A stretch of DNA of 44,447 nt from a virus (IMGVR_UViG_3300038856_000047:1-44447), one strand, 5' to 3'. Counted from the first letter of the stretch, positions 1-44,447 are shown. Numbers and translations: made by a program. The notes: a model not told the origin generated them from the sequence alone.

Positions 1-30
1 ACCCTCCCCCATAGAATATGGCTCCAATAA

Positions 31-118
31 TTCGTTACGCCGTTCCGTTACGTCACGCTACAACGTAACGCTTGTCACGCCGTTCCGTTACATGGTAACG
101 TTTCTCCGTTACGTGACG
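31..118. repeat. CGTTACG-motif repeat cluster at left end
   Basis: This short non-coding stretch holds many copies of CGTTACG or its complement. A perfect 15-bp direct repeat (ACGCCGTTCCGTTAC) lies at 37-51 and 77-91. CCGTTACGT-N-ACG occurs at 45-55 and again at about 106-117, and CGTAACG appears in inverted orientation at 64-70 and GGTAACG at 94-100. It sits just upstream of the first gene of the left cluster. Repeated and inverted short motifs of this kind suit an operator, a replication iteron set or a packaging recognition site; the sequence alone does not decide which. Confidence 0.6.
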
Positions 119-128
119 GAGGTTCGTT

Positions 129-263
129 ATGGTGAGGTTTTTGGTAGCTGCCGGAGAATGTTTAGCTGGGTGTGTGGCCCTCCTGCTGATGTTTTGGGGC
201 ATATCGTTGGGGGGTTACTGGACGTTCAGGTATATGCAGTGGTTTTATGCCTACATGTCCTAA
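129..263 (+). CDS. Tiny predicted membrane protein (44 aa)
   Basis: A 44-residue ORF with a strong ribosome site (GGAGG at 118-122, 6 nt before ATG). Residues about 5-30 form a continuous hydrophobic segment (AAGECLAGCVALLLMFWGIS), followed by an aromatic tail (WTFRYMQWFYAYMS). It is likely a single-pass inner membrane peptide. Its stop overlaps the truncated copy starting at 247. Function is unknown. It is the first gene after the repeat cluster and may head the left operon. Confidence 0.6.
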   Translation: MVRFLVAAGECLAGCVALLLMFWGISLGGYWTFRYMQWFYAYMS

Positions 264-315
264 GTGCGGCAGCCCGAAGTTCATAGGCCGGGGGTATCTG
301 GGTTCGTTATGGTGA
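247..315 (+). pseudogene. Truncated duplicate of the following zinc-ribbon gene
   Basis: Twenty-two codons beginning MPTCPKCGSPKFIGRGYLGS are closely similar to the start of the gene at 321 (MPTCPKCGSSSFLGKGYLGS), but reading ends at a TGA at 313-315. The same stretch carries a perfect 19-bp repeat of the ribosome-site region (121-139 and 301-319). This is what a tandem duplication of a gene start with later truncation looks like. A functional 22-residue CxxC peptide cannot be excluded. Confidence 0.6.
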
Positions 316-320
316 GGTTC

Positions 321-551
321 ATGCCTACCTGTCCGAAGTGCGGCAGTTCGAGTTTCTTGGGCAAGGGCTATCTCGGGTCTGGCATGTGCCGGGCTTGTTT
401 TGACGCCGCCAGTCGGGGCAAGGTGGCGCCGGACTCGGTTGAGAGCCGAGGTAGTCCGGCAGTCTGCCCGACCTGTGGACAGAAGATACGGCCTCCGCCA
501 TTGAGCCCTGCCGAGCGTCAGCGCCGGTATCGTGAACGGAGGAAGAAATGA
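321..551 (+). CDS. Small zinc-ribbon protein
   Basis: A 76-residue protein with three CxxC pairs (Cys4/7, Cys23/26, Cys49/52), expected to bind zinc, and a very basic C-terminus with the pattern AERQRRYRERRKK. Start chosen at 321 because GTGAGG lies a few bases upstream and the duplicate copy at 247 begins at the same residue. Cysteine knuckles plus a basic tail suggest nucleic-acid or protein binding. The family function is not recognised. The stop overlaps the next start. Confidence 0.65.
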   Translation: MPTCPKCGSSSFLGKGYLGSGMCRACFDAASRGKVAPDSVESRGSPAVCPTCGQKIRPPPLSPAERQRRYRERRKK

Positions 552-769
552 GGTGGATTGGACTGTTGGCTATTGGCGCCGTTATGGGCGTTGTCGTGAT
601 TGTTGGCACCGTTTGCATGATTGCCGCACCGTTTTACGTGATGACGTTGGTGGACGGCGGGCACGCCTTTGACGGGTTTGACCGGGTGTTGGCCATGCTG
701 GCCTATTTCGGCGCTATTGCCGGCGCTCTGGGGGTATGGTCTGCCGAGGCCACCGGGTGCGAACCATGA
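548..769 (+). CDS. Small two-segment membrane protein
   Basis: A 73-residue protein with a long hydrophobic N-terminal segment (residues about 3-35, rich in Val, Ile, Gly and Met) and a second segment at about 48-66, so probably two transmembrane helices. ATG is preceded by GGAGG within ACGGAGGAAGAA. The stop overlaps the next ATG (ATGA). No family recognised. Confidence 0.65.
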   Translation: MRWIGLLAIGAVMGVVVIVGTVCMIAAPFYVMTLVDGGHAFDGFDRVLAMLAYFGAIAGALGVWSAEATGCEP

Positions 770-1422
770 GCGATGACACCAAGAGGGCCGAGTCGGCTGA
801 AACGCGGCTGATGGAGATGTTGCTGAAGCAGGATAAAATGCTCGCGGGCCGGGATAGGCGGGTAATGGGCAGCTGGCCGGCGGCGGGCATGTTGATTCTG
901 GCCCAGGAGATCGACCGTCTGCGGGCGGATATGGACCAGCAGGGCGAGATGCTGGAGCTTCATCTGGTGGCACACGTAAACCGCAACCCGCCCGCCACCG
1001 GGAGCGATACAACGCCTACATGCGGGAGCGACGACAACGGAGAATGTCTCAGTGCTTGGGAGGAATACCTCCTGTCCAAGCATGTTTGCGATGACTGCGG
1101 CAAGTGTCATGCTAACGAGCCGAAAAAATGGTGGCCTACCGCATCTCAGTGTGACGACTGCTATCAGCGGCTTGGTCCGCCGGAGAACCGGCGCACTGAG
1201 AACGACAGCGAAACATGTCCTATCTGCGGCACATGTTCTCTTGTGTATTTGGATACCGGGTTTTGCCCTAATTGCAAATACCAGAAGCCGCCCACCGACG
1301 TAACGCCCGAGATGATTGAGGCGGCTGAATCTGTCGCTGACATTTGGTGCGATAAAATCACAGAAGAACTTCATGTCGAAAATTGGGCGGAAATCTACCG
1401 CGCCATGGATGCGAAGAAATGA
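766..1422 (+). CDS. Hypothetical protein with two zinc knuckles
   Basis: 218 residues. The N-terminal half is charged and probably helical (AETRLMEMLLKQDK, AQEIDRLRADMDQQ). Then comes a PPATGSDTTPTCGS linker, followed by cysteine-rich segments CDDCGKC, CDDC, CPICGTC and CPNC that look like one or two zinc ribbons. The start overlaps the previous stop (ATGA). The N-terminus and linker match the next gene, so the two are paralogues. Function unknown. Confidence 0.65.
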   Translation: MSDDTKRAESAETRLMEMLLKQDKMLAGRDRRVMGSWPAAGMLILAQEIDRLRADMDQQGEMLELHLVAHVNRNPPATGSDTTPTCGSDDNGECLSAWEEYLLSKHVCDDCGKCHANEPKKWWPTASQCDDCYQRLGPPENRRTENDSETCPICGTCSLVYLDTGFCPNCKYQKPPTDVTPEMIEAAESVADIWCDKITEELHVENWAEIYRAMDAKK

Positions 1423-1934
1423 GCGATGACACCACCACGGCCGGGCCTGTTGAAACGCGGCTGCTTGCGCTTTGGGACGGGGTTTCCAACCCGCCGACAG
1501 CCCGCCACCAGTTGAGTCTGTTGGAGTTGGCGCGGGCGATCGACCGCTTGCGGGAGGAGACGCGGATAGCAGTTCGGGAAGTCCCGAGGGTGCCGTTCAG
1601 TCTTGAGACTGATGCCGACTCACTCGCAACCGGGAGCGACGAAAGAACCAAGGGTGAGCACAGAAGCATACTAGACGCCGCTAAAAATCTATTTGATAAC
1701 CGTCTCGGATGGTCTCGCGGGCGCAATCCGTATGCACCCCGTGAGTTCTGGGCCAGTCTTGGCGCCGCTCTGTACGGGGATGACGATTATCGCGTGTGTG
1801 AGCTGTGCAGCCCTCCCGCCACTGAGAGCGATACAGCGCCCACCTGCGGGAGTGGCGACGACGAACTAGGGGAAATGTGGCCGGATGATTTGGATGAGTG
1901 GGAACGGCGCAACCCGGATGGGGCGAAGCGATGA
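1419..1934 (+). CDS. Hypothetical protein, paralogue of the upstream gene
   Basis: 171 residues. Shares the MSDDT start, the ETRL helix, an AxxIDRLR helix and the PPATESDTAPTCGS linker with the gene at 766, but the middle differs and the zinc-knuckle block is absent; the C-terminus is acidic. The start lies in an ATGA overlap with the upstream stop. No known domain recognised. Confidence 0.65.
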   Translation: MSDDTTTAGPVETRLLALWDGVSNPPTARHQLSLLELARAIDRLREETRIAVREVPRVPFSLETDADSLATGSDERTKGEHRSILDAAKNLFDNRLGWSRGRNPYAPREFWASLGAALYGDDDYRVCELCSPPATESDTAPTCGSGDDELGEMWPDDLDEWERRNPDGAKR

Positions 1935-2161
1935 CCCGAAAAGTCTACCGCGATAGCGGGTCTCCGGCAGCCGCGGATAATCTTGGGTCGCTCGACGTTT
2001 ACGGGCCGATCACTCAGGAGGAGATGGTAGCCCTGTTTGGTGAGACTATGCCTATGGAGGCCGCCGCGCTTGTCCACTTCGCGCCAACGGACATGACGAC
2101 TGGAGAGATCAGGAAGCGTCTTCGCGAGCTGGCGATGAGCGATATGGAGGCTAAGCGATGA
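1931..2161 (+). CDS. Hypothetical small protein
   Basis: 76 residues beginning MTRKVYRDSGSP. The C-terminal half (TTGEIRKRLRELAMSDMEAK) is probably helical. The start overlaps the preceding stop and has GGGGCGAAG upstream. Part of the tightly overlapped left gene cluster; no family recognised. Confidence 0.55.
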   Translation: MTRKVYRDSGSPAAADNLGSLDVYGPITQEEMVALFGETMPMEAAALVHFAPTDMTTGEIRKRLRELAMSDMEAKR

Positions 2162-2319
2162 ATTTCAAACGGCGCAAGACCCGTCGCAACGTTCGCTGCA
2201 CGCTCTGCACGGATGTCCGATGGATGGGGAACGCCAAGGGTCGCGCGAAGGCGATGCGTTCCAACCATCGTGATCGGCAGAAAGTGCGCGCCGAAATCCA
2301 GATGGATGCGGAGCGATGA
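2158..2319 (+). CDS. Small basic protein (53 aa)
   Basis: 53 residues, rich in Arg and Lys, with a single CxxC pair (RCTLC) at residues 13-17 and the pattern MNFKRRKTRRNVR at the N-terminus. Start overlaps the upstream stop (ATGA) and its own stop overlaps the next ATG, which supports it as a real gene despite its size. It may bind nucleic acid; function unknown. Confidence 0.55.
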   Translation: MNFKRRKTRRNVRCTLCTDVRWMGNAKGRAKAMRSNHRDRQKVRAEIQMDAER

Positions 2320-2513
2320 GTTATGTCCTCGTGGCCTTCCTTGTGGTGTTCAGCGGGGATTCCGATGGCGGTGTGAGCGGCCGGTGGGTCAAGCATGAGT
2401 TCTCCACTCTGGCGCTTTGCGAAGATGCCCGTGTCGCTCTGACAGGGATGAGTGCAGAACATCGCAGGTATGGCAACTGGGTGGTCCGCGCCGAATGTGT
2501 AAAGCAGCGATGA
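2316..2513 (+). CDS. Small protein with hydrophobic N-terminus
   Basis: 65 residues. MSYVLVAFLVVFSG at the start resembles a signal peptide or membrane anchor, followed by a short polar domain with two cysteines (LCEDARVAL, AECVKQR), which could form a disulfide if exported. Both ends overlap neighbouring genes by 4 nt. Unknown function. Confidence 0.55.
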   Translation: MSYVLVAFLVVFSGDSDGGVSGRWVKHEFSTLALCEDARVALTGMSAEHRRYGNWVVRAECVKQR

Positions 2514-2680
2514 CCCGCGCTGAGCAACTCGCCAGCGATATTGACGCCGTGTTGCACGCTGGTCAGCGGGACGAACCGCGCTATCGCAAACTCATTCCGC
2601 TGATTGAGGATGCGTTTACTGCCGAACGGGAGGACGAAGCGGAAGCCTGCGCGGTTTACTATGCGAGGCATCCGGCATGA
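2510..2680 (+). CDS. Hypothetical small acidic protein
   Basis: 56 residues starting MTRAEQLASDIDAV. Mostly helical and acidic in appearance (IEDAFTAEREDEAEACAV). Start chosen at the ATGA overlap with the previous gene rather than the longer frame reaching back to 2417. No family recognised. Confidence 0.5.
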   Translation: MTRAEQLASDIDAVLHAGQRDEPRYRKLIPLIEDAFTAEREDEAEACAVYYARHPA

Positions 2681-2976
2681 CCCGCAATGTCTCGTTTACT
2701 GATGACAGCGCGACACTTTACAACGTCGAGCCGCAGGCCGTTCCGATGACCCGCGAGCAGGCGATAGACGAGGCGGTACGGCGGGCGATTCCAATCATTA
2801 ACACGCGCCGTAAGCGTTCCCGGTACAACGATAAATGGCCGCTGAAATCGGCGGCGGATTTGCTCACGAAACGCGCCGATAACGCATATGCTCAAAGCTT
2901 CAAGCCAACCGTAAACGGACAATATACTAAGATTATCCGCGCCGAATACCGCCGCATAGCCGGAGCGGAGCGATGA
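2677..2976 (+). CDS. Hypothetical protein, first of a paralogous pair
   Basis: 99 residues. Contains the block MTREQAIDEAVRR at about residues 24-36 and ends with IIRAEYRRIAGAER. The next gene has the same start block and the same end block around an unrelated centre. At DNA level the shared blocks are 2763-2785 versus 2990-3012 and 2935-2962 versus 3126-3153, each with one mismatch. Function unknown. Confidence 0.6.
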   Translation: MTRNVSFTDDSATLYNVEPQAVPMTREQAIDEAVRRAIPIINTRRKRSRYNDKWPLKSAADLLTKRADNAYAQSFKPTVNGQYTKIIRAEYRRIAGAER

Positions 2977-3161
2977 ATCGTGAACAAATGATAGACGAGG
3001 CGGTGCGGCGGGTGGTGCGATGGGATTTGGGGTCGTCTTGTCCCGCCAGGGCGGTAGGAAAGCCATGTGACAGTTGTGTGCGGAATGGTGTGATTGGTTG
3101 TCCTGCGCCAAGCATGGGGGACCGCATCCGCGCCGAATACCGCCGTATAGCCGCTAACTGA
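2973..3161 (+). CDS. Hypothetical protein, second of a paralogous pair
   Basis: 62 residues: MNREQMIDEAVRRVVR at the start and RIRAEYRRIAAN at the end, both shared with the preceding gene. The centre instead carries four cysteines (CPARAVGKPCDSC, IGC), a possible small zinc site. Start overlaps the upstream stop. Function unknown. Confidence 0.6.
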   Translation: MNREQMIDEAVRRVVRWDLGSSCPARAVGKPCDSCVRNGVIGCPAPSMGDRIRAEYRRIAAN

Positions 3162-3192
3162 AACCGTTCACAACCTGAATTGAGAGGTCGGT

Positions 3193-3246
3193 ATGACGCA
3201 ATACCGGGCGTTTCGTCGTGCTCGTCTACGGGTTTCTCCGCAGTAA
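3193..3246 (+). CDS. Possible leader peptide before terminase
   Basis: A 17-codon ORF (MTQYRAFRRARLRVSPQ) with GAGAGG just upstream, whose TAA is directly followed by the terminase ATG (TAAATG). Such an arrangement would couple terminase translation to the upstream peptide. It is short and could be chance. Confidence 0.3.
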   Translation: MTQYRAFRRARLRVSPQ

Positions 3247-4545
3247 ATGGCCGCCCCACAACGGGTTGTCCTGTTCAACCCCCGGCCGCTCCAGCGTGAG
3301 GTTTACGACAGTCTCGCACGGTTCAACGTGCTTGTCTGCCATCGGCGCTGGGGAAAGACCGTATTCTGCATTGCCAAGCTGGTAAGAGAGGCGGTGGAAC
3401 ACAGGGGCGGCGACGGGCGGTTTGCGTACATCGCGCCGCTTTTCCGGCAGGCCAAGCAGGTTGCCTGGGATTACCTCAAGCAATACACCGATCAAATTCC
3501 CGGCCGGAAGATATACGAAAACGACCTGAAGGTGGACCTGCCCAACGGATCGCGCATCCAGTTGTTCGGAGCGGACAATCCCGACGCCTTGCGGGGCATG
3601 TATCTGGACGGCGTGATTCTTGACGAACACGCGCAGCACCGGCCGGGGCTGTGGGGAGCGGTTATCCGCCCGTTGCTGACGGACAGGAAGGGGTGGGCGA
3701 TTTTCATCGGCACTCCCATGGGGCACAACGAATTCTACGACATGTATATCAACGCCCGCGATGGGTTTGAGGACAAGAACGGCAAGCGCATTCCCGCTGA
3801 CGACTGGCGGGCCTTCATGTACCGGGCTTCTAAAAGCGGGGTTCTGGATGACGAGGAACTTCAGGCCGCGGAACGGGAAATGTCGCCCGAGGAATACGAG
3901 CAGGAATTCGAGTGTTCGTTTGAGGCAGCGATCCGGGGGAGTTACTACGGTGATCTCATGGCGAAGGCTCTTGAGGATGGTCGGGTTGGGAACGTGCCTT
4001 ATGACCCTGCTGTGCCTGTACATACTGCTTGGGACCTTGGTATCGGCGATTCTACAGCCATAGTGTTTTTCCAGCAGGTCGGCACCAACATCCACGTCAT
4101 CGACTACTACGAGGATTCCGGCAAGGCGCTGGCCGACTATGTGCGGGAGTTGCAGGAACGTGAATATGTCTACGGCGAGCATCTGTTCCCCCATGACGTG
4201 AAAGCACGGGAACTGATCGCCGGCAAAACCCGTGAAGAGGTTCTGCAAGGGCTGCTGAATTACCAGGTCCGGGTTGTCGAGCAACACAAGGTCGATGACG
4301 GCGTTCAGGCGGTGCGAAACCATATCGGCCGGATGTGGTTCGACGTGTCGAACTGTTCGCGCCTGATCGAAGCCCTGAAGCAATACCGCCGGGAGTTCGA
4401 TGACGTAAAGCGGGTGTTCAAGAACCGGCCCCTGCATAACTGGTGTTCCCATCCCGCGGATGCGGTTCGCTACATGTGCATGGGCGCCGCGCCGGCCATC
4501 AAGTGGGACAAGATAGATTACGGCAATAGTGTGGCTTATGTCTGA
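3247..4545 (+). CDS. terL: Terminase large subunit
   Basis: 432 residues. Motor of DNA packaging: an ATPase that translocates DNA into the prohead and a nuclease that cuts concatemers. Walker A-like CHRRWGKT at residues 31-38, Walker B VILDEH at 123-128, coupling motif IFIGTP at 152-157, and the RNase H-like nuclease domain starting at AWDLGIGD (241-248) with further acidic residues downstream. Length is normal for a compact TerL. It opens the late morphogenetic operon; portal follows after one gene. No ribosome site beyond the coupled upstream stop was obvious. Confidence 0.95.
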   Translation: MAAPQRVVLFNPRPLQREVYDSLARFNVLVCHRRWGKTVFCIAKLVREAVEHRGGDGRFAYIAPLFRQAKQVAWDYLKQYTDQIPGRKIYENDLKVDLPNGSRIQLFGADNPDALRGMYLDGVILDEHAQHRPGLWGAVIRPLLTDRKGWAIFIGTPMGHNEFYDMYINARDGFEDKNGKRIPADDWRAFMYRASKSGVLDDEELQAAEREMSPEEYEQEFECSFEAAIRGSYYGDLMAKALEDGRVGNVPYDPAVPVHTAWDLGIGDSTAIVFFQQVGTNIHVIDYYEDSGKALADYVRELQEREYVYGEHLFPHDVKARELIAGKTREEVLQGLLNYQVRVVEQHKVDDGVQAVRNHIGRMWFDVSNCSRLIEALKQYRREFDDVKRVFKNRPLHNWCSHPADAVRYMCMGAAPAIKWDKIDYGNSVAYV

Positions 4546-4607
4546 TTTTGTTCGGGTTTGGGCCACGGATTTTGGCGTTCATTTGGTTGGTCCGGAGTGG
4601 TGGCGCG

Positions 4608-5252
4608 ATGGCTGGTGCGGCGTTGACGTTTGAGGACGTGGTGAGATCGTTACAGCCCGAAATGCGTAAGCGTTCGCCGCTGTCCGCTCTGGGAGCCGAT
4701 CCTAAGAAAATGTTGGAGTTCCCATTTAAAATGAACGTTTCCGGGGCGTATTTTCCGTTTTCCGAAGACAATACCCCGGAGGTTTTTGTTAGGGACCTGC
4801 CGTTTATCTCTCGGGAACTCAAGCGGCAGAGGCGTTCGTTTCCTTATGGGGACTTTATGATTTTCGGTCCCAATCCATCGTTTGGGACGCTTATACATGA
4901 AACGGCCCATCGCGGGATTGATTTTACCAAGCCGGAATTTGAACGCGCCGCTATTTACGACAAGAAGGGGCGGCGGCGTTTTCTGAGCGGGGAAGACTGG
5001 GCGCGAATAATCGAATTGATCGCCACTTCACGCGACCCGGAAATAAACCGTGAGGCAAAAAAGTACTTTTCAAAACGCGGCTTCGATGTCGATGAGCTGA
5101 TTAAAAATCCGAGTGTTCTGGCGGGCGTTTCTCTTGCTCAAAGTCGGGCGCAGGACATTCTTACGGAAAGCGGCGAATTCGGCCCGGACGAGTTGATTCA
5201 GAATTTCCCGCATGAAGGCCAACTGCTCGACACAATGATGGGAAAACGCTGA
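4608..5252 (+). CDS. Putative HEXXH zinc-binding protein
   Basis: 214 residues, between terminase and portal. GTLIHETAHRGID carries an HEXXH motif at residues 97-101 (HETAH), the zinc-binding signature of zincin metallopeptidases. The C-terminal half is helical and charged, with no clear signal peptide. Start chosen at MAGAAL (4608); a longer frame from 4548 is possible. It could be a protease acting on virion or host proteins, but HEXXH can occur by chance and no third ligand is certain. The stop overlaps the portal start. Confidence 0.65.
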   Translation: MAGAALTFEDVVRSLQPEMRKRSPLSALGADPKKMLEFPFKMNVSGAYFPFSEDNTPEVFVRDLPFISRELKRQRRSFPYGDFMIFGPNPSFGTLIHETAHRGIDFTKPEFERAAIYDKKGRRRFLSGEDWARIIELIATSRDPEINREAKKYFSKRGFDVDELIKNPSVLAGVSLAQSRAQDILTESGEFGPDELIQNFPHEGQLLDTMMGKR

Positions 5253-7351
5253 TGCTAGACGACTCTGAAATCATCGGCGTTCTACAGGCGCGAAAAGCCG
5301 CCGCCGAGTCCTATGAACAGCAGGAGGTGGTGGGCAAGCGCGACCTGGCGCATGATTATTTCGAGGGCAAGCTGTTCGGCAATGAGATTTCCGGCCGATC
5401 TCACGCCATCCTTACCGATGTCCGCGACAAGGTGGAAGCCCTCATGCCGGCGTTGATGAAGGTTTTCACGTCCGGAACGCGGGTGGTGAAATTCCTCCCC
5501 GTGGAACCCGAGGATGAGCAATACGTGGAAGAGGCGACCGATGTCGTAAACCACGTCTTCCAGTCCCGCAACAACGGTTTCCATGTGCTGTATACCGGCT
5601 TCAAGGACGCCCTGCTTGATGCGGTGGGGATTACCAAGGTCTGGAACGAAGAAAAAACGGTGACGAAAAAGGAGACTCTTTACGGTCTTTCCGTCGATGA
5701 ACTGGACGACCTTGAGGACGACCCGGAAATGGAAGTCATTTCCGTGGAGGCCCGGCTCGAAGCGGATGATCTGGGCAACGAGGTGACGCTGTTCGATGCC
5801 GAGACCAGCACGACCCGCACGGAAACCAGGGAAATGGTGGGCAACGTCCATCCCACGAATTTCCATATCGACCCGCTTGCCACTCGCGTCCAGGATGCGT
5901 GCTACGTTGCCGAGGATATCCTGACCACGCCCTCCGACCTGAAAAAGCAGGGCTTCGAGGATGTGGACGACCTGCCGGCCTTCACGTTCGTTGACAAGCG
6001 CGACGACACCCGCCCCCGGTCGGATACCGGGGCGCTGGATAAGCCGTCCCGCACGGTCCAGATTACCGAGCATTACGTCGAGATCGACATCGACGAAGAC
6101 GGTATGTCCGAGCGGTACAAGATTACCACCGCGGGCGACAACACGCGGATTCTGGAAAAGGTGGAATGGGACGGCGACTGGCCGTACCAGGCGGGCACGC
6201 CCACGATCAAGCCGCATGAATTCTACGGGATTTCGCTTGCCGAGGAAGTCGCCGACCTGCAGATGATAAAATCCACCATTCTGCGGATTTGGCTGGATAA
6301 TCTGTACGGCGCCAACGTGGGCCGGGTGAAGGTCTACGAAACGCAACCCGGCCAAGTCAATCTTGATGACGTGCTGAACAAGCGGGTTGATGGCGTAATC
6401 CGTATTCGTTCCGCGCCCGGTGGGCAGGCGGACGTGGTGCCGATGGAAAACCAGTTCATCGGCGACACCATCAACGCCATGATGGAAAAGCTCGACCAGA
6501 TCGGCGAGGTCCGAACCGGGGTGACGAACTTCGGGCAGGGGCTGGACCCGAACGTGCTGCATAAAACGCCCGCCACCACGGCGGGTTTTATGATGACGCT
6601 GGCGCAGGAAAAGCAGGCCCTGATTGCCCGCGTGTTCGCGGAAACATGGGTCAAGGACATCTTCCTTGCCCTTTACGGGCTGATCCGCAAGAACGGCGGC
6701 AAGCGGTCTTTCCGCATGAACGGCAAGTTCATGGACGTGGACCCGTCGAAATGGCCGGAACAGACCGAGTGCATGGTGAACGTCGGGCTGGGAACCGGGA
6801 ACAAGATTCAGCAGGCGCAAAACGTCAATACGCTTATCCAACTTCAGAACTCAGGGCTGGGACTGGTTTCGCCCCAGAACAAGTGGAACGCGATTTCGCA
6901 GGCGGTTGACGCCTACGGCTTCCCCCATGCCGAACTGTACTTCACCAACCCCTTGACGCCGGAAGGCCAACAACTTGCCCAACAGCAGGCGCAGGAAGCC
7001 CAACAGGCGCAGGTTGACCAGGTGGGCATGGCAAGGGTGCAGCTCGAAGCCCAGAAGGCCCAGGCCAAGACAATGGTCGACCAGGCCCGCTTGCAGATGG
7101 ATATGGCGAAGATGCAGGAAGAACTTGGGCTGGAGAAATACGAGGTCATCCAGAACCTCAAACTCAAGGCTCAGGAACTCATGCAGAACGCACAGCTCAA
7201 GCTGCTGGAGATTCAGACCGAAGCGCAACTTGAAGGCATGGAGTTGGGCGTGGAAACCGACCTCAAGCGCCGCGAGCTTGCATTACAGGCCCGCCTTGAG
7301 AGCCGGAAGATCAACATCGACACCAACGTCCGGGACCCGGATAACACATGA
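5252..7351 (+). CDS. Portal protein
   Basis: 699 residues, the expected size for a podovirus-type portal. The dodecameric ring at the capsid vertex through which DNA enters and leaves. Recognisable features include the N-terminal helical region (YEQQEVVGKRDLAHDYFEGK), the conserved central region (NVHPTNFHIDP), and a long Gln/Ala-rich coiled-coil C-terminus from about residue 570 (LAQQQAQEAQQAQ) that resembles the P22 portal barrel. Located after terL and before the scaffold, the canonical order. Confidence 0.92.
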   Translation: MLDDSEIIGVLQARKAAAESYEQQEVVGKRDLAHDYFEGKLFGNEISGRSHAILTDVRDKVEALMPALMKVFTSGTRVVKFLPVEPEDEQYVEEATDVVNHVFQSRNNGFHVLYTGFKDALLDAVGITKVWNEEKTVTKKETLYGLSVDELDDLEDDPEMEVISVEARLEADDLGNEVTLFDAETSTTRTETREMVGNVHPTNFHIDPLATRVQDACYVAEDILTTPSDLKKQGFEDVDDLPAFTFVDKRDDTRPRSDTGALDKPSRTVQITEHYVEIDIDEDGMSERYKITTAGDNTRILEKVEWDGDWPYQAGTPTIKPHEFYGISLAEEVADLQMIKSTILRIWLDNLYGANVGRVKVYETQPGQVNLDDVLNKRVDGVIRIRSAPGGQADVVPMENQFIGDTINAMMEKLDQIGEVRTGVTNFGQGLDPNVLHKTPATTAGFMMTLAQEKQALIARVFAETWVKDIFLALYGLIRKNGGKRSFRMNGKFMDVDPSKWPEQTECMVNVGLGTGNKIQQAQNVNTLIQLQNSGLGLVSPQNKWNAISQAVDAYGFPHAELYFTNPLTPEGQQLAQQQAQEAQQAQVDQVGMARVQLEAQKAQAKTMVDQARLQMDMAKMQEELGLEKYEVIQNLKLKAQELMQNAQLKLLEIQTEAQLEGMELGVETDLKRRELALQARLESRKINIDTNVRDPDNT

Positions 7352-7620
7352 CCAAGGATGAACAGGAACAACGGGGCCGCGAAGCATCGGCCCTGCTGGA
7401 GAATGCTGCCTACGTCGATTCATGGGTTGGGGCGTTCGCGTCCCTGACGAACGAATGGGCGAACTCCGATGACAAGGACGCGGCGTACAGGGAAGACCTG
7501 TTCCGGCAGATACAGGGCCTGAAACGTGCGCGGGCTCTAATGGAAGATATGATCGAAAACGGCAAGCGCGCCGAACGTGAACTGAAGGAAGCTAGGGAAC
7601 AGTATGGCTACGAACGCTGA
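7348..7620 (+). CDS. Small phage protein between portal and scaffold
   Basis: 90 residues, helical. The second half (LKRARALMEDMIENGKRAER) resembles short proteins found next to portals in many phages that may assist head assembly. No catalytic motif. Start overlaps the portal stop, and the end overlaps the scaffold start by 17 nt, so the three are co-translated. Confidence 0.65.
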   Translation: MTKDEQEQRGREASALLENAAYVDSWVGAFASLTNEWANSDDKDAAYREDLFRQIQGLKRARALMEDMIENGKRAERELKEAREQYGYER

Positions 7621-8608
7621 AGACATCGACGGCTCGACAGTAGATGGCGCCGTCGAGCGATTGAGACAGACAAGGCCGGAAGCGCCTGCCCAAGAGGCGG
7701 CTGAGGCAGAAGATTCCGAAGTGCTTGAGGAGGAGGTTATCCATGAGGATGCCCCGCTCGAAGCACAGGAAGAAGACCTCGACACCGAAACGGAAGAGGT
7801 TTTAGAGGAAGAAGACGAGTTACAGGAGGACTATGCGCCGACCCTGGAGCCGCCGTCTTCGTGGTCTGGTGATGCAAAGGAAAAGTGGTCGCAACTGCCG
7901 GATGATGTGAAGGAAGTCATCATTCAGCGGGACAAGGACCGGGACCGGGGCATTCACCAGCGTTTGAACGAGCTGGCCGAACAGGAAAAGACTGCAAAAG
8001 CCGCAAGGGAAGAGGCTGAGAAACTGGCAGCCGACGCCCGACAGCGGTTGGAGCGCCTGACGGCTTCCGACGAACTGAAACCCCCCCCCACGTCCATGCT
8101 GGATGTGAACTCGGACGATTACGATCCCGACGCGTACCACCTTCAAAGGGCGCGTTACGAGGAGCGTAAGGAAGCGATGACGGAACAGCAGCGCGAGCTG
8201 CGGCGTCAACGTGAGGAAGAAATGCAAAAAGCTCAGGAGGCCCGCCTGGCACAGGTGGAAGCCTCCAAGAACAAGCTCCTCCAGCGTTTCCCGTCATGGG
8301 CAAAAGACCCTGAAAAGGGCGTGAAAGCCATTGGCGAACTCCGGGACTACATGACCCAGACGGGCGTACCGAGGGAACTGGCGGAAAGGGTCTATGACGC
8401 CGACATGCTCACCTATGTCTGGAAGGCGCGTCAATACGACAAGCTGAGACAGAGCAAAAAGGCCGAGACCAGGCCAAAGGTGTCGCGACCGGCACCCAAG
8501 AAGGCCCCGCCGCGGGAATCCGACGTTCGGAAAGCCGAGAAGACGTTCCAGGAGAATGGAACTGTAGAGAACGCCGCTCGTTTACTAGCGATGCAACGTA
8601 AAGCCTAG
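7604..8608 (+). CDS. Scaffolding protein
   Basis: 334 residues. Strongly acidic N-terminal third (runs of Glu and Asp such as EEVLEEEDELQEDY), a long coiled-coil centre (about residues 110-215), and a basic C-terminus (KVSRPAPKKAPPR) of the kind that binds coat protein. Position directly before the capsid gene supports scaffold. Directs prohead assembly and leaves before DNA packaging. AGGGA precedes the ATG. Confidence 0.85.
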   Translation: MATNAEDIDGSTVDGAVERLRQTRPEAPAQEAAEAEDSEVLEEEVIHEDAPLEAQEEDLDTETEEVLEEEDELQEDYAPTLEPPSSWSGDAKEKWSQLPDDVKEVIIQRDKDRDRGIHQRLNELAEQEKTAKAAREEAEKLAADARQRLERLTASDELKPPPTSMLDVNSDDYDPDAYHLQRARYEERKEAMTEQQRELRRQREEEMQKAQEARLAQVEASKNKLLQRFPSWAKDPEKGVKAIGELRDYMTQTGVPRELAERVYDADMLTYVWKARQYDKLRQSKKAETRPKVSRPAPKKAPPRESDVRKAEKTFQENGTVENAARLLAMQRKA

Positions 8609-8619
8609 GAGAAAACGAG

Positions 8620-9627
8620 ATGGCTCTACCGACAGCAGCATGGGTCACGTACTCGGCTGTTGGCATCCGCGAAGACCTGTCCGATGTCATTTACGACATT
8701 TCACCGACCGAGACTCCGTTTGTCTCGAATCTGCCGCGCGTGAATGCGAGCAATACGCTTCACGACTGGCAGATGGACAACCTCGCGGCTGCTAACACGG
8801 CGAACGCGGCCCTTGAAGGCGACGACCATAGCGGCGCCGCCCTCACTCCGACGCAGAAGCTTCGGAACTACACCCAGATTTTCCGCAAGGATATCGTGGT
8901 TACCGGCACCATGCGCGCCGTGAACCCCGCTGGCCGTGCGGATGAACTGGATTACCACACGGCCCGGACGGGCAAGGAACTGAAACGCGACATCGAGGCC
9001 GTTTTCCTGGAGGCGCATTCCGCCACCGCCGGCTCCGCTGCCACGGGTCGGGGGCTTGTCGGCGTGAAAGCGTGGCTGGGCAGTGCCTCGACCAACGGCA
9101 TTCAGTATCCGTATGCGAATGCCGGAACCTCGACCACGGGTGCGACCACGCCGGGGTTTGCTTCGGCCACGGGCCTGGTTACGACCGCGCCCACGGCTGC
9201 CTCGTCCGGCGGCACTCCCACCGTTGCCAACCTGAACAGCGTTATTCGGCAGGCTTGGACCAACGGCGGCGACCCGCGCACGGTTATGTGTGGGCCGTTC
9301 AACAAGACCGTGATTTCCGGCTTCACCGGCATCGCCACGCTGCAGCGTGACGTGAACGGACTGAAGCAGGGCGTCATCGTCGGTGCTGCGGACGTGTACG
9401 TTTCGGACTTCGGTGTTCATACCATCGTGCCGAACCGTTTCGCCCGTGAGGACACGATCTACGTACTCGATATGGAGTATTGGGCTAATGCCGAGTTGCG
9501 GCCCATGATGACCGTGCCGATTGCGAAGACCGGCGACAGCGACAAGATCATGATGCTTTCGGAAACGACGCTTGAGTGTCGTAACCCGTTTGCGTCTGGC
9601 AAGGTCGCTGATTGCTCGACCTCGTAA
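8620..9627 (+). CDS. Major capsid protein (DUF5309/SU10 type)
   Basis: 335 residues, HK97-fold coat protein. The start (ISPTETPFVSNLPR), IFRKDIVVTGTM, the inner helix (DYHTARTGKELKRDIE) and the end with LSETTLECRNPFA match the pattern of DUF5309 capsid proteins as in phage SU10. The gene has a good ribosome site (AGGAGAAAACGAG) and is closed by a terminator, consistent with high expression. A glycine/threonine/alanine-rich loop around residues 165-200 is a likely surface-exposed insertion. Confidence 0.92.
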   Translation: MALPTAAWVTYSAVGIREDLSDVIYDISPTETPFVSNLPRVNASNTLHDWQMDNLAAANTANAALEGDDHSGAALTPTQKLRNYTQIFRKDIVVTGTMRAVNPAGRADELDYHTARTGKELKRDIEAVFLEAHSATAGSAATGRGLVGVKAWLGSASTNGIQYPYANAGTSTTGATTPGFASATGLVTTAPTAASSGGTPTVANLNSVIRQAWTNGGDPRTVMCGPFNKTVISGFTGIATLQRDVNGLKQGVIVGAADVYVSDFGVHTIVPNRFAREDTIYVLDMEYWANAELRPMMTVPIAKTGDSDKIMMLSETTLECRNPFASGKVADCSTS

Positions 9628-9632
9628 ACGCA

Positions 9633-9666
9633 AGGGGGAGGGGGCAACCTCTCCCCCGCTTTTTTT
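9633..9666 (+). terminator. Rho-independent terminator after capsid gene
   Basis: A G-run/C-run hairpin (GGGGGAGGGGGCAACCTCTC then CCCC) followed by a GC dinucleotide and seven T residues. It sits six bases after the capsid stop and nine before the next start, and would reduce transcription of the downstream genes relative to capsid. Confidence 0.85.
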
Positions 9667-9675
9667 GAGGACTAC

Positions 9676-10002
9676 ATGCCGAAACGACTACTCGACTATG
9701 ACCCTCTCACGGGGCTGAAGACGTATCACGAATACGACTGGAAAGAGAAAAAGACCCTGATCGGCTACGAGCAGGAGGGGCTGGAAGATTTCTTTGCGTT
9801 AAACCGTCGCATGGGCGAACAGGTTGATGCGAAATACAAGAAGCGCGAAGCGTGGCACGCCGCGACCATCCCCGCTTACCTGATCGTCAAGTGGAAGCAG
9901 GAAGGCATCGACGTTTACAGCCCGCAGGATTACAAGCGGGTCGCCAAGAAACTGAACGACCCGGAATACGCCTTTCTCCGCACATGGAAGGGCCGTATAT
10001 GA
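9676..10002 (+). CDS. Hypothetical post-capsid protein
   Basis: 108 residues, beginning MPKRLLDYDPLTG and ending with a basic tail (YAFLRTWKGRI). Rich in Lys, Tyr and Trp. Similar short proteins commonly follow capsid genes in phages of this type, but their job is unclear. GAGGACTAC precedes the ATG. The stop overlaps the glycosyltransferase start (ATGA). Confidence 0.65.
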   Translation: MPKRLLDYDPLTGLKTYHEYDWKEKKTLIGYEQEGLEDFFALNRRMGEQVDAKYKKREAWHAATIPAYLIVKWKQEGIDVYSPQDYKRVAKKLNDPEYAFLRTWKGRI

Positions 10003-11393
10003 GCGCCATCGAAGCCTATGGCGAAATGCAGCGGCTTGCTTCCGAAGGCAGGGCGGATGAGCTGCTGGAATACGGCAACCGGGCGACGGACATGTATCCC
10101 GACAACCCGGATATCCTGTGCCTGATGGCCGCGGCTCATGCGGACAAGGGCAATCACTACATGGCGGGGCTGTTGTTCAGGCAGGTTCTTGAACTGTCGC
10201 CCGATGCCTACGAGGTGTGGAACAGCCTGGGGCGGGAATGGTCGAAGATTGCCGAGAATGTTCCCGAATATGAGGACAAGTGCCGGGAAGCTTTCGAGAA
10301 GGAAATCGACCTTCACCCCGATAACGCCAACCCCCATACGGGGCTGTCTTTCTACCATCTTCAGCGGGGGGAATTTGAGCAGGCCGGCGAGTGTGCCAAG
10401 CGGGCTCTGAAACTTGATCCAGAGGGTTCGGCCGGGGTGTTCAATCTTGGGATCGCCATGCTGGCCCTGCACATGTGGGAAGAGGGCTGGTGGGCCTACG
10501 ACCAGAACCTTGGTCCGCGCTACAACAACTCGCCCCCGCCGGACAGGTACGGCTTGCCGAAATGGGAGGGCCAGAAGGGCAAGGTCATCGTTCAGGCCGA
10601 ACAGGGCATGGGCGACGAAATCATGTTTTCGTCCATGATCCCGGACCTGAAGAAAGATGCGGACGTGATTATCGACACGGCCCCGCGTCTGAAGGGGTTG
10701 TTTGAACGGTCCTTCGGGTGCCCGACCTATCCAACCCGGTATGGCGACCCGCGTTACTGGCTGGCCGGCAGCGGCGCGGAATACTGGATACCGATGGGCA
10801 GTCTCGGGGCGTTCTATCGAACGAAAGCGGAGGACTTCCCCGCAACGCCGTATCTCAAGGCGGACCCGCAGAGGCGGCTACAGTGGCGGGCTCTGTTCGA
10901 CAGCATGGGCAGCAAGCCCAAGATCGGCATCGCCTGGAATGGCGGTGTGCCGGCGACAGGCAAGGTTCACCGCTCGCTCCGGCAGTTCGACATAGAACCG
11001 ATCCTTGAGTTCGACGCGGACTGGATCAACCTGGAATATAAAAAGGGGGAAAACCCGGATTGGGTGCATCTTTTCCCCCACGCCACGCGCACGCAGGATT
11101 ACGACGATACCGCGGCCCTGGTCGCGGAACTTGATCTGGTGATTTCCGTTACGACCGCGGTCATCCACCTTGCCGGCGCAATGGGTGTGAAAACATGGTG
11201 CATGGTTCCCGAGCGCCCGACATGGAGATACGGCACAAGCGGCGATCGGCTGCCCTGGTACGACAGCGTTGAACTCTTGCGGAAAGACGGTGCCTGGCCC
11301 ATCGAGGAAATCCGCCAGCGATTGACGAACATGGGGCTGTCGAAGACCGACCGGGCAGACCTGCACGCGCCGTTTATCCTTGAGGCTGCCTGA
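9999..11393 (+). CDS. TPR-containing glycosyltransferase (GT-B fold)
   Basis: 464 residues. Residues about 1-175 form tetratricopeptide-like helical repeats (for example NPDILCLMAAAHADKG and AECAKRALKLDPEG-type blocks). From about 185 a GT-B-like domain follows: VIVQAEQGMGDEIMF, IGIAWNGG and near the end SVTTAVIHLAGAMGVKTW then WRYG, the pattern of TPR-linked transferases related to GT9 and GT41. The donor sugar cannot be told. Such TPR proteins often modify proteins; GT9 enzymes act on LPS. The start overlaps the previous stop, and the longer frame to 9852 is only a shadow of the upstream gene. It belongs to a block of modification genes between capsid and tail genes. Confidence 0.85.
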   Translation: MSAIEAYGEMQRLASEGRADELLEYGNRATDMYPDNPDILCLMAAAHADKGNHYMAGLLFRQVLELSPDAYEVWNSLGREWSKIAENVPEYEDKCREAFEKEIDLHPDNANPHTGLSFYHLQRGEFEQAGECAKRALKLDPEGSAGVFNLGIAMLALHMWEEGWWAYDQNLGPRYNNSPPPDRYGLPKWEGQKGKVIVQAEQGMGDEIMFSSMIPDLKKDADVIIDTAPRLKGLFERSFGCPTYPTRYGDPRYWLAGSGAEYWIPMGSLGAFYRTKAEDFPATPYLKADPQRRLQWRALFDSMGSKPKIGIAWNGGVPATGKVHRSLRQFDIEPILEFDADWINLEYKKGENPDWVHLFPHATRTQDYDDTAALVAELDLVISVTTAVIHLAGAMGVKTWCMVPERPTWRYGTSGDRLPWYDSVELLRKDGAWPIEEIRQRLTNMGLSKTDRADLHAPFILEAA

Positions 11394-11878
11394 TGTGGCG
11401 GTGGGAGTGGATCGGCCATCTGGCGAAGGAACATGGCTGGAAGGTCGGGGCGGAAATCGGCGTTCTTGAGGGGCGGACCATCGCCTACCTGACGACGCTT
11501 GGCATTGCCATGATCGGGGTGGACCTGTGGAAGCCGCTGCACGACGCAGAGGAAACCTACGAACAGCACGACCTTGAGCGGTATTTCTCCGAACTCAAGG
11601 ACGCCCTGAAAGGCAGGGACGCAACCCTTCTCAGGATGGACACGGTAGAGGCGGCAGACCAGGTAAGGGACGGCGCGCTCGATTTCGTATTCATCGACGC
11701 GGACCATAGCTATGCCGGCGTGAAGCGGGATATCGAGGCGTGGACGCCCAAGGTGAGGAAGGGCGGGGCGGTGATGGGCCACGACTATGACCGCAAGGAC
11801 TCGGTGGCGAAGGCGGTTGACGAGGCGTTTCCGGAAATCACCGAGGGTCCGAACAAATGCTGGCTCGCATGGAAGTAG
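11393..11878 (+). CDS. Class I SAM-dependent methyltransferase
   Basis: 161 residues. SAM-binding motif GAEIGVLEGRT at 19-29, then IGVDLW at the second strand, and FIDADHSYAGV (100-110) with KGGAVMGHDY, the signature of the Methyltransf_24 group, many of which methylate sugars or small molecules. Short for the family but with all core strands. Lies between two glycosyltransferases with overlapping ends, so probable target is a glycan or its acceptor (inference). Confidence 0.85.
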   Translation: MWRWEWIGHLAKEHGWKVGAEIGVLEGRTIAYLTTLGIAMIGVDLWKPLHDAEETYEQHDLERYFSELKDALKGRDATLLRMDTVEAADQVRDGALDFVFIDADHSYAGVKRDIEAWTPKVRKGGAVMGHDYDRKDSVAKAVDEAFPEITEGPNKCWLAWK

Positions 11879-12570
11879 TGTTCTTTTACGTCAACCGTGC
11901 GGGCGACGACGTGTTGGCCCGGATCATGGTGGATTCGGTACGGGAGCACATGCCAGGCGTGCCGATAACCCAGTTGACGGACATGATTACCGGGGAAGTG
12001 CCGGGCGTGGATCACGTTATCCGCCGGAAGCCGGAGCCGGGCATCATGTATTTCCGGTCCTGTCACATGGCCGAATACCGGCATACGGCGGCGATTTTTC
12101 TGGATCACGACACGGTGGTTCTGAAGGATTTGAGCCCGGTGTTCGACGAGCCGTTCGACGTGGCGTTGACGACCCGGAAACGGAACCTGTTTGTCGACGA
12201 AGTTCCCGACCTTATCGACCCGCATGAGAACGCGGCGGACAAGATGCCGTACAACATGGGCGTGATTTTCTCCCGGTCCACGAAGTTGTGGGAAGACCAT
12301 CGGTTGCTTCACAAGCAGACCGGCGAAACCGGACGGCAGTGGTACGGGGAACAGATTGCCCTCGCGAACCTGCTGGCGGCAGGGCGGTACAAGGTGAAGG
12401 TGCTGCCAGAGGATTACAATTATTCGCCGTCCATGCCGCTTGAGAACGTCGAAAACCGGGCGGTCCTGCATTTCAAGGGGCCGGTACGCAAGCAATGGAT
12501 GGTGCAACGGTACAAGACCTGCATCCGGTCTATGGGGGCGCTAAAGAATGTCGATCACCACACATGCTGA
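11857..12570 (+). CDS. Glycosyltransferase, GT-A type (GT8-like)
   Basis: 237 residues. GT-A features: an N-terminal strand MEVVFFYVN, the metal/nucleotide-binding DHD within FLDHDTVVLKDL (81-92), and a late LHFKGPVRK, where the histidine of the HFKG motif typically binds the metal in GT8-like enzymes. Start at 11857 fits the GAGGG ribosome site; Met at 11869 is an alternative. It overlaps the methyltransferase upstream and the adaptor gene downstream, so it is translated with virion genes. Donor and acceptor unknown. Confidence 0.8.
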   Translation: MLARMEVVFFYVNRAGDDVLARIMVDSVREHMPGVPITQLTDMITGEVPGVDHVIRRKPEPGIMYFRSCHMAEYRHTAAIFLDHDTVVLKDLSPVFDEPFDVALTTRKRNLFVDEVPDLIDPHENAADKMPYNMGVIFSRSTKLWEDHRLLHKQTGETGRQWYGEQIALANLLAAGRYKVKVLPEDYNYSPSMPLENVENRAVLHFKGPVRKQWMVQRYKTCIRSMGALKNVDHHTC

Positions 12571-13225
12571 ACTGCTGACCGCGGTTGCCGATTATCTCGG
12601 GGCGCGCGGCACCGACCTTGCCTCGGTCGACGATGATTTCGTTCTGCTATGCGAGGCACGGCTGAATTACGGGAATGCCGATCCGGACCCGAGGATTCAA
12701 TCGCCGGCCCTGCGCTGCCGGGAGATGGAGCAGCGGGCGACCGCGACCGCGACCGGGGAATTCATCGCGTTGCCGTCTGATTACCTCGCCATGAAGGCTC
12801 TCAAGCTGACCGGGACATCGCCTCCGCGGCAGTTGAAGGCCATGCCGAAGGAAAATTTCGATTCGCTGCTGGATACGTCGCTGGGAGGAACGCCGGTTTG
12901 GTACGAAGTCATCAACAATGAGATCAGGTTGGCGCCGATCCCCACATCTTCCGCACTGGAAGTCCTGTATTACAAGAAAATACCGGCCCTGGTATCGAAC
13001 GACCCGAACTGGCTGTTGTCCGACCATCCGGGAATCTATCTTTACGGCACGCTTTTTGAGGCGGCTCTATACATCAAGGAAAACAGCGACGTAGAGCGGT
13101 TTGGCCGGCAATTTTCCTCCCTTGTGACGGGGTTGAACAACATGGAGGAAGAGGGCGCCCACGCCTCTCCCCTCGTGGCGCGCAGCGAAGTGCGGGCAAT
13201 CAGCAATTATTATGTGAGGGGCTGA
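12548..13225 (+). CDS. Head-tail adaptor protein (SU10-like)
   Basis: 225 residues. The pattern ITTHAELLTAVADYLGARGT at the start, RCREMEQRATAT, LPSDYLAMKALKL, and YYKKIPAL with the C-terminal helical LFEAALYIKEN segment match adaptor proteins that bind below the portal in SU10- and P22-like phages. Interleaved between glycosyltransferase genes with overlapping ends on both sides. Confidence 0.75.
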   Translation: MSITTHAELLTAVADYLGARGTDLASVDDDFVLLCEARLNYGNADPDPRIQSPALRCREMEQRATATATGEFIALPSDYLAMKALKLTGTSPPRQLKAMPKENFDSLLDTSLGGTPVWYEVINNEIRLAPIPTSSALEVLYYKKIPALVSNDPNWLLSDHPGIYLYGTLFEAALYIKENSDVERFGRQFSSLVTGLNNMEEEGAHASPLVARSEVRAISNYYVRG

Positions 13226-13956
13226 TGAAAGTCTTTATCGGCTGGGACCCGCGCGACCATCAGGCGTATTGCACGGCCGTTCACAGTCTCCGGGCGAACA
13301 CGAATGCGGCTGTCGAGATATACCCGATTATCGAACGGGATTTGCGCGCAGCCGGATTGTACTGGCGCACGTTTCACGTGGAACAGAACGGCCAGATGAT
13401 CGACAACCTCGATGGCAAACCGTTCAGTACGCAGTTTTCGTTCACCCGGTTTCTTGTGCCGGAACTCATGGAATTCGCTGACGAGTGGGTGCTGTTCATC
13501 GACCCGGACGTGATGTTTCGGGCGGACATCGAGGAACTGTTCGGCCTGATCGAACCGGACAAGGCCATCATGTGCGTACCGCATACGCAGGTGGTGAAGG
13601 AAGCGATCAAGATGGACGGCGTTCGGCAGGAAAACTACCTGCGGAAAAACTGGTCATCGGTCATGGCGGTGAACCCGGCCCGTTGCCAGGCAGCCACGCG
13701 GATGCTGGTCAATAACGCTTCCGGCTCGGAATTACACGCCCTGCGGTTTGTCGATGACAGCATGATCGGCTTTCTGCCCGAGGAATGGAACTGGCTGGAA
13801 AATTATTCCGACGCCGATATGAAACCCAAGCTGGTGCATTTCACCCGAGGCACGCCGGATATGATCGGGGGAACGATGTACGCGGAGGAATGGTGGCAGA
13901 ATTATGACCACGCCAACGTAGGCTATCCGTTGTTCAGGCCCCGGAACAATGCCTAA
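13225..13956 (+). CDS. Glycosyltransferase, GT-A type (second)
   Basis: 243 residues. N-terminus KVFIGWDPRDHQAY is the typical start of phage and bacterial GT8-like transferases. The DPD motif in FIDPDVMFRAD (91-101) is the metal and nucleotide-sugar site, and LVHFTRGTPDM near the C-terminus supplies the histidine. Distinct from the transferase at 11857 at sequence level but of the same general fold. Start overlaps the adaptor stop and its end overlaps the tail gene. Confidence 0.85.
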   Translation: MKVFIGWDPRDHQAYCTAVHSLRANTNAAVEIYPIIERDLRAAGLYWRTFHVEQNGQMIDNLDGKPFSTQFSFTRFLVPELMEFADEWVLFIDPDVMFRADIEELFGLIEPDKAIMCVPHTQVVKEAIKMDGVRQENYLRKNWSSVMAVNPARCQAATRMLVNNASGSELHALRFVDDSMIGFLPEEWNWLENYSDADMKPKLVHFTRGTPDMIGGTMYAEEWWQNYDHANVGYPLFRPRNNA

Positions 13957-15400
13957 AATTGACATCGGGGAGTGGCTTCCCGACCTGTCGCCCATGGAGG
14001 GTTCGCAGGTTATCCAGAACGTGAAGCCGCTTGGCAACGGATACAAGGAGCTTGAAGCCGGCGAGGTCGTTACCAATGCCCTGACAGCGAGGGTACAGGG
14101 GTTCGGCACGGCTCAAAACACGTCCGGTCAGTGGTTTTCCTATGCCGGAGACAGCACAAAACTTTATATGTCATCCGCCAATACGTGGACTTCCGCCGGC
14201 ACGGGGTACACGCTCGGGGATGCGGAACGGTGGGAATTCGTCAACTTCCGGGGCGTTATCATTGCCTTGTCGAAAGGCGAGGAACCCGTAGAGGACACCG
14301 CGGGCGCGGGAACGTTCGCCACCTTCATGAGCTCGACCAAGAAGCCCAAGGCGGCGCAGGGGGCGATTGTCAAATCCCATCTCGTATTGGGCAATTATAA
14401 CGACGGCACGGAGTACCTGAACGGCGTTATCTGGTCGAGTTCGACTGACTACACGGATTTCGATCCCGATACCCAGACCGGCTCCGGTGCCCAGTATCTC
14501 GAATCCACGGGCACTGTTCAGAGAATCGTCGGGGGTGAATACGGCACGATTTTCCTGGACGACTCAATCTGGGTGATGACCTACGAGGGGCCGCCCACGC
14601 TGTTCCGCTTCGACAAGGTGGCGGATAACGTGGGTGCGCTCGGGGGCGGGAGCGTCATCAACCTGGGGAGCACGATTTACTTCCTGTCCCTGGACGGGTT
14701 TTGGGCGCTCACGGGTTCGGAACTGCGCAGGATCGGCCAGAACAAGATTGATGAATACGTTTTGGCGAACCTGGACCGAACGAATCTCGACCGGATTTCG
14801 TCAGTCGCGGAGGCAAAAACAGGGCTGATTTACTGGTCCTATCCGTCTTCATCCGGCAACCCTACGAACATCGTTATCTATAACCCCCACCAGGGCAGAT
14901 GGAGTTACGCGACATTCGAGCATGAGCTTCTTGTCAAGGACCGGACCAAATCCATCACTCTGGACGATGCGACGTGGGGGAGTTTTTCTCTGGACGCCCC
15001 GGCGATTGCCTCCCTGTCGGTGGATGCGCCAAGGTTCCTCGGGGGTGTGTCCCAGATCGGTCATTTCGACACTGCCCACAGAACGCAGCTCTGGACGGGA
15101 ACCGGGCGCACCGCGACCCTGGATACGCCCGAGGTCCAGTTTTTCGAGGGCGGCAGGGCCTTTATCAACAAGGCCCGCCCCTATGTAACCGGGAGCGATG
15201 CCTCTATCACCGTGGCAGTAGGAACGCGGGAGCAACTTTCGGATACGGTCAGTTACGGGACCGCCGTCGCACCGAATTCGTTCGGCGAGGTTCCCCTGCG
15301 GTCTTCGTCGAGATTCATGACGTTCCGGACTGTCATATCGGGGGGATTTGACGAGACTCTTGGTATCGAGGTCGAGCCGATCCCGGCGGGAGTCAGATGA
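13949..15400 (+). CDS. Tail hub / DNA stabilisation protein (P22 gp10-like)
   Basis: 483 residues, beta-rich throughout. Starts MPKIDIGEWLPDLSP and contains repeated blade-like segments (IFLDDSIWVMTYEG, IYFLSLDGFWALTGSE, IVIYNPHQGRWSYA), the pattern of beta-propeller nozzle or packaged-DNA stabilisation proteins below the adaptor. Position after the adaptor supports this. Overlaps the glycosyltransferase upstream by 8 nt. Confidence 0.75.
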   Translation: MPKIDIGEWLPDLSPMEGSQVIQNVKPLGNGYKELEAGEVVTNALTARVQGFGTAQNTSGQWFSYAGDSTKLYMSSANTWTSAGTGYTLGDAERWEFVNFRGVIIALSKGEEPVEDTAGAGTFATFMSSTKKPKAAQGAIVKSHLVLGNYNDGTEYLNGVIWSSSTDYTDFDPDTQTGSGAQYLESTGTVQRIVGGEYGTIFLDDSIWVMTYEGPPTLFRFDKVADNVGALGGGSVINLGSTIYFLSLDGFWALTGSELRRIGQNKIDEYVLANLDRTNLDRISSVAEAKTGLIYWSYPSSSGNPTNIVIYNPHQGRWSYATFEHELLVKDRTKSITLDDATWGSFSLDAPAIASLSVDAPRFLGGVSQIGHFDTAHRTQLWTGTGRTATLDTPEVQFFEGGRAFINKARPYVTGSDASITVAVGTREQLSDTVSYGTAVAPNSFGEVPLRSSSRFMTFRTVISGGFDETLGIEVEPIPAGVR

Positions 15401-15726
15401 CATTCCCCGCCCTCCGGGTTCTGCCGAACGCGGACATAAATTCACAGCGCATGGTTCGCGCGATCAACCTGGTTCTTTCCGGCAAGGTCAACTCTACGGG
15501 CACAGTTACGCTCGCTGTTTCGCCGGCCACGACAACGGTTATTACGAACGCCTTTCTGTCTCCGGACAGCCTTGTCCTGTTTGATCCCATGACGGCAACC
15601 GCTGCCGGGCTCGACGGCGCGGGCCTGTTTGTCCTGGAAGCGAACAGGGGAACCGGATCATGGACGATCACGCATGAAGCAAGCGCGGCCGCTGATCGCA
15701 AATTCAGGTATGTGGTGCTGGGATGA
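15397..15726 (+). CDS. Small virion-associated protein
   Basis: 109 residues, beta-strand and Thr/Ala/Val-rich. The ending (GTGSWTITHEASAAADRKF then YVVLG) matches a small phage protein widely found in structural operons, sometimes as a fibre or decoration domain. No enzyme motif. Start overlaps the tail hub gene. Confidence 0.65.
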   Translation: MTFPALRVLPNADINSQRMVRAINLVLSGKVNSTGTVTLAVSPATTTVITNAFLSPDSLVLFDPMTATAAGLDGAGLFVLEANRGTGSWTITHEASAAADRKFRYVVLG

Positions 15727-16385
15727 TTGACATAAACCGCCCCATTTTATCTTTCACCGATTATCTGCGTGAGGCGCAGGACCTATATGGCGCCGCCCCG
15801 TATGTCGATCCGGGTTACAGAAAGATTGAAAGCCCGTTTCAGGACGACCCTTACGGAAACAATTTCCGTACCCGGCGGGATTCCGGGCTTGGAACGCTCG
15901 GCGGGGCGGATTTTGATGGGGGCGACCCGACCAGCGAGGCACCGGACACGGGAGACTTGCCGGAAAATTTCGAGGGCTTCGGAGCGTTTATCGGCGCACC
16001 GCTCGGGTTTGCCATGAACCCGGTGGGCTTCACGGCGGGCTTCGGCATCGACGCCGCCCGCGGGAAACAGGACGAGCCCCCCGGTATGCTTGCCAGGGCG
16101 TTGGCACGGCTGGGGCGTCAAATTGATAACGCCCTCGATCCCTATAGCTACGATCCCTACGACACGACCTTGGATGAATTCGGGCCGGAAGCCTATGGCG
16201 GGGGATACGGGCCTGAAGATTTCGGCAGTTTCGATCCCAGTGTCGGCGACCCGGAGGACTTCGGCGGCGGCATCGGGCCGGATGGATTTGACGACGGTAC
16301 GGGCGGGACCGGCGGCATCGGCGATCCCGGCGACTTCGGCGATGAGGAAGACGGGAACGACACCGACCCCGGCGATGAGTTTTAG
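15723..16385 (+). CDS. Acidic Gly/Asp-rich structural protein
   Basis: 220 residues. The N-terminal part is ordinary, with a hydrophobic Gly/Ala segment in the middle (FGAFIGAPLGFAMNPVGF), while residues from about 155 to the end are low complexity, made almost only of Gly, Asp, Glu, Phe and Pro. A net-negative tail could interact with internal virion proteins or DNA-mimic surfaces, which is speculation. Overlaps the upstream stop. Confidence 0.6.
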   Translation: MIDINRPILSFTDYLREAQDLYGAAPYVDPGYRKIESPFQDDPYGNNFRTRRDSGLGTLGGADFDGGDPTSEAPDTGDLPENFEGFGAFIGAPLGFAMNPVGFTAGFGIDAARGKQDEPPGMLARALARLGRQIDNALDPYSYDPYDTTLDEFGPEAYGGGYGPEDFGSFDPSVGDPEDFGGGIGPDGFDDGTGGTGGIGDPGDFGDEEDGNDTDPGDEF

Positions 16386-16394
16386 GAGACGGCC

Positions 16395-17183
16395 ATGCCA
16401 ATAGAACAAACACAAACCCAGATAAACCGGGATGCGTTTCTCAATCAGTTCATGAATGCTGCATTCAGTCAGCTACAGAGAAAAAACCAGTTCCCGTCAT
16501 TCTCGACCGTTCCGGGCCAGAGCAGGACCACGACAGACGCTCAGCGCGATATACTGAGAAGGGCCTTGTTGGGCAGTCCTTATGATCGGACCGCGGGGCA
16601 GACCCTCCAGGAGACGGCGCAGGGGGATTATCTCGACCCCTATACCAACCCTGCTTACCAGGCCCTGACGAACAGGATTGTCGGGGATGTCGGTAGCCAG
16701 GTTAATTCCCGGTTCGTTGGTTCCAACCGTACCGGCTCGCAGGCCAACTCCGAGGCATTGGGCCGGGGCATAACCGACGCCCTCGCCCCCGCCATGTTTC
16801 AGGCGTTCCAGCAGGAGCGTGGAAACCAGTTGAACGCCGCCCGTACCCTACCGGCCATTTCCCAACTGGACTATCTGAACCTTGACCGTGCGTTGGGTGT
16901 GGGAGAGCGCAAGGATGCGCGCCTGGGAGCGCAATTACAGGACAGGCTGGACAGATACAATTTTAATCAACAGGAACCCCAGCAGAGGCTTGACCTGTTC
17001 GGCTCGCGATTGGGCATTCAGCCGAGTTCCGGTGCGCAGTATACGCCGGTTACACAGAATAGCTTCCTCCAGGCGCTTGGTTCGTTTGGCGGGGCGGCAG
17101 GTGGATTGAACGAGCTGTTCGGCGCCGACAGCTTGTTTGGTGGGGCGGGCGGTATCTTCGGCTCTGGCGGACTTTTTGGGTAG
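16395..17183 (+). CDS. Putative internal virion / tail-associated protein
   Basis: 262 residues. Gln/Arg/Asn-rich and helical (QTQTQINRDAFLNQFMNAAF), with NSRFVGSNRTGSQANSEALG in the centre and a Gly/Phe-rich C-terminus (GGAGGIFGSGGLFG). Resembles short proteins that precede ejection proteins in podoviruses. Ribosome site TAGGAGACGGCC is clear. Not assigned to a known family with certainty. Confidence 0.6.
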   Translation: MPIEQTQTQINRDAFLNQFMNAAFSQLQRKNQFPSFSTVPGQSRTTTDAQRDILRRALLGSPYDRTAGQTLQETAQGDYLDPYTNPAYQALTNRIVGDVGSQVNSRFVGSNRTGSQANSEALGRGITDALAPAMFQAFQQERGNQLNAARTLPAISQLDYLNLDRALGVGERKDARLGAQLQDRLDRYNFNQQEPQQRLDLFGSRLGIQPSSGAQYTPVTQNSFLQALGSFGGAAGGLNELFGADSLFGGAGGIFGSGGLFG

Positions 17184-17187
17184 CAAC

Positions 17188-18360
17188 ATGGCAACACGCT
17201 TCGATGACATTCTCGGTGCGATCGACTCGCGCCTTCAGCCGAGCCCGGCCGACAAGCGCAGGGAACTCACACGCGGCCTGATGGGGTTGAGCGCGGCCTT
17301 GCTACAGGCAGGGGCACCACGCAGGGGGCCTCGCCAGGGCACGCTAGGTGGGCTTGGCCTTGGCCTGTTGGGCTTTCAGCAGGGCCTTGAGGCGTCCCGT
17401 AGCGACATGCTGAACCAGCGGCTCCAGCGATTGCAGTCGGGCGCTGTGGTTGCCAATGCCATAGCGGGGTTGCAGAACGCGGGACGGACGCGACAACCCT
17501 CGCTTACTGAAATACAGAAATTGCAGGCTGCGCTGAACGATCCAGCAACTCCGGAAGCTGACAAACCGGCTCTAAGAGCCCGTATCGCGAAAATCAACGC
17601 TCTCCGTCCGCCGGATCAGGTGAATGTCAGGGTTCAGAACACCCCCGAAGGCGCGGCCAACAAGGCATTCGGAGAAATCCTCGGAAAAACGCAGGGGAAG
17701 GTTCTTGGGGACATCCAGAAAACCGGGGAGGACGCGAAGCGCCGGCTTTCCGAGATCGGGCTGATTCGCGAGGGCTTGTCCGCTTATGAAGCCAATGGTG
17801 GGAATTTTGGGCGACTGGCGGAACTCAATGTCACGGCATCGCAATTTCTCAACGCCGTGGGTCTTGATGCCGGAGAATTCGGGCTGACTCCTGAAAGTGC
17901 TCTCCCGGCGGCTGAGTTTCTGAGATCGAAGTTCGCCAAAGGTGTGCTTGCCAATATCGGCACCGATAAAGGTGGAATCCCGGCTAATACGTTTTCCGAG
18001 AAAGACCGGGAGTTAGCCACGAAAATGACTGCTCAGCTCAACGATACGGGGCCGGGCATCCGGGCCAAGCTGCTGGCCGAAGAACGGGCTTCAAGAATCG
18101 CGTCCCAGAGACAGGACCGGCTTGAGGAACTGCGAACAACCTATGAAGGGCAGGGCAAGAGCCAGGAAATCGCTGCGAGAATGGCTCTTAGACAGGTTCG
18201 GAAAGAATTCCGCGGGCTCGAACTTTTCAACCCGGACGAACGCAAGGAGTTCCGGGCGCTGCTAAATACCGACAGGAGACAACCGTTACCGGCAAAAACA
18301 AAGAGGCCGATTAGTGAAATGTCTAGCGATGAATTAAAGGCTTTAATCAGGAAACGCTGA
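17188..18360 (+). CDS. Putative internal virion (ejection) protein
   Basis: 390 residues, mostly helical. The N-terminal region contains a Gly/Leu-rich hydrophobic stretch (LGGLGLGLLGFQQGLEASR) and the rest is charged helices. Start selected at MATRFDD (17188); a longer frame begins at 17137. Likely ejected with DNA, as inferred from place and composition. Overlaps the next gene (TGATGG). Confidence 0.6.
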   Translation: MATRFDDILGAIDSRLQPSPADKRRELTRGLMGLSAALLQAGAPRRGPRQGTLGGLGLGLLGFQQGLEASRSDMLNQRLQRLQSGAVVANAIAGLQNAGRTRQPSLTEIQKLQAALNDPATPEADKPALRARIAKINALRPPDQVNVRVQNTPEGAANKAFGEILGKTQGKVLGDIQKTGEDAKRRLSEIGLIREGLSAYEANGGNFGRLAELNVTASQFLNAVGLDAGEFGLTPESALPAAEFLRSKFAKGVLANIGTDKGGIPANTFSEKDRELATKMTAQLNDTGPGIRAKLLAEERASRIASQRQDRLEELRTTYEGQGKSQEIAARMALRQVRKEFRGLELFNPDERKEFRALLNTDRRQPLPAKTKRPISEMSSDELKALIRKR

Positions 18361-20945
18361 TGGCTGAAGTAAACGATTATCTCCAGGCAATTGTGGAACT
18401 TGATCGTCGGGGAGACCTTGATGATCCTGAAGCGAAGGAGATTCTTCAGCGCGCCCGCCATCTCGGGCTTACATCGAAGTTTGAAACCCCACTCGAAAAA
18501 GCCCGGATCGCCGCTAGTGCCTTTGGGGCCGGGTTCAACCGGGGCATCGTGGAAGGGGCTCTCCCGGTGAGGGGTGCGGCAGAACTCGGGATGAAGGGGC
18601 TCGAAGCTGTTGGAATCCCCACAGAGGCTAACCAGGGGCGCCCGTTGTCGTCCATACCCTCCCGAGTCGGGCAGACGATGGGCAACACGATTCCGGCCCT
18701 GATGGGCCTTCAGGGGGCCGCCAACGCGGTTACTCAGGGCACCAGAGAGGCTGTGCCTATCCTGAGTGAAATGGCGCGCAAGCCCGCGCGAATGGCTACG
18801 GCGGAACTTGGTAGCGCCGCCACGGCAGGAATCGGCGGCGCTCTGGCTGAAAGAGCGTCTGGAAGCAAGATCGGCGGTCTCGGAGGGGAACTTGCGGGAG
18901 GGTTCGCGCCTGCGGCGGGACTGGCCCTGTTGAGGGGAATCGGGGGAATCGGGAAGGGTGTAGCAACGGCGGTGGGGCGGAAGAAGTCGATCCGCACGGC
19001 GGCGGCTGAGCAGCTTTCGGCGGATGCGGTCGATATCTCCACGACCCTGCATGACGTAAACAGGCGTCTAAGTGATGTAAACCGCGAAAACGAGATTATT
19101 TCCGGCACGGTAGGACAGATTAGCGGCGATGTGGGGCTTCTTGCGAGGGAACGCCAGTTGGCGACTCAGAATCCTGCGCCGTTCATCGAGCGGAACGTCG
19201 AAAATCGGGATGCGCTGCTGACCGAGATCAACCAGCAGGCCCCGGTTGGGGTTCCAGAGGATGCAGCGGCGTTTTTCGAGAAACGCACTTCCGATCTGAA
19301 GAAAGAACTTAACGACCGGACAGACAAGCGAGTTGCGACCGCTAAGATGATGGTTGCCGAGAGCCAGTCAAATCTCTCGCGTGATCAGGCCGGACTTGTC
19401 CTGCGGGAAGCCCTTGAAGAATCGCTTCAGGCCGAGCGCGCGACAGAACGCTCCCTGTATGCCGAAGTCGGGGTTTCGGACATCAACACCGTGCCGATCA
19501 AGGTAGCAGCCGCGAGAATCCTGAACGAGCGCCGAAAGTCAGCTTCAGGGGCCGATTATGACCCTGTGATCCTTCAGGTTTCCGGCGGAAAGAGGATCGA
19601 GAATGTTCCAACCGGGCTGGTTGACGAGTTCGGCAATCCGTTCACGAAGGAGAACATAACGGAAGAAAGCATTCTCAACGATGTTGATACGCTCGAAGAA
19701 GTTCTTGCCCTGCGAAGTCGGGTCCTGGACGAAATCAGGCGGGAAAATGGCAAGGCCGCGCCCAACCGCCGTCGGGTCCGGAACCTGAATATCTTGATGG
19801 ACGGAATCGTGGAAGGGATGCAGCCGCACAACGTCTCCGATCCTGTCCATCTTGAGAATTTCAACAAGGCGCGGGAATTCTCGAAGGCGTTCAACGATAA
19901 GTTTTCGCGGGGGCCGGTTGCTGATCTTCTCGCTTCCGACGTGAGAGGCGGCCCGAAGATTGCAGGCGAACTTACGACTGCCCAGACACTCGTTCCCGGT
20001 CAGGCCGGGGGGGTAAGAGTCCGGGCAGTTATGGATGCCCTGTCGGATACCCAGAAACTCGTAGGGAAAAATGCGCTTGGACAATTTCTGCTCGATTCGT
20101 TCGGCCGCTCCAGCGTGCGGGACGGGATTGTGGACATAAAATCGGCGAAGAGGTTTCTTAGTGATAATCAGGAATCCCTTGTTCAGTTTCCTAATGTCCG
20201 AGAAGGATTAAGGGTTGCCATCGCTTCTCAGGAAGCCGCCCAACTCGCCGGGTTAAAGGGGGTGGCTTTGCAAAGGGCGATTACCCAGTCTCACGCGGCA
20301 AGGTTCCTCCAGGGCGAGCCGGTGAAGATGTTGAACACTGCTCTTGGTGCGAAAGATAGTGTAGGCCGGACTTCGGCTCTCGTCAGGTCCGCCGCCCGCG
20401 ATGGGAGCGGAAAGGCCCTGGAAGGGCTAAGGCGTTCGTTCGTAGAGATTGCGCTTGAGAAAGCAACGCCGGGGAGCAACGATGCGCGGGTGAAATCCGC
20501 AACTCTGATGAAGTTCATCAAGTCCCATGAAAAGGAAATTCAGATTCTCTTCCCCGGAGGGCTGGGGCGCTGGAAATTGATCGCGAAGGAAGCCGGAAAG
20601 GCCGGACGCGATGCGCGTGGCGTGACAGGTTCGGCCACGGCCCAGAATCTCGCGACGGCGGTGAGTACCTTGGGGAGAGTTATCGGCGCAAGAATCGGCC
20701 CGCTGTTTGGTGCCCCGGCGCTTGTGTCGGCTGGCGGCGGCGGGAAGGCCGCGAACGCGCTGTTCCGGGAAACCACACAGAACAAGGTGAACGCGGTGAT
20801 CGAAGAGGCGCTTCTAAATCCCCGACTCTTCCGGGACATCATGAAGCCGCTGAACGAAAGAAACCTAAAACGGGCCGATCAATTACAGAGCCGTATCAAT
20901 GCGTTTTTGATTGGTGCGCTCGTCCCGGAAGTTCCCCAACCCTAA
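18360..20945 (+). CDS. Large internal virion / DNA ejection protein
   Basis: 861 residues, the longest gene in the window. Two Gly/Ala-rich hydrophobic regions near residues 55-75 and 155-205 could span or perturb a membrane, followed by long charged coiled-coil stretches (for example TTLHDVNRRLSDVNRENEI). This composition is that of DNA-transfer proteins released into the cell envelope. No lytic transglycosylase motif was seen. Located between other internal virion proteins and the fibre gene. Confidence 0.65.
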   Translation: MAEVNDYLQAIVELDRRGDLDDPEAKEILQRARHLGLTSKFETPLEKARIAASAFGAGFNRGIVEGALPVRGAAELGMKGLEAVGIPTEANQGRPLSSIPSRVGQTMGNTIPALMGLQGAANAVTQGTREAVPILSEMARKPARMATAELGSAATAGIGGALAERASGSKIGGLGGELAGGFAPAAGLALLRGIGGIGKGVATAVGRKKSIRTAAAEQLSADAVDISTTLHDVNRRLSDVNRENEIISGTVGQISGDVGLLARERQLATQNPAPFIERNVENRDALLTEINQQAPVGVPEDAAAFFEKRTSDLKKELNDRTDKRVATAKMMVAESQSNLSRDQAGLVLREALEESLQAERATERSLYAEVGVSDINTVPIKVAAARILNERRKSASGADYDPVILQVSGGKRIENVPTGLVDEFGNPFTKENITEESILNDVDTLEEVLALRSRVLDEIRRENGKAAPNRRRVRNLNILMDGIVEGMQPHNVSDPVHLENFNKAREFSKAFNDKFSRGPVADLLASDVRGGPKIAGELTTAQTLVPGQAGGVRVRAVMDALSDTQKLVGKNALGQFLLDSFGRSSVRDGIVDIKSAKRFLSDNQESLVQFPNVREGLRVAIASQEAAQLAGLKGVALQRAITQSHAARFLQGEPVKMLNTALGAKDSVGRTSALVRSAARDGSGKALEGLRRSFVEIALEKATPGSNDARVKSATLMKFIKSHEKEIQILFPGGLGRWKLIAKEAGKAGRDARGVTGSATAQNLATAVSTLGRVIGARIGPLFGAPALVSAGGGGKAANALFRETTQNKVNAVIEEALLNPRLFRDIMKPLNERNLKRADQLQSRINAFLIGALVPEVPQP

Positions 20946-20960
20946 AGGCAAGGTGAGGCA

Positions 20961-22601
20961 ATGGCAGATATTGAAGATTGGGCTGTAGCAGCGGCGAACA
21001 ATACGTCCCCCCCTCCGGATGGAGCGCCGGAATCTACCACGACGATCGGGGATGTCAACGATATCCTCCGGGAAGTCATGGCGGTAATTGCCCGGTGGTA
21101 TCAGGACACAGACGCGGCACAGGCCACAACTGGCTCATCCAATGCCTATACATTTGCGTCCAACCGCAGCGTTTCCGCTCATTACGATGGGCAGATTATC
21201 GGGTTCGACGCGAACCACACCAACACGGGCGCGGCTACCCTGAGAGCGGATGGCGCGACCGACGACAACATTAAAAAGTACATAGACGGTGCGCTTCAGA
21301 ACGTCGTCGCGGGCGACATTGTTTCCGGTGGAAAATACATCGTCATCTTTGACGGCACCCAATGGATATTGATAAATCCATCGACCGTCTATACGTCGGC
21401 GACGACCATCAAGACGGATACCGTTGCGGAATCCACCGCTGCTGCCGGCGTTACCGTTGACAAGGTGCTGGTCAAAGACGACTCGATCAGCAGCACGTCA
21501 ACCGCGCTGACGGTCTTCGCGGATGCCAACACCAGCAACGTGCAGATTTCGGGCGGCGGTTCAGCCGGCGACGGTGCGGATATTCTCGTCTACGGTTCGA
21601 CGCACGCCACGCAGCCGAATAATCTTCTGCTGCTCGCCGACAATATTCAAGTTTTGGATGAAGCTAATGCGAACGGTTATGCCACTTTCGACGCGGACGC
21701 CGCAGTATTTAAGGTCGATACGATCCTTGGCTTCAGCGGTTCGGCTACGAACGTCGAGTTTCGCAGCGGCGCTGCGGACGCCGATATAACGCTTGGCGGC
21801 GGCAGCGCAAACGACGGTGCGCGGTTGACCGCGCATGGGTCTACCCATGCGACAAACCCCTACAAGCTGGTTGGCTACAGAAACGCTGCGAGCGCGGCAA
21901 ACTTGCGGCTCGATTTTGACCTCGACAACGATACTTACACGTTCCGCAGCGCCGATGCAGGGGCGACCGCCGCCCCGACAATAACGCTGTACCGCGACAG
22001 CACCAGCCCGACCGCCAGCGACCTGATCGGCGCGGTTGCGTTCAACGGCGAAGACTCCGCGGGTGCCGCTGAGATTTACGCCCGTATTTCCGGGCAGATC
22101 GTTGATACGACAGCCGCAAACCCCGATGGCGGATTGATATTTCAGACCGACGTTGCTGGCACGCTGACCACGGCTTTCTCCTTGCAGCAGGGTCTTTTTG
22201 CAGCAACAGCAACGGGCGGCGATCAAGGGCCGGGAACGGGGAACTTTGAAACTGTTTATGACGACGGTGTAGATGTTACCTGTTACGTGCTCGAAGCGTG
22301 GCTTGACGGGCAAGTGGATGTGGCGAAATGGAACGGGCTCGCCAACAAGGGCAAGCATGTACCAGCGGAAGGGTTTGCCACGGTGGCTGCCGACCGGCTC
22401 GACCTCGACAAGTACACCGACTGGATTCGGACCAATCGCCGCTTGCCGGCCTTCCCCGGCCCGCAGGTGTGGGTTGACGACCTGAAGGGCAAGATCGGCC
22501 ACGGCGACCTGATGCAGCGTCTATGGGAGACGGTGGAGCTCCAGGCGGTGCATATCGCGACCCTGCATGAAAGGCTGAAAGTGTTGGAGGGAACCCCCTA
22601 G
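20961..22601 (+). CDS. Tail fibre-like protein
   Basis: 546 residues. Beta-rich centre with repeated segments (GSTHATQPNNLLLL and GSTHATNPYKLVG; GGGSAGDGADIL and GGGSANDGARLT). The C-terminus carries the domain with AEGFATVAADRLDLDKYTDW, RRLPAFPGPQVW and a short coiled coil HIATLHERLKVLEG, which recurs at the ends of fibre-like proteins of alphaproteobacterial phages. Probably trimeric and receptor-facing. RBS AAGGTGAGG. Confidence 0.75.
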   Translation: MADIEDWAVAAANNTSPPPDGAPESTTTIGDVNDILREVMAVIARWYQDTDAAQATTGSSNAYTFASNRSVSAHYDGQIIGFDANHTNTGAATLRADGATDDNIKKYIDGALQNVVAGDIVSGGKYIVIFDGTQWILINPSTVYTSATTIKTDTVAESTAAAGVTVDKVLVKDDSISSTSTALTVFADANTSNVQISGGGSAGDGADILVYGSTHATQPNNLLLLADNIQVLDEANANGYATFDADAAVFKVDTILGFSGSATNVEFRSGAADADITLGGGSANDGARLTAHGSTHATNPYKLVGYRNAASAANLRLDFDLDNDTYTFRSADAGATAAPTITLYRDSTSPTASDLIGAVAFNGEDSAGAAEIYARISGQIVDTTAANPDGGLIFQTDVAGTLTTAFSLQQGLFAATATGGDQGPGTGNFETVYDDGVDVTCYVLEAWLDGQVDVAKWNGLANKGKHVPAEGFATVAADRLDLDKYTDWIRTNRRLPAFPGPQVWVDDLKGKIGHGDLMQRLWETVELQAVHIATLHERLKVLEGTP

Positions 22602-22633
22602 TCCGTCTCATACAGGGCAGGTAGCCCGCACTG

Positions 22634-22672
22634 AGCCCCCCCCGACCGCTGGTCCAGAACGGCCGAGGGGCT
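22634..22672 (+). terminator. Hairpin after fibre gene
   Basis: An imperfect inverted repeat with outer arms AGCCCC (22634-22639) and GGGGCT (22667-22672) plus inner CGACCG/CGGCCG pairing. There is no T-tract, so termination is uncertain; it may only be an RNA processing or pausing structure between tail and lysis genes. Confidence 0.4.
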
Positions 22673-22706
22673 AACCGCAACCCCACCACCGATGGAGGTA
22701 ACGGCT

Positions 22707-22997
22707 ATGCGAACCCTAGCCCTGATGATTATCGGAGTCACGCTGGCCTGGCCGGCGTGGGGCCAAGTCCCGTGCGGCGACCGCAAATCCATCGTCACCC
22801 AACTTGCCGAAGGCTATCTTGAGGAAAGCCGGGGCCGTGGCCTCACCAATAATGGGACGATTCTTGAGATATTCGCGTCTCCCGGTGGCGAGACGTTTTC
22901 CGTCGTTCTCAGCGCGCCCGACGGGCAATCCTGCCTCATAGCGGCGGGGGAATCATGGCAGCAGGTAGCGCCCAAGCCGAAAGGACGGGGGCTATGA
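22707..22997 (+). CDS. Secreted small protein
   Basis: 96 residues. Signal peptide MRTLALMIIGVTLAWPAWGQ, then a mature domain with two cysteines (PCGDRKSIVTQLAEGY, GQSCLIAAGESWQ) likely to form a disulfide in the periplasm. Comparable small exported proteins occur near lysis genes in phages of Alphaproteobacteria; function is not established. GGAGG lies 8-9 nt before the ATG. The end overlaps the next start. Confidence 0.65.
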   Translation: MRTLALMIIGVTLAWPAWGQVPCGDRKSIVTQLAEGYLEESRGRGLTNNGTILEIFASPGGETFSVVLSAPDGQSCLIAAGESWQQVAPKPKGRGL

Positions 22998-23269
22998 GCC
23001 AATTAAGCGGCTGGCATGTCGATAAGCGCGTCTCAATCGGCCATATCGTGACGACGCTGGTAGTGGCGGTTTCCGCCGTCATGTGGATGTCCCGGATTGA
23101 AAACAAGGTTGACCTGAACGCTCAGATGATCGCCGTTCACAGTCAGCAGATCAGGGAAACCGGGCAGAACGTTACTGACGGATTTAACGATATCAAGACC
23201 GATCTCCGGTCAATGTGGGTCGAACTAAGAAGAATAAACGAGAGGCTCGGCGACAAGGCGGATCGCTGA
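22994..23269 (+). CDS. Single-pass membrane protein with coiled coil
   Basis: 91 residues. One transmembrane segment (HIVTTLVVAVSAVMWM, about residues 15-32) with a polar helical C-terminal domain of coiled-coil character (VDLNAQMIAVHSQQIRET). Topology resembles an i-spanin or an antiholin-like protein, but no motif proves it. Start at the ATGA overlap with the upstream gene. Confidence 0.6.
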   Translation: MSQLSGWHVDKRVSIGHIVTTLVVAVSAVMWMSRIENKVDLNAQMIAVHSQQIRETGQNVTDGFNDIKTDLRSMWVELRRINERLGDKADR

Positions 23270-23271
23270 CC

Positions 23272-24228
23272 ATGAGCCTCGCCAAATGTTCACAGGCTGA
23301 TTTCATCGTCCTGTTTGAAGCCGTCGGCGCCGCGGCACTTGCCCGGCGTTTCGATGTCACCGAGCGCAACGTATACCGGCGTAGAAAGAATATCGAGCGG
23401 ATGATCGGCCGCAAGCTGGTCCCGCCAAACAGTAATATGTCGCGCAGCCCGGACTTGCCCCTGCCGGAGCCCCATCCGGCGGTTCTCAAGTACGATATCC
23501 AGGACGGGGTAGTTCTCATCGGTTCCGACGCCCACTACTGGCCGGGGTTCGTCACCACCGCACACCGGGCCTTCGTGGAGTTCTGCAAGCGGCTGAAACC
23601 CCGGTACGTCATCATGAACGGCGACGTTATCGACGGCGCGACGATCTCCCGCTACCCGCCGATGAACTGGAACCGGCAACCGACGCTGATGCAGGAGCTT
23701 GAGGAAGCCCAGGTCCGGCTTGAGGAAATCCGCAAGGCTGCGCCAAAGGCTGAGCACGTCTGGACGGGCGGCAACCACGACTTCCGGTATGAAATGAAGT
23801 TGGCCCAGGTCGCACCGGAGTTCTGCAACGTCCGGGGTACGCGCCTGAAAGACCACTTCCCGAAATGGAAGCCCTGCTACCGGGTGTCGTTCAACAACGC
23901 GGTCGAGGTCAAGCATCGGTACAAGGGCGGCATACACGCGGCCTACAACAACGCCGTCAAGTCCGGGAGGACCATCTGCACCGGGCACCTGCACAGCCTC
24001 CAGGTGCGCCCGGTCAGCGACTTCAACGGCACTCGATGGGGTGTGGACACGGGGATGCTGGCCGATCCCGAGGGGCCGCAATTCGAGTACACCGAGGAGA
24101 ACCCGAAAGACTGGCGCTCGGGCTTCGTGGTGCTGACGTTCCGGGACGGACGGCTTTTGCAGCCGGAGCTGGCGGAAGTCGTGGACGAGGGCGAGGTGTC
24201 GTTCCGTAGCGAACTGATAGAAATATGA
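23272..24228 (+). CDS. Calcineurin-like metallophosphoesterase with N-terminal HTH
   Basis: 318 residues. Two-metal phosphoesterase motifs in order: SDAHYW with D86 and H88, GDVID at 117-121, GNHD at 167-170, and GHLHS near 240. The N-terminal 50 residues (AALARRFDVTERNVYRRRKN) read as a helix-turn-helix. Enzymes of this group are annotated as phage nuclease or phosphoesterase; the substrate could be DNA ends or nucleotides. Start chosen at MSLAKC, just after the upstream stop; the frame reaches back to 23215. Located between the fibre and lysis genes. Confidence 0.8.
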   Translation: MSLAKCSQADFIVLFEAVGAAALARRFDVTERNVYRRRKNIERMIGRKLVPPNSNMSRSPDLPLPEPHPAVLKYDIQDGVVLIGSDAHYWPGFVTTAHRAFVEFCKRLKPRYVIMNGDVIDGATISRYPPMNWNRQPTLMQELEEAQVRLEEIRKAAPKAEHVWTGGNHDFRYEMKLAQVAPEFCNVRGTRLKDHFPKWKPCYRVSFNNAVEVKHRYKGGIHAAYNNAVKSGRTICTGHLHSLQVRPVSDFNGTRWGVDTGMLADPEGPQFEYTEENPKDWRSGFVVLTFRDGRLLQPELAEVVDEGEVSFRSELIEI

Positions 24229-24398
24229 TCCGGTCCAGCAACCTTGTCCGCACCGCAGAGGGCGGGCTGCAACTGCAAACGCTCAGCGACCGCGAGGAAA
24301 TCCAGACCGAGGCGCTGAGCCGTTACAAGCTGCTGTGCTGGATGGAACAGATAGCGGTTTATCTGCGGGAGGACGAGTTTGATCGTGCGCGCCTTTAA
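24225..24398 (+). CDS. Small hypothetical protein before lysozyme
   Basis: 57 residues (MIRSSNLVRTAEGG through EFDRARL). Starts in an ATGA overlap with the phosphoesterase and overlaps the lysozyme start by 20 nt. Helical and charged; no family recognised. The tight overlaps on both sides support it. Confidence 0.6.
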   Translation: MIRSSNLVRTAEGGLQLQTLSDREEIQTEALSRYKLLCWMEQIAVYLREDEFDRARL

Positions 24399-24795
24399 GC
24401 CCAAGGAAATTATCGACCTGTTGGAACGCCACGAAGGCTACATTGCCAAACCGTATCAGGATTCGTTGGGCAACTGGACCTTCGGCATAGGCGCTACCTA
24501 CATCACCCGCAAACAAGCGCGTAACCTCGCGTGGGACCAATGCGTAGATGACTTCATGCCCGACCTCGACCGGGATCTCCCGTGGTGGCGCGGTCTGTCG
24601 AAGGCGCGGCAACTCGTGCTTCTGGATATGTGCTTCAACCTTGGCATCAACCGGCTGCTGACCTTCCGCAATGCGTTGGCGGCCATGCAGGCGGAACGGT
24701 GGGACGACGCGGCACGGGAAATGCTGGATTCACGCTGGGCAAGACAGGTCGGTAACAGGTCCGAGGAACTGGCGGACATAATGCGGGAGGGTTAA
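24379..24795 (+). CDS. Endolysin, T4-type lysozyme (GH24)
   Basis: 138 residues. The catalytic triad pattern Glu-x8-Asp-x5-Thr is present as E19, D28 and T34 in HEGYIAKPYQDSLGNWTFG. Cleaves peptidoglycan glycan strands. No signal peptide, so it needs a holin for release. The start is TTG at 24379, supported by GGGAGG 5-6 nt upstream; no suitable ATG exists nearby. Compact size is normal. Its stop overlaps the stop of a convergent minus-strand gene. Confidence 0.9.
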   Translation: MIVRAFKPKEIIDLLERHEGYIAKPYQDSLGNWTFGIGATYITRKQARNLAWDQCVDDFMPDLDRDLPWWRGLSKARQLVLLDMCFNLGINRLLTFRNALAAMQAERWDDAAREMLDSRWARQVGNRSEELADIMREG

Positions 24796-25001
24796 TCGAC
24801 TTCCAAAAACTCCTTGGTGTCGTGAATACGCATGAAAACAATGGCGCGCTCAAGCATCCATCCCAAGTAATAGAAGTCGATATCAGAAAGATTTCCAGAA
24901 GGCATTGGAAGTGCCGGCGGAGGTTCGCCGTGCCGTCTATCAATTTCCTGGCGCGCCTCAAACCGCCCTTTTTTGAACAGCCATTCGCCACGAATTTCCA
25001 T
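24792..25001 (-). CDS. Lone minus-strand small gene in the late operon
   Basis: 69 residues starting MEIRGEWLFKKGRF and ending FLEVD, with a normal amino-acid mix (PPPALPMPSGNLSD in the centre). It is the only likely minus-strand gene between 129 and 26276 and fills the space between lysozyme and holin. A longer start at 25010 or 25013 is possible. No Shine-Dalgarno, but a promoter-like sequence lies 7 nt upstream. It has the look of a moron, a small independently transcribed gene. Function unknown. Confidence 0.5.
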   Translation of the reverse strand: MEIRGEWLFKKGRFEARQEIDRRHGEPPPALPMPSGNLSDIDFYYLGWMLERAIVFMRIHDTKEFLEVD

Positions 25002-25008
25002 CGTTGCC

Positions 25009-25036
25009 ATCATACACCAAAACACCGAAGGAGCAA
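25009..25036 (-). promoter_or_regulatory. Candidate promoter for the lone minus gene
   Basis: On the minus strand TTGCTC (25036-25031), a 16-bp spacer and TATGAT (25014-25009) resemble a sigma70 promoter with a good -10 and a weak -35. Transcription would start near the gene's ATG, giving a leaderless message. It overlaps the plus-strand holin ribosome site. Confidence 0.35.
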
Positions 25037-25040
25037 GCCC

Positions 25041-25193
25041 ATGGACCCGTTAATGCTGAAATGCGTAGCCGGCGGGGCGCTGCTTGCGCTGGCGGCTTTC
25101 CTCGTCTGGTACGACAAGATCGACAAGGGCGTGATGACCATGCTGCTGGTCGGTGCCGCGGTCGCGCTCGGGTTTCAGATTACGCCCGCGTAA
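25041..25193 (+). CDS. Small holin candidate (two membrane helices)
   Basis: 50 residues: KCVAGGALLALAAFLVWYDK, then VMTMLLVGAAVALGFQI, two hydrophobic helices separated by a short charged turn (DKIDKG). Size, topology and position after a leaderless lysozyme fit a class II-like holin that forms membrane lesions. AAGGAG is 7 nt upstream of the ATG. The assignment rests on context only. Confidence 0.65.
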   Translation: MDPLMLKCVAGGALLALAAFLVWYDKIDKGVMTMLLVGAAVALGFQITPA

Positions 25194-25285
25194 CGAAAGA
25201 GCCGCCACCCGAAGATGACGGCTCGCCCTTGGTAGGGACTTAGACGCGGTTTTTAGCCGCCCTGACTCATCGCTAAATCTCCATC

Positions 25286-25305
25286 GTTTGAATGCGCACT
25301 CAAAC
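25286..25305 (+). repeat. Small inverted repeat before lipoprotein gene
   Basis: GTTTGA (25286-25291) and TCAAAC (25300-25305) form a 6-bp stem with an 8-nt loop in the 143-base gap 25194-25336. Another stem GAGCCG/CGGCTC lies at 25199-25224. No T-tract follows either. They could modulate translation of the lipoprotein downstream or be chance. Nothing else is visible in the gap. Confidence 0.3.
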
Positions 25306-25336
25306 AATGCCCGAATACTACCACAGGAACCCCGCC

Positions 25337-25738
25337 ATGAAAACCCTTTTCGCCCTCCCGCTCGTCGTCCTGCTGGCCGGATGCGCTGGCGGTATCAGCC
25401 CGACCGAAGTACTCAACAAGGTGAAAATAACCGGGCCGGGGCTGGAGCAGGGCAAGCGCGTGTTCGAGTTCGCAAACAATCAGGCGGGCATCCAGTGCTA
25501 TGACTATCTGGCGAAGCGCCGTGCCGAGCTTGACACGCTGTACAAGACACTGCCCCCAACCAAGGAGCGGGACAACGCCCTGCGGTTCGCCATAGACCAT
25601 TCAATTATCGAGATCGTCAAGGCGGTACGCAACGGCAGTTCCCCCGTTAATTTCCACTGCGGCGCGCTTTACGCTCAGGTCCGGACGAACACCGGCAATT
25701 TTGTGTCGATCGTCCGCAGGGTATTCCTAGGCATCTAA
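25337..25738 (+). CDS. Lipoprotein
   Basis: 133 residues. Signal peptide with lipobox (ALPLVVLLAGC, Cys17 region) then a soluble domain with two further cysteines (IQCYDYLAKRR, NFHCGALYAQ). Position after the holin candidate suggests an envelope role at lysis, for example outer-membrane disruption, but it is longer than a typical Rz1 o-spanin and not proline-rich. An exclusion lipoprotein is an alternative. Start at MKTLF chosen over the longer frame from 25292. Confidence 0.65.
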   Translation: MKTLFALPLVVLLAGCAGGISPTEVLNKVKITGPGLEQGKRVFEFANNQAGIQCYDYLAKRRAELDTLYKTLPPTKERDNALRFAIDHSIIEIVKAVRNGSSPVNFHCGALYAQVRTNTGNFVSIVRRVFLGI

Positions 25739-25740
25739 AC

Positions 25741-26013
25741 ATGGACGGCCTGACGCTTGACCGGCAGTCCTACGTCGCGGCCTACAAAGGCAACTCGACC
25801 CGGCTCGGCCTCAAGCAGCTCATGATCCTGGAGGCCCTCAACGACGGCGATTGCACCACCGACGAACTCAAGGACGCCGGCTGGCCGCACCGCGACGAGG
25901 GGCCGGCGCCCAACACCTTCCATGTGACGATGCACAACCTCCGAAACCGGCTTGAGCCGCTGCAACTGACAATCGTAACCGTGCGGCGAAAGAAAAGGAT
26001 AATCGAGGCATGA
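25741..26013 (+). CDS. Winged-helix DNA-binding protein
   Basis: 90 residues. Helices around LKQLMILEALNDGD, TTDELKDAGW and NTFHVTMHNLRNRLEPL followed by a beta hairpin (TIVTVRRKKRII) fit the OmpR/PhoB-type C-terminal winged helix. It has no receiver domain. Sequence is similar in layout to the protein at 33904. A regulator at the end of the late operon is unusual. The 3' end overlaps the next gene. Confidence 0.65.
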   Translation: MDGLTLDRQSYVAAYKGNSTRLGLKQLMILEALNDGDCTTDELKDAGWPHRDEGPAPNTFHVTMHNLRNRLEPLQLTIVTVRRKKRIIEA

Positions 26014-26276
26014 TCGGAAAATATATCCTGATGGCGATCATATTCACGGGCGCCGCACAGCCCCCAAGCCTGCGGCCTCAGCAGATAACGGTTGTCAATA
26101 CCAAGGAGTCGTGCGAGGCGCTAAGGGCTGTTCTGGTGAAAACCATCGGGGAAATCAAGGTCGATAATCAGCACCTGCAGAGCATCCATTTCCGGCTCTG
26201 GTGCCACCCCGATTACGCCTTTAACACAGAACCGCCGCGCCCGTACAGCACTACGCCGCCCGAGACGTATCCATAA
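26010..26276 (+). CDS. Small exported or membrane-anchored protein
   Basis: 88 residues. N-terminal hydrophobic segment KYILMAIIFTGAA acts as a signal or anchor; the mature part has two cysteines (KESCEALRAVL, LWCHPDYAF). Last gene of the plus late run; it faces the minus-strand early operon across only four bases with no terminator. Confidence 0.6.
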   Translation: MIGKYILMAIIFTGAAQPPSLRPQQITVVNTKESCEALRAVLVKTIGEIKVDNQHLQSIHFRLWCHPDYAFNTEPPRPYSTTPPETYP

Positions 26277-26280
26277 AGCG

Positions 26281-26457
26281 TCATTTCCTCAACCTCTCAA
26301 TTTCTGCCCACGCCTCCTCCAGCGCATTGCACAGGGCGGGGATGTCCTCAATTAGCGGTACAGCCGCCAGCATAGCAACGGAGATGGGGTGTTGGGCTTC
26401 CGTCGCCCGTTCCGCCCGCTCCTGCACGGCGCGTAGCTCGGCGGGGGTCATGCTCAT
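26281..26457 (-). CDS. Small hypothetical protein, end of early operon
   Basis: 58 residues, helical (MSMTPAELRAVQERAERATE, then ALCNALEEAWAEIERLRK). GGAGGT is 6 nt upstream. Start overlaps the preceding gene's stop. The last gene of the leftward early operon; no family recognised. Confidence 0.6.
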   Translation of the reverse strand: MSMTPAELRAVQERAERATEAQHPISVAMLAAVPLIEDIPALCNALEEAWAEIERLRK

Positions 26458-26942
26458 TGTGTACCTCCGGCCTGTTGGCCCATTGGCATGACGCGCAGCC
26501 CAAACTTCTCGGCAATCTGAAAGCGGACAGACAGCAGTCCTGCCGCCCCTTCTTTGTTGCCCTCATGCAGAGCTAATTCGACTGCGTCGAGAAGCGAGCA
26601 TAATTCAAGTGCCCATCTTTTATAATCAACATCGTCGTCCATCATCTTGACTCCGCGGCCGTCTTCGCGATGGTCATCCGGGTTTGTGAACGGCGCGGCG
26701 TGCCCCAAGTTTTCGCCTAGAATGATTTCCCGATAGACGTGTTCGACTGCTTTCAATATCGTTTCCTCGATATTTTCGGGATCACAGACATGCAGGAAAC
26801 GTGTAGAATCGGAACCGTCTCTATGTATCCAAACAGCGGGGCAGGTTGGCTCGGTTAAAGACGCGCAGATTTCAAGCGTCCAATCATCGCCGCTTTTCTC
26901 GTAAATTTTGTCCAGTTTTTTATAGATGCTTTCAAGATTCAT
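26454..26942 (-). CDS. Hypothetical early protein
   Basis: 162 residues. Starts MNLESIYKKLDKIYEK and has an acidic middle (MMDDDVDYKRWALELC) and a helical end. No catalytic motif recognised. Follows the HNH gene by four bases. Confidence 0.6.
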   Translation of the reverse strand: MNLESIYKKLDKIYEKSGDDWTLEICASLTEPTCPAVWIHRDGSDSTRFLHVCDPENIEETILKAVEHVYREIILGENLGHAAPFTNPDDHREDGRGVKMMDDDVDYKRWALELCSLLDAVELALHEGNKEGAAGLLSVRFQIAEKFGLRVMPMGQQAGGTQ

Positions 26943-26946
26943 CGCT

Positions 26947-27270
26947 TCAACTCTCCATTCCCGTCATCTTCGCCAAAGCCTTTTCCTTGGCGTTCAACTT
27001 TCGTTTGCGTAGCCCGTCCTGCTTGCGGATACGATTGACCTTGGCCCGGTCCTTCGCCTCTCTGGTTGTCTTGTCGATGTGGTGGCGGGGGAGGAGTGCC
27101 TGCAGATTGTCTGGCGTATCCTCGCCGCCAAGCCAGAGCGGGACGATGTGGTCGAAATGAACGTCGCGCGGATCGGTGAACTTCTCGCCGCAGGGACAGG
27201 CGCACTTGCCGTCCTGCCGAGCAATGATCTCGGCCTTGGTTTTGAGAGAAAAGCTGCGGCGGGTTGTCAT
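26947..27270 (-). CDS. HNH endonuclease
   Basis: 107 residues. An HNH core with CACPCGEKF, DHIVPLWLGGED (D40-H41), NLQALL at N55 and HHIDKT, a standard beta-beta-alpha metal finger. Cuts DNA. In phages such proteins assist packaging or recombination, or are free-standing homing enzymes. Here it sits in the recombination cluster, so a role there is possible. Start at MTTRR (27270), overlapping the NinB stop. Confidence 0.85.
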   Translation of the reverse strand: MTTRRSFSLKTKAEIIARQDGKCACPCGEKFTDPRDVHFDHIVPLWLGGEDTPDNLQALLPRHHIDKTTREAKDRAKVNRIRKQDGLRKRKLNAKEKALAKMTGMES

Positions 27271-27656
27271 GCCACCCTCTGCTGTTCTTCCGGCAGGGTC
27301 AGGTAGACGCCCATATCCCCCACCAGCCTGCGATAAATCCGGTCCATGAAATCCTGCATTTCCTGCTTGGTCAGATCGGACGTTGAGCGCCGCTCGTAGG
27401 CCACGCCATCGAGCACAATCCGCTTTTTCGGACAGTCGCATATCTCCTTGACCACCTCGGCCATGTCGTCCTTGTCGTAGCCGCAGTGTTGTCCGGCTTC
27501 CTCCATCCATTTCCAGAACAGCGCGTTCTGCGACAGGCTGCGCCGTTGTGCCGGCCGCTTGACCGTCACCCGCCATGGCCTCGACAGATCGAGCGCCTTG
27601 ATGAAGGCGATCAACTGCGCCCGGTCGGCGTCGGTGACGAGGGGGATGGGTTTCAT
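27267..27656 (-). CDS. ninB: NinB-like recombination protein
   Basis: 129 residues. RRSLSQNALFWKWMEEAGQH and the following CGYDKDDMAEVVKEIC fit the NinB (YbcN) family of single-strand DNA-binding recombination mediators. Located next to SSB and an ERF-type annealing protein, which together form a single-strand annealing recombination set. Overlaps neighbours on both sides. Confidence 0.85.
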   Translation of the reverse strand: MKPIPLVTDADRAQLIAFIKALDLSRPWRVTVKRPAQRRSLSQNALFWKWMEEAGQHCGYDKDDMAEVVKEICDCPKKRIVLDGVAYERRSTSDLTKQEMQDFMDRIYRRLVGDMGVYLTLPEEQQRVA

Positions 27657-28093
27657 CAGAACGGGATGCTATCGTTCAGATCTCCCCCGCCCGTAGCTGC
27701 GTTCTGAGCGGCCTTCTCCTCTTCGGGCTCGTGGGTATCGGAAACAGCGTCAAGCGCCTGTAGCACCCCCTTAAACGGCGATATGACAACTTCCGTGCTG
27801 TATTTCTCTGTGCCGGACTGGTCGGTCCATTTCCGCGTCTGGATTTTGCCCTCGATATAGACCTTCGAGCCTTTCTTGAGGTATTTTTCCGCGAAGGCGA
27901 CGGCGTTTTTGTCGAACACCACTACCCGGTGCCACTCCGTCTTTTCCTTCCGCTCGCCGGTGTTCTTGTCTTTCCACGATTCCGAGGTGGCGATAGACAG
28001 GTTGGCAACTGGGCTGCCGTCCTGCAGGGTGCGGATTTCCGGGTCTCGCCCAAGATTGCCTATCAACATCGCGCGGTTTAAACTTGCACTCAT
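27656..28093 (-). CDS. ssb: Single-stranded DNA-binding protein
   Basis: 145 residues. OB-fold start MLIGNLGRDPEIR, central TEWHRVVVFDKNA and YIEGKIQTRKW match bacterial-type SSB. The acidic C-terminal tip (DLNDSIPF) is the peptide that recruits host repair and replication proteins. Protects single strands in replication and annealing recombination. Start overlaps the upstream HNH stop. Confidence 0.93.
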   Translation of the reverse strand: MSASLNRAMLIGNLGRDPEIRTLQDGSPVANLSIATSESWKDKNTGERKEKTEWHRVVVFDKNAVAFAEKYLKKGSKVYIEGKIQTRKWTDQSGTEKYSTEVVISPFKGVLQALDAVSDTHEPEEEKAAQNAATGGGDLNDSIPF

Positions 28094-28602
28094 TTAGGGA
28101 CTCCTTTTCGGATAGCGTCTTCGCGTCGGTGAAGGCGTGTATGTCCTGCTCGTGTTAAAAGAGCTAAATTATCGGGGGAATTGTTTCGCCGGTCCCCATC
28201 AATATGATGGACACATTCATCAGGAAGGATATGTCGCCCGATACGTTTTTCCATCAAAACAACGTGGACGAGTCGCCCTTTATTCGGCCCACGGGTGAAT
28301 TCAACATAACCATTTGGCTTAACAGATGTGCCACGAGCGTTCGCGTCGGCCCATTTAATACGGGCATTGCGAATATTGTTTTTCCACGCGGTCGTAAAAT
28401 GCCTCGTTTTTCCGAGCGCGTGTTGTCCCAAAACATCGCGGCGGAGGCGGACCCCCTCGGCGCGCGAGCGCATTTCGACACCGGCGTGTACTAAAATGCC
28501 GCGAACGCGACTTCGGGGATAGGACATAAGAGCAGCAATTTGAGGTATGCTTTTTTTATCCTCTACATACAGCCCAATTACCTTGTTTACCGAACCTGCC
28601 AT
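28090..28602 (-). CDS. HNH homing endonuclease (HNH_3 type)
   Basis: 170 residues. N-terminal HTH-like part (IPQIAALMSYPRSRVRGILV) and C-terminal HNH core: CVHHIDGDRRNNSPDNLALL with H132-H133, then HTRLHRR. Typical of free-standing homing nucleases. It lies between ssb and erf, a usual insertion point. Overlap with ssb suggests it has become part of the operon. Confidence 0.8.
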   Translation of the reverse strand: MAGSVNKVIGLYVEDKKSIPQIAALMSYPRSRVRGILVHAGVEMRSRAEGVRLRRDVLGQHALGKTRHFTTAWKNNIRNARIKWADANARGTSVKPNGYVEFTRGPNKGRLVHVVLMEKRIGRHILPDECVHHIDGDRRNNSPDNLALLTRAGHTRLHRREDAIRKGVPK

Positions 28603-28659
28603 TTGATTCTCCTAATAATCCAGTGAATGCACCGTTTCCAGTGCTTCACGTTCCGTTTT

Positions 28660-29367
28660 CTATCCTGCGTCGAGCGGGGTTGTGCTGAGCGCATCCTTTT
28701 TCATCTGGATGCGCGAGACAAAATAGTCTCTTGTGGCGTCAGGTACTGCCATAAGCATCTTCTTGTTGGCGGCCTGCAAAGCATCCACGGCGGCTTCCGT
28801 CGGGGCGGCGTCGATTTGGTCGCGGAATTGGTTGGCCCACGCCTCGACGGCGGTAGCTTCTGCTTTCTTTGCTACCTCGATGTCTTTGGTGTTCGGTGCT
28901 TCGGCGATATGTTCGACGCCGCCCGCCTCAATGTCGTCGGCGGAATTCAACATCAGGATTTTCAGATACGCATACTTGACAGCGTAGCTCAGAGCTTTAC
29001 CAGGCCCCTTGTCCGTATTGTCCACACCGAAACCGATGGTCTGGACCGACACCCGGTCGTCGGGGTTGTCGATATTGATGAAGTCAGTATTAACGACCAG
29101 CGTAACCCGGTTCCCATTGGTTTCATGCGATACAACGGTGGGCTGAACGGCGATGCCGTATTTAACGAACGGCGTTCTCACGGTTGCCGAAACCATGTCG
29201 TGTGAGATATAATCAAACTCACCGACTTTGCGCCCGTCTTTTTTGATCTCCTGTGTCTTGTCCTTGTCGATATGGCCGATTTCGGACATCACCGCGTTAA
29301 GGCGGCGGTATATCGACCAAGTGGTATCCCGCGCGAACGCCGGAGTTCCGTTATTGCTGTCAGCCAT
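28660..29367 (-). CDS. erf: ERF-family single-strand annealing protein
   Basis: 235 residues. The N-terminal core (SIYRRLNAVMSEIGHIDKDK, FDYISHDMVSATVRTPF, GPGKALSYAVKYAYLKILML and DDIEAG) is characteristic of the ERF superfamily. Anneals complementary single strands in recombination-dependent replication. AAGGA precedes the ATG, and the coding start overlaps the end of the upstream gene by 79 nt. C-terminal helical tail is variable. Confidence 0.88.
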   Translation of the reverse strand: MADSNNGTPAFARDTTWSIYRRLNAVMSEIGHIDKDKTQEIKKDGRKVGEFDYISHDMVSATVRTPFVKYGIAVQPTVVSHETNGNRVTLVVNTDFINIDNPDDRVSVQTIGFGVDNTDKGPGKALSYAVKYAYLKILMLNSADDIEAGGVEHIAEAPNTKDIEVAKKAEATAVEAWANQFRDQIDAAPTEAAVDALQAANKKMLMAVPDATRDYFVSRIQMKKDALSTTPLDAG

Positions 29368-29618
29368 TCGTGTTCATCCTTTGTGATTTCGCGTCCATAC
29401 AGCCAAACGCTGTCGAGTGGGACTTCGGTAGGCCCGATAAACGCCGCCAATCGTGGTGAGCGGTCAAGCACCTCGCCGGTGTCGGGGTCCATCGGGATCG
29501 TTTCCTTGATGCGTGCAGGAACCCAAGGCCCGCGTCGGTACGCCCGGAGTTTGAAATATCCAGGGCGGGGCCGGTTGATGAACTTATCCGCAAATTCATC
29601 CACGGGGCCTCGTTGCAT
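29289..29618 (-). CDS. Hypothetical early protein
   Basis: 109 residues, beginning MQRGPVDEFADKFI, rich in Arg and Pro. It contains DTGEVLDRSPRLAAFIGPTE and ends in a basic tail. It overlaps the erf start by 79 nt and the 41-codon gene upstream by 23 nt, longer than usual overlaps here; the start may be further downstream. No family recognised. Confidence 0.5.
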   Translation of the reverse strand: MQRGPVDEFADKFINRPRPGYFKLRAYRRGPWVPARIKETIPMDPDTGEVLDRSPRLAAFIGPTEVPLDSVWLYGREITKDEHEWLTAITELRRSRGIPLGRYTAALTR

Positions 29619-29721
29619 CCTTCATATGCGCGGCCAGTTGCCATAACCGGAACGGTACGGGTGGCTTACGGCGGCGCGGGAACAGCCAGTGGCGCAGGCG
29701 GGTGAGGAGCGGGCGGCGCAT
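29596..29721 (-). CDS. Tiny basic protein
   Basis: 41 residues, strongly basic (MRRPLLTRLRHWLFPRRRKP). Its ATG overlaps the upstream stop as TGATG, the same junction type as its neighbours. Possibly membrane-associating through an amphipathic helix; no known family. Confidence 0.45.
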   Translation of the reverse strand: MRRPLLTRLRHWLFPRRRKPPVPFRLWQLAAHMKDATRPRG

Positions 29722-30071
29722 CACGCGGCCTTCCGCTTTTTCACCGGCATTGCCGCTGGCAAAAGATCCGCCTCGACCAGTAGTTCGCAAGTCAGTTCTC
29801 CAGCGCGCGTCAGGCGGTATACCCACGGAGCGGTGGCGACTTTCTTGCTCGGAGAAACATCGTTATAATGTTCCACCAGCCCGCGTCGTTTGAGCGCGTG
29901 AGCGATAGGGACGGCATAACTGTTCACCCGCGCACTGACGGGCACAGGGGAATTTCCCCCATTAAAGCATCGTCCAAAATCTCGGATTAAACCAAGCCCT
30001 TCGATCATGTGACGCGAGAGCGTCATGTTGAACGCGACGGACTGGACGTAATTTGCGAAGTGGCTGTTCAT
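29721..30071 (-). CDS. Hypothetical early protein, possibly DNA-binding
   Basis: 116 residues. The C-terminal part (IAHALKRRGLVEHYNDV, YRLTRAGELTCELL) has the look of a winged-helix repressor fragment, with helix-turn-helix then LTxxGxx. Start at MNSHFANY fits the TGATG overlap with the upstream mini-gene. Function unknown. Confidence 0.5.
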   Translation of the reverse strand: MNSHFANYVQSVAFNMTLSRHMIEGLGLIRDFGRCFNGGNSPVPVSARVNSYAVPIAHALKRRGLVEHYNDVSPSKKVATAPWVYRLTRAGELTCELLVEADLLPAAMPVKKRKAA

Positions 30072-30154
30072 CACACCAGCACTCCCGCAATCACCAGCGC
30101 GGCGGTGATCCACAGAAGCACGGCAAGGGCAGCTTGGTCTGTGGTTAAGGTCAT
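30071..30154 (-). CDS. 27-residue membrane peptide
   Basis: MTLTTDQAALAVLLWITAAL then VIAGVLV: a single hydrophobic helix with a short polar start. A very strong ribosome site (AGGAGGAA, 8 nt upstream) and TGATG coupling to the next gene make it credible. May target the inner membrane as a small regulator or toxin-like peptide; function unknown. Confidence 0.55.
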   Translation of the reverse strand: MTLTTDQAALAVLLWITAALVIAGVLV

Positions 30155-30157
30155 GGC

Positions 30158-30679
30158 CTATTCCTCCTGTTCAATCGGGCTATCGGACGGCGGGCCGTCG
30201 CTGCGTGAGAACACAGCCACCTCGGCAGCACCGGCTTCGCGGCACATGGACGCGGCGGTGTGGGCGCGGGCTTTGGCGAGGATTTTGCAGGCATCAGGTA
30301 GGGCGCGCTGCATGGCGTAAACAGTCCCCCACGTCTTGTCGCCATACGCTCGTATTACGGCGTTCAACGCGTTGGTCAGTTCCCCGATCAGCGCGTCCTT
30401 CGCCCGGAGCTGTGCGGCGTGGTATTGGGCTGCTTCTGCTGACCGCAAATTGGCATCTTGGTATTGGGCGAGTTCAGACAGGCGCACATATTCAATGCCA
30501 TCAACTTCAATACCGCGCGGAATAAGCCTAACGACATATTGGTGTTCCTCCGCGCGGTAATTACGCACGGCATCGCCGTTAGCCGGCGGGAGAGGTAAAC
30601 ACACGTCATGCCGACAGCCGTTAGAGCACTTCGGGTCCGGGCAGATAGCGCGGGTTTTTGGTGAACAGGGTATTTTCAT
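30158..30679 (-). CDS. Cys-rich N-terminal hypothetical protein
   Basis: 173 residues. Starts MKIPCSPKTRAICPDPKC with further NGCRHDVCLPL, a possible zinc-binding segment with six cysteines, followed by a helical region (AAQYHAAQLRAKDALIGELT) with coiled-coil character. AGGAGG abuts the ATG at 30679, so the ribosome spacing is tight; the longer frame to 30766 is a shadow. Confidence 0.55.
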   Translation of the reverse strand: MKIPCSPKTRAICPDPKCSNGCRHDVCLPLPPANGDAVRNYRAEEHQYVVRLIPRGIEVDGIEYVRLSELAQYQDANLRSAEAAQYHAAQLRAKDALIGELTNALNAVIRAYGDKTWGTVYAMQRALPDACKILAKARAHTAASMCREAGAAEVAVFSRSDGPPSDSPIEQEE

Positions 30680-30840
30680 CCTCCTGCCTCTCGGTTTTCC
30701 GCCTTCATGATGTACGGGTCGTCTTCGTTGTGCCGGTTGGCCAGCGCACGGTAATGGGCTCGCCACAGGCCCGGCCTGATGGCGCGGCTCAGTTCCGCCA
30801 GTTCCTCGGGTGTGAGCTTGATGTCGCGCGGGTCAGCCAT
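30676..30840 (-). CDS. Small hypothetical protein
   Basis: 54 residues starting MADPRDIKLTPEEL, helical and charged. Its start is within the repeated junction sequence GAGAAGCGTGATGGCTGA shared with two other gene borders. Its stop overlaps the next ATG. Confidence 0.55.
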   Translation of the reverse strand: MADPRDIKLTPEELAELSRAIRPGLWRAHYRALANRHNEDDPYIMKAENREAGG

Positions 30841-31045
30841 CACGCTTCTCCCATGTTTCCAATCCGTCATTCGTTTCCGCGTCACAGCAGCCCTTACAAC
30901 AATTTGGTGCCCCGCATTGCGGACAGTCGATAATGATGGTCGTTTCCCCGCAATACGGGCACGGTTCGCTGTCCTCATAAGACCGCGGAGCCACGGCATA
31001 GGGTGGCCGGGGTTTGCCGCTCCATCTGTCGATACGGTTAGCCAT
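30833..31045 (-). CDS. Zinc-ribbon protein, Lar-like candidate
   Basis: 70 residues. CPYCGE, CPQCGAPNCCKGCC and the C-terminal AETNDGLETWEKRDG resemble the restriction-alleviation protein Lar family, whose members have two CxxC knuckles and a terminal xxAWNxR helix. If so it would weaken type I restriction of host. The extra cysteines are unusual. Start at MANRID in the repeated junction. Confidence 0.55.
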   Translation of the reverse strand: MANRIDRWSGKPRPPYAVAPRSYEDSEPCPYCGETTIIIDCPQCGAPNCCKGCCDAETNDGLETWEKRDG

Positions 31046-31406
31046 CACGCTTCTCCCCCTCGGCAAGCATGGCGTCGGCAATTTTATAGACATATTCCGC
31101 GTCATCCTCTGAATTGAACCGCAGATGGTTGGTGGGGTTAGCTACGAGGCCCGCCAACGCTTGTCCTGCGAACCAGTCACGAAGCGACATGCCGGGGCAA
31201 AACGTTTGGTTCCAGTCTCCGTGCATTTCGTCGCGTGTCTGTTCGCACGGAAACGCCGGGCCACCATCGTTGCGCTTGTCAGCCATCACGCTTTTCCCTC
31301 TCGGCTCCCCAGTGCTGATGAACTGGCGGCTATGTCTGTTGCCGAAAGCGTCTGTTTCCCAAACAATGCGCCACGGCCCCGACGTATGCTTTGTCTCAGC
31401 CATCAC
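31038..31406 (-). CDS. Fused small early protein with internal start
   Basis: 122 residues if read from 31406. The N-terminal 40 residues (AETKHTSGPWRIVWETDAFG) look like a separate short phage protein; from 31286 a second unit begins (MADKRNDGGPAFPCEQT, then GMSLRDWFAGQALAGL), a widespread short phage protein. Both starts have ribosome sites, and the second is preceded by the repeated junction motif, here in frame, so two genes may be joined into one or translated separately. Confidence 0.6.
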   Translation of the reverse strand: MMAETKHTSGPWRIVWETDAFGNRHSRQFISTGEPRGKSVMADKRNDGGPAFPCEQTRDEMHGDWNQTFCPGMSLRDWFAGQALAGLVANPTNHLRFNSEDDAEYVYKIADAMLAEGEKRDG

Positions 31407-31741
31407 CGCGGCTCCTTGGTTTTCCGTTTCGGGGTAGCTGGCTCAAGGATGGACGGAATAGTGTCAAGCCATTCCGCCGCCTTGCGGAGTTCGCCCGCAA
31501 CGCCGTTGAAGGTCCGGTCAGCGGCGGTCAGTTTGTCGATGAGCTGCCACATCGGATCGATGGGGATTTCGGTTCCAATGCCGAAAAGGTCATCATCTGT
31601 AGGCCTTGGACGCCCCGCTTTTTCTGCGTCGTAATTCAGGTTCCAGAGCGACGAATGCCCCATAAGTTGAGCAATTTCGTTCTTGGTCATCTCGACCAAA
31701 ACATGTCGAAGGTCCGTATTGGCTATAATCTTTGCCATCAC
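31403..31741 (-). CDS. Hypothetical early protein
   Basis: 112 residues from 31741 (or 31738). Starts MAKIIANTDLRHVLVEMTK, with FGIGTEIPIDPMWQLIDKL in the centre and a basic Pro/Lys end. A ribosome site AGGAGC with CGCGGTG precedes the ATG, the same junction as at 31406. No family recognised. Confidence 0.55.
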   Translation of the reverse strand: MMAKIIANTDLRHVLVEMTKNEIAQLMGHSSLWNLNYDAEKAGRPRPTDDDLFGIGTEIPIDPMWQLIDKLTAADRTFNGVAGELRKAAEWLDTIPSILEPATPKRKTKEPR

Positions 31742-32094
31742 CGCGGCTCCTGCCTGATGGTCAGCGTATTCGGGGCGGCATGACCGGACGGGCCGATCTC
31801 CTTGCCGATGATCTTCCCGCCGATGACAGGCCCGGCGATGTTGCCGAGCACGCCAACGCCGACTTCGATAACGGAAGGCGATACGTGCAGGCCGGCGTTA
31901 ATGGTCTGGTTCGGATTGCCGCACCTGTGATACCGCCAGCCCAGCGGACGCCGGGTAGCGACATCCACGTCGGGCGTAATGGTGGTCAGGCACACGTCAA
32001 CGTTTTCGCGCTCCTGGTAGGTGGCGACGGTCGCGCCGCCGGTCGTGCAGGCAGAGGCCAGCAGGGCGGCGGTGAGGGTGAGAATGCGTTTCAT
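31738..32094 (-). CDS. Early lipoprotein
   Basis: 118 residues. Signal peptide with lipobox (MKRILTLTAALLASACTTGG, Cys16). The mature part has two more cysteines and a Gly/Ile/Val-rich stretch (VIEVGVGVLGNIAGPVIGG) like a glycine-zipper that may insert in a membrane. Lipoproteins made early often guard against superinfection. Start at the ATGA overlap with the next lipoprotein; the frame extends to 32322 but without support. Confidence 0.65.
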   Translation of the reverse strand: MKRILTLTAALLASACTTGGATVATYQERENVDVCLTTITPDVDVATRRPLGWRYHRCGNPNQTINAGLHVSPSVIEVGVGVLGNIAGPVIGGKIIGKEIGPSGHAAPNTLTIRQEPR

Positions 32095-32309
32095 TGGGAT
32101 TCTCCTTTGAAGGGTGTTGCCAACCGCTTTTCGGAAACGACGCAGAGTGTCCATGTGTATTCCCACCAGCCGCCGATTTTTGTCCATTGATAGCCGGTGA
32201 TTTCGCGCAACTCGCAGGGCTTGGGCGGCGTGGGGTCGCTTGCCCCGCACCCCGTCAGCAACGGCCCGAGCAGCAGGGCGGCGGCGATGATGGTTAGGGT
32301 GCGTTTCAT
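32091..32309 (-). CDS. Early lipoprotein, paralogue at signal peptide
   Basis: 72 residues. Signal peptide and lipobox MKRTLTIIAAALLLGPLLTG followed by C21. The mature domain has further cysteines (KPCELREIT, TLCVVSEK). The N-terminus matches the adjacent lipoprotein (MKRxLT). Possible superinfection-exclusion or envelope factor by analogy with T5 Llp-type proteins; not proven. Confidence 0.65.
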   Translation of the reverse strand: MKRTLTIIAAALLLGPLLTGCGASDPTPPKPCELREITGYQWTKIGGWWEYTWTLCVVSEKRLATPFKGESQ

Positions 32310-32323
32310 CGTCTTCTCCCATC

Positions 32324-32418
32324 GGGCGGCGAGCCGGAGTCCGTTAGCCCGCCGCCCATTGAGTAACCCGCTTGCGAAGCGGGGCAGGGCGTTATGCCCC
32401 TACCGGCCGGGGCCGGGT
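32324..32418 (-). promoter_or_regulatory. Cluster of four hairpins with overlapping arms
   Basis: Perfect inverted repeats line up without a gene: GGGCGGCG/CGCCGCCC (32324-32331 and 32350-32357), CCCGCTT/AAGCGGG (32367-32373 and 32377-32383), GGGGCA/TGCCCC (32381-32386 and 32395-32400) and CCGGCC/GGCCGG (32403-32408 and 32411-32416). The second and third share bases 32381-32383, so they cannot form together, as in attenuators. Located between the first early gene and the lipoproteins. No long T-tract. Confidence 0.55.
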
Positions 32419-32422
32419 TGGT

Positions 32423-32788
32423 TTAACGCCGCTTTTTCCGGGGGTCGCCATTTTCGCGTTCGTCTTCGCGCTTGCTGACGGCTTCGTTAATGTCTTCGAT
32501 TGTTGGGACTGTCAGCATCCAGTCACGGGCTCGGAAAACCCCATAGGCTGTTTCGGCAATATCGCAGGCCCGGTTCACAACTTCTTCGACGGGGAGAAGC
32601 CGTAATTTTTGCCGTCCGGAGCTATCTTCGCCATCTTCGCGCGCCGACACCATCGCCCATCGTTCAAGGATTGCCATCGCAAACCGCGCCTCCGAAGTAG
32701 GCGATTCTGTTATGTGATGCAGGACGCGAGGCAGGCTGTTGGGGTAGCCTTCGCGGTACGGGTAAATTTCTTCATTGTGCTTCGCCAT
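32423..32788 (-). CDS. First gene of the leftward early operon
   Basis: 121 residues. Starts MAKHNEEIYPYREGYPN; helical and charged, with a basic Lys/Arg end (DPRKKRR). GAAGGAGAGAACG precedes the ATG. Expressed directly from the strong leftward promoter, so probably one of the earliest products. No family recognised. Confidence 0.6.
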   Translation of the reverse strand: MAKHNEEIYPYREGYPNSLPRVLHHITESPTSEARFAMAILERWAMVSAREDGEDSSGRQKLRLLPVEEVVNRACDIAETAYGVFRARDWMLTVPTIEDINEAVSKREDERENGDPRKKRR

Positions 32789-32825
32789 CGTTCTCTCCTT
32801 CGCCGTCGTCTGTTGGCTATGAGAG

Positions 32826-32855
32826 AGTATATTTGCAAAAACGCGAAGCTGTCAA
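32826..32855 (-). promoter_or_regulatory. Leftward early promoter
   Basis: On the minus strand TTGACA (32855-32850), an 18-bp spacer and TATACT (32831-32826), close to sigma70 consensus. One copy of the 16-bp operator-like repeat (32830-32845) lies inside the spacer, so a bound protein would block it. Drives 32788 and downstream genes. Confidence 0.8.
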
Positions 32856-32896
32856 TCACAAAAATGCGAGAAAACAAAATTATTTGCAAAAACGCG
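32830..32896. repeat. Two 16-bp direct repeats in the divergent switch
   Basis: TATTTGCAAAAACGCG occurs perfectly at 32830-32845 and 32881-32896. A weaker related copy (CTTGCAAAC) lies at 32897-32905, and AATGCGAG occurs at 32863-32870 and 32914-32921. One repeat is within the leftward promoter and the other next to the rightward -35, the layout of operators for the adjacent regulator. Confidence 0.75.
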
Positions 32897-32897
32897 C

Positions 32898-32927
32898 TTG
32901 CAAACATTGCTTTAATGCGAGTACAAT
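32898..32927 (+). promoter_or_regulatory. Rightward promoter of the regulator
   Basis: TTGCAA (32898-32903), an 18-bp spacer and TACAAT (32922-32927). The ATG at 32934 is only 7 nt after the -10, so the message would begin at or next to its start codon, as with the leaderless lambda cI message from PRM. Confidence 0.65.
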
Positions 32928-32933
32928 CGGCGC

Positions 32934-33134
32934 ATGAACATCACCGAGATTCTATCCGATCTGGAAACCCGCGCGTCGGCTGCCGATCTGGCGATGACGG
33001 ATGCCTGTAAGCGGGCGGGGTTCCACCCATCAACATTCTATCGCTGGAAGGGTGGTTCGCCGCCCAGCACCCGCCTGCTGATCCGGCTCGAACAGGTAAT
33101 CTGCGAAGCCGAATCCGTCGAAGGCGCGGCATGA
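32934..33134 (+). CDS. Helix-turn-helix transcriptional regulator
   Basis: 66 residues. The segment AMTDACKRAGFHPSTFYRWK is a clear HTH with the recognition helix at PSTFYRWK. Too short for a separate dimerisation domain, so Cro-like. No Shine-Dalgarno, consistent with leaderless translation. Probably binds the nearby 16-bp repeats and decides between leftward and rightward transcription. First gene of the rightward early operon. Confidence 0.75.
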   Translation: MNITEILSDLETRASAADLAMTDACKRAGFHPSTFYRWKGGSPPSTRLLIRLEQVICEAESVEGAA

Positions 33135-33150
33135 GCGCGGGGGTGGGGGG

Positions 33151-33369
33151 ATGGTAACACCGGTTTGTCCGAAATGCGGAACCGTAGCGGTGGAAAAGAT
33201 AGCTCTTCGTCGCGGTAAAACCGTTCGTTATCGGTGCAAAGAAGGGGATTGCGGCCACGAAGGATCATCGGACGCATTCCGAAAAGGGGGGCCAAACACA
33301 GGCCAATCAACCGTCACTAATCAGCATTGGCGCGACCCGGTGGCAATGAGCATGGATGGTTACGATTGA
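33151..33369 (+). CDS. Zinc-finger small protein
   Basis: 72 residues. CPKCGTVAVEKIAL and YRCKEGDCGHEG form a four-cysteine zinc ribbon of transposase/transcription type; the tail is polar. Ribosome site GGGGTGGGGGG. Stop overlaps the next start as TGATG. Function unknown. Confidence 0.6.
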   Translation: MVTPVCPKCGTVAVEKIALRRGKTVRYRCKEGDCGHEGSSDAFRKGGPNTGQSTVTNQHWRDPVAMSMDGYD

Positions 33370-33581
33370 TGACCCAGCCCCTCCACAATCCCCGCGACAA
33401 CGGCTCCGATGTGAACGGCGCCTTGTTGGACTTCGCCTTCCGGCAATGCGTCCGCCTCGGCGGCGGCAATATCTATGACGGGCACATGCAGTTCATGGCC
33501 CGCAAGGCTGTCGAAAATATCGAAACTGCCGATGACGCTGCAACGCCGTCGGCGGATGTTGATCCGGAGGTAGGGCTATGA
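33369..33581 (+). CDS. Hypothetical small protein
   Basis: 70 residues starting MTQPLHNPRDNGSDVNG, acidic C-terminus. Begins in a TGATG overlap with the zinc-finger gene; the frame reaching back to 33327 is unsupported. No family recognised. Confidence 0.55.
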   Translation: MTQPLHNPRDNGSDVNGALLDFAFRQCVRLGGGNIYDGHMQFMARKAVENIETADDAATPSADVDPEVGL

Positions 33582-33907
33582 AGGCAATAGGACCGGGAAG
33601 TCTGGTGCGGTGTGTTAAGGAGATACAGATTTATTTCCCCGATCCGCGCGTGCCAAATCTGCCTAGGCTAAACAATATTTATACTGTCCGGGCACTGGAA
33701 AAGTGCAACTGCGGGCAGGCCAATCTTCTTCTTTCAGAAATTGTCAACCCAATCTGCGATTCTATATGCGGCACATGCCACTCAGAAATTGTGGCGGAAC
33801 CGAGTTTTGATCCGGACTATTTCGCGCCCGTCGATGACGACGATATAGCCATCTTCCGCGAGACCGACCGCGAGGTGTTCGACAAGACGCGGGAGCCGGT
33901 GGGATGA
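33578..33907 (+). CDS. Hypothetical conserved-looking phage protein
   Basis: 109 residues. Starts MKAIGPGSLVRCVKEI and contains CNCG and CDSICGTC, possible zinc ligands. The tail FAPVDDDDIAIFRETDREV resembles short phage proteins with an F-x-P-V-D-D-x-x-I motif. Ends overlap neighbours by 4 nt. Function not known. Confidence 0.6.
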   Translation: MKAIGPGSLVRCVKEIQIYFPDPRVPNLPRLNNIYTVRALEKCNCGQANLLLSEIVNPICDSICGTCHSEIVAEPSFDPDYFAPVDDDDIAIFRETDREVFDKTREPVG

Positions 33908-34332
33908 AACACCCTGTCGCCACCACGAAGAACTGCCCCTGCTGCCAGGCCCCCGTGGTAAGCGGCGACGTGCCGCCGGTTTGGGTGGACCTGACGCGCA
34001 ACATGGTGATGGGGGGCGGCGTGGAATTACATTTACGGCCCCGGCAGGCGGAAATCCTGTCGCTATTCGTCAAAGCATGGCCGCGCGGTGTTCACGTCGA
34101 GGCGCTGGCCTATCAGTTAGACCCATATGCGGGCATGGCCCGAAAGACGGTAGAGACGCATATCTGCCTACTGCGGCGCGCCATCAAGCCGCTTGGCGTC
34201 AACATCCAGAATCATGAGGGCGGGTTCTACGCCCTTGAGGATGCCGCGCAGCCCGGCGACTTGGCTGTACCTCCTCTCCCAAACTCGACGGGGCCGGTTA
34301 GCACTGGTCCCGTCCCTTTGGGGCGGCGGTGA
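33904..34332 (+). CDS. Winged-helix protein with N-terminal zinc knuckle
   Basis: 142 residues. A CPCC cysteine cluster near the start, then an OmpR/PhoB-like winged helix: LHLRPRQAEILSLFVKAW, GVHVEALAYQLDPYAG, RKTVETHICLLRRAIKPLG and a beta hairpin FYALED. No receiver domain. The layout is like that of the protein at 25741. It precedes the methyltransferase directly. Likely a DNA-binding regulator. Confidence 0.75.
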   Translation: MKHPVATTKNCPCCQAPVVSGDVPPVWVDLTRNMVMGGGVELHLRPRQAEILSLFVKAWPRGVHVEALAYQLDPYAGMARKTVETHICLLRRAIKPLGVNIQNHEGGFYALEDAAQPGDLAVPPLPNSTGPVSTGPVPLGRR

Positions 34333-35004
34333 ATGGTTGAACCCGTCCGCATAGGCGATGCCGAACTGTATCTGGCCGACTGCCTTTCTGTCCTGCCGAC
34401 GCTCGGCAAGGTGGATGCGGTGGTGACGGACCCGCCTTATGGGATCGCCAAGCTGTGGAATAGCCAGCAGAAAGGTCGAAACGGGAAAAGTCGCCTGTGG
34501 GACGGCAACAATGAGTGGGATATGGAGACGCTGCCGGGGGCCGTGGAAATCGCCCGCAAAATGGCTGACCGATCCATCATCTGGGGCGGCAACTACTACG
34601 ATCTTCCGGCAAGCAGGGGCTATCTCATCTGGGACAAGATGCAAGAGTTTAGCAACGCGGACAGCGAGATGGCGTGGTGCTCTTGGCTTCAGACGCCACG
34701 CACATTCCGCTATGCGCGGGCACAACTCGCCAACGAGGGCAAAGAACACCCGACCCAAAAGCCGCTCCCACTCATGGAATGGTGCCTCGGCTTCCTTCCC
34801 GACGCGCAAACCATTCTCGACCCCTTCATGGGCAGCGGCACCACTGGCGTAGCCTGCGCCAAGCTGGGCCGGAAGTTCATCGGCATCGAGATCGAGCCCA
34901 AGTATTTCGACATCGCCTGCCGTCGTATCGAGGAAGCCTACGCCCAACTGGACATGTTCATCGAGCCGCCCGCGAAGGCCGAGCAGGAGGCGATGGACGT
35001 ATGA
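34333..35004 (+). CDS. DNA methyltransferase (beta-class, DPPY)
   Basis: 223 residues. Catalytic DPPY at 33-36 comes before the SAM-binding FMGSGTT at 165-171, the beta-class order, with HPTQKP at 139-144. DPPY usually means N6-adenine methylation, though N4-cytosine enzymes also occur. Without a C-terminal extension it is shorter than CcrM. May protect DNA from restriction or mark promoters. Start directly follows the upstream TGA. Confidence 0.92.
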   Translation: MVEPVRIGDAELYLADCLSVLPTLGKVDAVVTDPPYGIAKLWNSQQKGRNGKSRLWDGNNEWDMETLPGAVEIARKMADRSIIWGGNYYDLPASRGYLIWDKMQEFSNADSEMAWCSWLQTPRTFRYARAQLANEGKEHPTQKPLPLMEWCLGFLPDAQTILDPFMGSGTTGVACAKLGRKFIGIEIEPKYFDIACRRIEEAYAQLDMFIEPPAKAEQEAMDV

Positions 35005-35321
35005 GAAAGCCCCGCAAGTACCGCAACACACCGACCGAGAAGGACGGCCACCGCTTCGACAGCAAGCGGGAGATGGAGCGGTACTGCCACCTGAAACTGT
35101 TGCAGATGGGCGGGGAGATAGAGGCTCTGGAACTACAGCCGAAATTCCCGATCACCGTCAAGGGCGTGAAGGTCTGCGAATACTGGGGCGACTTCCGGTA
35201 TGTCGAGCGACAGACGGGAGAGACCATCGTGGAGGATGTAAAGGGCGTTCGCACGGCCGTCTACAAGCTGAAAAAGAAGCTGGTCAAGGCCTGTCACGGC
35301 ATCGACGTGGTGGAGGTGTAG
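35001..35321 (+). CDS. DUF1064 nuclease-like protein
   Basis: 106 residues. KYRNTPTEKDGHRFDSKREM, then LELQPKFPI, the ExK-type segment and KGVRTAVYKLKKKLVKACHG match the DUF1064 family, predicted PD-(D/E)XK-like nucleases or resolvases. Could process recombination intermediates made by ERF and SSB. Start overlaps the methyltransferase stop. Confidence 0.85.
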   Translation: MRKPRKYRNTPTEKDGHRFDSKREMERYCHLKLLQMGGEIEALELQPKFPITVKGVKVCEYWGDFRYVERQTGETIVEDVKGVRTAVYKLKKKLVKACHGIDVVEV

Positions 35322-35687
35322 ATGAGCGTCACCTATTTCCGCCGCCTGCCTGTTCTGTCCATGAAAGAATGGAGCAAATACCTTGCCAAGCAACACGCCC
35401 TGGCCCCCGGAGCGGGTGGCGACGTTGGAAAAACTGGTAGCCATAGCGTCGGGACAGCGGCTTCCGACACGATGGATAGCCGATCAGATGGGCGAGACGC
35501 GGCACGCGATAATCGGCCAGTGTTATCGCCGGGGATTGAAACTCCCGCTTTCACCAAACCCAAAAGAAAACACCGCGCCACCGCCATCGGACCCGGTGAG
35601 TCCGGCCCGCCCAACTCGGCTGAACGTGCGCGATCGCGTTTGCGAAACGCCCTCCTGCAACGGGCCGAAACAACCGGGCTGGAATAA
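35322..35687 (+). CDS. Possible short ORF overlapping the GcrA-like gene
   Basis: A frame starting MSVTYFRRLPVLSMKEWSKY directly after the DUF1064 stop (TAGATG). Only the first 25-30 residues look like protein; the rest (SDTMDSRSDGRDAARD) is of shadow type and lies on top of the GcrA-like gene in another frame. It might serve to couple translation to the TTG start. Low support as a 121-residue protein. Confidence 0.3.
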   Translation: MSVTYFRRLPVLSMKEWSKYLAKQHALAPGAGGDVGKTGSHSVGTAASDTMDSRSDGRDAARDNRPVLSPGIETPAFTKPKRKHRATAIGPGESGPPNSAERARSRLRNALLQRAETTGLE

Positions 35688-35724
35688 TTGTGCCGCGTGT
35701 CTGTCGAGGATGACGGGAGAGTGA
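35383..35724 (+). CDS. GcrA-like transcriptional regulator
   Basis: 113 residues. The N-terminus TPWPPERVATLEKLVAIAS, then RWIADQMGETRHAIIGQCYR and RGLKLP, is the GcrA domain, which recognises methylated GANTC promoters with sigma70 in Alphaproteobacteria. The C-terminus has CETPSC and CAAC pairs, a possible zinc site. Start is TTG at 35383 with GGAG about 8 nt upstream; a stop bars any extension. It lies two genes after a DNA methyltransferase, which suggests a link (inference). Confidence 0.8.
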   Translation: MPSNTPWPPERVATLEKLVAIASGQRLPTRWIADQMGETRHAIIGQCYRRGLKLPLSPNPKENTAPPPSDPVSPARPTRLNVRDRVCETPSCNGPKQPGWNNCAACLSRMTGE

Positions 35725-35726
35725 AC

Positions 35727-36017
35727 ATGGACATGATCGAACGTGTCGCGCGGGCGATAAAATCGGAAATAGGCGAGCAATGGGATGCCCAACCACTCCC
35801 GGGCGCCAATAACCCCGAAGATTGGTCGGCTACAGGCGGAACGCTGGATTTGATAACAGTCGCCCGCGCCGCCATCGAAGCCATTACGGCGGAATTTCTT
35901 TCTGACGCAGAGTGGGAAGAGGCCAGGAAATTTCTAAGAACTGACAGCCGCGCGAACCTTGATATGGCGTTGGCTGCGATATTCGACCGCGCGCTCAACA
36001 AACAGGGCGGGCGATGA
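35727..36017 (+). CDS. Hypothetical early protein
   Basis: 96 residues starting MDMIERVARAIKSEIG, helical, with TGGTLDLITVARAAIEAITA. Such short proteins are common in early phage operons; no function can be assigned. GGGAGA is a proper ribosome site. Confidence 0.6.
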   Translation: MDMIERVARAIKSEIGEQWDAQPLPGANNPEDWSATGGTLDLITVARAAIEAITAEFLSDAEWEEARKFLRTDSRANLDMALAAIFDRALNKQGGR

Positions 36018-36083
36018 AAAAGATAGGGGCCGGTCTGTGGTTGCAGTCCCGACCCCCGGCGAAACGAAGATAGGACAGCTATT

Positions 36084-36194
36084 ATGTCCTATTCGCCGTT
36101 GATGTGCAACCCACTTGTTGCCGGTTCAAGCGAAAAACCGGAGATGACCACCGGGGGTGAGACCCGCCCCTTTCAAAGGCAGCATGTAGGATGA
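36084..36194 (+). CDS. Possible 36-residue ORF and hairpin
   Basis: A 36-codon ORF (MSYSPLMCNPLVAGSSEKPE then MTTGGETRPFQRQHVG) with TAGGA upstream and an ATGA overlap with the next gene. A 6-bp hairpin CCGGTT/AACCGG lies inside at 36121-36141, and AGGACA/TGTCCT occurs before it at 36073-36091. The 173-base stretch otherwise holds nothing recognised. Could instead be a regulatory RNA region. Confidence 0.35.
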   Translation: MSYSPLMCNPLVAGSSEKPEMTTGGETRPFQRQHVG

Positions 36195-36388
36195 GAGATA
36201 CTAACGAACAAATAGAATTTGCGGTTCGCCTTTTGTATGGGGTGGCGAACACAATTCGATTGTTTTGTCCGGATGTATCGCCGGACGTCCAGAGGGATAT
36301 TTTGGACAAGTCCAACCTCGAAATTTCATCCGCAGCCGATGACGATATACAGCCGAGCAATACCCCAGGTTCTCAAGAGCGCGATTAA
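36191..36388 (+). CDS. Hypothetical small protein
   Basis: 65 residues, starting MRDTNEQIEFAVRLLYGVAN, helical then acidic. The start overlaps the previous small ORF. No family recognised. Confidence 0.55.
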   Translation: MRDTNEQIEFAVRLLYGVANTIRLFCPDVSPDVQRDILDKSNLEISSAADDDIQPSNTPGSQERD

Positions 36389-36534
36389 GCGGCCTCTTCA
36401 ATAGGGGCGGGGAAGCGTCTGACCCACGATACGGGTGGCTGGTAAACGGTGGTGGCAGGTACATGCCTTTCCCTTGCGGGGGGAAGTACGGGTCTGGGGA
36501 AACAGGTAGCGTTTTACACAAAGTGGATAGCGGT

Positions 36535-36873
36535 ATGAGCAACGTAACGCAGCTACACACGGCCACGGCGACGTTCGACGACTTCTGGCAGGCTTGTCCC
36601 TATTGCCGTCGTATCGGGAAGGTTAAGGCGCGGGCGAAATGGGATGCCATAACCGGCGAGGGGTTGAAAACCCGCACGCTGGACAGGGACAGCGGGCAGT
36701 ACATGGACATCGAACTGAAAGCCGCACCGGAGACGATTATCGCGGGCATGAAGGCTTATGACAGGTCGCTCCGTAAGGAGGGTATCGGTTCATGGGATTA
36801 CGCCGTGGAACCCCGGTTTATTCTGCACCCGGCGACGTTCCTGAACCAGGGCCGATGGGAGGATTACGAGTGA
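36535..36873 (+). CDS. Replication-protein C-terminal-like domain
   Basis: 112 residues. TFDDFWQACPYCRRIGKVKA, then AAPETIIAGMKAYDRSL and FILHPATFLNQGRWEDYE, match the C-terminal segment common to phage replication-initiation (O-like) proteins, in which FW, IIxG and HPATFLNxxRW are the conserved parts. The usual N-terminal DNA-binding part is missing, so it is a standalone domain. Start MSNVTQ chosen; 36463 would add 24 residues. May help load the host helicase. Confidence 0.65.
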   Translation: MSNVTQLHTATATFDDFWQACPYCRRIGKVKARAKWDAITGEGLKTRTLDRDSGQYMDIELKAAPETIIAGMKAYDRSLRKEGIGSWDYAVEPRFILHPATFLNQGRWEDYE

Positions 36874-36909
36874 GCTTTGCACTGTACAAGGGTGAGGAGG
36901 ACCAAGCCG

Positions 36910-37545
36910 ATGACTGACAACGCGGAACTGGTGAAGCGGTTACGCGCCCCGCACTATTGGATTAGCGGGAGTAGCGAAGGACATGAAGGCGAAAATGACG
37001 TGCCGGGTTTAGCTGCTGACCGCATCGAAGCCCTCACCGCGCGGGTGAACACGCAGATACCGGCGCTCAAGCAGGTGGTGGCAGAACGGGAAGCCCGCAT
37101 ACGTGAGTTGGAAATAGATTTGGCGATGGTGGCTGGCAAGCTGCTTGAATTGCAGCAGCCGCCGGAAGCCCGCATCGCTGTCATCGAAGAGGAGAACGCG
37201 CGGCTGCGAGATGCCTGCATTGTTGCTAACGATTTTCTGGTAGAGGGCTCTTCGGCACAGGAATTTGTTAGCGCCGCCCTCAACACCAACCCCGAGAGAA
37301 AACCGATGACCTTTCCTAAATATATTCTTACGAATGATGTGAACAGAGCGAAACAACGTGTGCGAACGCTTGGAAGAAATATACCTATAATAAATAGAAC
37401 CGAACAGTTTATGGGGCTTGAAATTAAAGAAAGTGATGTTGAATGGATTGTGAATCCGGATTGGGATTTCCCGCTGGATTTTTATGAGACTTTTCAATTT
37501 AGGTGCCTTAATACCAGCGCTGCCCTCAACACCAAGCCCGAATAG
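36910..37545 (+). CDS. Hypothetical protein with inserted AT-rich segment
   Basis: 211 residues. The first 125 residues form a coiled coil (LKQVVAEREARIRELEIDLA) with a GC-rich gene typical of this operon. From about residue 133 the sequence is AT-rich and of different character (MTFPKYILTNDVNRAKQRVR), ending with SAALNTKPE, which also occurs at SAALNTNPE before the insert. A start at 37306 could also yield the segment alone. GAGGAGG precedes the main ATG. Confidence 0.6.
   Translation: MTDNAELVKRLRAPHYWISGSSEGHEGENDVPGLAADRIEALTARVNTQIPALKQVVAEREARIRELEIDLAMVAGKLLELQQPPEARIAVIEEENARLRDACIVANDFLVEGSSAQEFVSAALNTNPERKPMTFPKYILTNDVNRAKQRVRTLGRNIPIINRTEQFMGLEIKESDVEWIVNPDWDFPLDFYETFQFRCLNTSAALNTKPE
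37270..37542 (+). repeat. Direct repeat pair around an AT-rich insert
   Basis: AGCGCCGCCCTCAACACC onward (37270-37296) is repeated at 37516-37542 with two mismatches. It encodes SAALNTNPE and SAALNTKPE, and brackets an AT-rich block of about 220 bases that keeps the frame. Confidence 0.75.
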
Positions 37546-37557
37546 GAGAGTCCGACA

Positions 37558-37854
37558 ATGGATGATATTGAGAAGGGCGCGTATGTCTTAGCTACTAAAT
37601 ACGACGATGGCGATCCTGGTGATGCGTGGGCTGTAGGGTTTTACATCGGGTGGGAGGGTGATCGTCATTTAGTCGGCGATGAACATGGGAAATCCTATCG
37701 CGCCAATGGCTACCGCCGCGTTCGCGCCGGTCTGCGTCTGGAGGTCGGAAAATGGTTGCTGGAATGCGCGGAAGCGTTGGAGAGATCGCCGCCGGGCACT
37801 GTAAATCTTTGGGACATGTTGACCGATGACGCATTCGAGGAGCCCGTCGCATAG
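37558..37854 (+). CDS. Hypothetical protein
   Basis: 98 residues, starting MDDIEKGAYVLATKYDDGDP and ending DDAFEEPVA. The fold looks small and beta-rich at the start (WAVGFYIGWEGDRHLVGDEH, like an SH3-type barrel). Good ribosome site (AGGAGAG). Its last codons form the first copy of the 24-bp repeat. Confidence 0.6.
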   Translation: MDDIEKGAYVLATKYDDGDPGDAWAVGFYIGWEGDRHLVGDEHGKSYRANGYRRVRAGLRLEVGKWLLECAEALERSPPGTVNLWDMLTDDAFEEPVA

Positions 37855-38172
37855 GCGGGGCTGAACAAGGAGCGGAATGATGCGCGATACCTATGTGATG
37901 CCTGCCGATGGATGGGTCTGTTTCCATTGTGGCGAACGGTTTACGAAAATCGGCGCAGCTGAAGATCACTTTGGCGGCAGACCAAGTGATTTAACGGGCT
38001 GTCAAATAAAAGCAGGAGATGAGAAGGGTTTGTTGATGTCTCTGCGGCGAGAGCAGAACAAATTGAGATGGCTGGAGAGAAATTCTGTAATGAAAAATCC
38101 AAAGGACATTACCATTTATCAGCAACTAATCCGCAGCCATATATGAGTCCGTCGCATAGGCGGGGCTGAACA
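37844..38172 (+). repeat. Perfect 24-bp direct repeat around the C2H2-like gene
   Basis: The sequence at 37844-37867 is identical to 38149-38172; both read CCGTCGCATAGG then CGGGGCTGAACA. They bracket the gene at 37877, and the repeat carries a stop codon and the start of the following ribosome-site area. Confidence 0.85.
37877..38146 (+). CDS. Zinc-finger-like small protein in repeat cassette
   Basis: 89 residues from 37877 (or 37880). WVCFHCGERFTKIGAAEDHF looks like a single C2H2-type finger, then TGCQIKAGDEKGLLMSLRRE and a helical tail. Similar small proteins are frequent in alphaproteobacterial phages. AAGGAGCGG is the ribosome site. AT content rises towards the 3' end. Whole gene lies inside a 24-bp direct repeat. 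Confidence 0.65.
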   Translation: MMRDTYVMPADGWVCFHCGERFTKIGAAEDHFGGRPSDLTGCQIKAGDEKGLLMSLRREQNKLRWLERNSVMKNPKDITIYQQLIRSHI

Positions 38173-38184
38173 GTGAGTACAGCG

Positions 38185-38601
38185 ATGGCTAGGAAGCGCA
38201 GGACACGCCGCACCCGCCGGGAAATGCGGGTCTACGAGGAAACCGGCCCGACGGCCGAGACCAAGGCCAAGCTGGAAGCGGACCCGCTGCGGATGCTGAT
38301 CGACGCCCGGTTTGTGAACACCGATATGGAGCGGGCCGCTGCGGAAATCCGGGCGGTGTACCTGGCGGTCGTGCGCGACGTGATGAGCAAGCCGCAGGCA
38401 TTCGGGCGGCTGCCGGGCGGCAAGGCGGAAATGCCGGACGGGCTGGCCGAAGCGCACGCGCGCCGATATGTCCCGTGGGTAGCCGACATGGGCGGGGAGG
38501 CGGTGGATTTGACGCTCCGGATAGCAGTTGACCGGCAACCCGCCTATCCCGTCGAGCCGGTGATATTCGCACTACGGGACTATGCACGGAGGATGGCTTG
38601 A
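38185..38601 (+). CDS. Hypothetical basic protein ending the early operon
   Basis: 138 residues. Very basic start MARKRRTRRTRREMR then a helical body (MERAAAEIRAVYLAVVRDVM). No family proven; position last before a terminator suits a late-gene regulator, but this is inference. GTG at 38173 is an alternative start. Confidence 0.6.
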   Translation: MARKRRTRRTRREMRVYEETGPTAETKAKLEADPLRMLIDARFVNTDMERAAAEIRAVYLAVVRDVMSKPQAFGRLPGGKAEMPDGLAEAHARRYVPWVADMGGEAVDLTLRIAVDRQPAYPVEPVIFALRDYARRMA

Positions 38602-38613
38602 GCCAAAATCCGC

Positions 38614-38642
38614 TTGACGCCCCCTAACCATCCCGCTAGGCT
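38614..38642 (+). promoter_or_regulatory. Candidate promoter before the repeat-protein gene
   Basis: TTGACG (38614-38619), 17-bp spacer, TAGGCT (38637-38642); the -10 is poor. A second TTGACA starts at 38642 without a good -10. Its transcript would meet the terminator at 38668 first. Confidence 0.3.
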
Positions 38643-38667
38643 TGACACTTAGGAAGCATTATTCATG

Positions 38668-38698
38668 CCCGGACGGTGAGAACCGCGCCGGGTTTTTT
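38668..38698 (+). terminator. Strong rho-independent terminator
   Basis: CCCGG, CGGT, loop GAGA, ACCG, CCGGG and six T residues form a near-perfect stem. It ends the rightward early operon and lies 14 nt before the next ATG. Confidence 0.9.
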
Positions 38699-38712
38699 CG
38701 TGCGAGGTGCCG

Positions 38713-40383
38713 ATGGCGATTCTCAGCCGTGTGCTGGCCGAGAGCGACCGGCAGGAACGCGAAAAGCTGAAAGCAGCCGAATACACACGGCTGGTCCCTG
38801 TCAAAGAAGTTACGCTGGTTCAACCGGACGGCACGTATAAGCTCGACGTGCGTTCGGTCAGCCATGACGGCATGGGCGCCGTTGAGGTATATTTCCGCGC
38901 ATGGAAGGACGGCGTTCCGGTTGGGTTCGGGGCTGACGGCAGCGTCGAGATCGAGCGGTATCACGCCCTCAACCCGCCGATCATGGTGCGCGACGACGTT
39001 AACGGCACCTACGTTATCGACAAGATCGACCGCGACACCGGCAGGAAGATCGGGGAGCGGAAATACCGGGAAGCGCCGGTAGAGGTGCTGTATATCAAGC
39101 TGCTGGGTGTTGTCCGGCGGTTTGGCAAGGGGCCGCAGAACATACAGCCCGGCAAGGTCGGGCGGTCAACCATCCAGCGATTCCCCAGCGCCGGTACTGG
39201 AACCGCACCGACGGACGGCGAGCTGCTTACCGACGACGGCGCGGGCACGACATGGGCGGACCTGCACGACGCGGCGGCAGCGGACATCCTGACGCAGACG
39301 TTTACCGGCTCTCTGGCGCAGATTCGCGCGACCGCGGGCGGCGCATGGCGGCAGATCACCCGGTTTTACGCGCAGTTTGACACCTCGGCCATCGGTGCCG
39401 GCACGGTTACGGCAGCGGTTTGGACGCTGCGCGGCGACGGAAACGCGGTGAACAACAGTTTCAGCGCCTCGATGAATGTTGTTGCGTTTTCGCCCACGGA
39501 TGAGGACAGCATAGCGGTCGGCGATTACGACCTGTTCGGCACGACCGTTTTCTCGACCAAGGCCATATCCGCGTGGGACACGACGGACGGTAACGATAAC
39601 GACTTCACGTTTACCGATCTCAGCGGAATTAACGGCTCCGGTATTACCAATCTCGGGCTGCGCGAGAGCAACGACCGTGCGGATGCCGAGCCGAGCATCA
39701 CCGGCAGCGAGCGCAGCAAGGTCACGTTTTATGCGGCTGACAATGCCGGCACGACCGATGACCCGGAGCTTAATGTAACGTATACGGCGGCGGGATCGAC
39801 CGTCGCCCCCGGTAAAGACGATCTGGTTATTACCGGCCTGGCCCCGACCGCGATTGAGGCAAAAGTACAATCGCCCGGTAAAGATGACCTTGTTATCACG
39901 GGGTACGCGCCGTCGATCGCGGGCGCAGATTTAACCGTCTCTCCCGGCAAGGATGACCTGGTTATCGCGGGGCGTGCGCCACTTGCAGCGCTCCAAGTGG
40001 TTACGCAGCCGGGCAAAGACGACCTGGTAATTACGGGTCACGCCGCCACGGCGAATTCTGGTCTGAATGTCCAGCCCGGCAAAGACGATCTCGCGATTAC
40101 GGGCGCCGCGCCTTCCGCAATTCTGGCGGCGGTCGCGAACCCCGGCAAAGACGATATTGTTATCACGGGGCTTGCCCCGACTACGGCGGTCGGTTTAGGC
40201 GATACGGTGGTAGCGCCGGGCAAGGGGGATTTGTCGCTTACCTTATTCGCGGCAACCATAGCTGTTGTGGCATCGGGTTGGACAAAAACCACCGATGACA
40301 CGGCAACATGGACGGATACGACCGACGCGAGCGACATCTGGTCAGACACAACGGACAATTCGGCGACATGGACCAGCGCATAG
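38713..40383 (+). CDS. Repeat-bearing virion protein
   Basis: 556 residues. N-terminal domain (VLAESDRQEREKLKAAEYTR, HALNPPIMVRDDVNGTYVID) is followed by a Ser/Thr-rich beta region, then seven tandem repeats of about 22-25 residues with the core PGKDDLVITGLAP (positions about 365-520), and a Trp/Thr/Asp-rich end (TDDTATWTDTTDASDIW). Repeated Ser/Thr-rich beta units are usual in tail fibres or spikes. The start at 38713 follows GAGG; GTG at 38707 is in frame. The two downstream genes are a methyltransferase and an MAF-type transferase, so it may be their substrate (inference). Confidence 0.7.
   Translation: MAILSRVLAESDRQEREKLKAAEYTRLVPVKEVTLVQPDGTYKLDVRSVSHDGMGAVEVYFRAWKDGVPVGFGADGSVEIERYHALNPPIMVRDDVNGTYVIDKIDRDTGRKIGERKYREAPVEVLYIKLLGVVRRFGKGPQNIQPGKVGRSTIQRFPSAGTGTAPTDGELLTDDGAGTTWADLHDAAAADILTQTFTGSLAQIRATAGGAWRQITRFYAQFDTSAIGAGTVTAAVWTLRGDGNAVNNSFSASMNVVAFSPTDEDSIAVGDYDLFGTTVFSTKAISAWDTTDGNDNDFTFTDLSGINGSGITNLGLRESNDRADAEPSITGSERSKVTFYAADNAGTTDDPELNVTYTAAGSTVAPGKDDLVITGLAPTAIEAKVQSPGKDDLVITGYAPSIAGADLTVSPGKDDLVIAGRAPLAALQVVTQPGKDDLVITGHAATANSGLNVQPGKDDLAITGAAPSAILAAVANPGKDDIVITGLAPTTAVGLGDTVVAPGKGDLSLTLFAATIAVVASGWTKTTDDTATWTDTTDASDIWSDTTDNSATWTSA
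39808..40270 (+). repeat. Seven in-gene tandem repeats
   Basis: Coding repeats with the core PGKDDLVITG start about every 66-75 bases from 39808 to 40216. The last copy (PGKGDLSLT) is divergent. Spacer residues between cores vary while the core is kept, so the copies have diverged under protein-level constraint. Confidence 0.85.
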
Positions 40384-40907
40384 ACAGGGAAATCGCCAAA
40401 TATGAGGCGGTTTGGTCATTGTCGGACTACGCGAAATGGTCGCCGGGCGAAACCTACGCACATTTATTGCCTGAATTTGTACCGCCGCCGGCTGATGTGA
40501 TTGATATTGGGTGCGGTAACGGTGCCGGGGGCCGGGCGTTGAAGGCGCTGGGTTACAACGTGCGTTTCCTGGACATTGTTTGCGTTACGGATGAACGGCC
40601 TTTTATCCAATCGGCAATATGGGAGTGGAAACCCCGCAAGAAATATGGCGTCGGGTTTTGTTGCGACGTTATGGAGCATTTACCGACCGAGTATGTCGGT
40701 CTATCGCTGGATCGTATAAAGCACGGCTGTACGGCGTGTTTGCTCTCGATAGGGTTAACGCCGGATCATTTCGGTGCGCGTATCGGGGAAACGCTACATT
40801 TGACGGTTAAGCCGTTTTATTGGTGGCGTGATTTTCTCGACGAATTCGGTGATGTAGAGGACGCCCGGGATTTGCTGCACACGGGGTTGTATTTTGTCCG
40901 GTTCTGA
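40368..40907 (+). CDS. SAM-dependent methyltransferase
   Basis: 179 residues. SAM motif I VIDIGCGNG at 44-52, then VRFLDIV and CCDVMEHLP for the next strands, a class I small-molecule methyltransferase. The start overlaps the previous gene by 16 nt. It precedes an MAF-type transferase, so a sugar methylation role is likely (inference). Confidence 0.8.
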   Translation: MDQRIDREIAKYEAVWSLSDYAKWSPGETYAHLLPEFVPPPADVIDIGCGNGAGGRALKALGYNVRFLDIVCVTDERPFIQSAIWEWKPRKKYGVGFCCDVMEHLPTEYVGLSLDRIKHGCTACLLSIGLTPDHFGARIGETLHLTVKPFYWWRDFLDEFGDVEDARDLLHTGLYFVRF

Positions 40908-41736
40908 ATGGTCGGCAAGAAAGCAGCTCGACGCTTTAGGCTTTCCCCCGGCGCAGTTAAATACGGCGCACGAAGATATTTTATCGAATATCACGCAGTC
41001 GATCAGGCGGGGTTGCCGACAAATCCGGCCAATGCAGCCGAACAATGAACAGGTTGTCATTGTCGGCGGCGGGTGGAGCCTGGACGAAACGTTCGAGGAG
41101 TTGCAGCAACTGTACTGGAGCGGCGCGAAGGTTGTTGCCTTGAACGGCGCCGGCCATTGGCTGGAAGAACGCGGCGTCAAGGTTTCCGCCATTGTCGTTA
41201 TGGATGCGCGGCCTTTCAATGCGCGGTTTATCGAGGGGTTGCGCAGCCCTAATTGCAAGGTGTTCCTGGCGAGCCAATGTGCGCCGGAACTGTTCGACGC
41301 GGCGGAAGGGCGGGAAACGTATATTTACCACGTCCTTTCGACCGACACGGAAGCGGAAAAGGCCATTCTGGATGGGTATTACGTCAATAACTGGCATGGC
41401 GTCCCTGGCACATGCTGCGTAGCGTTTCGCGCGCTGTGCCTGTTTCGGCTGTTAGGCTTTCAGAAGTTCCATATTTTCGGTGTGGATAGCTGTTATCGCG
41501 ATGACGGCAAGCATCATGCGTACAGCCAGCCCGAAAACGACGCGGAAACCACGGCAAAGATATCCGTGGGCGGCCGGGAATTCCTGGCGTCCGGCTGGCA
41601 AGTTAACCAGGCTGTATGGTTCATGGAGCTGGTTAAAAAAGAGGGTAGCAAGTTCGACCTGGCTTTTTACGGCGATGGGATGATCGCGCACATGGTCAGG
41701 ACGGGCGCGGCGATGGAGCGAAAAAATGGCTGCTAG
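40894..41736 (+). CDS. MAF/DUF115-type glycosyltransferase-like protein
   Basis: 280 residues. VIVGGGWSLDE at 55-65, VALNGAGHWL (81-90), VVMDARPFN (101-109) and FGVDSCYRDDGKHHAYSQ are the motifs of DUF115 / MptE-like proteins, which include motility-associated factors that attach nonulosonic sugars to flagellin and pterin pyrophosphokinases. With a methyltransferase and structural proteins as neighbours a glycan role is more likely. Start is TTG at 40894, overlapping the upstream stop by 14 nt. Confidence 0.75.
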   Translation: MSGSEWSARKQLDALGFPPAQLNTAHEDILSNITQSIRRGCRQIRPMQPNNEQVVIVGGGWSLDETFEELQQLYWSGAKVVALNGAGHWLEERGVKVSAIVVMDARPFNARFIEGLRSPNCKVFLASQCAPELFDAAEGRETYIYHVLSTDTEAEKAILDGYYVNNWHGVPGTCCVAFRALCLFRLLGFQKFHIFGVDSCYRDDGKHHAYSQPENDAETTAKISVGGREFLASGWQVNQAVWFMELVKKEGSKFDLAFYGDGMIAHMVRTGAAMERKNGC

Positions 41737-42190
41737 TGCTTTTACAGTCTATAACTCTTTTAGAGAGTATATGGGCGATAATACGATCGACATGGACGGC
41801 ACCACGTTCGACATGCACTTTATCCGCACGTCCGGGTCGGCGGCTGTCGTAAATGCGGCTCTCTCCACGTTGGGCAGCATAGATGCCGAAGAAGTCTCGG
41901 CGACGGGCGGTTACACCACGTCCGGGCGGGCGTTAACCACTACCTGGGCAGCGGGAGACAGCGCCGGGGAAATACGCTTTGACGCGACTGACCTTGTGTT
42001 GACGGCCAGCGGTGCGAACATCAACAACATCAGGTATGCGGTTATCGTGGCCCGTACAGGGGCGAGCGGCGCAGACAACGCTAACCTGCTGGTAGCACAG
42101 GCAGCATTGTCGACGGCTCAGTTTACGCTCAACTCCGGCTCGACGTTAACGGTTCAGTTCAACGCCAGTGGCATTTTCGAGCTTGCCTAG
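41726..42190 (+). CDS. Structural protein, probably virion-associated
   Basis: 154 residues, beta-rich with many Thr, Ser, Ala and Asn (ATGGYTTSGRALTTTWAAGD; LVAQAALSTAQFTLNSGSTL). Typical of phage fibre or decoration domains. Overlaps the MAF gene start-to-stop and its stop overlaps the stop of the convergent HTH gene. Confidence 0.65.
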   Translation: MAASAFTVYNSFREYMGDNTIDMDGTTFDMHFIRTSGSAAVVNAALSTLGSIDAEEVSATGGYTTSGRALTTTWAAGDSAGEIRFDATDLVLTASGANINNIRYAVIVARTGASGADNANLLVAQAALSTAQFTLNSGSTLTVQFNASGIFELA

Positions 42191-42408
42191 CGGATACATT
42201 CGAGCAGTTCGATCATTTCGTCTATATCGGCCCCATTTTTGCGCAGGAGCAGGATCACATCGCCCGTTATGTCGGATGGTATGTTGTATGTACCGGCAAG
42301 CCAACGGTTCAGCGTGCGCTCGTTGATGCACAGGGCTTCGGCTAACTGGCGTTTGTAGACGCGCCCATAAAGAGCGCGCCCACATTCGCGGAGGAGTTCG
42401 GGGGTCAT
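42187..42408 (-). CDS. HTH protein, Cro/YdaS-like
   Basis: 73 residues. KRQLAEALCINERTLNRWL is a helix-turn-helix with the recognition helix at INERTLNRW, then a helical tail that could dimerise. Resembles Cro-like phage regulators. Terminal gene of the leftward cluster. Possible partner of the operator near 43.7 kb. Confidence 0.7.
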   Translation of the reverse strand: MTPELLRECGRALYGRVYKRQLAEALCINERTLNRWLAGTYNIPSDITGDVILLLRKNGADIDEMIELLECIR

Positions 42409-42418
42409 TTAGTTTCCT

Positions 42419-42832
42419 TCATGCCGCAAGTTTGCGGGCGGTTTCGAGGGCGACGATAAGATCGGCGCCGGGGGTTTCGACGGCTTCGATAAGTTCACGC
42501 AAGGCGGACTTGAGAACCGGCGCGGTAACTCGTTTCGGCTTCGTATCGTCCCTCATGGGATCTTCGATGGATTCGGCATCGGAAAGCCAAACCCGCCCGC
42601 GCTTGATGGCGATCGGCGGATTGGGGTTAGGGCAGACCTTTGCGCCATCGGGGAGAAATGGCGGGTTTTTGTGGTTGTGCATGAATTGGCGCATACGCTG
42701 GAATTCCAGCGCGCCGTCCTTGGCGTACTTTTTGGCGCACGTTGCAACGGAAAGGCGGCAAATCGTTCCGTCTTCGTAAAGGGCTTCATACACTGGGTAA
42801 CGTCCATTCGTGAAAAGGTTTGGTCGCTTCAT
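42419..42832 (-). CDS. Hypothetical protein
   Basis: 137 residues. MKRPNLFTNGRYPVYEALYE start, a conserved-looking CRLSVATCAKKYAKDGALEF block and KVCPNPNPPIAIKRGRVWLS. Start at MKRPN, because the longer start falls within the repeated leader with GGAGG. Function unknown. Confidence 0.6.
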   Translation of the reverse strand: MKRPNLFTNGRYPVYEALYEDGTICRLSVATCAKKYAKDGALEFQRMRQFMHNHKNPPFLPDGAKVCPNPNPPIAIKRGRVWLSDAESIEDPMRDDTKPKRVTAPVLKSALRELIEAVETPGADLIVALETARKLAA

Positions 42833-42833
42833 C

Positions 42834-42880
42834 TTGGCCTCCATTTGCCAAAGGGGTTAAGGGGCAATTCCCTAGGGTGT
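42834..42880 (-). promoter_or_regulatory. Repeated leader, copy 1
   Basis: A 47-base stretch with TTGGCCTCCATTTGCCA and AAGGGGCAATTCCCTA that is almost identical to 43522-43568. On the minus strand it contains the GGAGG ribosome site of the gene at 42832 and a small palindrome (GGGAATTGCCCC). Such a duplicated leader suggests shared translational control or a recombination seam. Confidence 0.7.
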
Positions 42881-42895
42881 GACTGGCACACAATC

Positions 42896-42917
42896 GAGCC
42901 CACCCGCAGATGGGCTC
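42896..42917 (-). terminator. Hairpin after a leftward gene
   Basis: GAGCCCA (42896-42902) and TGGGCTC (42911-42917) form a perfect 7-bp stem with an 8-base loop directly after the gene ending at 42926. The trailing sequence on the minus strand is GATTGTGTG, only weakly T-rich. Confidence 0.5.
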
Positions 42918-42925
42918 TCAGTGGG

Positions 42926-43207
42926 TCAGATGTTGAACACGCTTTGCAGCGCAGTTTCAAACTGGTCGCCCGGCAGTCGGCGGTTTTTGGCGTCTTTGTC
43001 TCCGCCGTCAATGGCGTTCAGGTGTTTGCCGGTTGTCGGTCCCCAGTCGTTTTGACGGACAATGACGTGTCCATTGTTACGGAAGGCGACGGGCGTTTTG
43101 TAAGAGAAATAAACGTCAATCCCGTTGGGCAGCGAAAATACCAGCGCATGAGCACCGTAATTGCCGCTTGAGTAGTTTCCGTAGGTCTCGAATGATGGTA
43201 GGGTCAT
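42926..43207 (-). CDS. Hypothetical phage protein
   Basis: 93 residues. YGNYSSGNYGAHALVFSLPN, then VYFSYKTPVAFRNNGHVIVR and WGPTTGKHLNAIDGG are the pattern of a short conserved phage protein of unknown function. Ribosome site GGGAGATACCCTG. Confidence 0.65.
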   Translation of the reverse strand: MTLPSFETYGNYSSGNYGAHALVFSLPNGIDVYFSYKTPVAFRNNGHVIVRQNDWGPTTGKHLNAIDGGDKDAKNRRLPGDQFETALQSVFNI

Positions 43208-43237
43208 CAGGGTATCTCCCTAGTTTAGAGGGCGTCA

Positions 43238-43519
43238 TTAATGTGTGTATTCGCGGTTGATTTCCCGCCACGCGGGGGAAGTCATAAATTGTGCGAGTTC
43301 CGCTCCGATTGTTTCGTCGCATTTGGGCAGCCCCACATTGCCGATAAACCGCATATTAACGGGGCATTCGGGCTCGCCGTCGCGGGTGCATGTGAGCAGG
43401 GAAAACGTTTTCGCACGGTAGTTTTCGATCTGGAAACAGTACAGGCGGGATTTATGGGTGTAATAGACGCGGCAATTTCCATTGTCGCTGCTATGGTATT
43501 TCAGGTTGATTGCTTTCAT
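43238..43519 (-). CDS. Hypothetical protein
   Basis: 93 residues starting MKAINLKYHSSDNGNCRVYY, beta-rich with four cysteines. The gene follows the second copy of the repeated leader, whose GGAGG lies 8 nt before ATG. No family recognised. Confidence 0.6.
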   Translation of the reverse strand: MKAINLKYHSSDNGNCRVYYTHKSRLYCFQIENYRAKTFSLLTCTRDGEPECPVNMRFIGNVGLPKCDETIGAELAQFMTSPAWREINREYTH

Positions 43520-43521
43520 AA

Positions 43522-43568
43522 TTGGCCTCCATTTGCCATAGGGTTAAGGGACAATTCCCTAATGTGTG
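43522..43568 (-). promoter_or_regulatory. Repeated leader, copy 2
   Basis: Near-identical copy of 42834-42880 (see there), with GGAGGCCA just before the ATG of the gene at 43519 and the palindromic core GGGAATTGTCCC. Conservation over 47 bases next to unrelated coding sequences points to a functional leader. Confidence 0.7.
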
Positions 43569-43726
43569 GGAGTCATTATGGTGCAGACGGTTTCGCCGGT
43601 ATCGGCGCGCAGCAATTCGGTGTAGTGGGGCTGGCCGGCATCACGCTGAGCGATCTGACGTTGCCGCCAGAAAGTAGCAATCTCGTCGGCGTTCATGGTC
43701 CGGGCCATTTCGGGTGTGAATTCCAT
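43559..43726 (-). CDS. First gene of the leftward cluster
   Basis: 55 residues starting MEFTPEMARTMNADEIATFW, helical and charged, ending CTIMTPTH. Start at 43726 selected; AAAGGCCGAG precedes it. Transcribed from a clear promoter 35-63 nt upstream. Unknown function. Confidence 0.6.
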   Translation of the reverse strand: MEFTPEMARTMNADEIATFWRQRQIAQRDAGQPHYTELLRADTGETVCTIMTPTH

Positions 43727-43760
43727 GATCTCGGCCTTTCTTGCCAATGGGTACAACATC

Positions 43761-43789
43761 AATATATGTCCGACAAAGCAGACAGTCAA
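43761..43789 (-). promoter_or_regulatory. Leftward promoter of the right-end cluster
   Basis: On the minus strand TTGACT (43789-43784), 17-bp spacer and TATATT (43766-43761), close to sigma70 consensus. Overlapping it, a weaker rightward TTGCCA (43741-43746) with TATATG (43763-43768) may serve the genes at 43839. The motif ACGTAACG (43813-43820) also occurs in the left-end repeat cluster. Confidence 0.75.
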
Positions 43790-43838
43790 CATGAAATGAC
43801 ATTAATCCGCATACGTAACGAACTAAGGCAGCCACAAC

Positions 43839-44051
43839 ATGGAACTGATACAGTTACGCCGCAGAACCTCAGCACCCAAGCCACAACCGCCGGCGACAGC
43901 AAGAGAACCAACCAGGCTGGAAGTCATGCAGGCACAGCGCCTGGCAGGCTGGACACTGAAGAGGATAGCGGATTACCACAGTGTCAGCACACCACGGGTC
44001 AGCGTATTGCTCAAGAAGGCAGGGGATAAAGGCAGGGAGGATGTTAGCTAA
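43839..44051 (+). CDS. HTH protein near terminase small subunit
   Basis: 70 residues. AQRLAGWTLKRIADYHSVST then PRVSVLLKKAG reads as a helix-turn-helix of resolvase/sigma-region-4 type. Could regulate the divergent promoters or act in packaging, since it directly precedes the TerS-like gene. The stop is followed directly by the next ATG. Confidence 0.65.
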   Translation: MELIQLRRRTSAPKPQPPATAREPTRLEVMQAQRLAGWTLKRIADYHSVSTPRVSVLLKKAGDKGREDVS

Positions 44052-44309
44052 ATGGCCGCACGAAAAAACATTTACAAACCAGCTGACGTAGAACGGATTA
44101 GAGCCAAGATTGCCAACGCAAGGGCGCAGGATACGCTCGCAAAGGTGATTAACGGGGAGCTGGAGGTGAGTACGGCGCGCATGAAGGCCATCGAGATTGC
44201 GCTGAGAAAAACCATCCCCGACCTGTCGAGCGTCGAGCTGGCGGGCGATCTCGGGGCGAACGTGGTATTCACCTGGGCGGACGAAAAGAGCCGGAAATCA
44301 AAGGGTTAG
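44052..44309 (+). CDS. Putative terminase small subunit
   Basis: 85 residues. The helical part (ADVERIRAKIANARAQDTLA) and the block STARMKAIEIALRKTIPDLS then SVELAG, with VVFTWADE at the end, match small packaging proteins often annotated as small terminase. In a circular map it lies upstream of terL with the small gene cluster between. No ATPase motif, as expected. GGGAGG precedes the ATG. Confidence 0.55.
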   Translation: MAARKNIYKPADVERIRAKIANARAQDTLAKVINGELEVSTARMKAIEIALRKTIPDLSSVELAGDLGANVVFTWADEKSRKSKG

Positions 44310-44447
44310 ACGGCCTTACGTCTCGTAATCACTGTTATGCGACAACGGTATTGAGTGATATCAATGGGTTAGCGCAGCGGGGCGCGGATTACTGCGAAAC
44401 AGACTAGACGGTTTGGCGGTTTTCTGCGGTTCGGCGGGCTGCTCGGG
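44310..44447. other. Non-coding right end
   Basis: 138 bases without an ORF above a few codons. The last 30 bases are GC-rich (GGCGGGCTGCTCGGG) and would join the CCCTCCCCC at the left end on a circular map, giving a G/C-rich junction with a short GGG/CCC palindrome. No direct terminal repeat was seen between the two window ends. A packaging site could be here but is not proven. Confidence 0.4.

Follow-up and report, generated by a model that had tools for sequence, protein, structure and literature searches.

Four genes for sugar-decorating enzymes sit amid the particle-building genes of an uncultured podovirus, represented by a single record of 44,447 bases (the window, meaning the whole stretch of DNA that was analysed), and the presence of the same set at the same place in many distant phages suggests that the particles of these viruses are coated, by the viruses themselves, with a methylated glycan. 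Gene content, homology, fold, conservation of catalytic motifs and recurrence at the same operon slot were observed directly; from these we infer a protein acceptor, its identity as a virion protein, the order of steps, the sugars and the co-expression of the genes. That the four enzymes constitute one cytoplasmic glycosylation pathway decorating a virion protein, likeliest the major capsid protein or one of the head or tail proteins next to it, is considered probable, with real room for doubt.

In the proposed pathway, the tetratricopeptide repeat (TPR) superhelix of the protein encoded at 9999-11393 would hold the acceptor, while its GT-B domain would transfer the first sugar to serine or threonine, as FlmG does on flagellin; two GT-A enzymes would then add more sugars from host nucleotide sugars, and a Methyltransf_24 enzyme would O-methylate, or cap, the sugar chain.

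Organisation of the island

The genes of the island and its borders are as follows.

8620-9627, plus strand: SU10-type major capsid protein (PF17236, 9e-87)
9634-9657, plus strand: intrinsic terminator 3' of the capsid gene (10-bp stem, then a T run)
9676-10002, plus strand: small conserved gene (phrog_3982), directly before the adaptor in transferase-free relatives
9999-11393, plus strand: TPR plus GT-B transferase (TPR-GT), FlmG-like by Pfam TPR matches, homology and predicted structure
11393-11878, plus strand: SAM methyltransferase (MT; Methyltransf_24, 2e-15)
11857-12570, plus strand: GT-A transferase 1 (GT-A1), glycogenin-like (Glyco_transf_8, 5e-5; DxD, HxKG)
12548-13225, plus strand: SU10-type head-tail adaptor (PF24175, SU10_adaptor, 1e-27), inside the cassette
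13225-13956, plus strand: putative GT-A transferase 2 (GT-A2), GT8-like (Glyco_transf_8, 9e-6; phrog_28018, 4e-49)
13949-15400, plus strand: nozzle/stabilisation-type virion protein closing the island (phrog_3287, 3e-59)

An earlier note, made from the sequence alone, had described three transferases, a methyltransferase and an interposed adaptor in this region, and all of these open reading frames were recovered where it had placed them. Its gene-end overlaps of 1-23 nt are likewise accurate, comprising 4 nt (9999-10002), 1 nt (11393), 22 nt (11857-11878), 23 nt (12548-12570), 1 nt (13225) and 8 nt (13949-13956), and the capsid terminator that it reported is real; the 'tail hub' that it placed at the far end is instead the phrog_3287 nozzle/stabilisation-type protein. 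The portal of the window also belongs to the SU10 family by Pfam.

With a strong terminator ahead of the island, and no sigma-70-like promoter found within it on its own strand, transcription probably enters by reading through the capsid terminator. Late expression, on which the earlier note had built part of its argument, is no more than an inference, in view of that terminator, the lack of a detected promoter and the presence of a related cassette beside replication genes in other phages. The G+C content and GC3 of the island resemble those of adjoining genes, so nothing marks it as newly acquired from elsewhere, and a search of the island against phages at the DNA level returned no match.

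The TPR-linked glycosyltransferase

In the TPR-GT, a single soluble protein, an N-terminal TPR region is joined to a C-terminal GT-B domain, the architecture of FlmG. Pfam identified TPR matches only, as did NCBIfam among its families, and an AlphaFold model (pLDDT 92.6) found its best Foldseek matches in SPINDLY (SPY) and O-GlcNAc transferases (OGT), at 2e-10, with whole-chain TM-scores of just 0.3-0.4 and ∼12% identity; differing domain orientation is perhaps responsible for the low scores. Of the families listed for profile searches in the earlier note, GT9 and GT41 were compared with this enzyme: the window protein itself is unmatched by the GT9 profile (Glyco_transf_9), which matches 7 of 32 relatives (best 2.8e-5), while GT41 gave no Pfam sequence match and the resemblance to GT41 enzymes, the closest in fold, is one of fold only. 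The EQGMGDE motif reported in that note begins at residue 201, with EQGxGD invariant across 32 relatives and a C-terminal His and Gly nearly so. By homology and predicted structure the TPR-GT is FlmG-like, and it is the proposed starter of a glycan on a protein acceptor.

The methyltransferase and the GT8-like enzymes

The remaining motifs of the earlier note, DHD (GT-A1 residues 83-85), DPD (GT-A2 residues 93-95) and GAEIGVLEGRT (MT), are also present, and the other two families that it listed for profile searches, Methyltransf_24 and GT8, are matched as follows. Methyltransf_24 matches MT with 57.9 bits (curated cut-off 26.3) and is matched by 12/12 members of the MT alignment, one of which also weakly matches TylF, a family of sugar O-methyltransferases; it is proposed that MT would O-methylate the glycan. 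The Glyco_transf_8 match of GT-A1 falls just under the cut-off and that of GT-A2 exceeds it. In GT-A1 both Asp residues of the DxD motif and the HxKG residues are invariant in 22 relatives, and the model adopts a glycogenin-like fold (Foldseek, 6e-11); in GT-A2 one Asp of the DxD is kept by all of 25 relatives and the other by nearly all, 12 of the 25 match the GT8 profile, and a conserved His/Gly motif is also present. Both enzymes fit CAZy family GT8, GT-A1 by profile, fold and DxD and GT-A2 by profile and DxD.

LgtC and WbbM, for example, are GT8 enzymes that act on lipid-linked glycans, a precedent (WbbM being itself a weak profile match) for enzymes that alter host lipopolysaccharide, capsule or exopolysaccharide in the manner of serotype conversion. 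This role is decidedly unlikely here, as the genome encodes no GtrA-type flippase, the cassette has neither a membrane-spanning partner nor a membrane anchor, and the TPR-GT family is linked to protein glycosylation.

Recurrence of the cassette in other phages

The nearest relative found, a 45.3 kb contig (L004), carries all island genes in the same order, with 39-58% identity between island proteins, 70% for the capsid protein and 43% for the nozzle protein. This full synteny, together with recurrence in many other phages, indicates from sequence comparison that the set of four enzymes is not a chance one. Placement of the adaptor among the transferases, to which the earlier note drew attention, is real in the window and in L004, the only two phages where it was seen; elsewhere the cassette lies upstream of the adaptor. 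A separate 109-aa protein of the window (15397-15726) aligns with the C-terminus of a 598-aa L004 protein (L004:14004-15800), possibly a tailspike whose C-terminal domain stands alone in the window.

When viral contigs were scanned with TPR-GT and GT-A2 alignments, the enzymes were found together on one strand in many divergent phages; an alignment query was needed, the scan with a single TPR-GT protein having found nothing. Clustering of the viral TPR-GTs at 60% identity gave 33 clusters, with an adaptor gene downstream of the TPR-GT in 24; among the other nine, the L104 and L120 sequences stop at the cassette or shortly beyond it. The order TPR-GT, MT, GT-A1, GT-A2 is found in nine loci (L115, L116, L117, L118, L121, L122, L138, L148 and L178), eight of which have an adaptor gene after the cassette, the exception (L117) ending within GT-A2. 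L115 encodes a portal (phrog_156) and a head protein (phrog_334) of families other than SU10, and its cassette nonetheless lies between head genes and adaptor. Two tandem adaptor genes stand behind the transferases in L105 (8140-9370), and in L195-L260 (for example, L199 1712-4827) a GT-A2 homologue is followed by a ∼750-aa protein matched by the MT profile, perhaps a multi-domain enzyme.

The small gene directly adjoins the adaptor in transferase-free relatives, and in MW202711 and MW202496 the gap between the two holds a different, GT2-like transferase (L090 7302-7931, L091 2367-3011). Such a substitution would be expected if the slot simply tolerated insertions and the cassette were cargo, its position uninformative on the target; we judge this quite unlikely, because the cassette has been retained, with its catalytic residues conserved, in deeply diverged phages, and because the unrelated gene found in that slot likewise encodes a sugar transferase.

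Evidence against a virion target comes from a separate phage group (L124-L181) with the gene order GT-A1, GT-A2, TPR-GT. In L134 (8369-11137) the cassette lies beside primase, Sak4-like and Cas4-like genes, and a cassette of this kind can therefore exist apart from virion genes. The TPR-GTs of this group fall elsewhere in a quick tree than those of the adaptor slot, which suggests that the replication-side cassette was captured independently. Proximity to replication genes and a DNA methyltransferase in other phages is the setting anticipated for transferases that glycosylate hydroxymethylated phage DNA; this is highly improbable for the window, whose genome has no member of the thymidylate-synthase/hydroxymethylase family, and the TPR architecture suits a protein acceptor.

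Bacterial homologues

Each of the 76 bacterial loci fetched contains a homologue of the GT domain alone; the loci are not independent, many deriving from related betaproteobacteria. A Caulobacter homologue (L336), a 606-residue TPR-GT adjoining flagellin genes, is similar to the published FlmG in its size, domain layout and gene neighbourhood; the window TPR-GT shares 31% identity with it (456 aa), and the GT domain alone 35% over 253 aa (9e-31). FlmG is a proven flagellin O-glycosyltransferase, the TPR part of which binds flagellins (PMC7591256). Homologues in Nisaea (L316) and Ferrovibrio (L334) lie downstream of flagellin genes and of flbT- and flaF-like genes, as identified by eye. A type IV major pilin gene is present in 15 of the 76 loci, always within 1.3 kb of a TPR-GT, and GT-A2 homologues occur among TPR-GT genes in the same bacterial clusters. 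In the quick tree, TPR-GTs of the adaptor-slot phages have the pilin-linked branch as their neighbour (support 87-94), and grouping with flagellin-linked members was not seen, at moderate support. FlmG is not the closest branch, and the acceptors of the bacterial homologues, FlmG excepted, are deduced from neighbouring genes.

The association of the nearest bacterial homologues with type IV pilin genes, and of others with flagellin genes, accords with a cassette that glycosylates host pilin or flagellin during infection, leading to a superinfection block or a changed receptor. This explanation is unlikely, as the adaptor gene marks a slot within the virion operon in 24/33 clusters, the replication-side version is confined to other phages, and the position by the adaptor suggests late action, when a change of receptor gains little.

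Decoration of the phage's own particle is the reading pursued here. The protein, probably virion, acceptor proposed in the earlier note is strengthened by FlmG-like homologues beside flagellin and pilin genes, by recurrence of the slot, by the SPY/OGT-like fold and by the missing flippase and membrane anchor; the interpretation given in that note is supported in part.

Candidate acceptors

Because the cassette lies within the virion operon, a virion protein is its probable acceptor. A Ser/Thr-rich stretch spans capsid residues 154-207 (nt 9079-9240), and in an exploratory comparison Ser/Thr residues there number 12-16 in four other transferase-bearing phages versus 9.2 ± 1.9 in 37 without transferases, a difference (p ∼0.001, uncorrected) that takes no account of kinship and concerns a region picked after the window protein had been viewed. 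In a scan along the protein, the capsid signal is centred on residues 111-220 and is weaker from ∼81; no Ser/Thr enrichment was found in the adaptor, nozzle, portal or small-gene proteins of transferase-bearing phages. The Ser/Thr-rich capsid loop may be taken, as a hint only, for a weak candidate glycan acceptor. The more specific version of the proposal, that a pilin- or flagellin-type TPR glycosyltransferase, acquired by podoviruses and fixed directly upstream of the adaptor with two GT8-like extenders and an O-methyltransferase, puts a methylated glycan on this loop, is doubtful as it stands; if true, the heads of these phages, largely uncultured ones, are glycosylated.

Elsewhere in the window, a second likely modification pair is present at 40308-41736, in which a methyltransferase (40308-40907) overlaps an MptE-like protein (40894-41736; PF01973, 1e-14), a domain also found in Maf flagellin glycosyltransferases. 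The MptE-like gene was rejected as part of the cassette, being absent from 20 cassette- or TPR-GT-bearing records. Just upstream of the pair, a protein with repeated PGKDDLVITGxAP units (38707-40383) looks like a fibre or surface protein, and two HNH endonuclease genes occupy 26947-28602 on the minus strand.

Comparison with known systems

Glycosylation of phage-particle proteins has been reported for a few mycobacteriophages. The structural operon of Corndog (cluster O) includes gp35-gp38, an O-methyltransferase, two glycosyltransferases and a putative N-acetylglucosaminyltransferase (PMC4351075), and modification of the capsid and tail tube is reported for phages of the Corndog type (Freeman 2023, cited in PMC11600133). 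One methyltransferase and three transferases within a structural operon are common to Corndog and the window, whereas in Corndog, a siphovirus, these genes are placed between portal and protease. No mycobacteriophage is named among the matches listed for the island proteins in a phage collection that lacks the Corndog record; the cassette may represent a variant of phage virion glycosylation with the make-up of Corndog, no relationship having been detected within that scope. A similar gene order is found in MW202512 (Podoviridae ctDrO704, Manatee Spring), where capsid, small gene, TPR-GT, methyltransferase, GT8-like enzyme, adaptor and stabilisation protein follow the order of the window, differing in an inserted HNH-type gene, a methyltransferase annotated as FkbM and a GT-A1 that was not found.

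Caulobacter FlmG shares with the TPR-GT an N-terminal TPR region, a C-terminal GT-B domain and a cytoplasmic location; the phage TPR-GTs differ in forming a separate branch, nearer to pilin-associated homologues, and a nonulosonate synthesis gene was not identified among the proteins scanned. SPINDLY and OGT (GT41) are alike in having a TPR superhelix followed by GT-B, and stand apart by the low identity, missing family match and low TM-scores given above. No literature linking FlmG-like proteins to phage particles was found. The cassette would provide a type of enzyme that recognises its acceptor in a proven way, through the TPR domain, and would connect phage particles with the glycosylation of bacterial pilins and flagellins; if the proposal holds across podovirus lineages, virion glycosylation is far commoner than reported.
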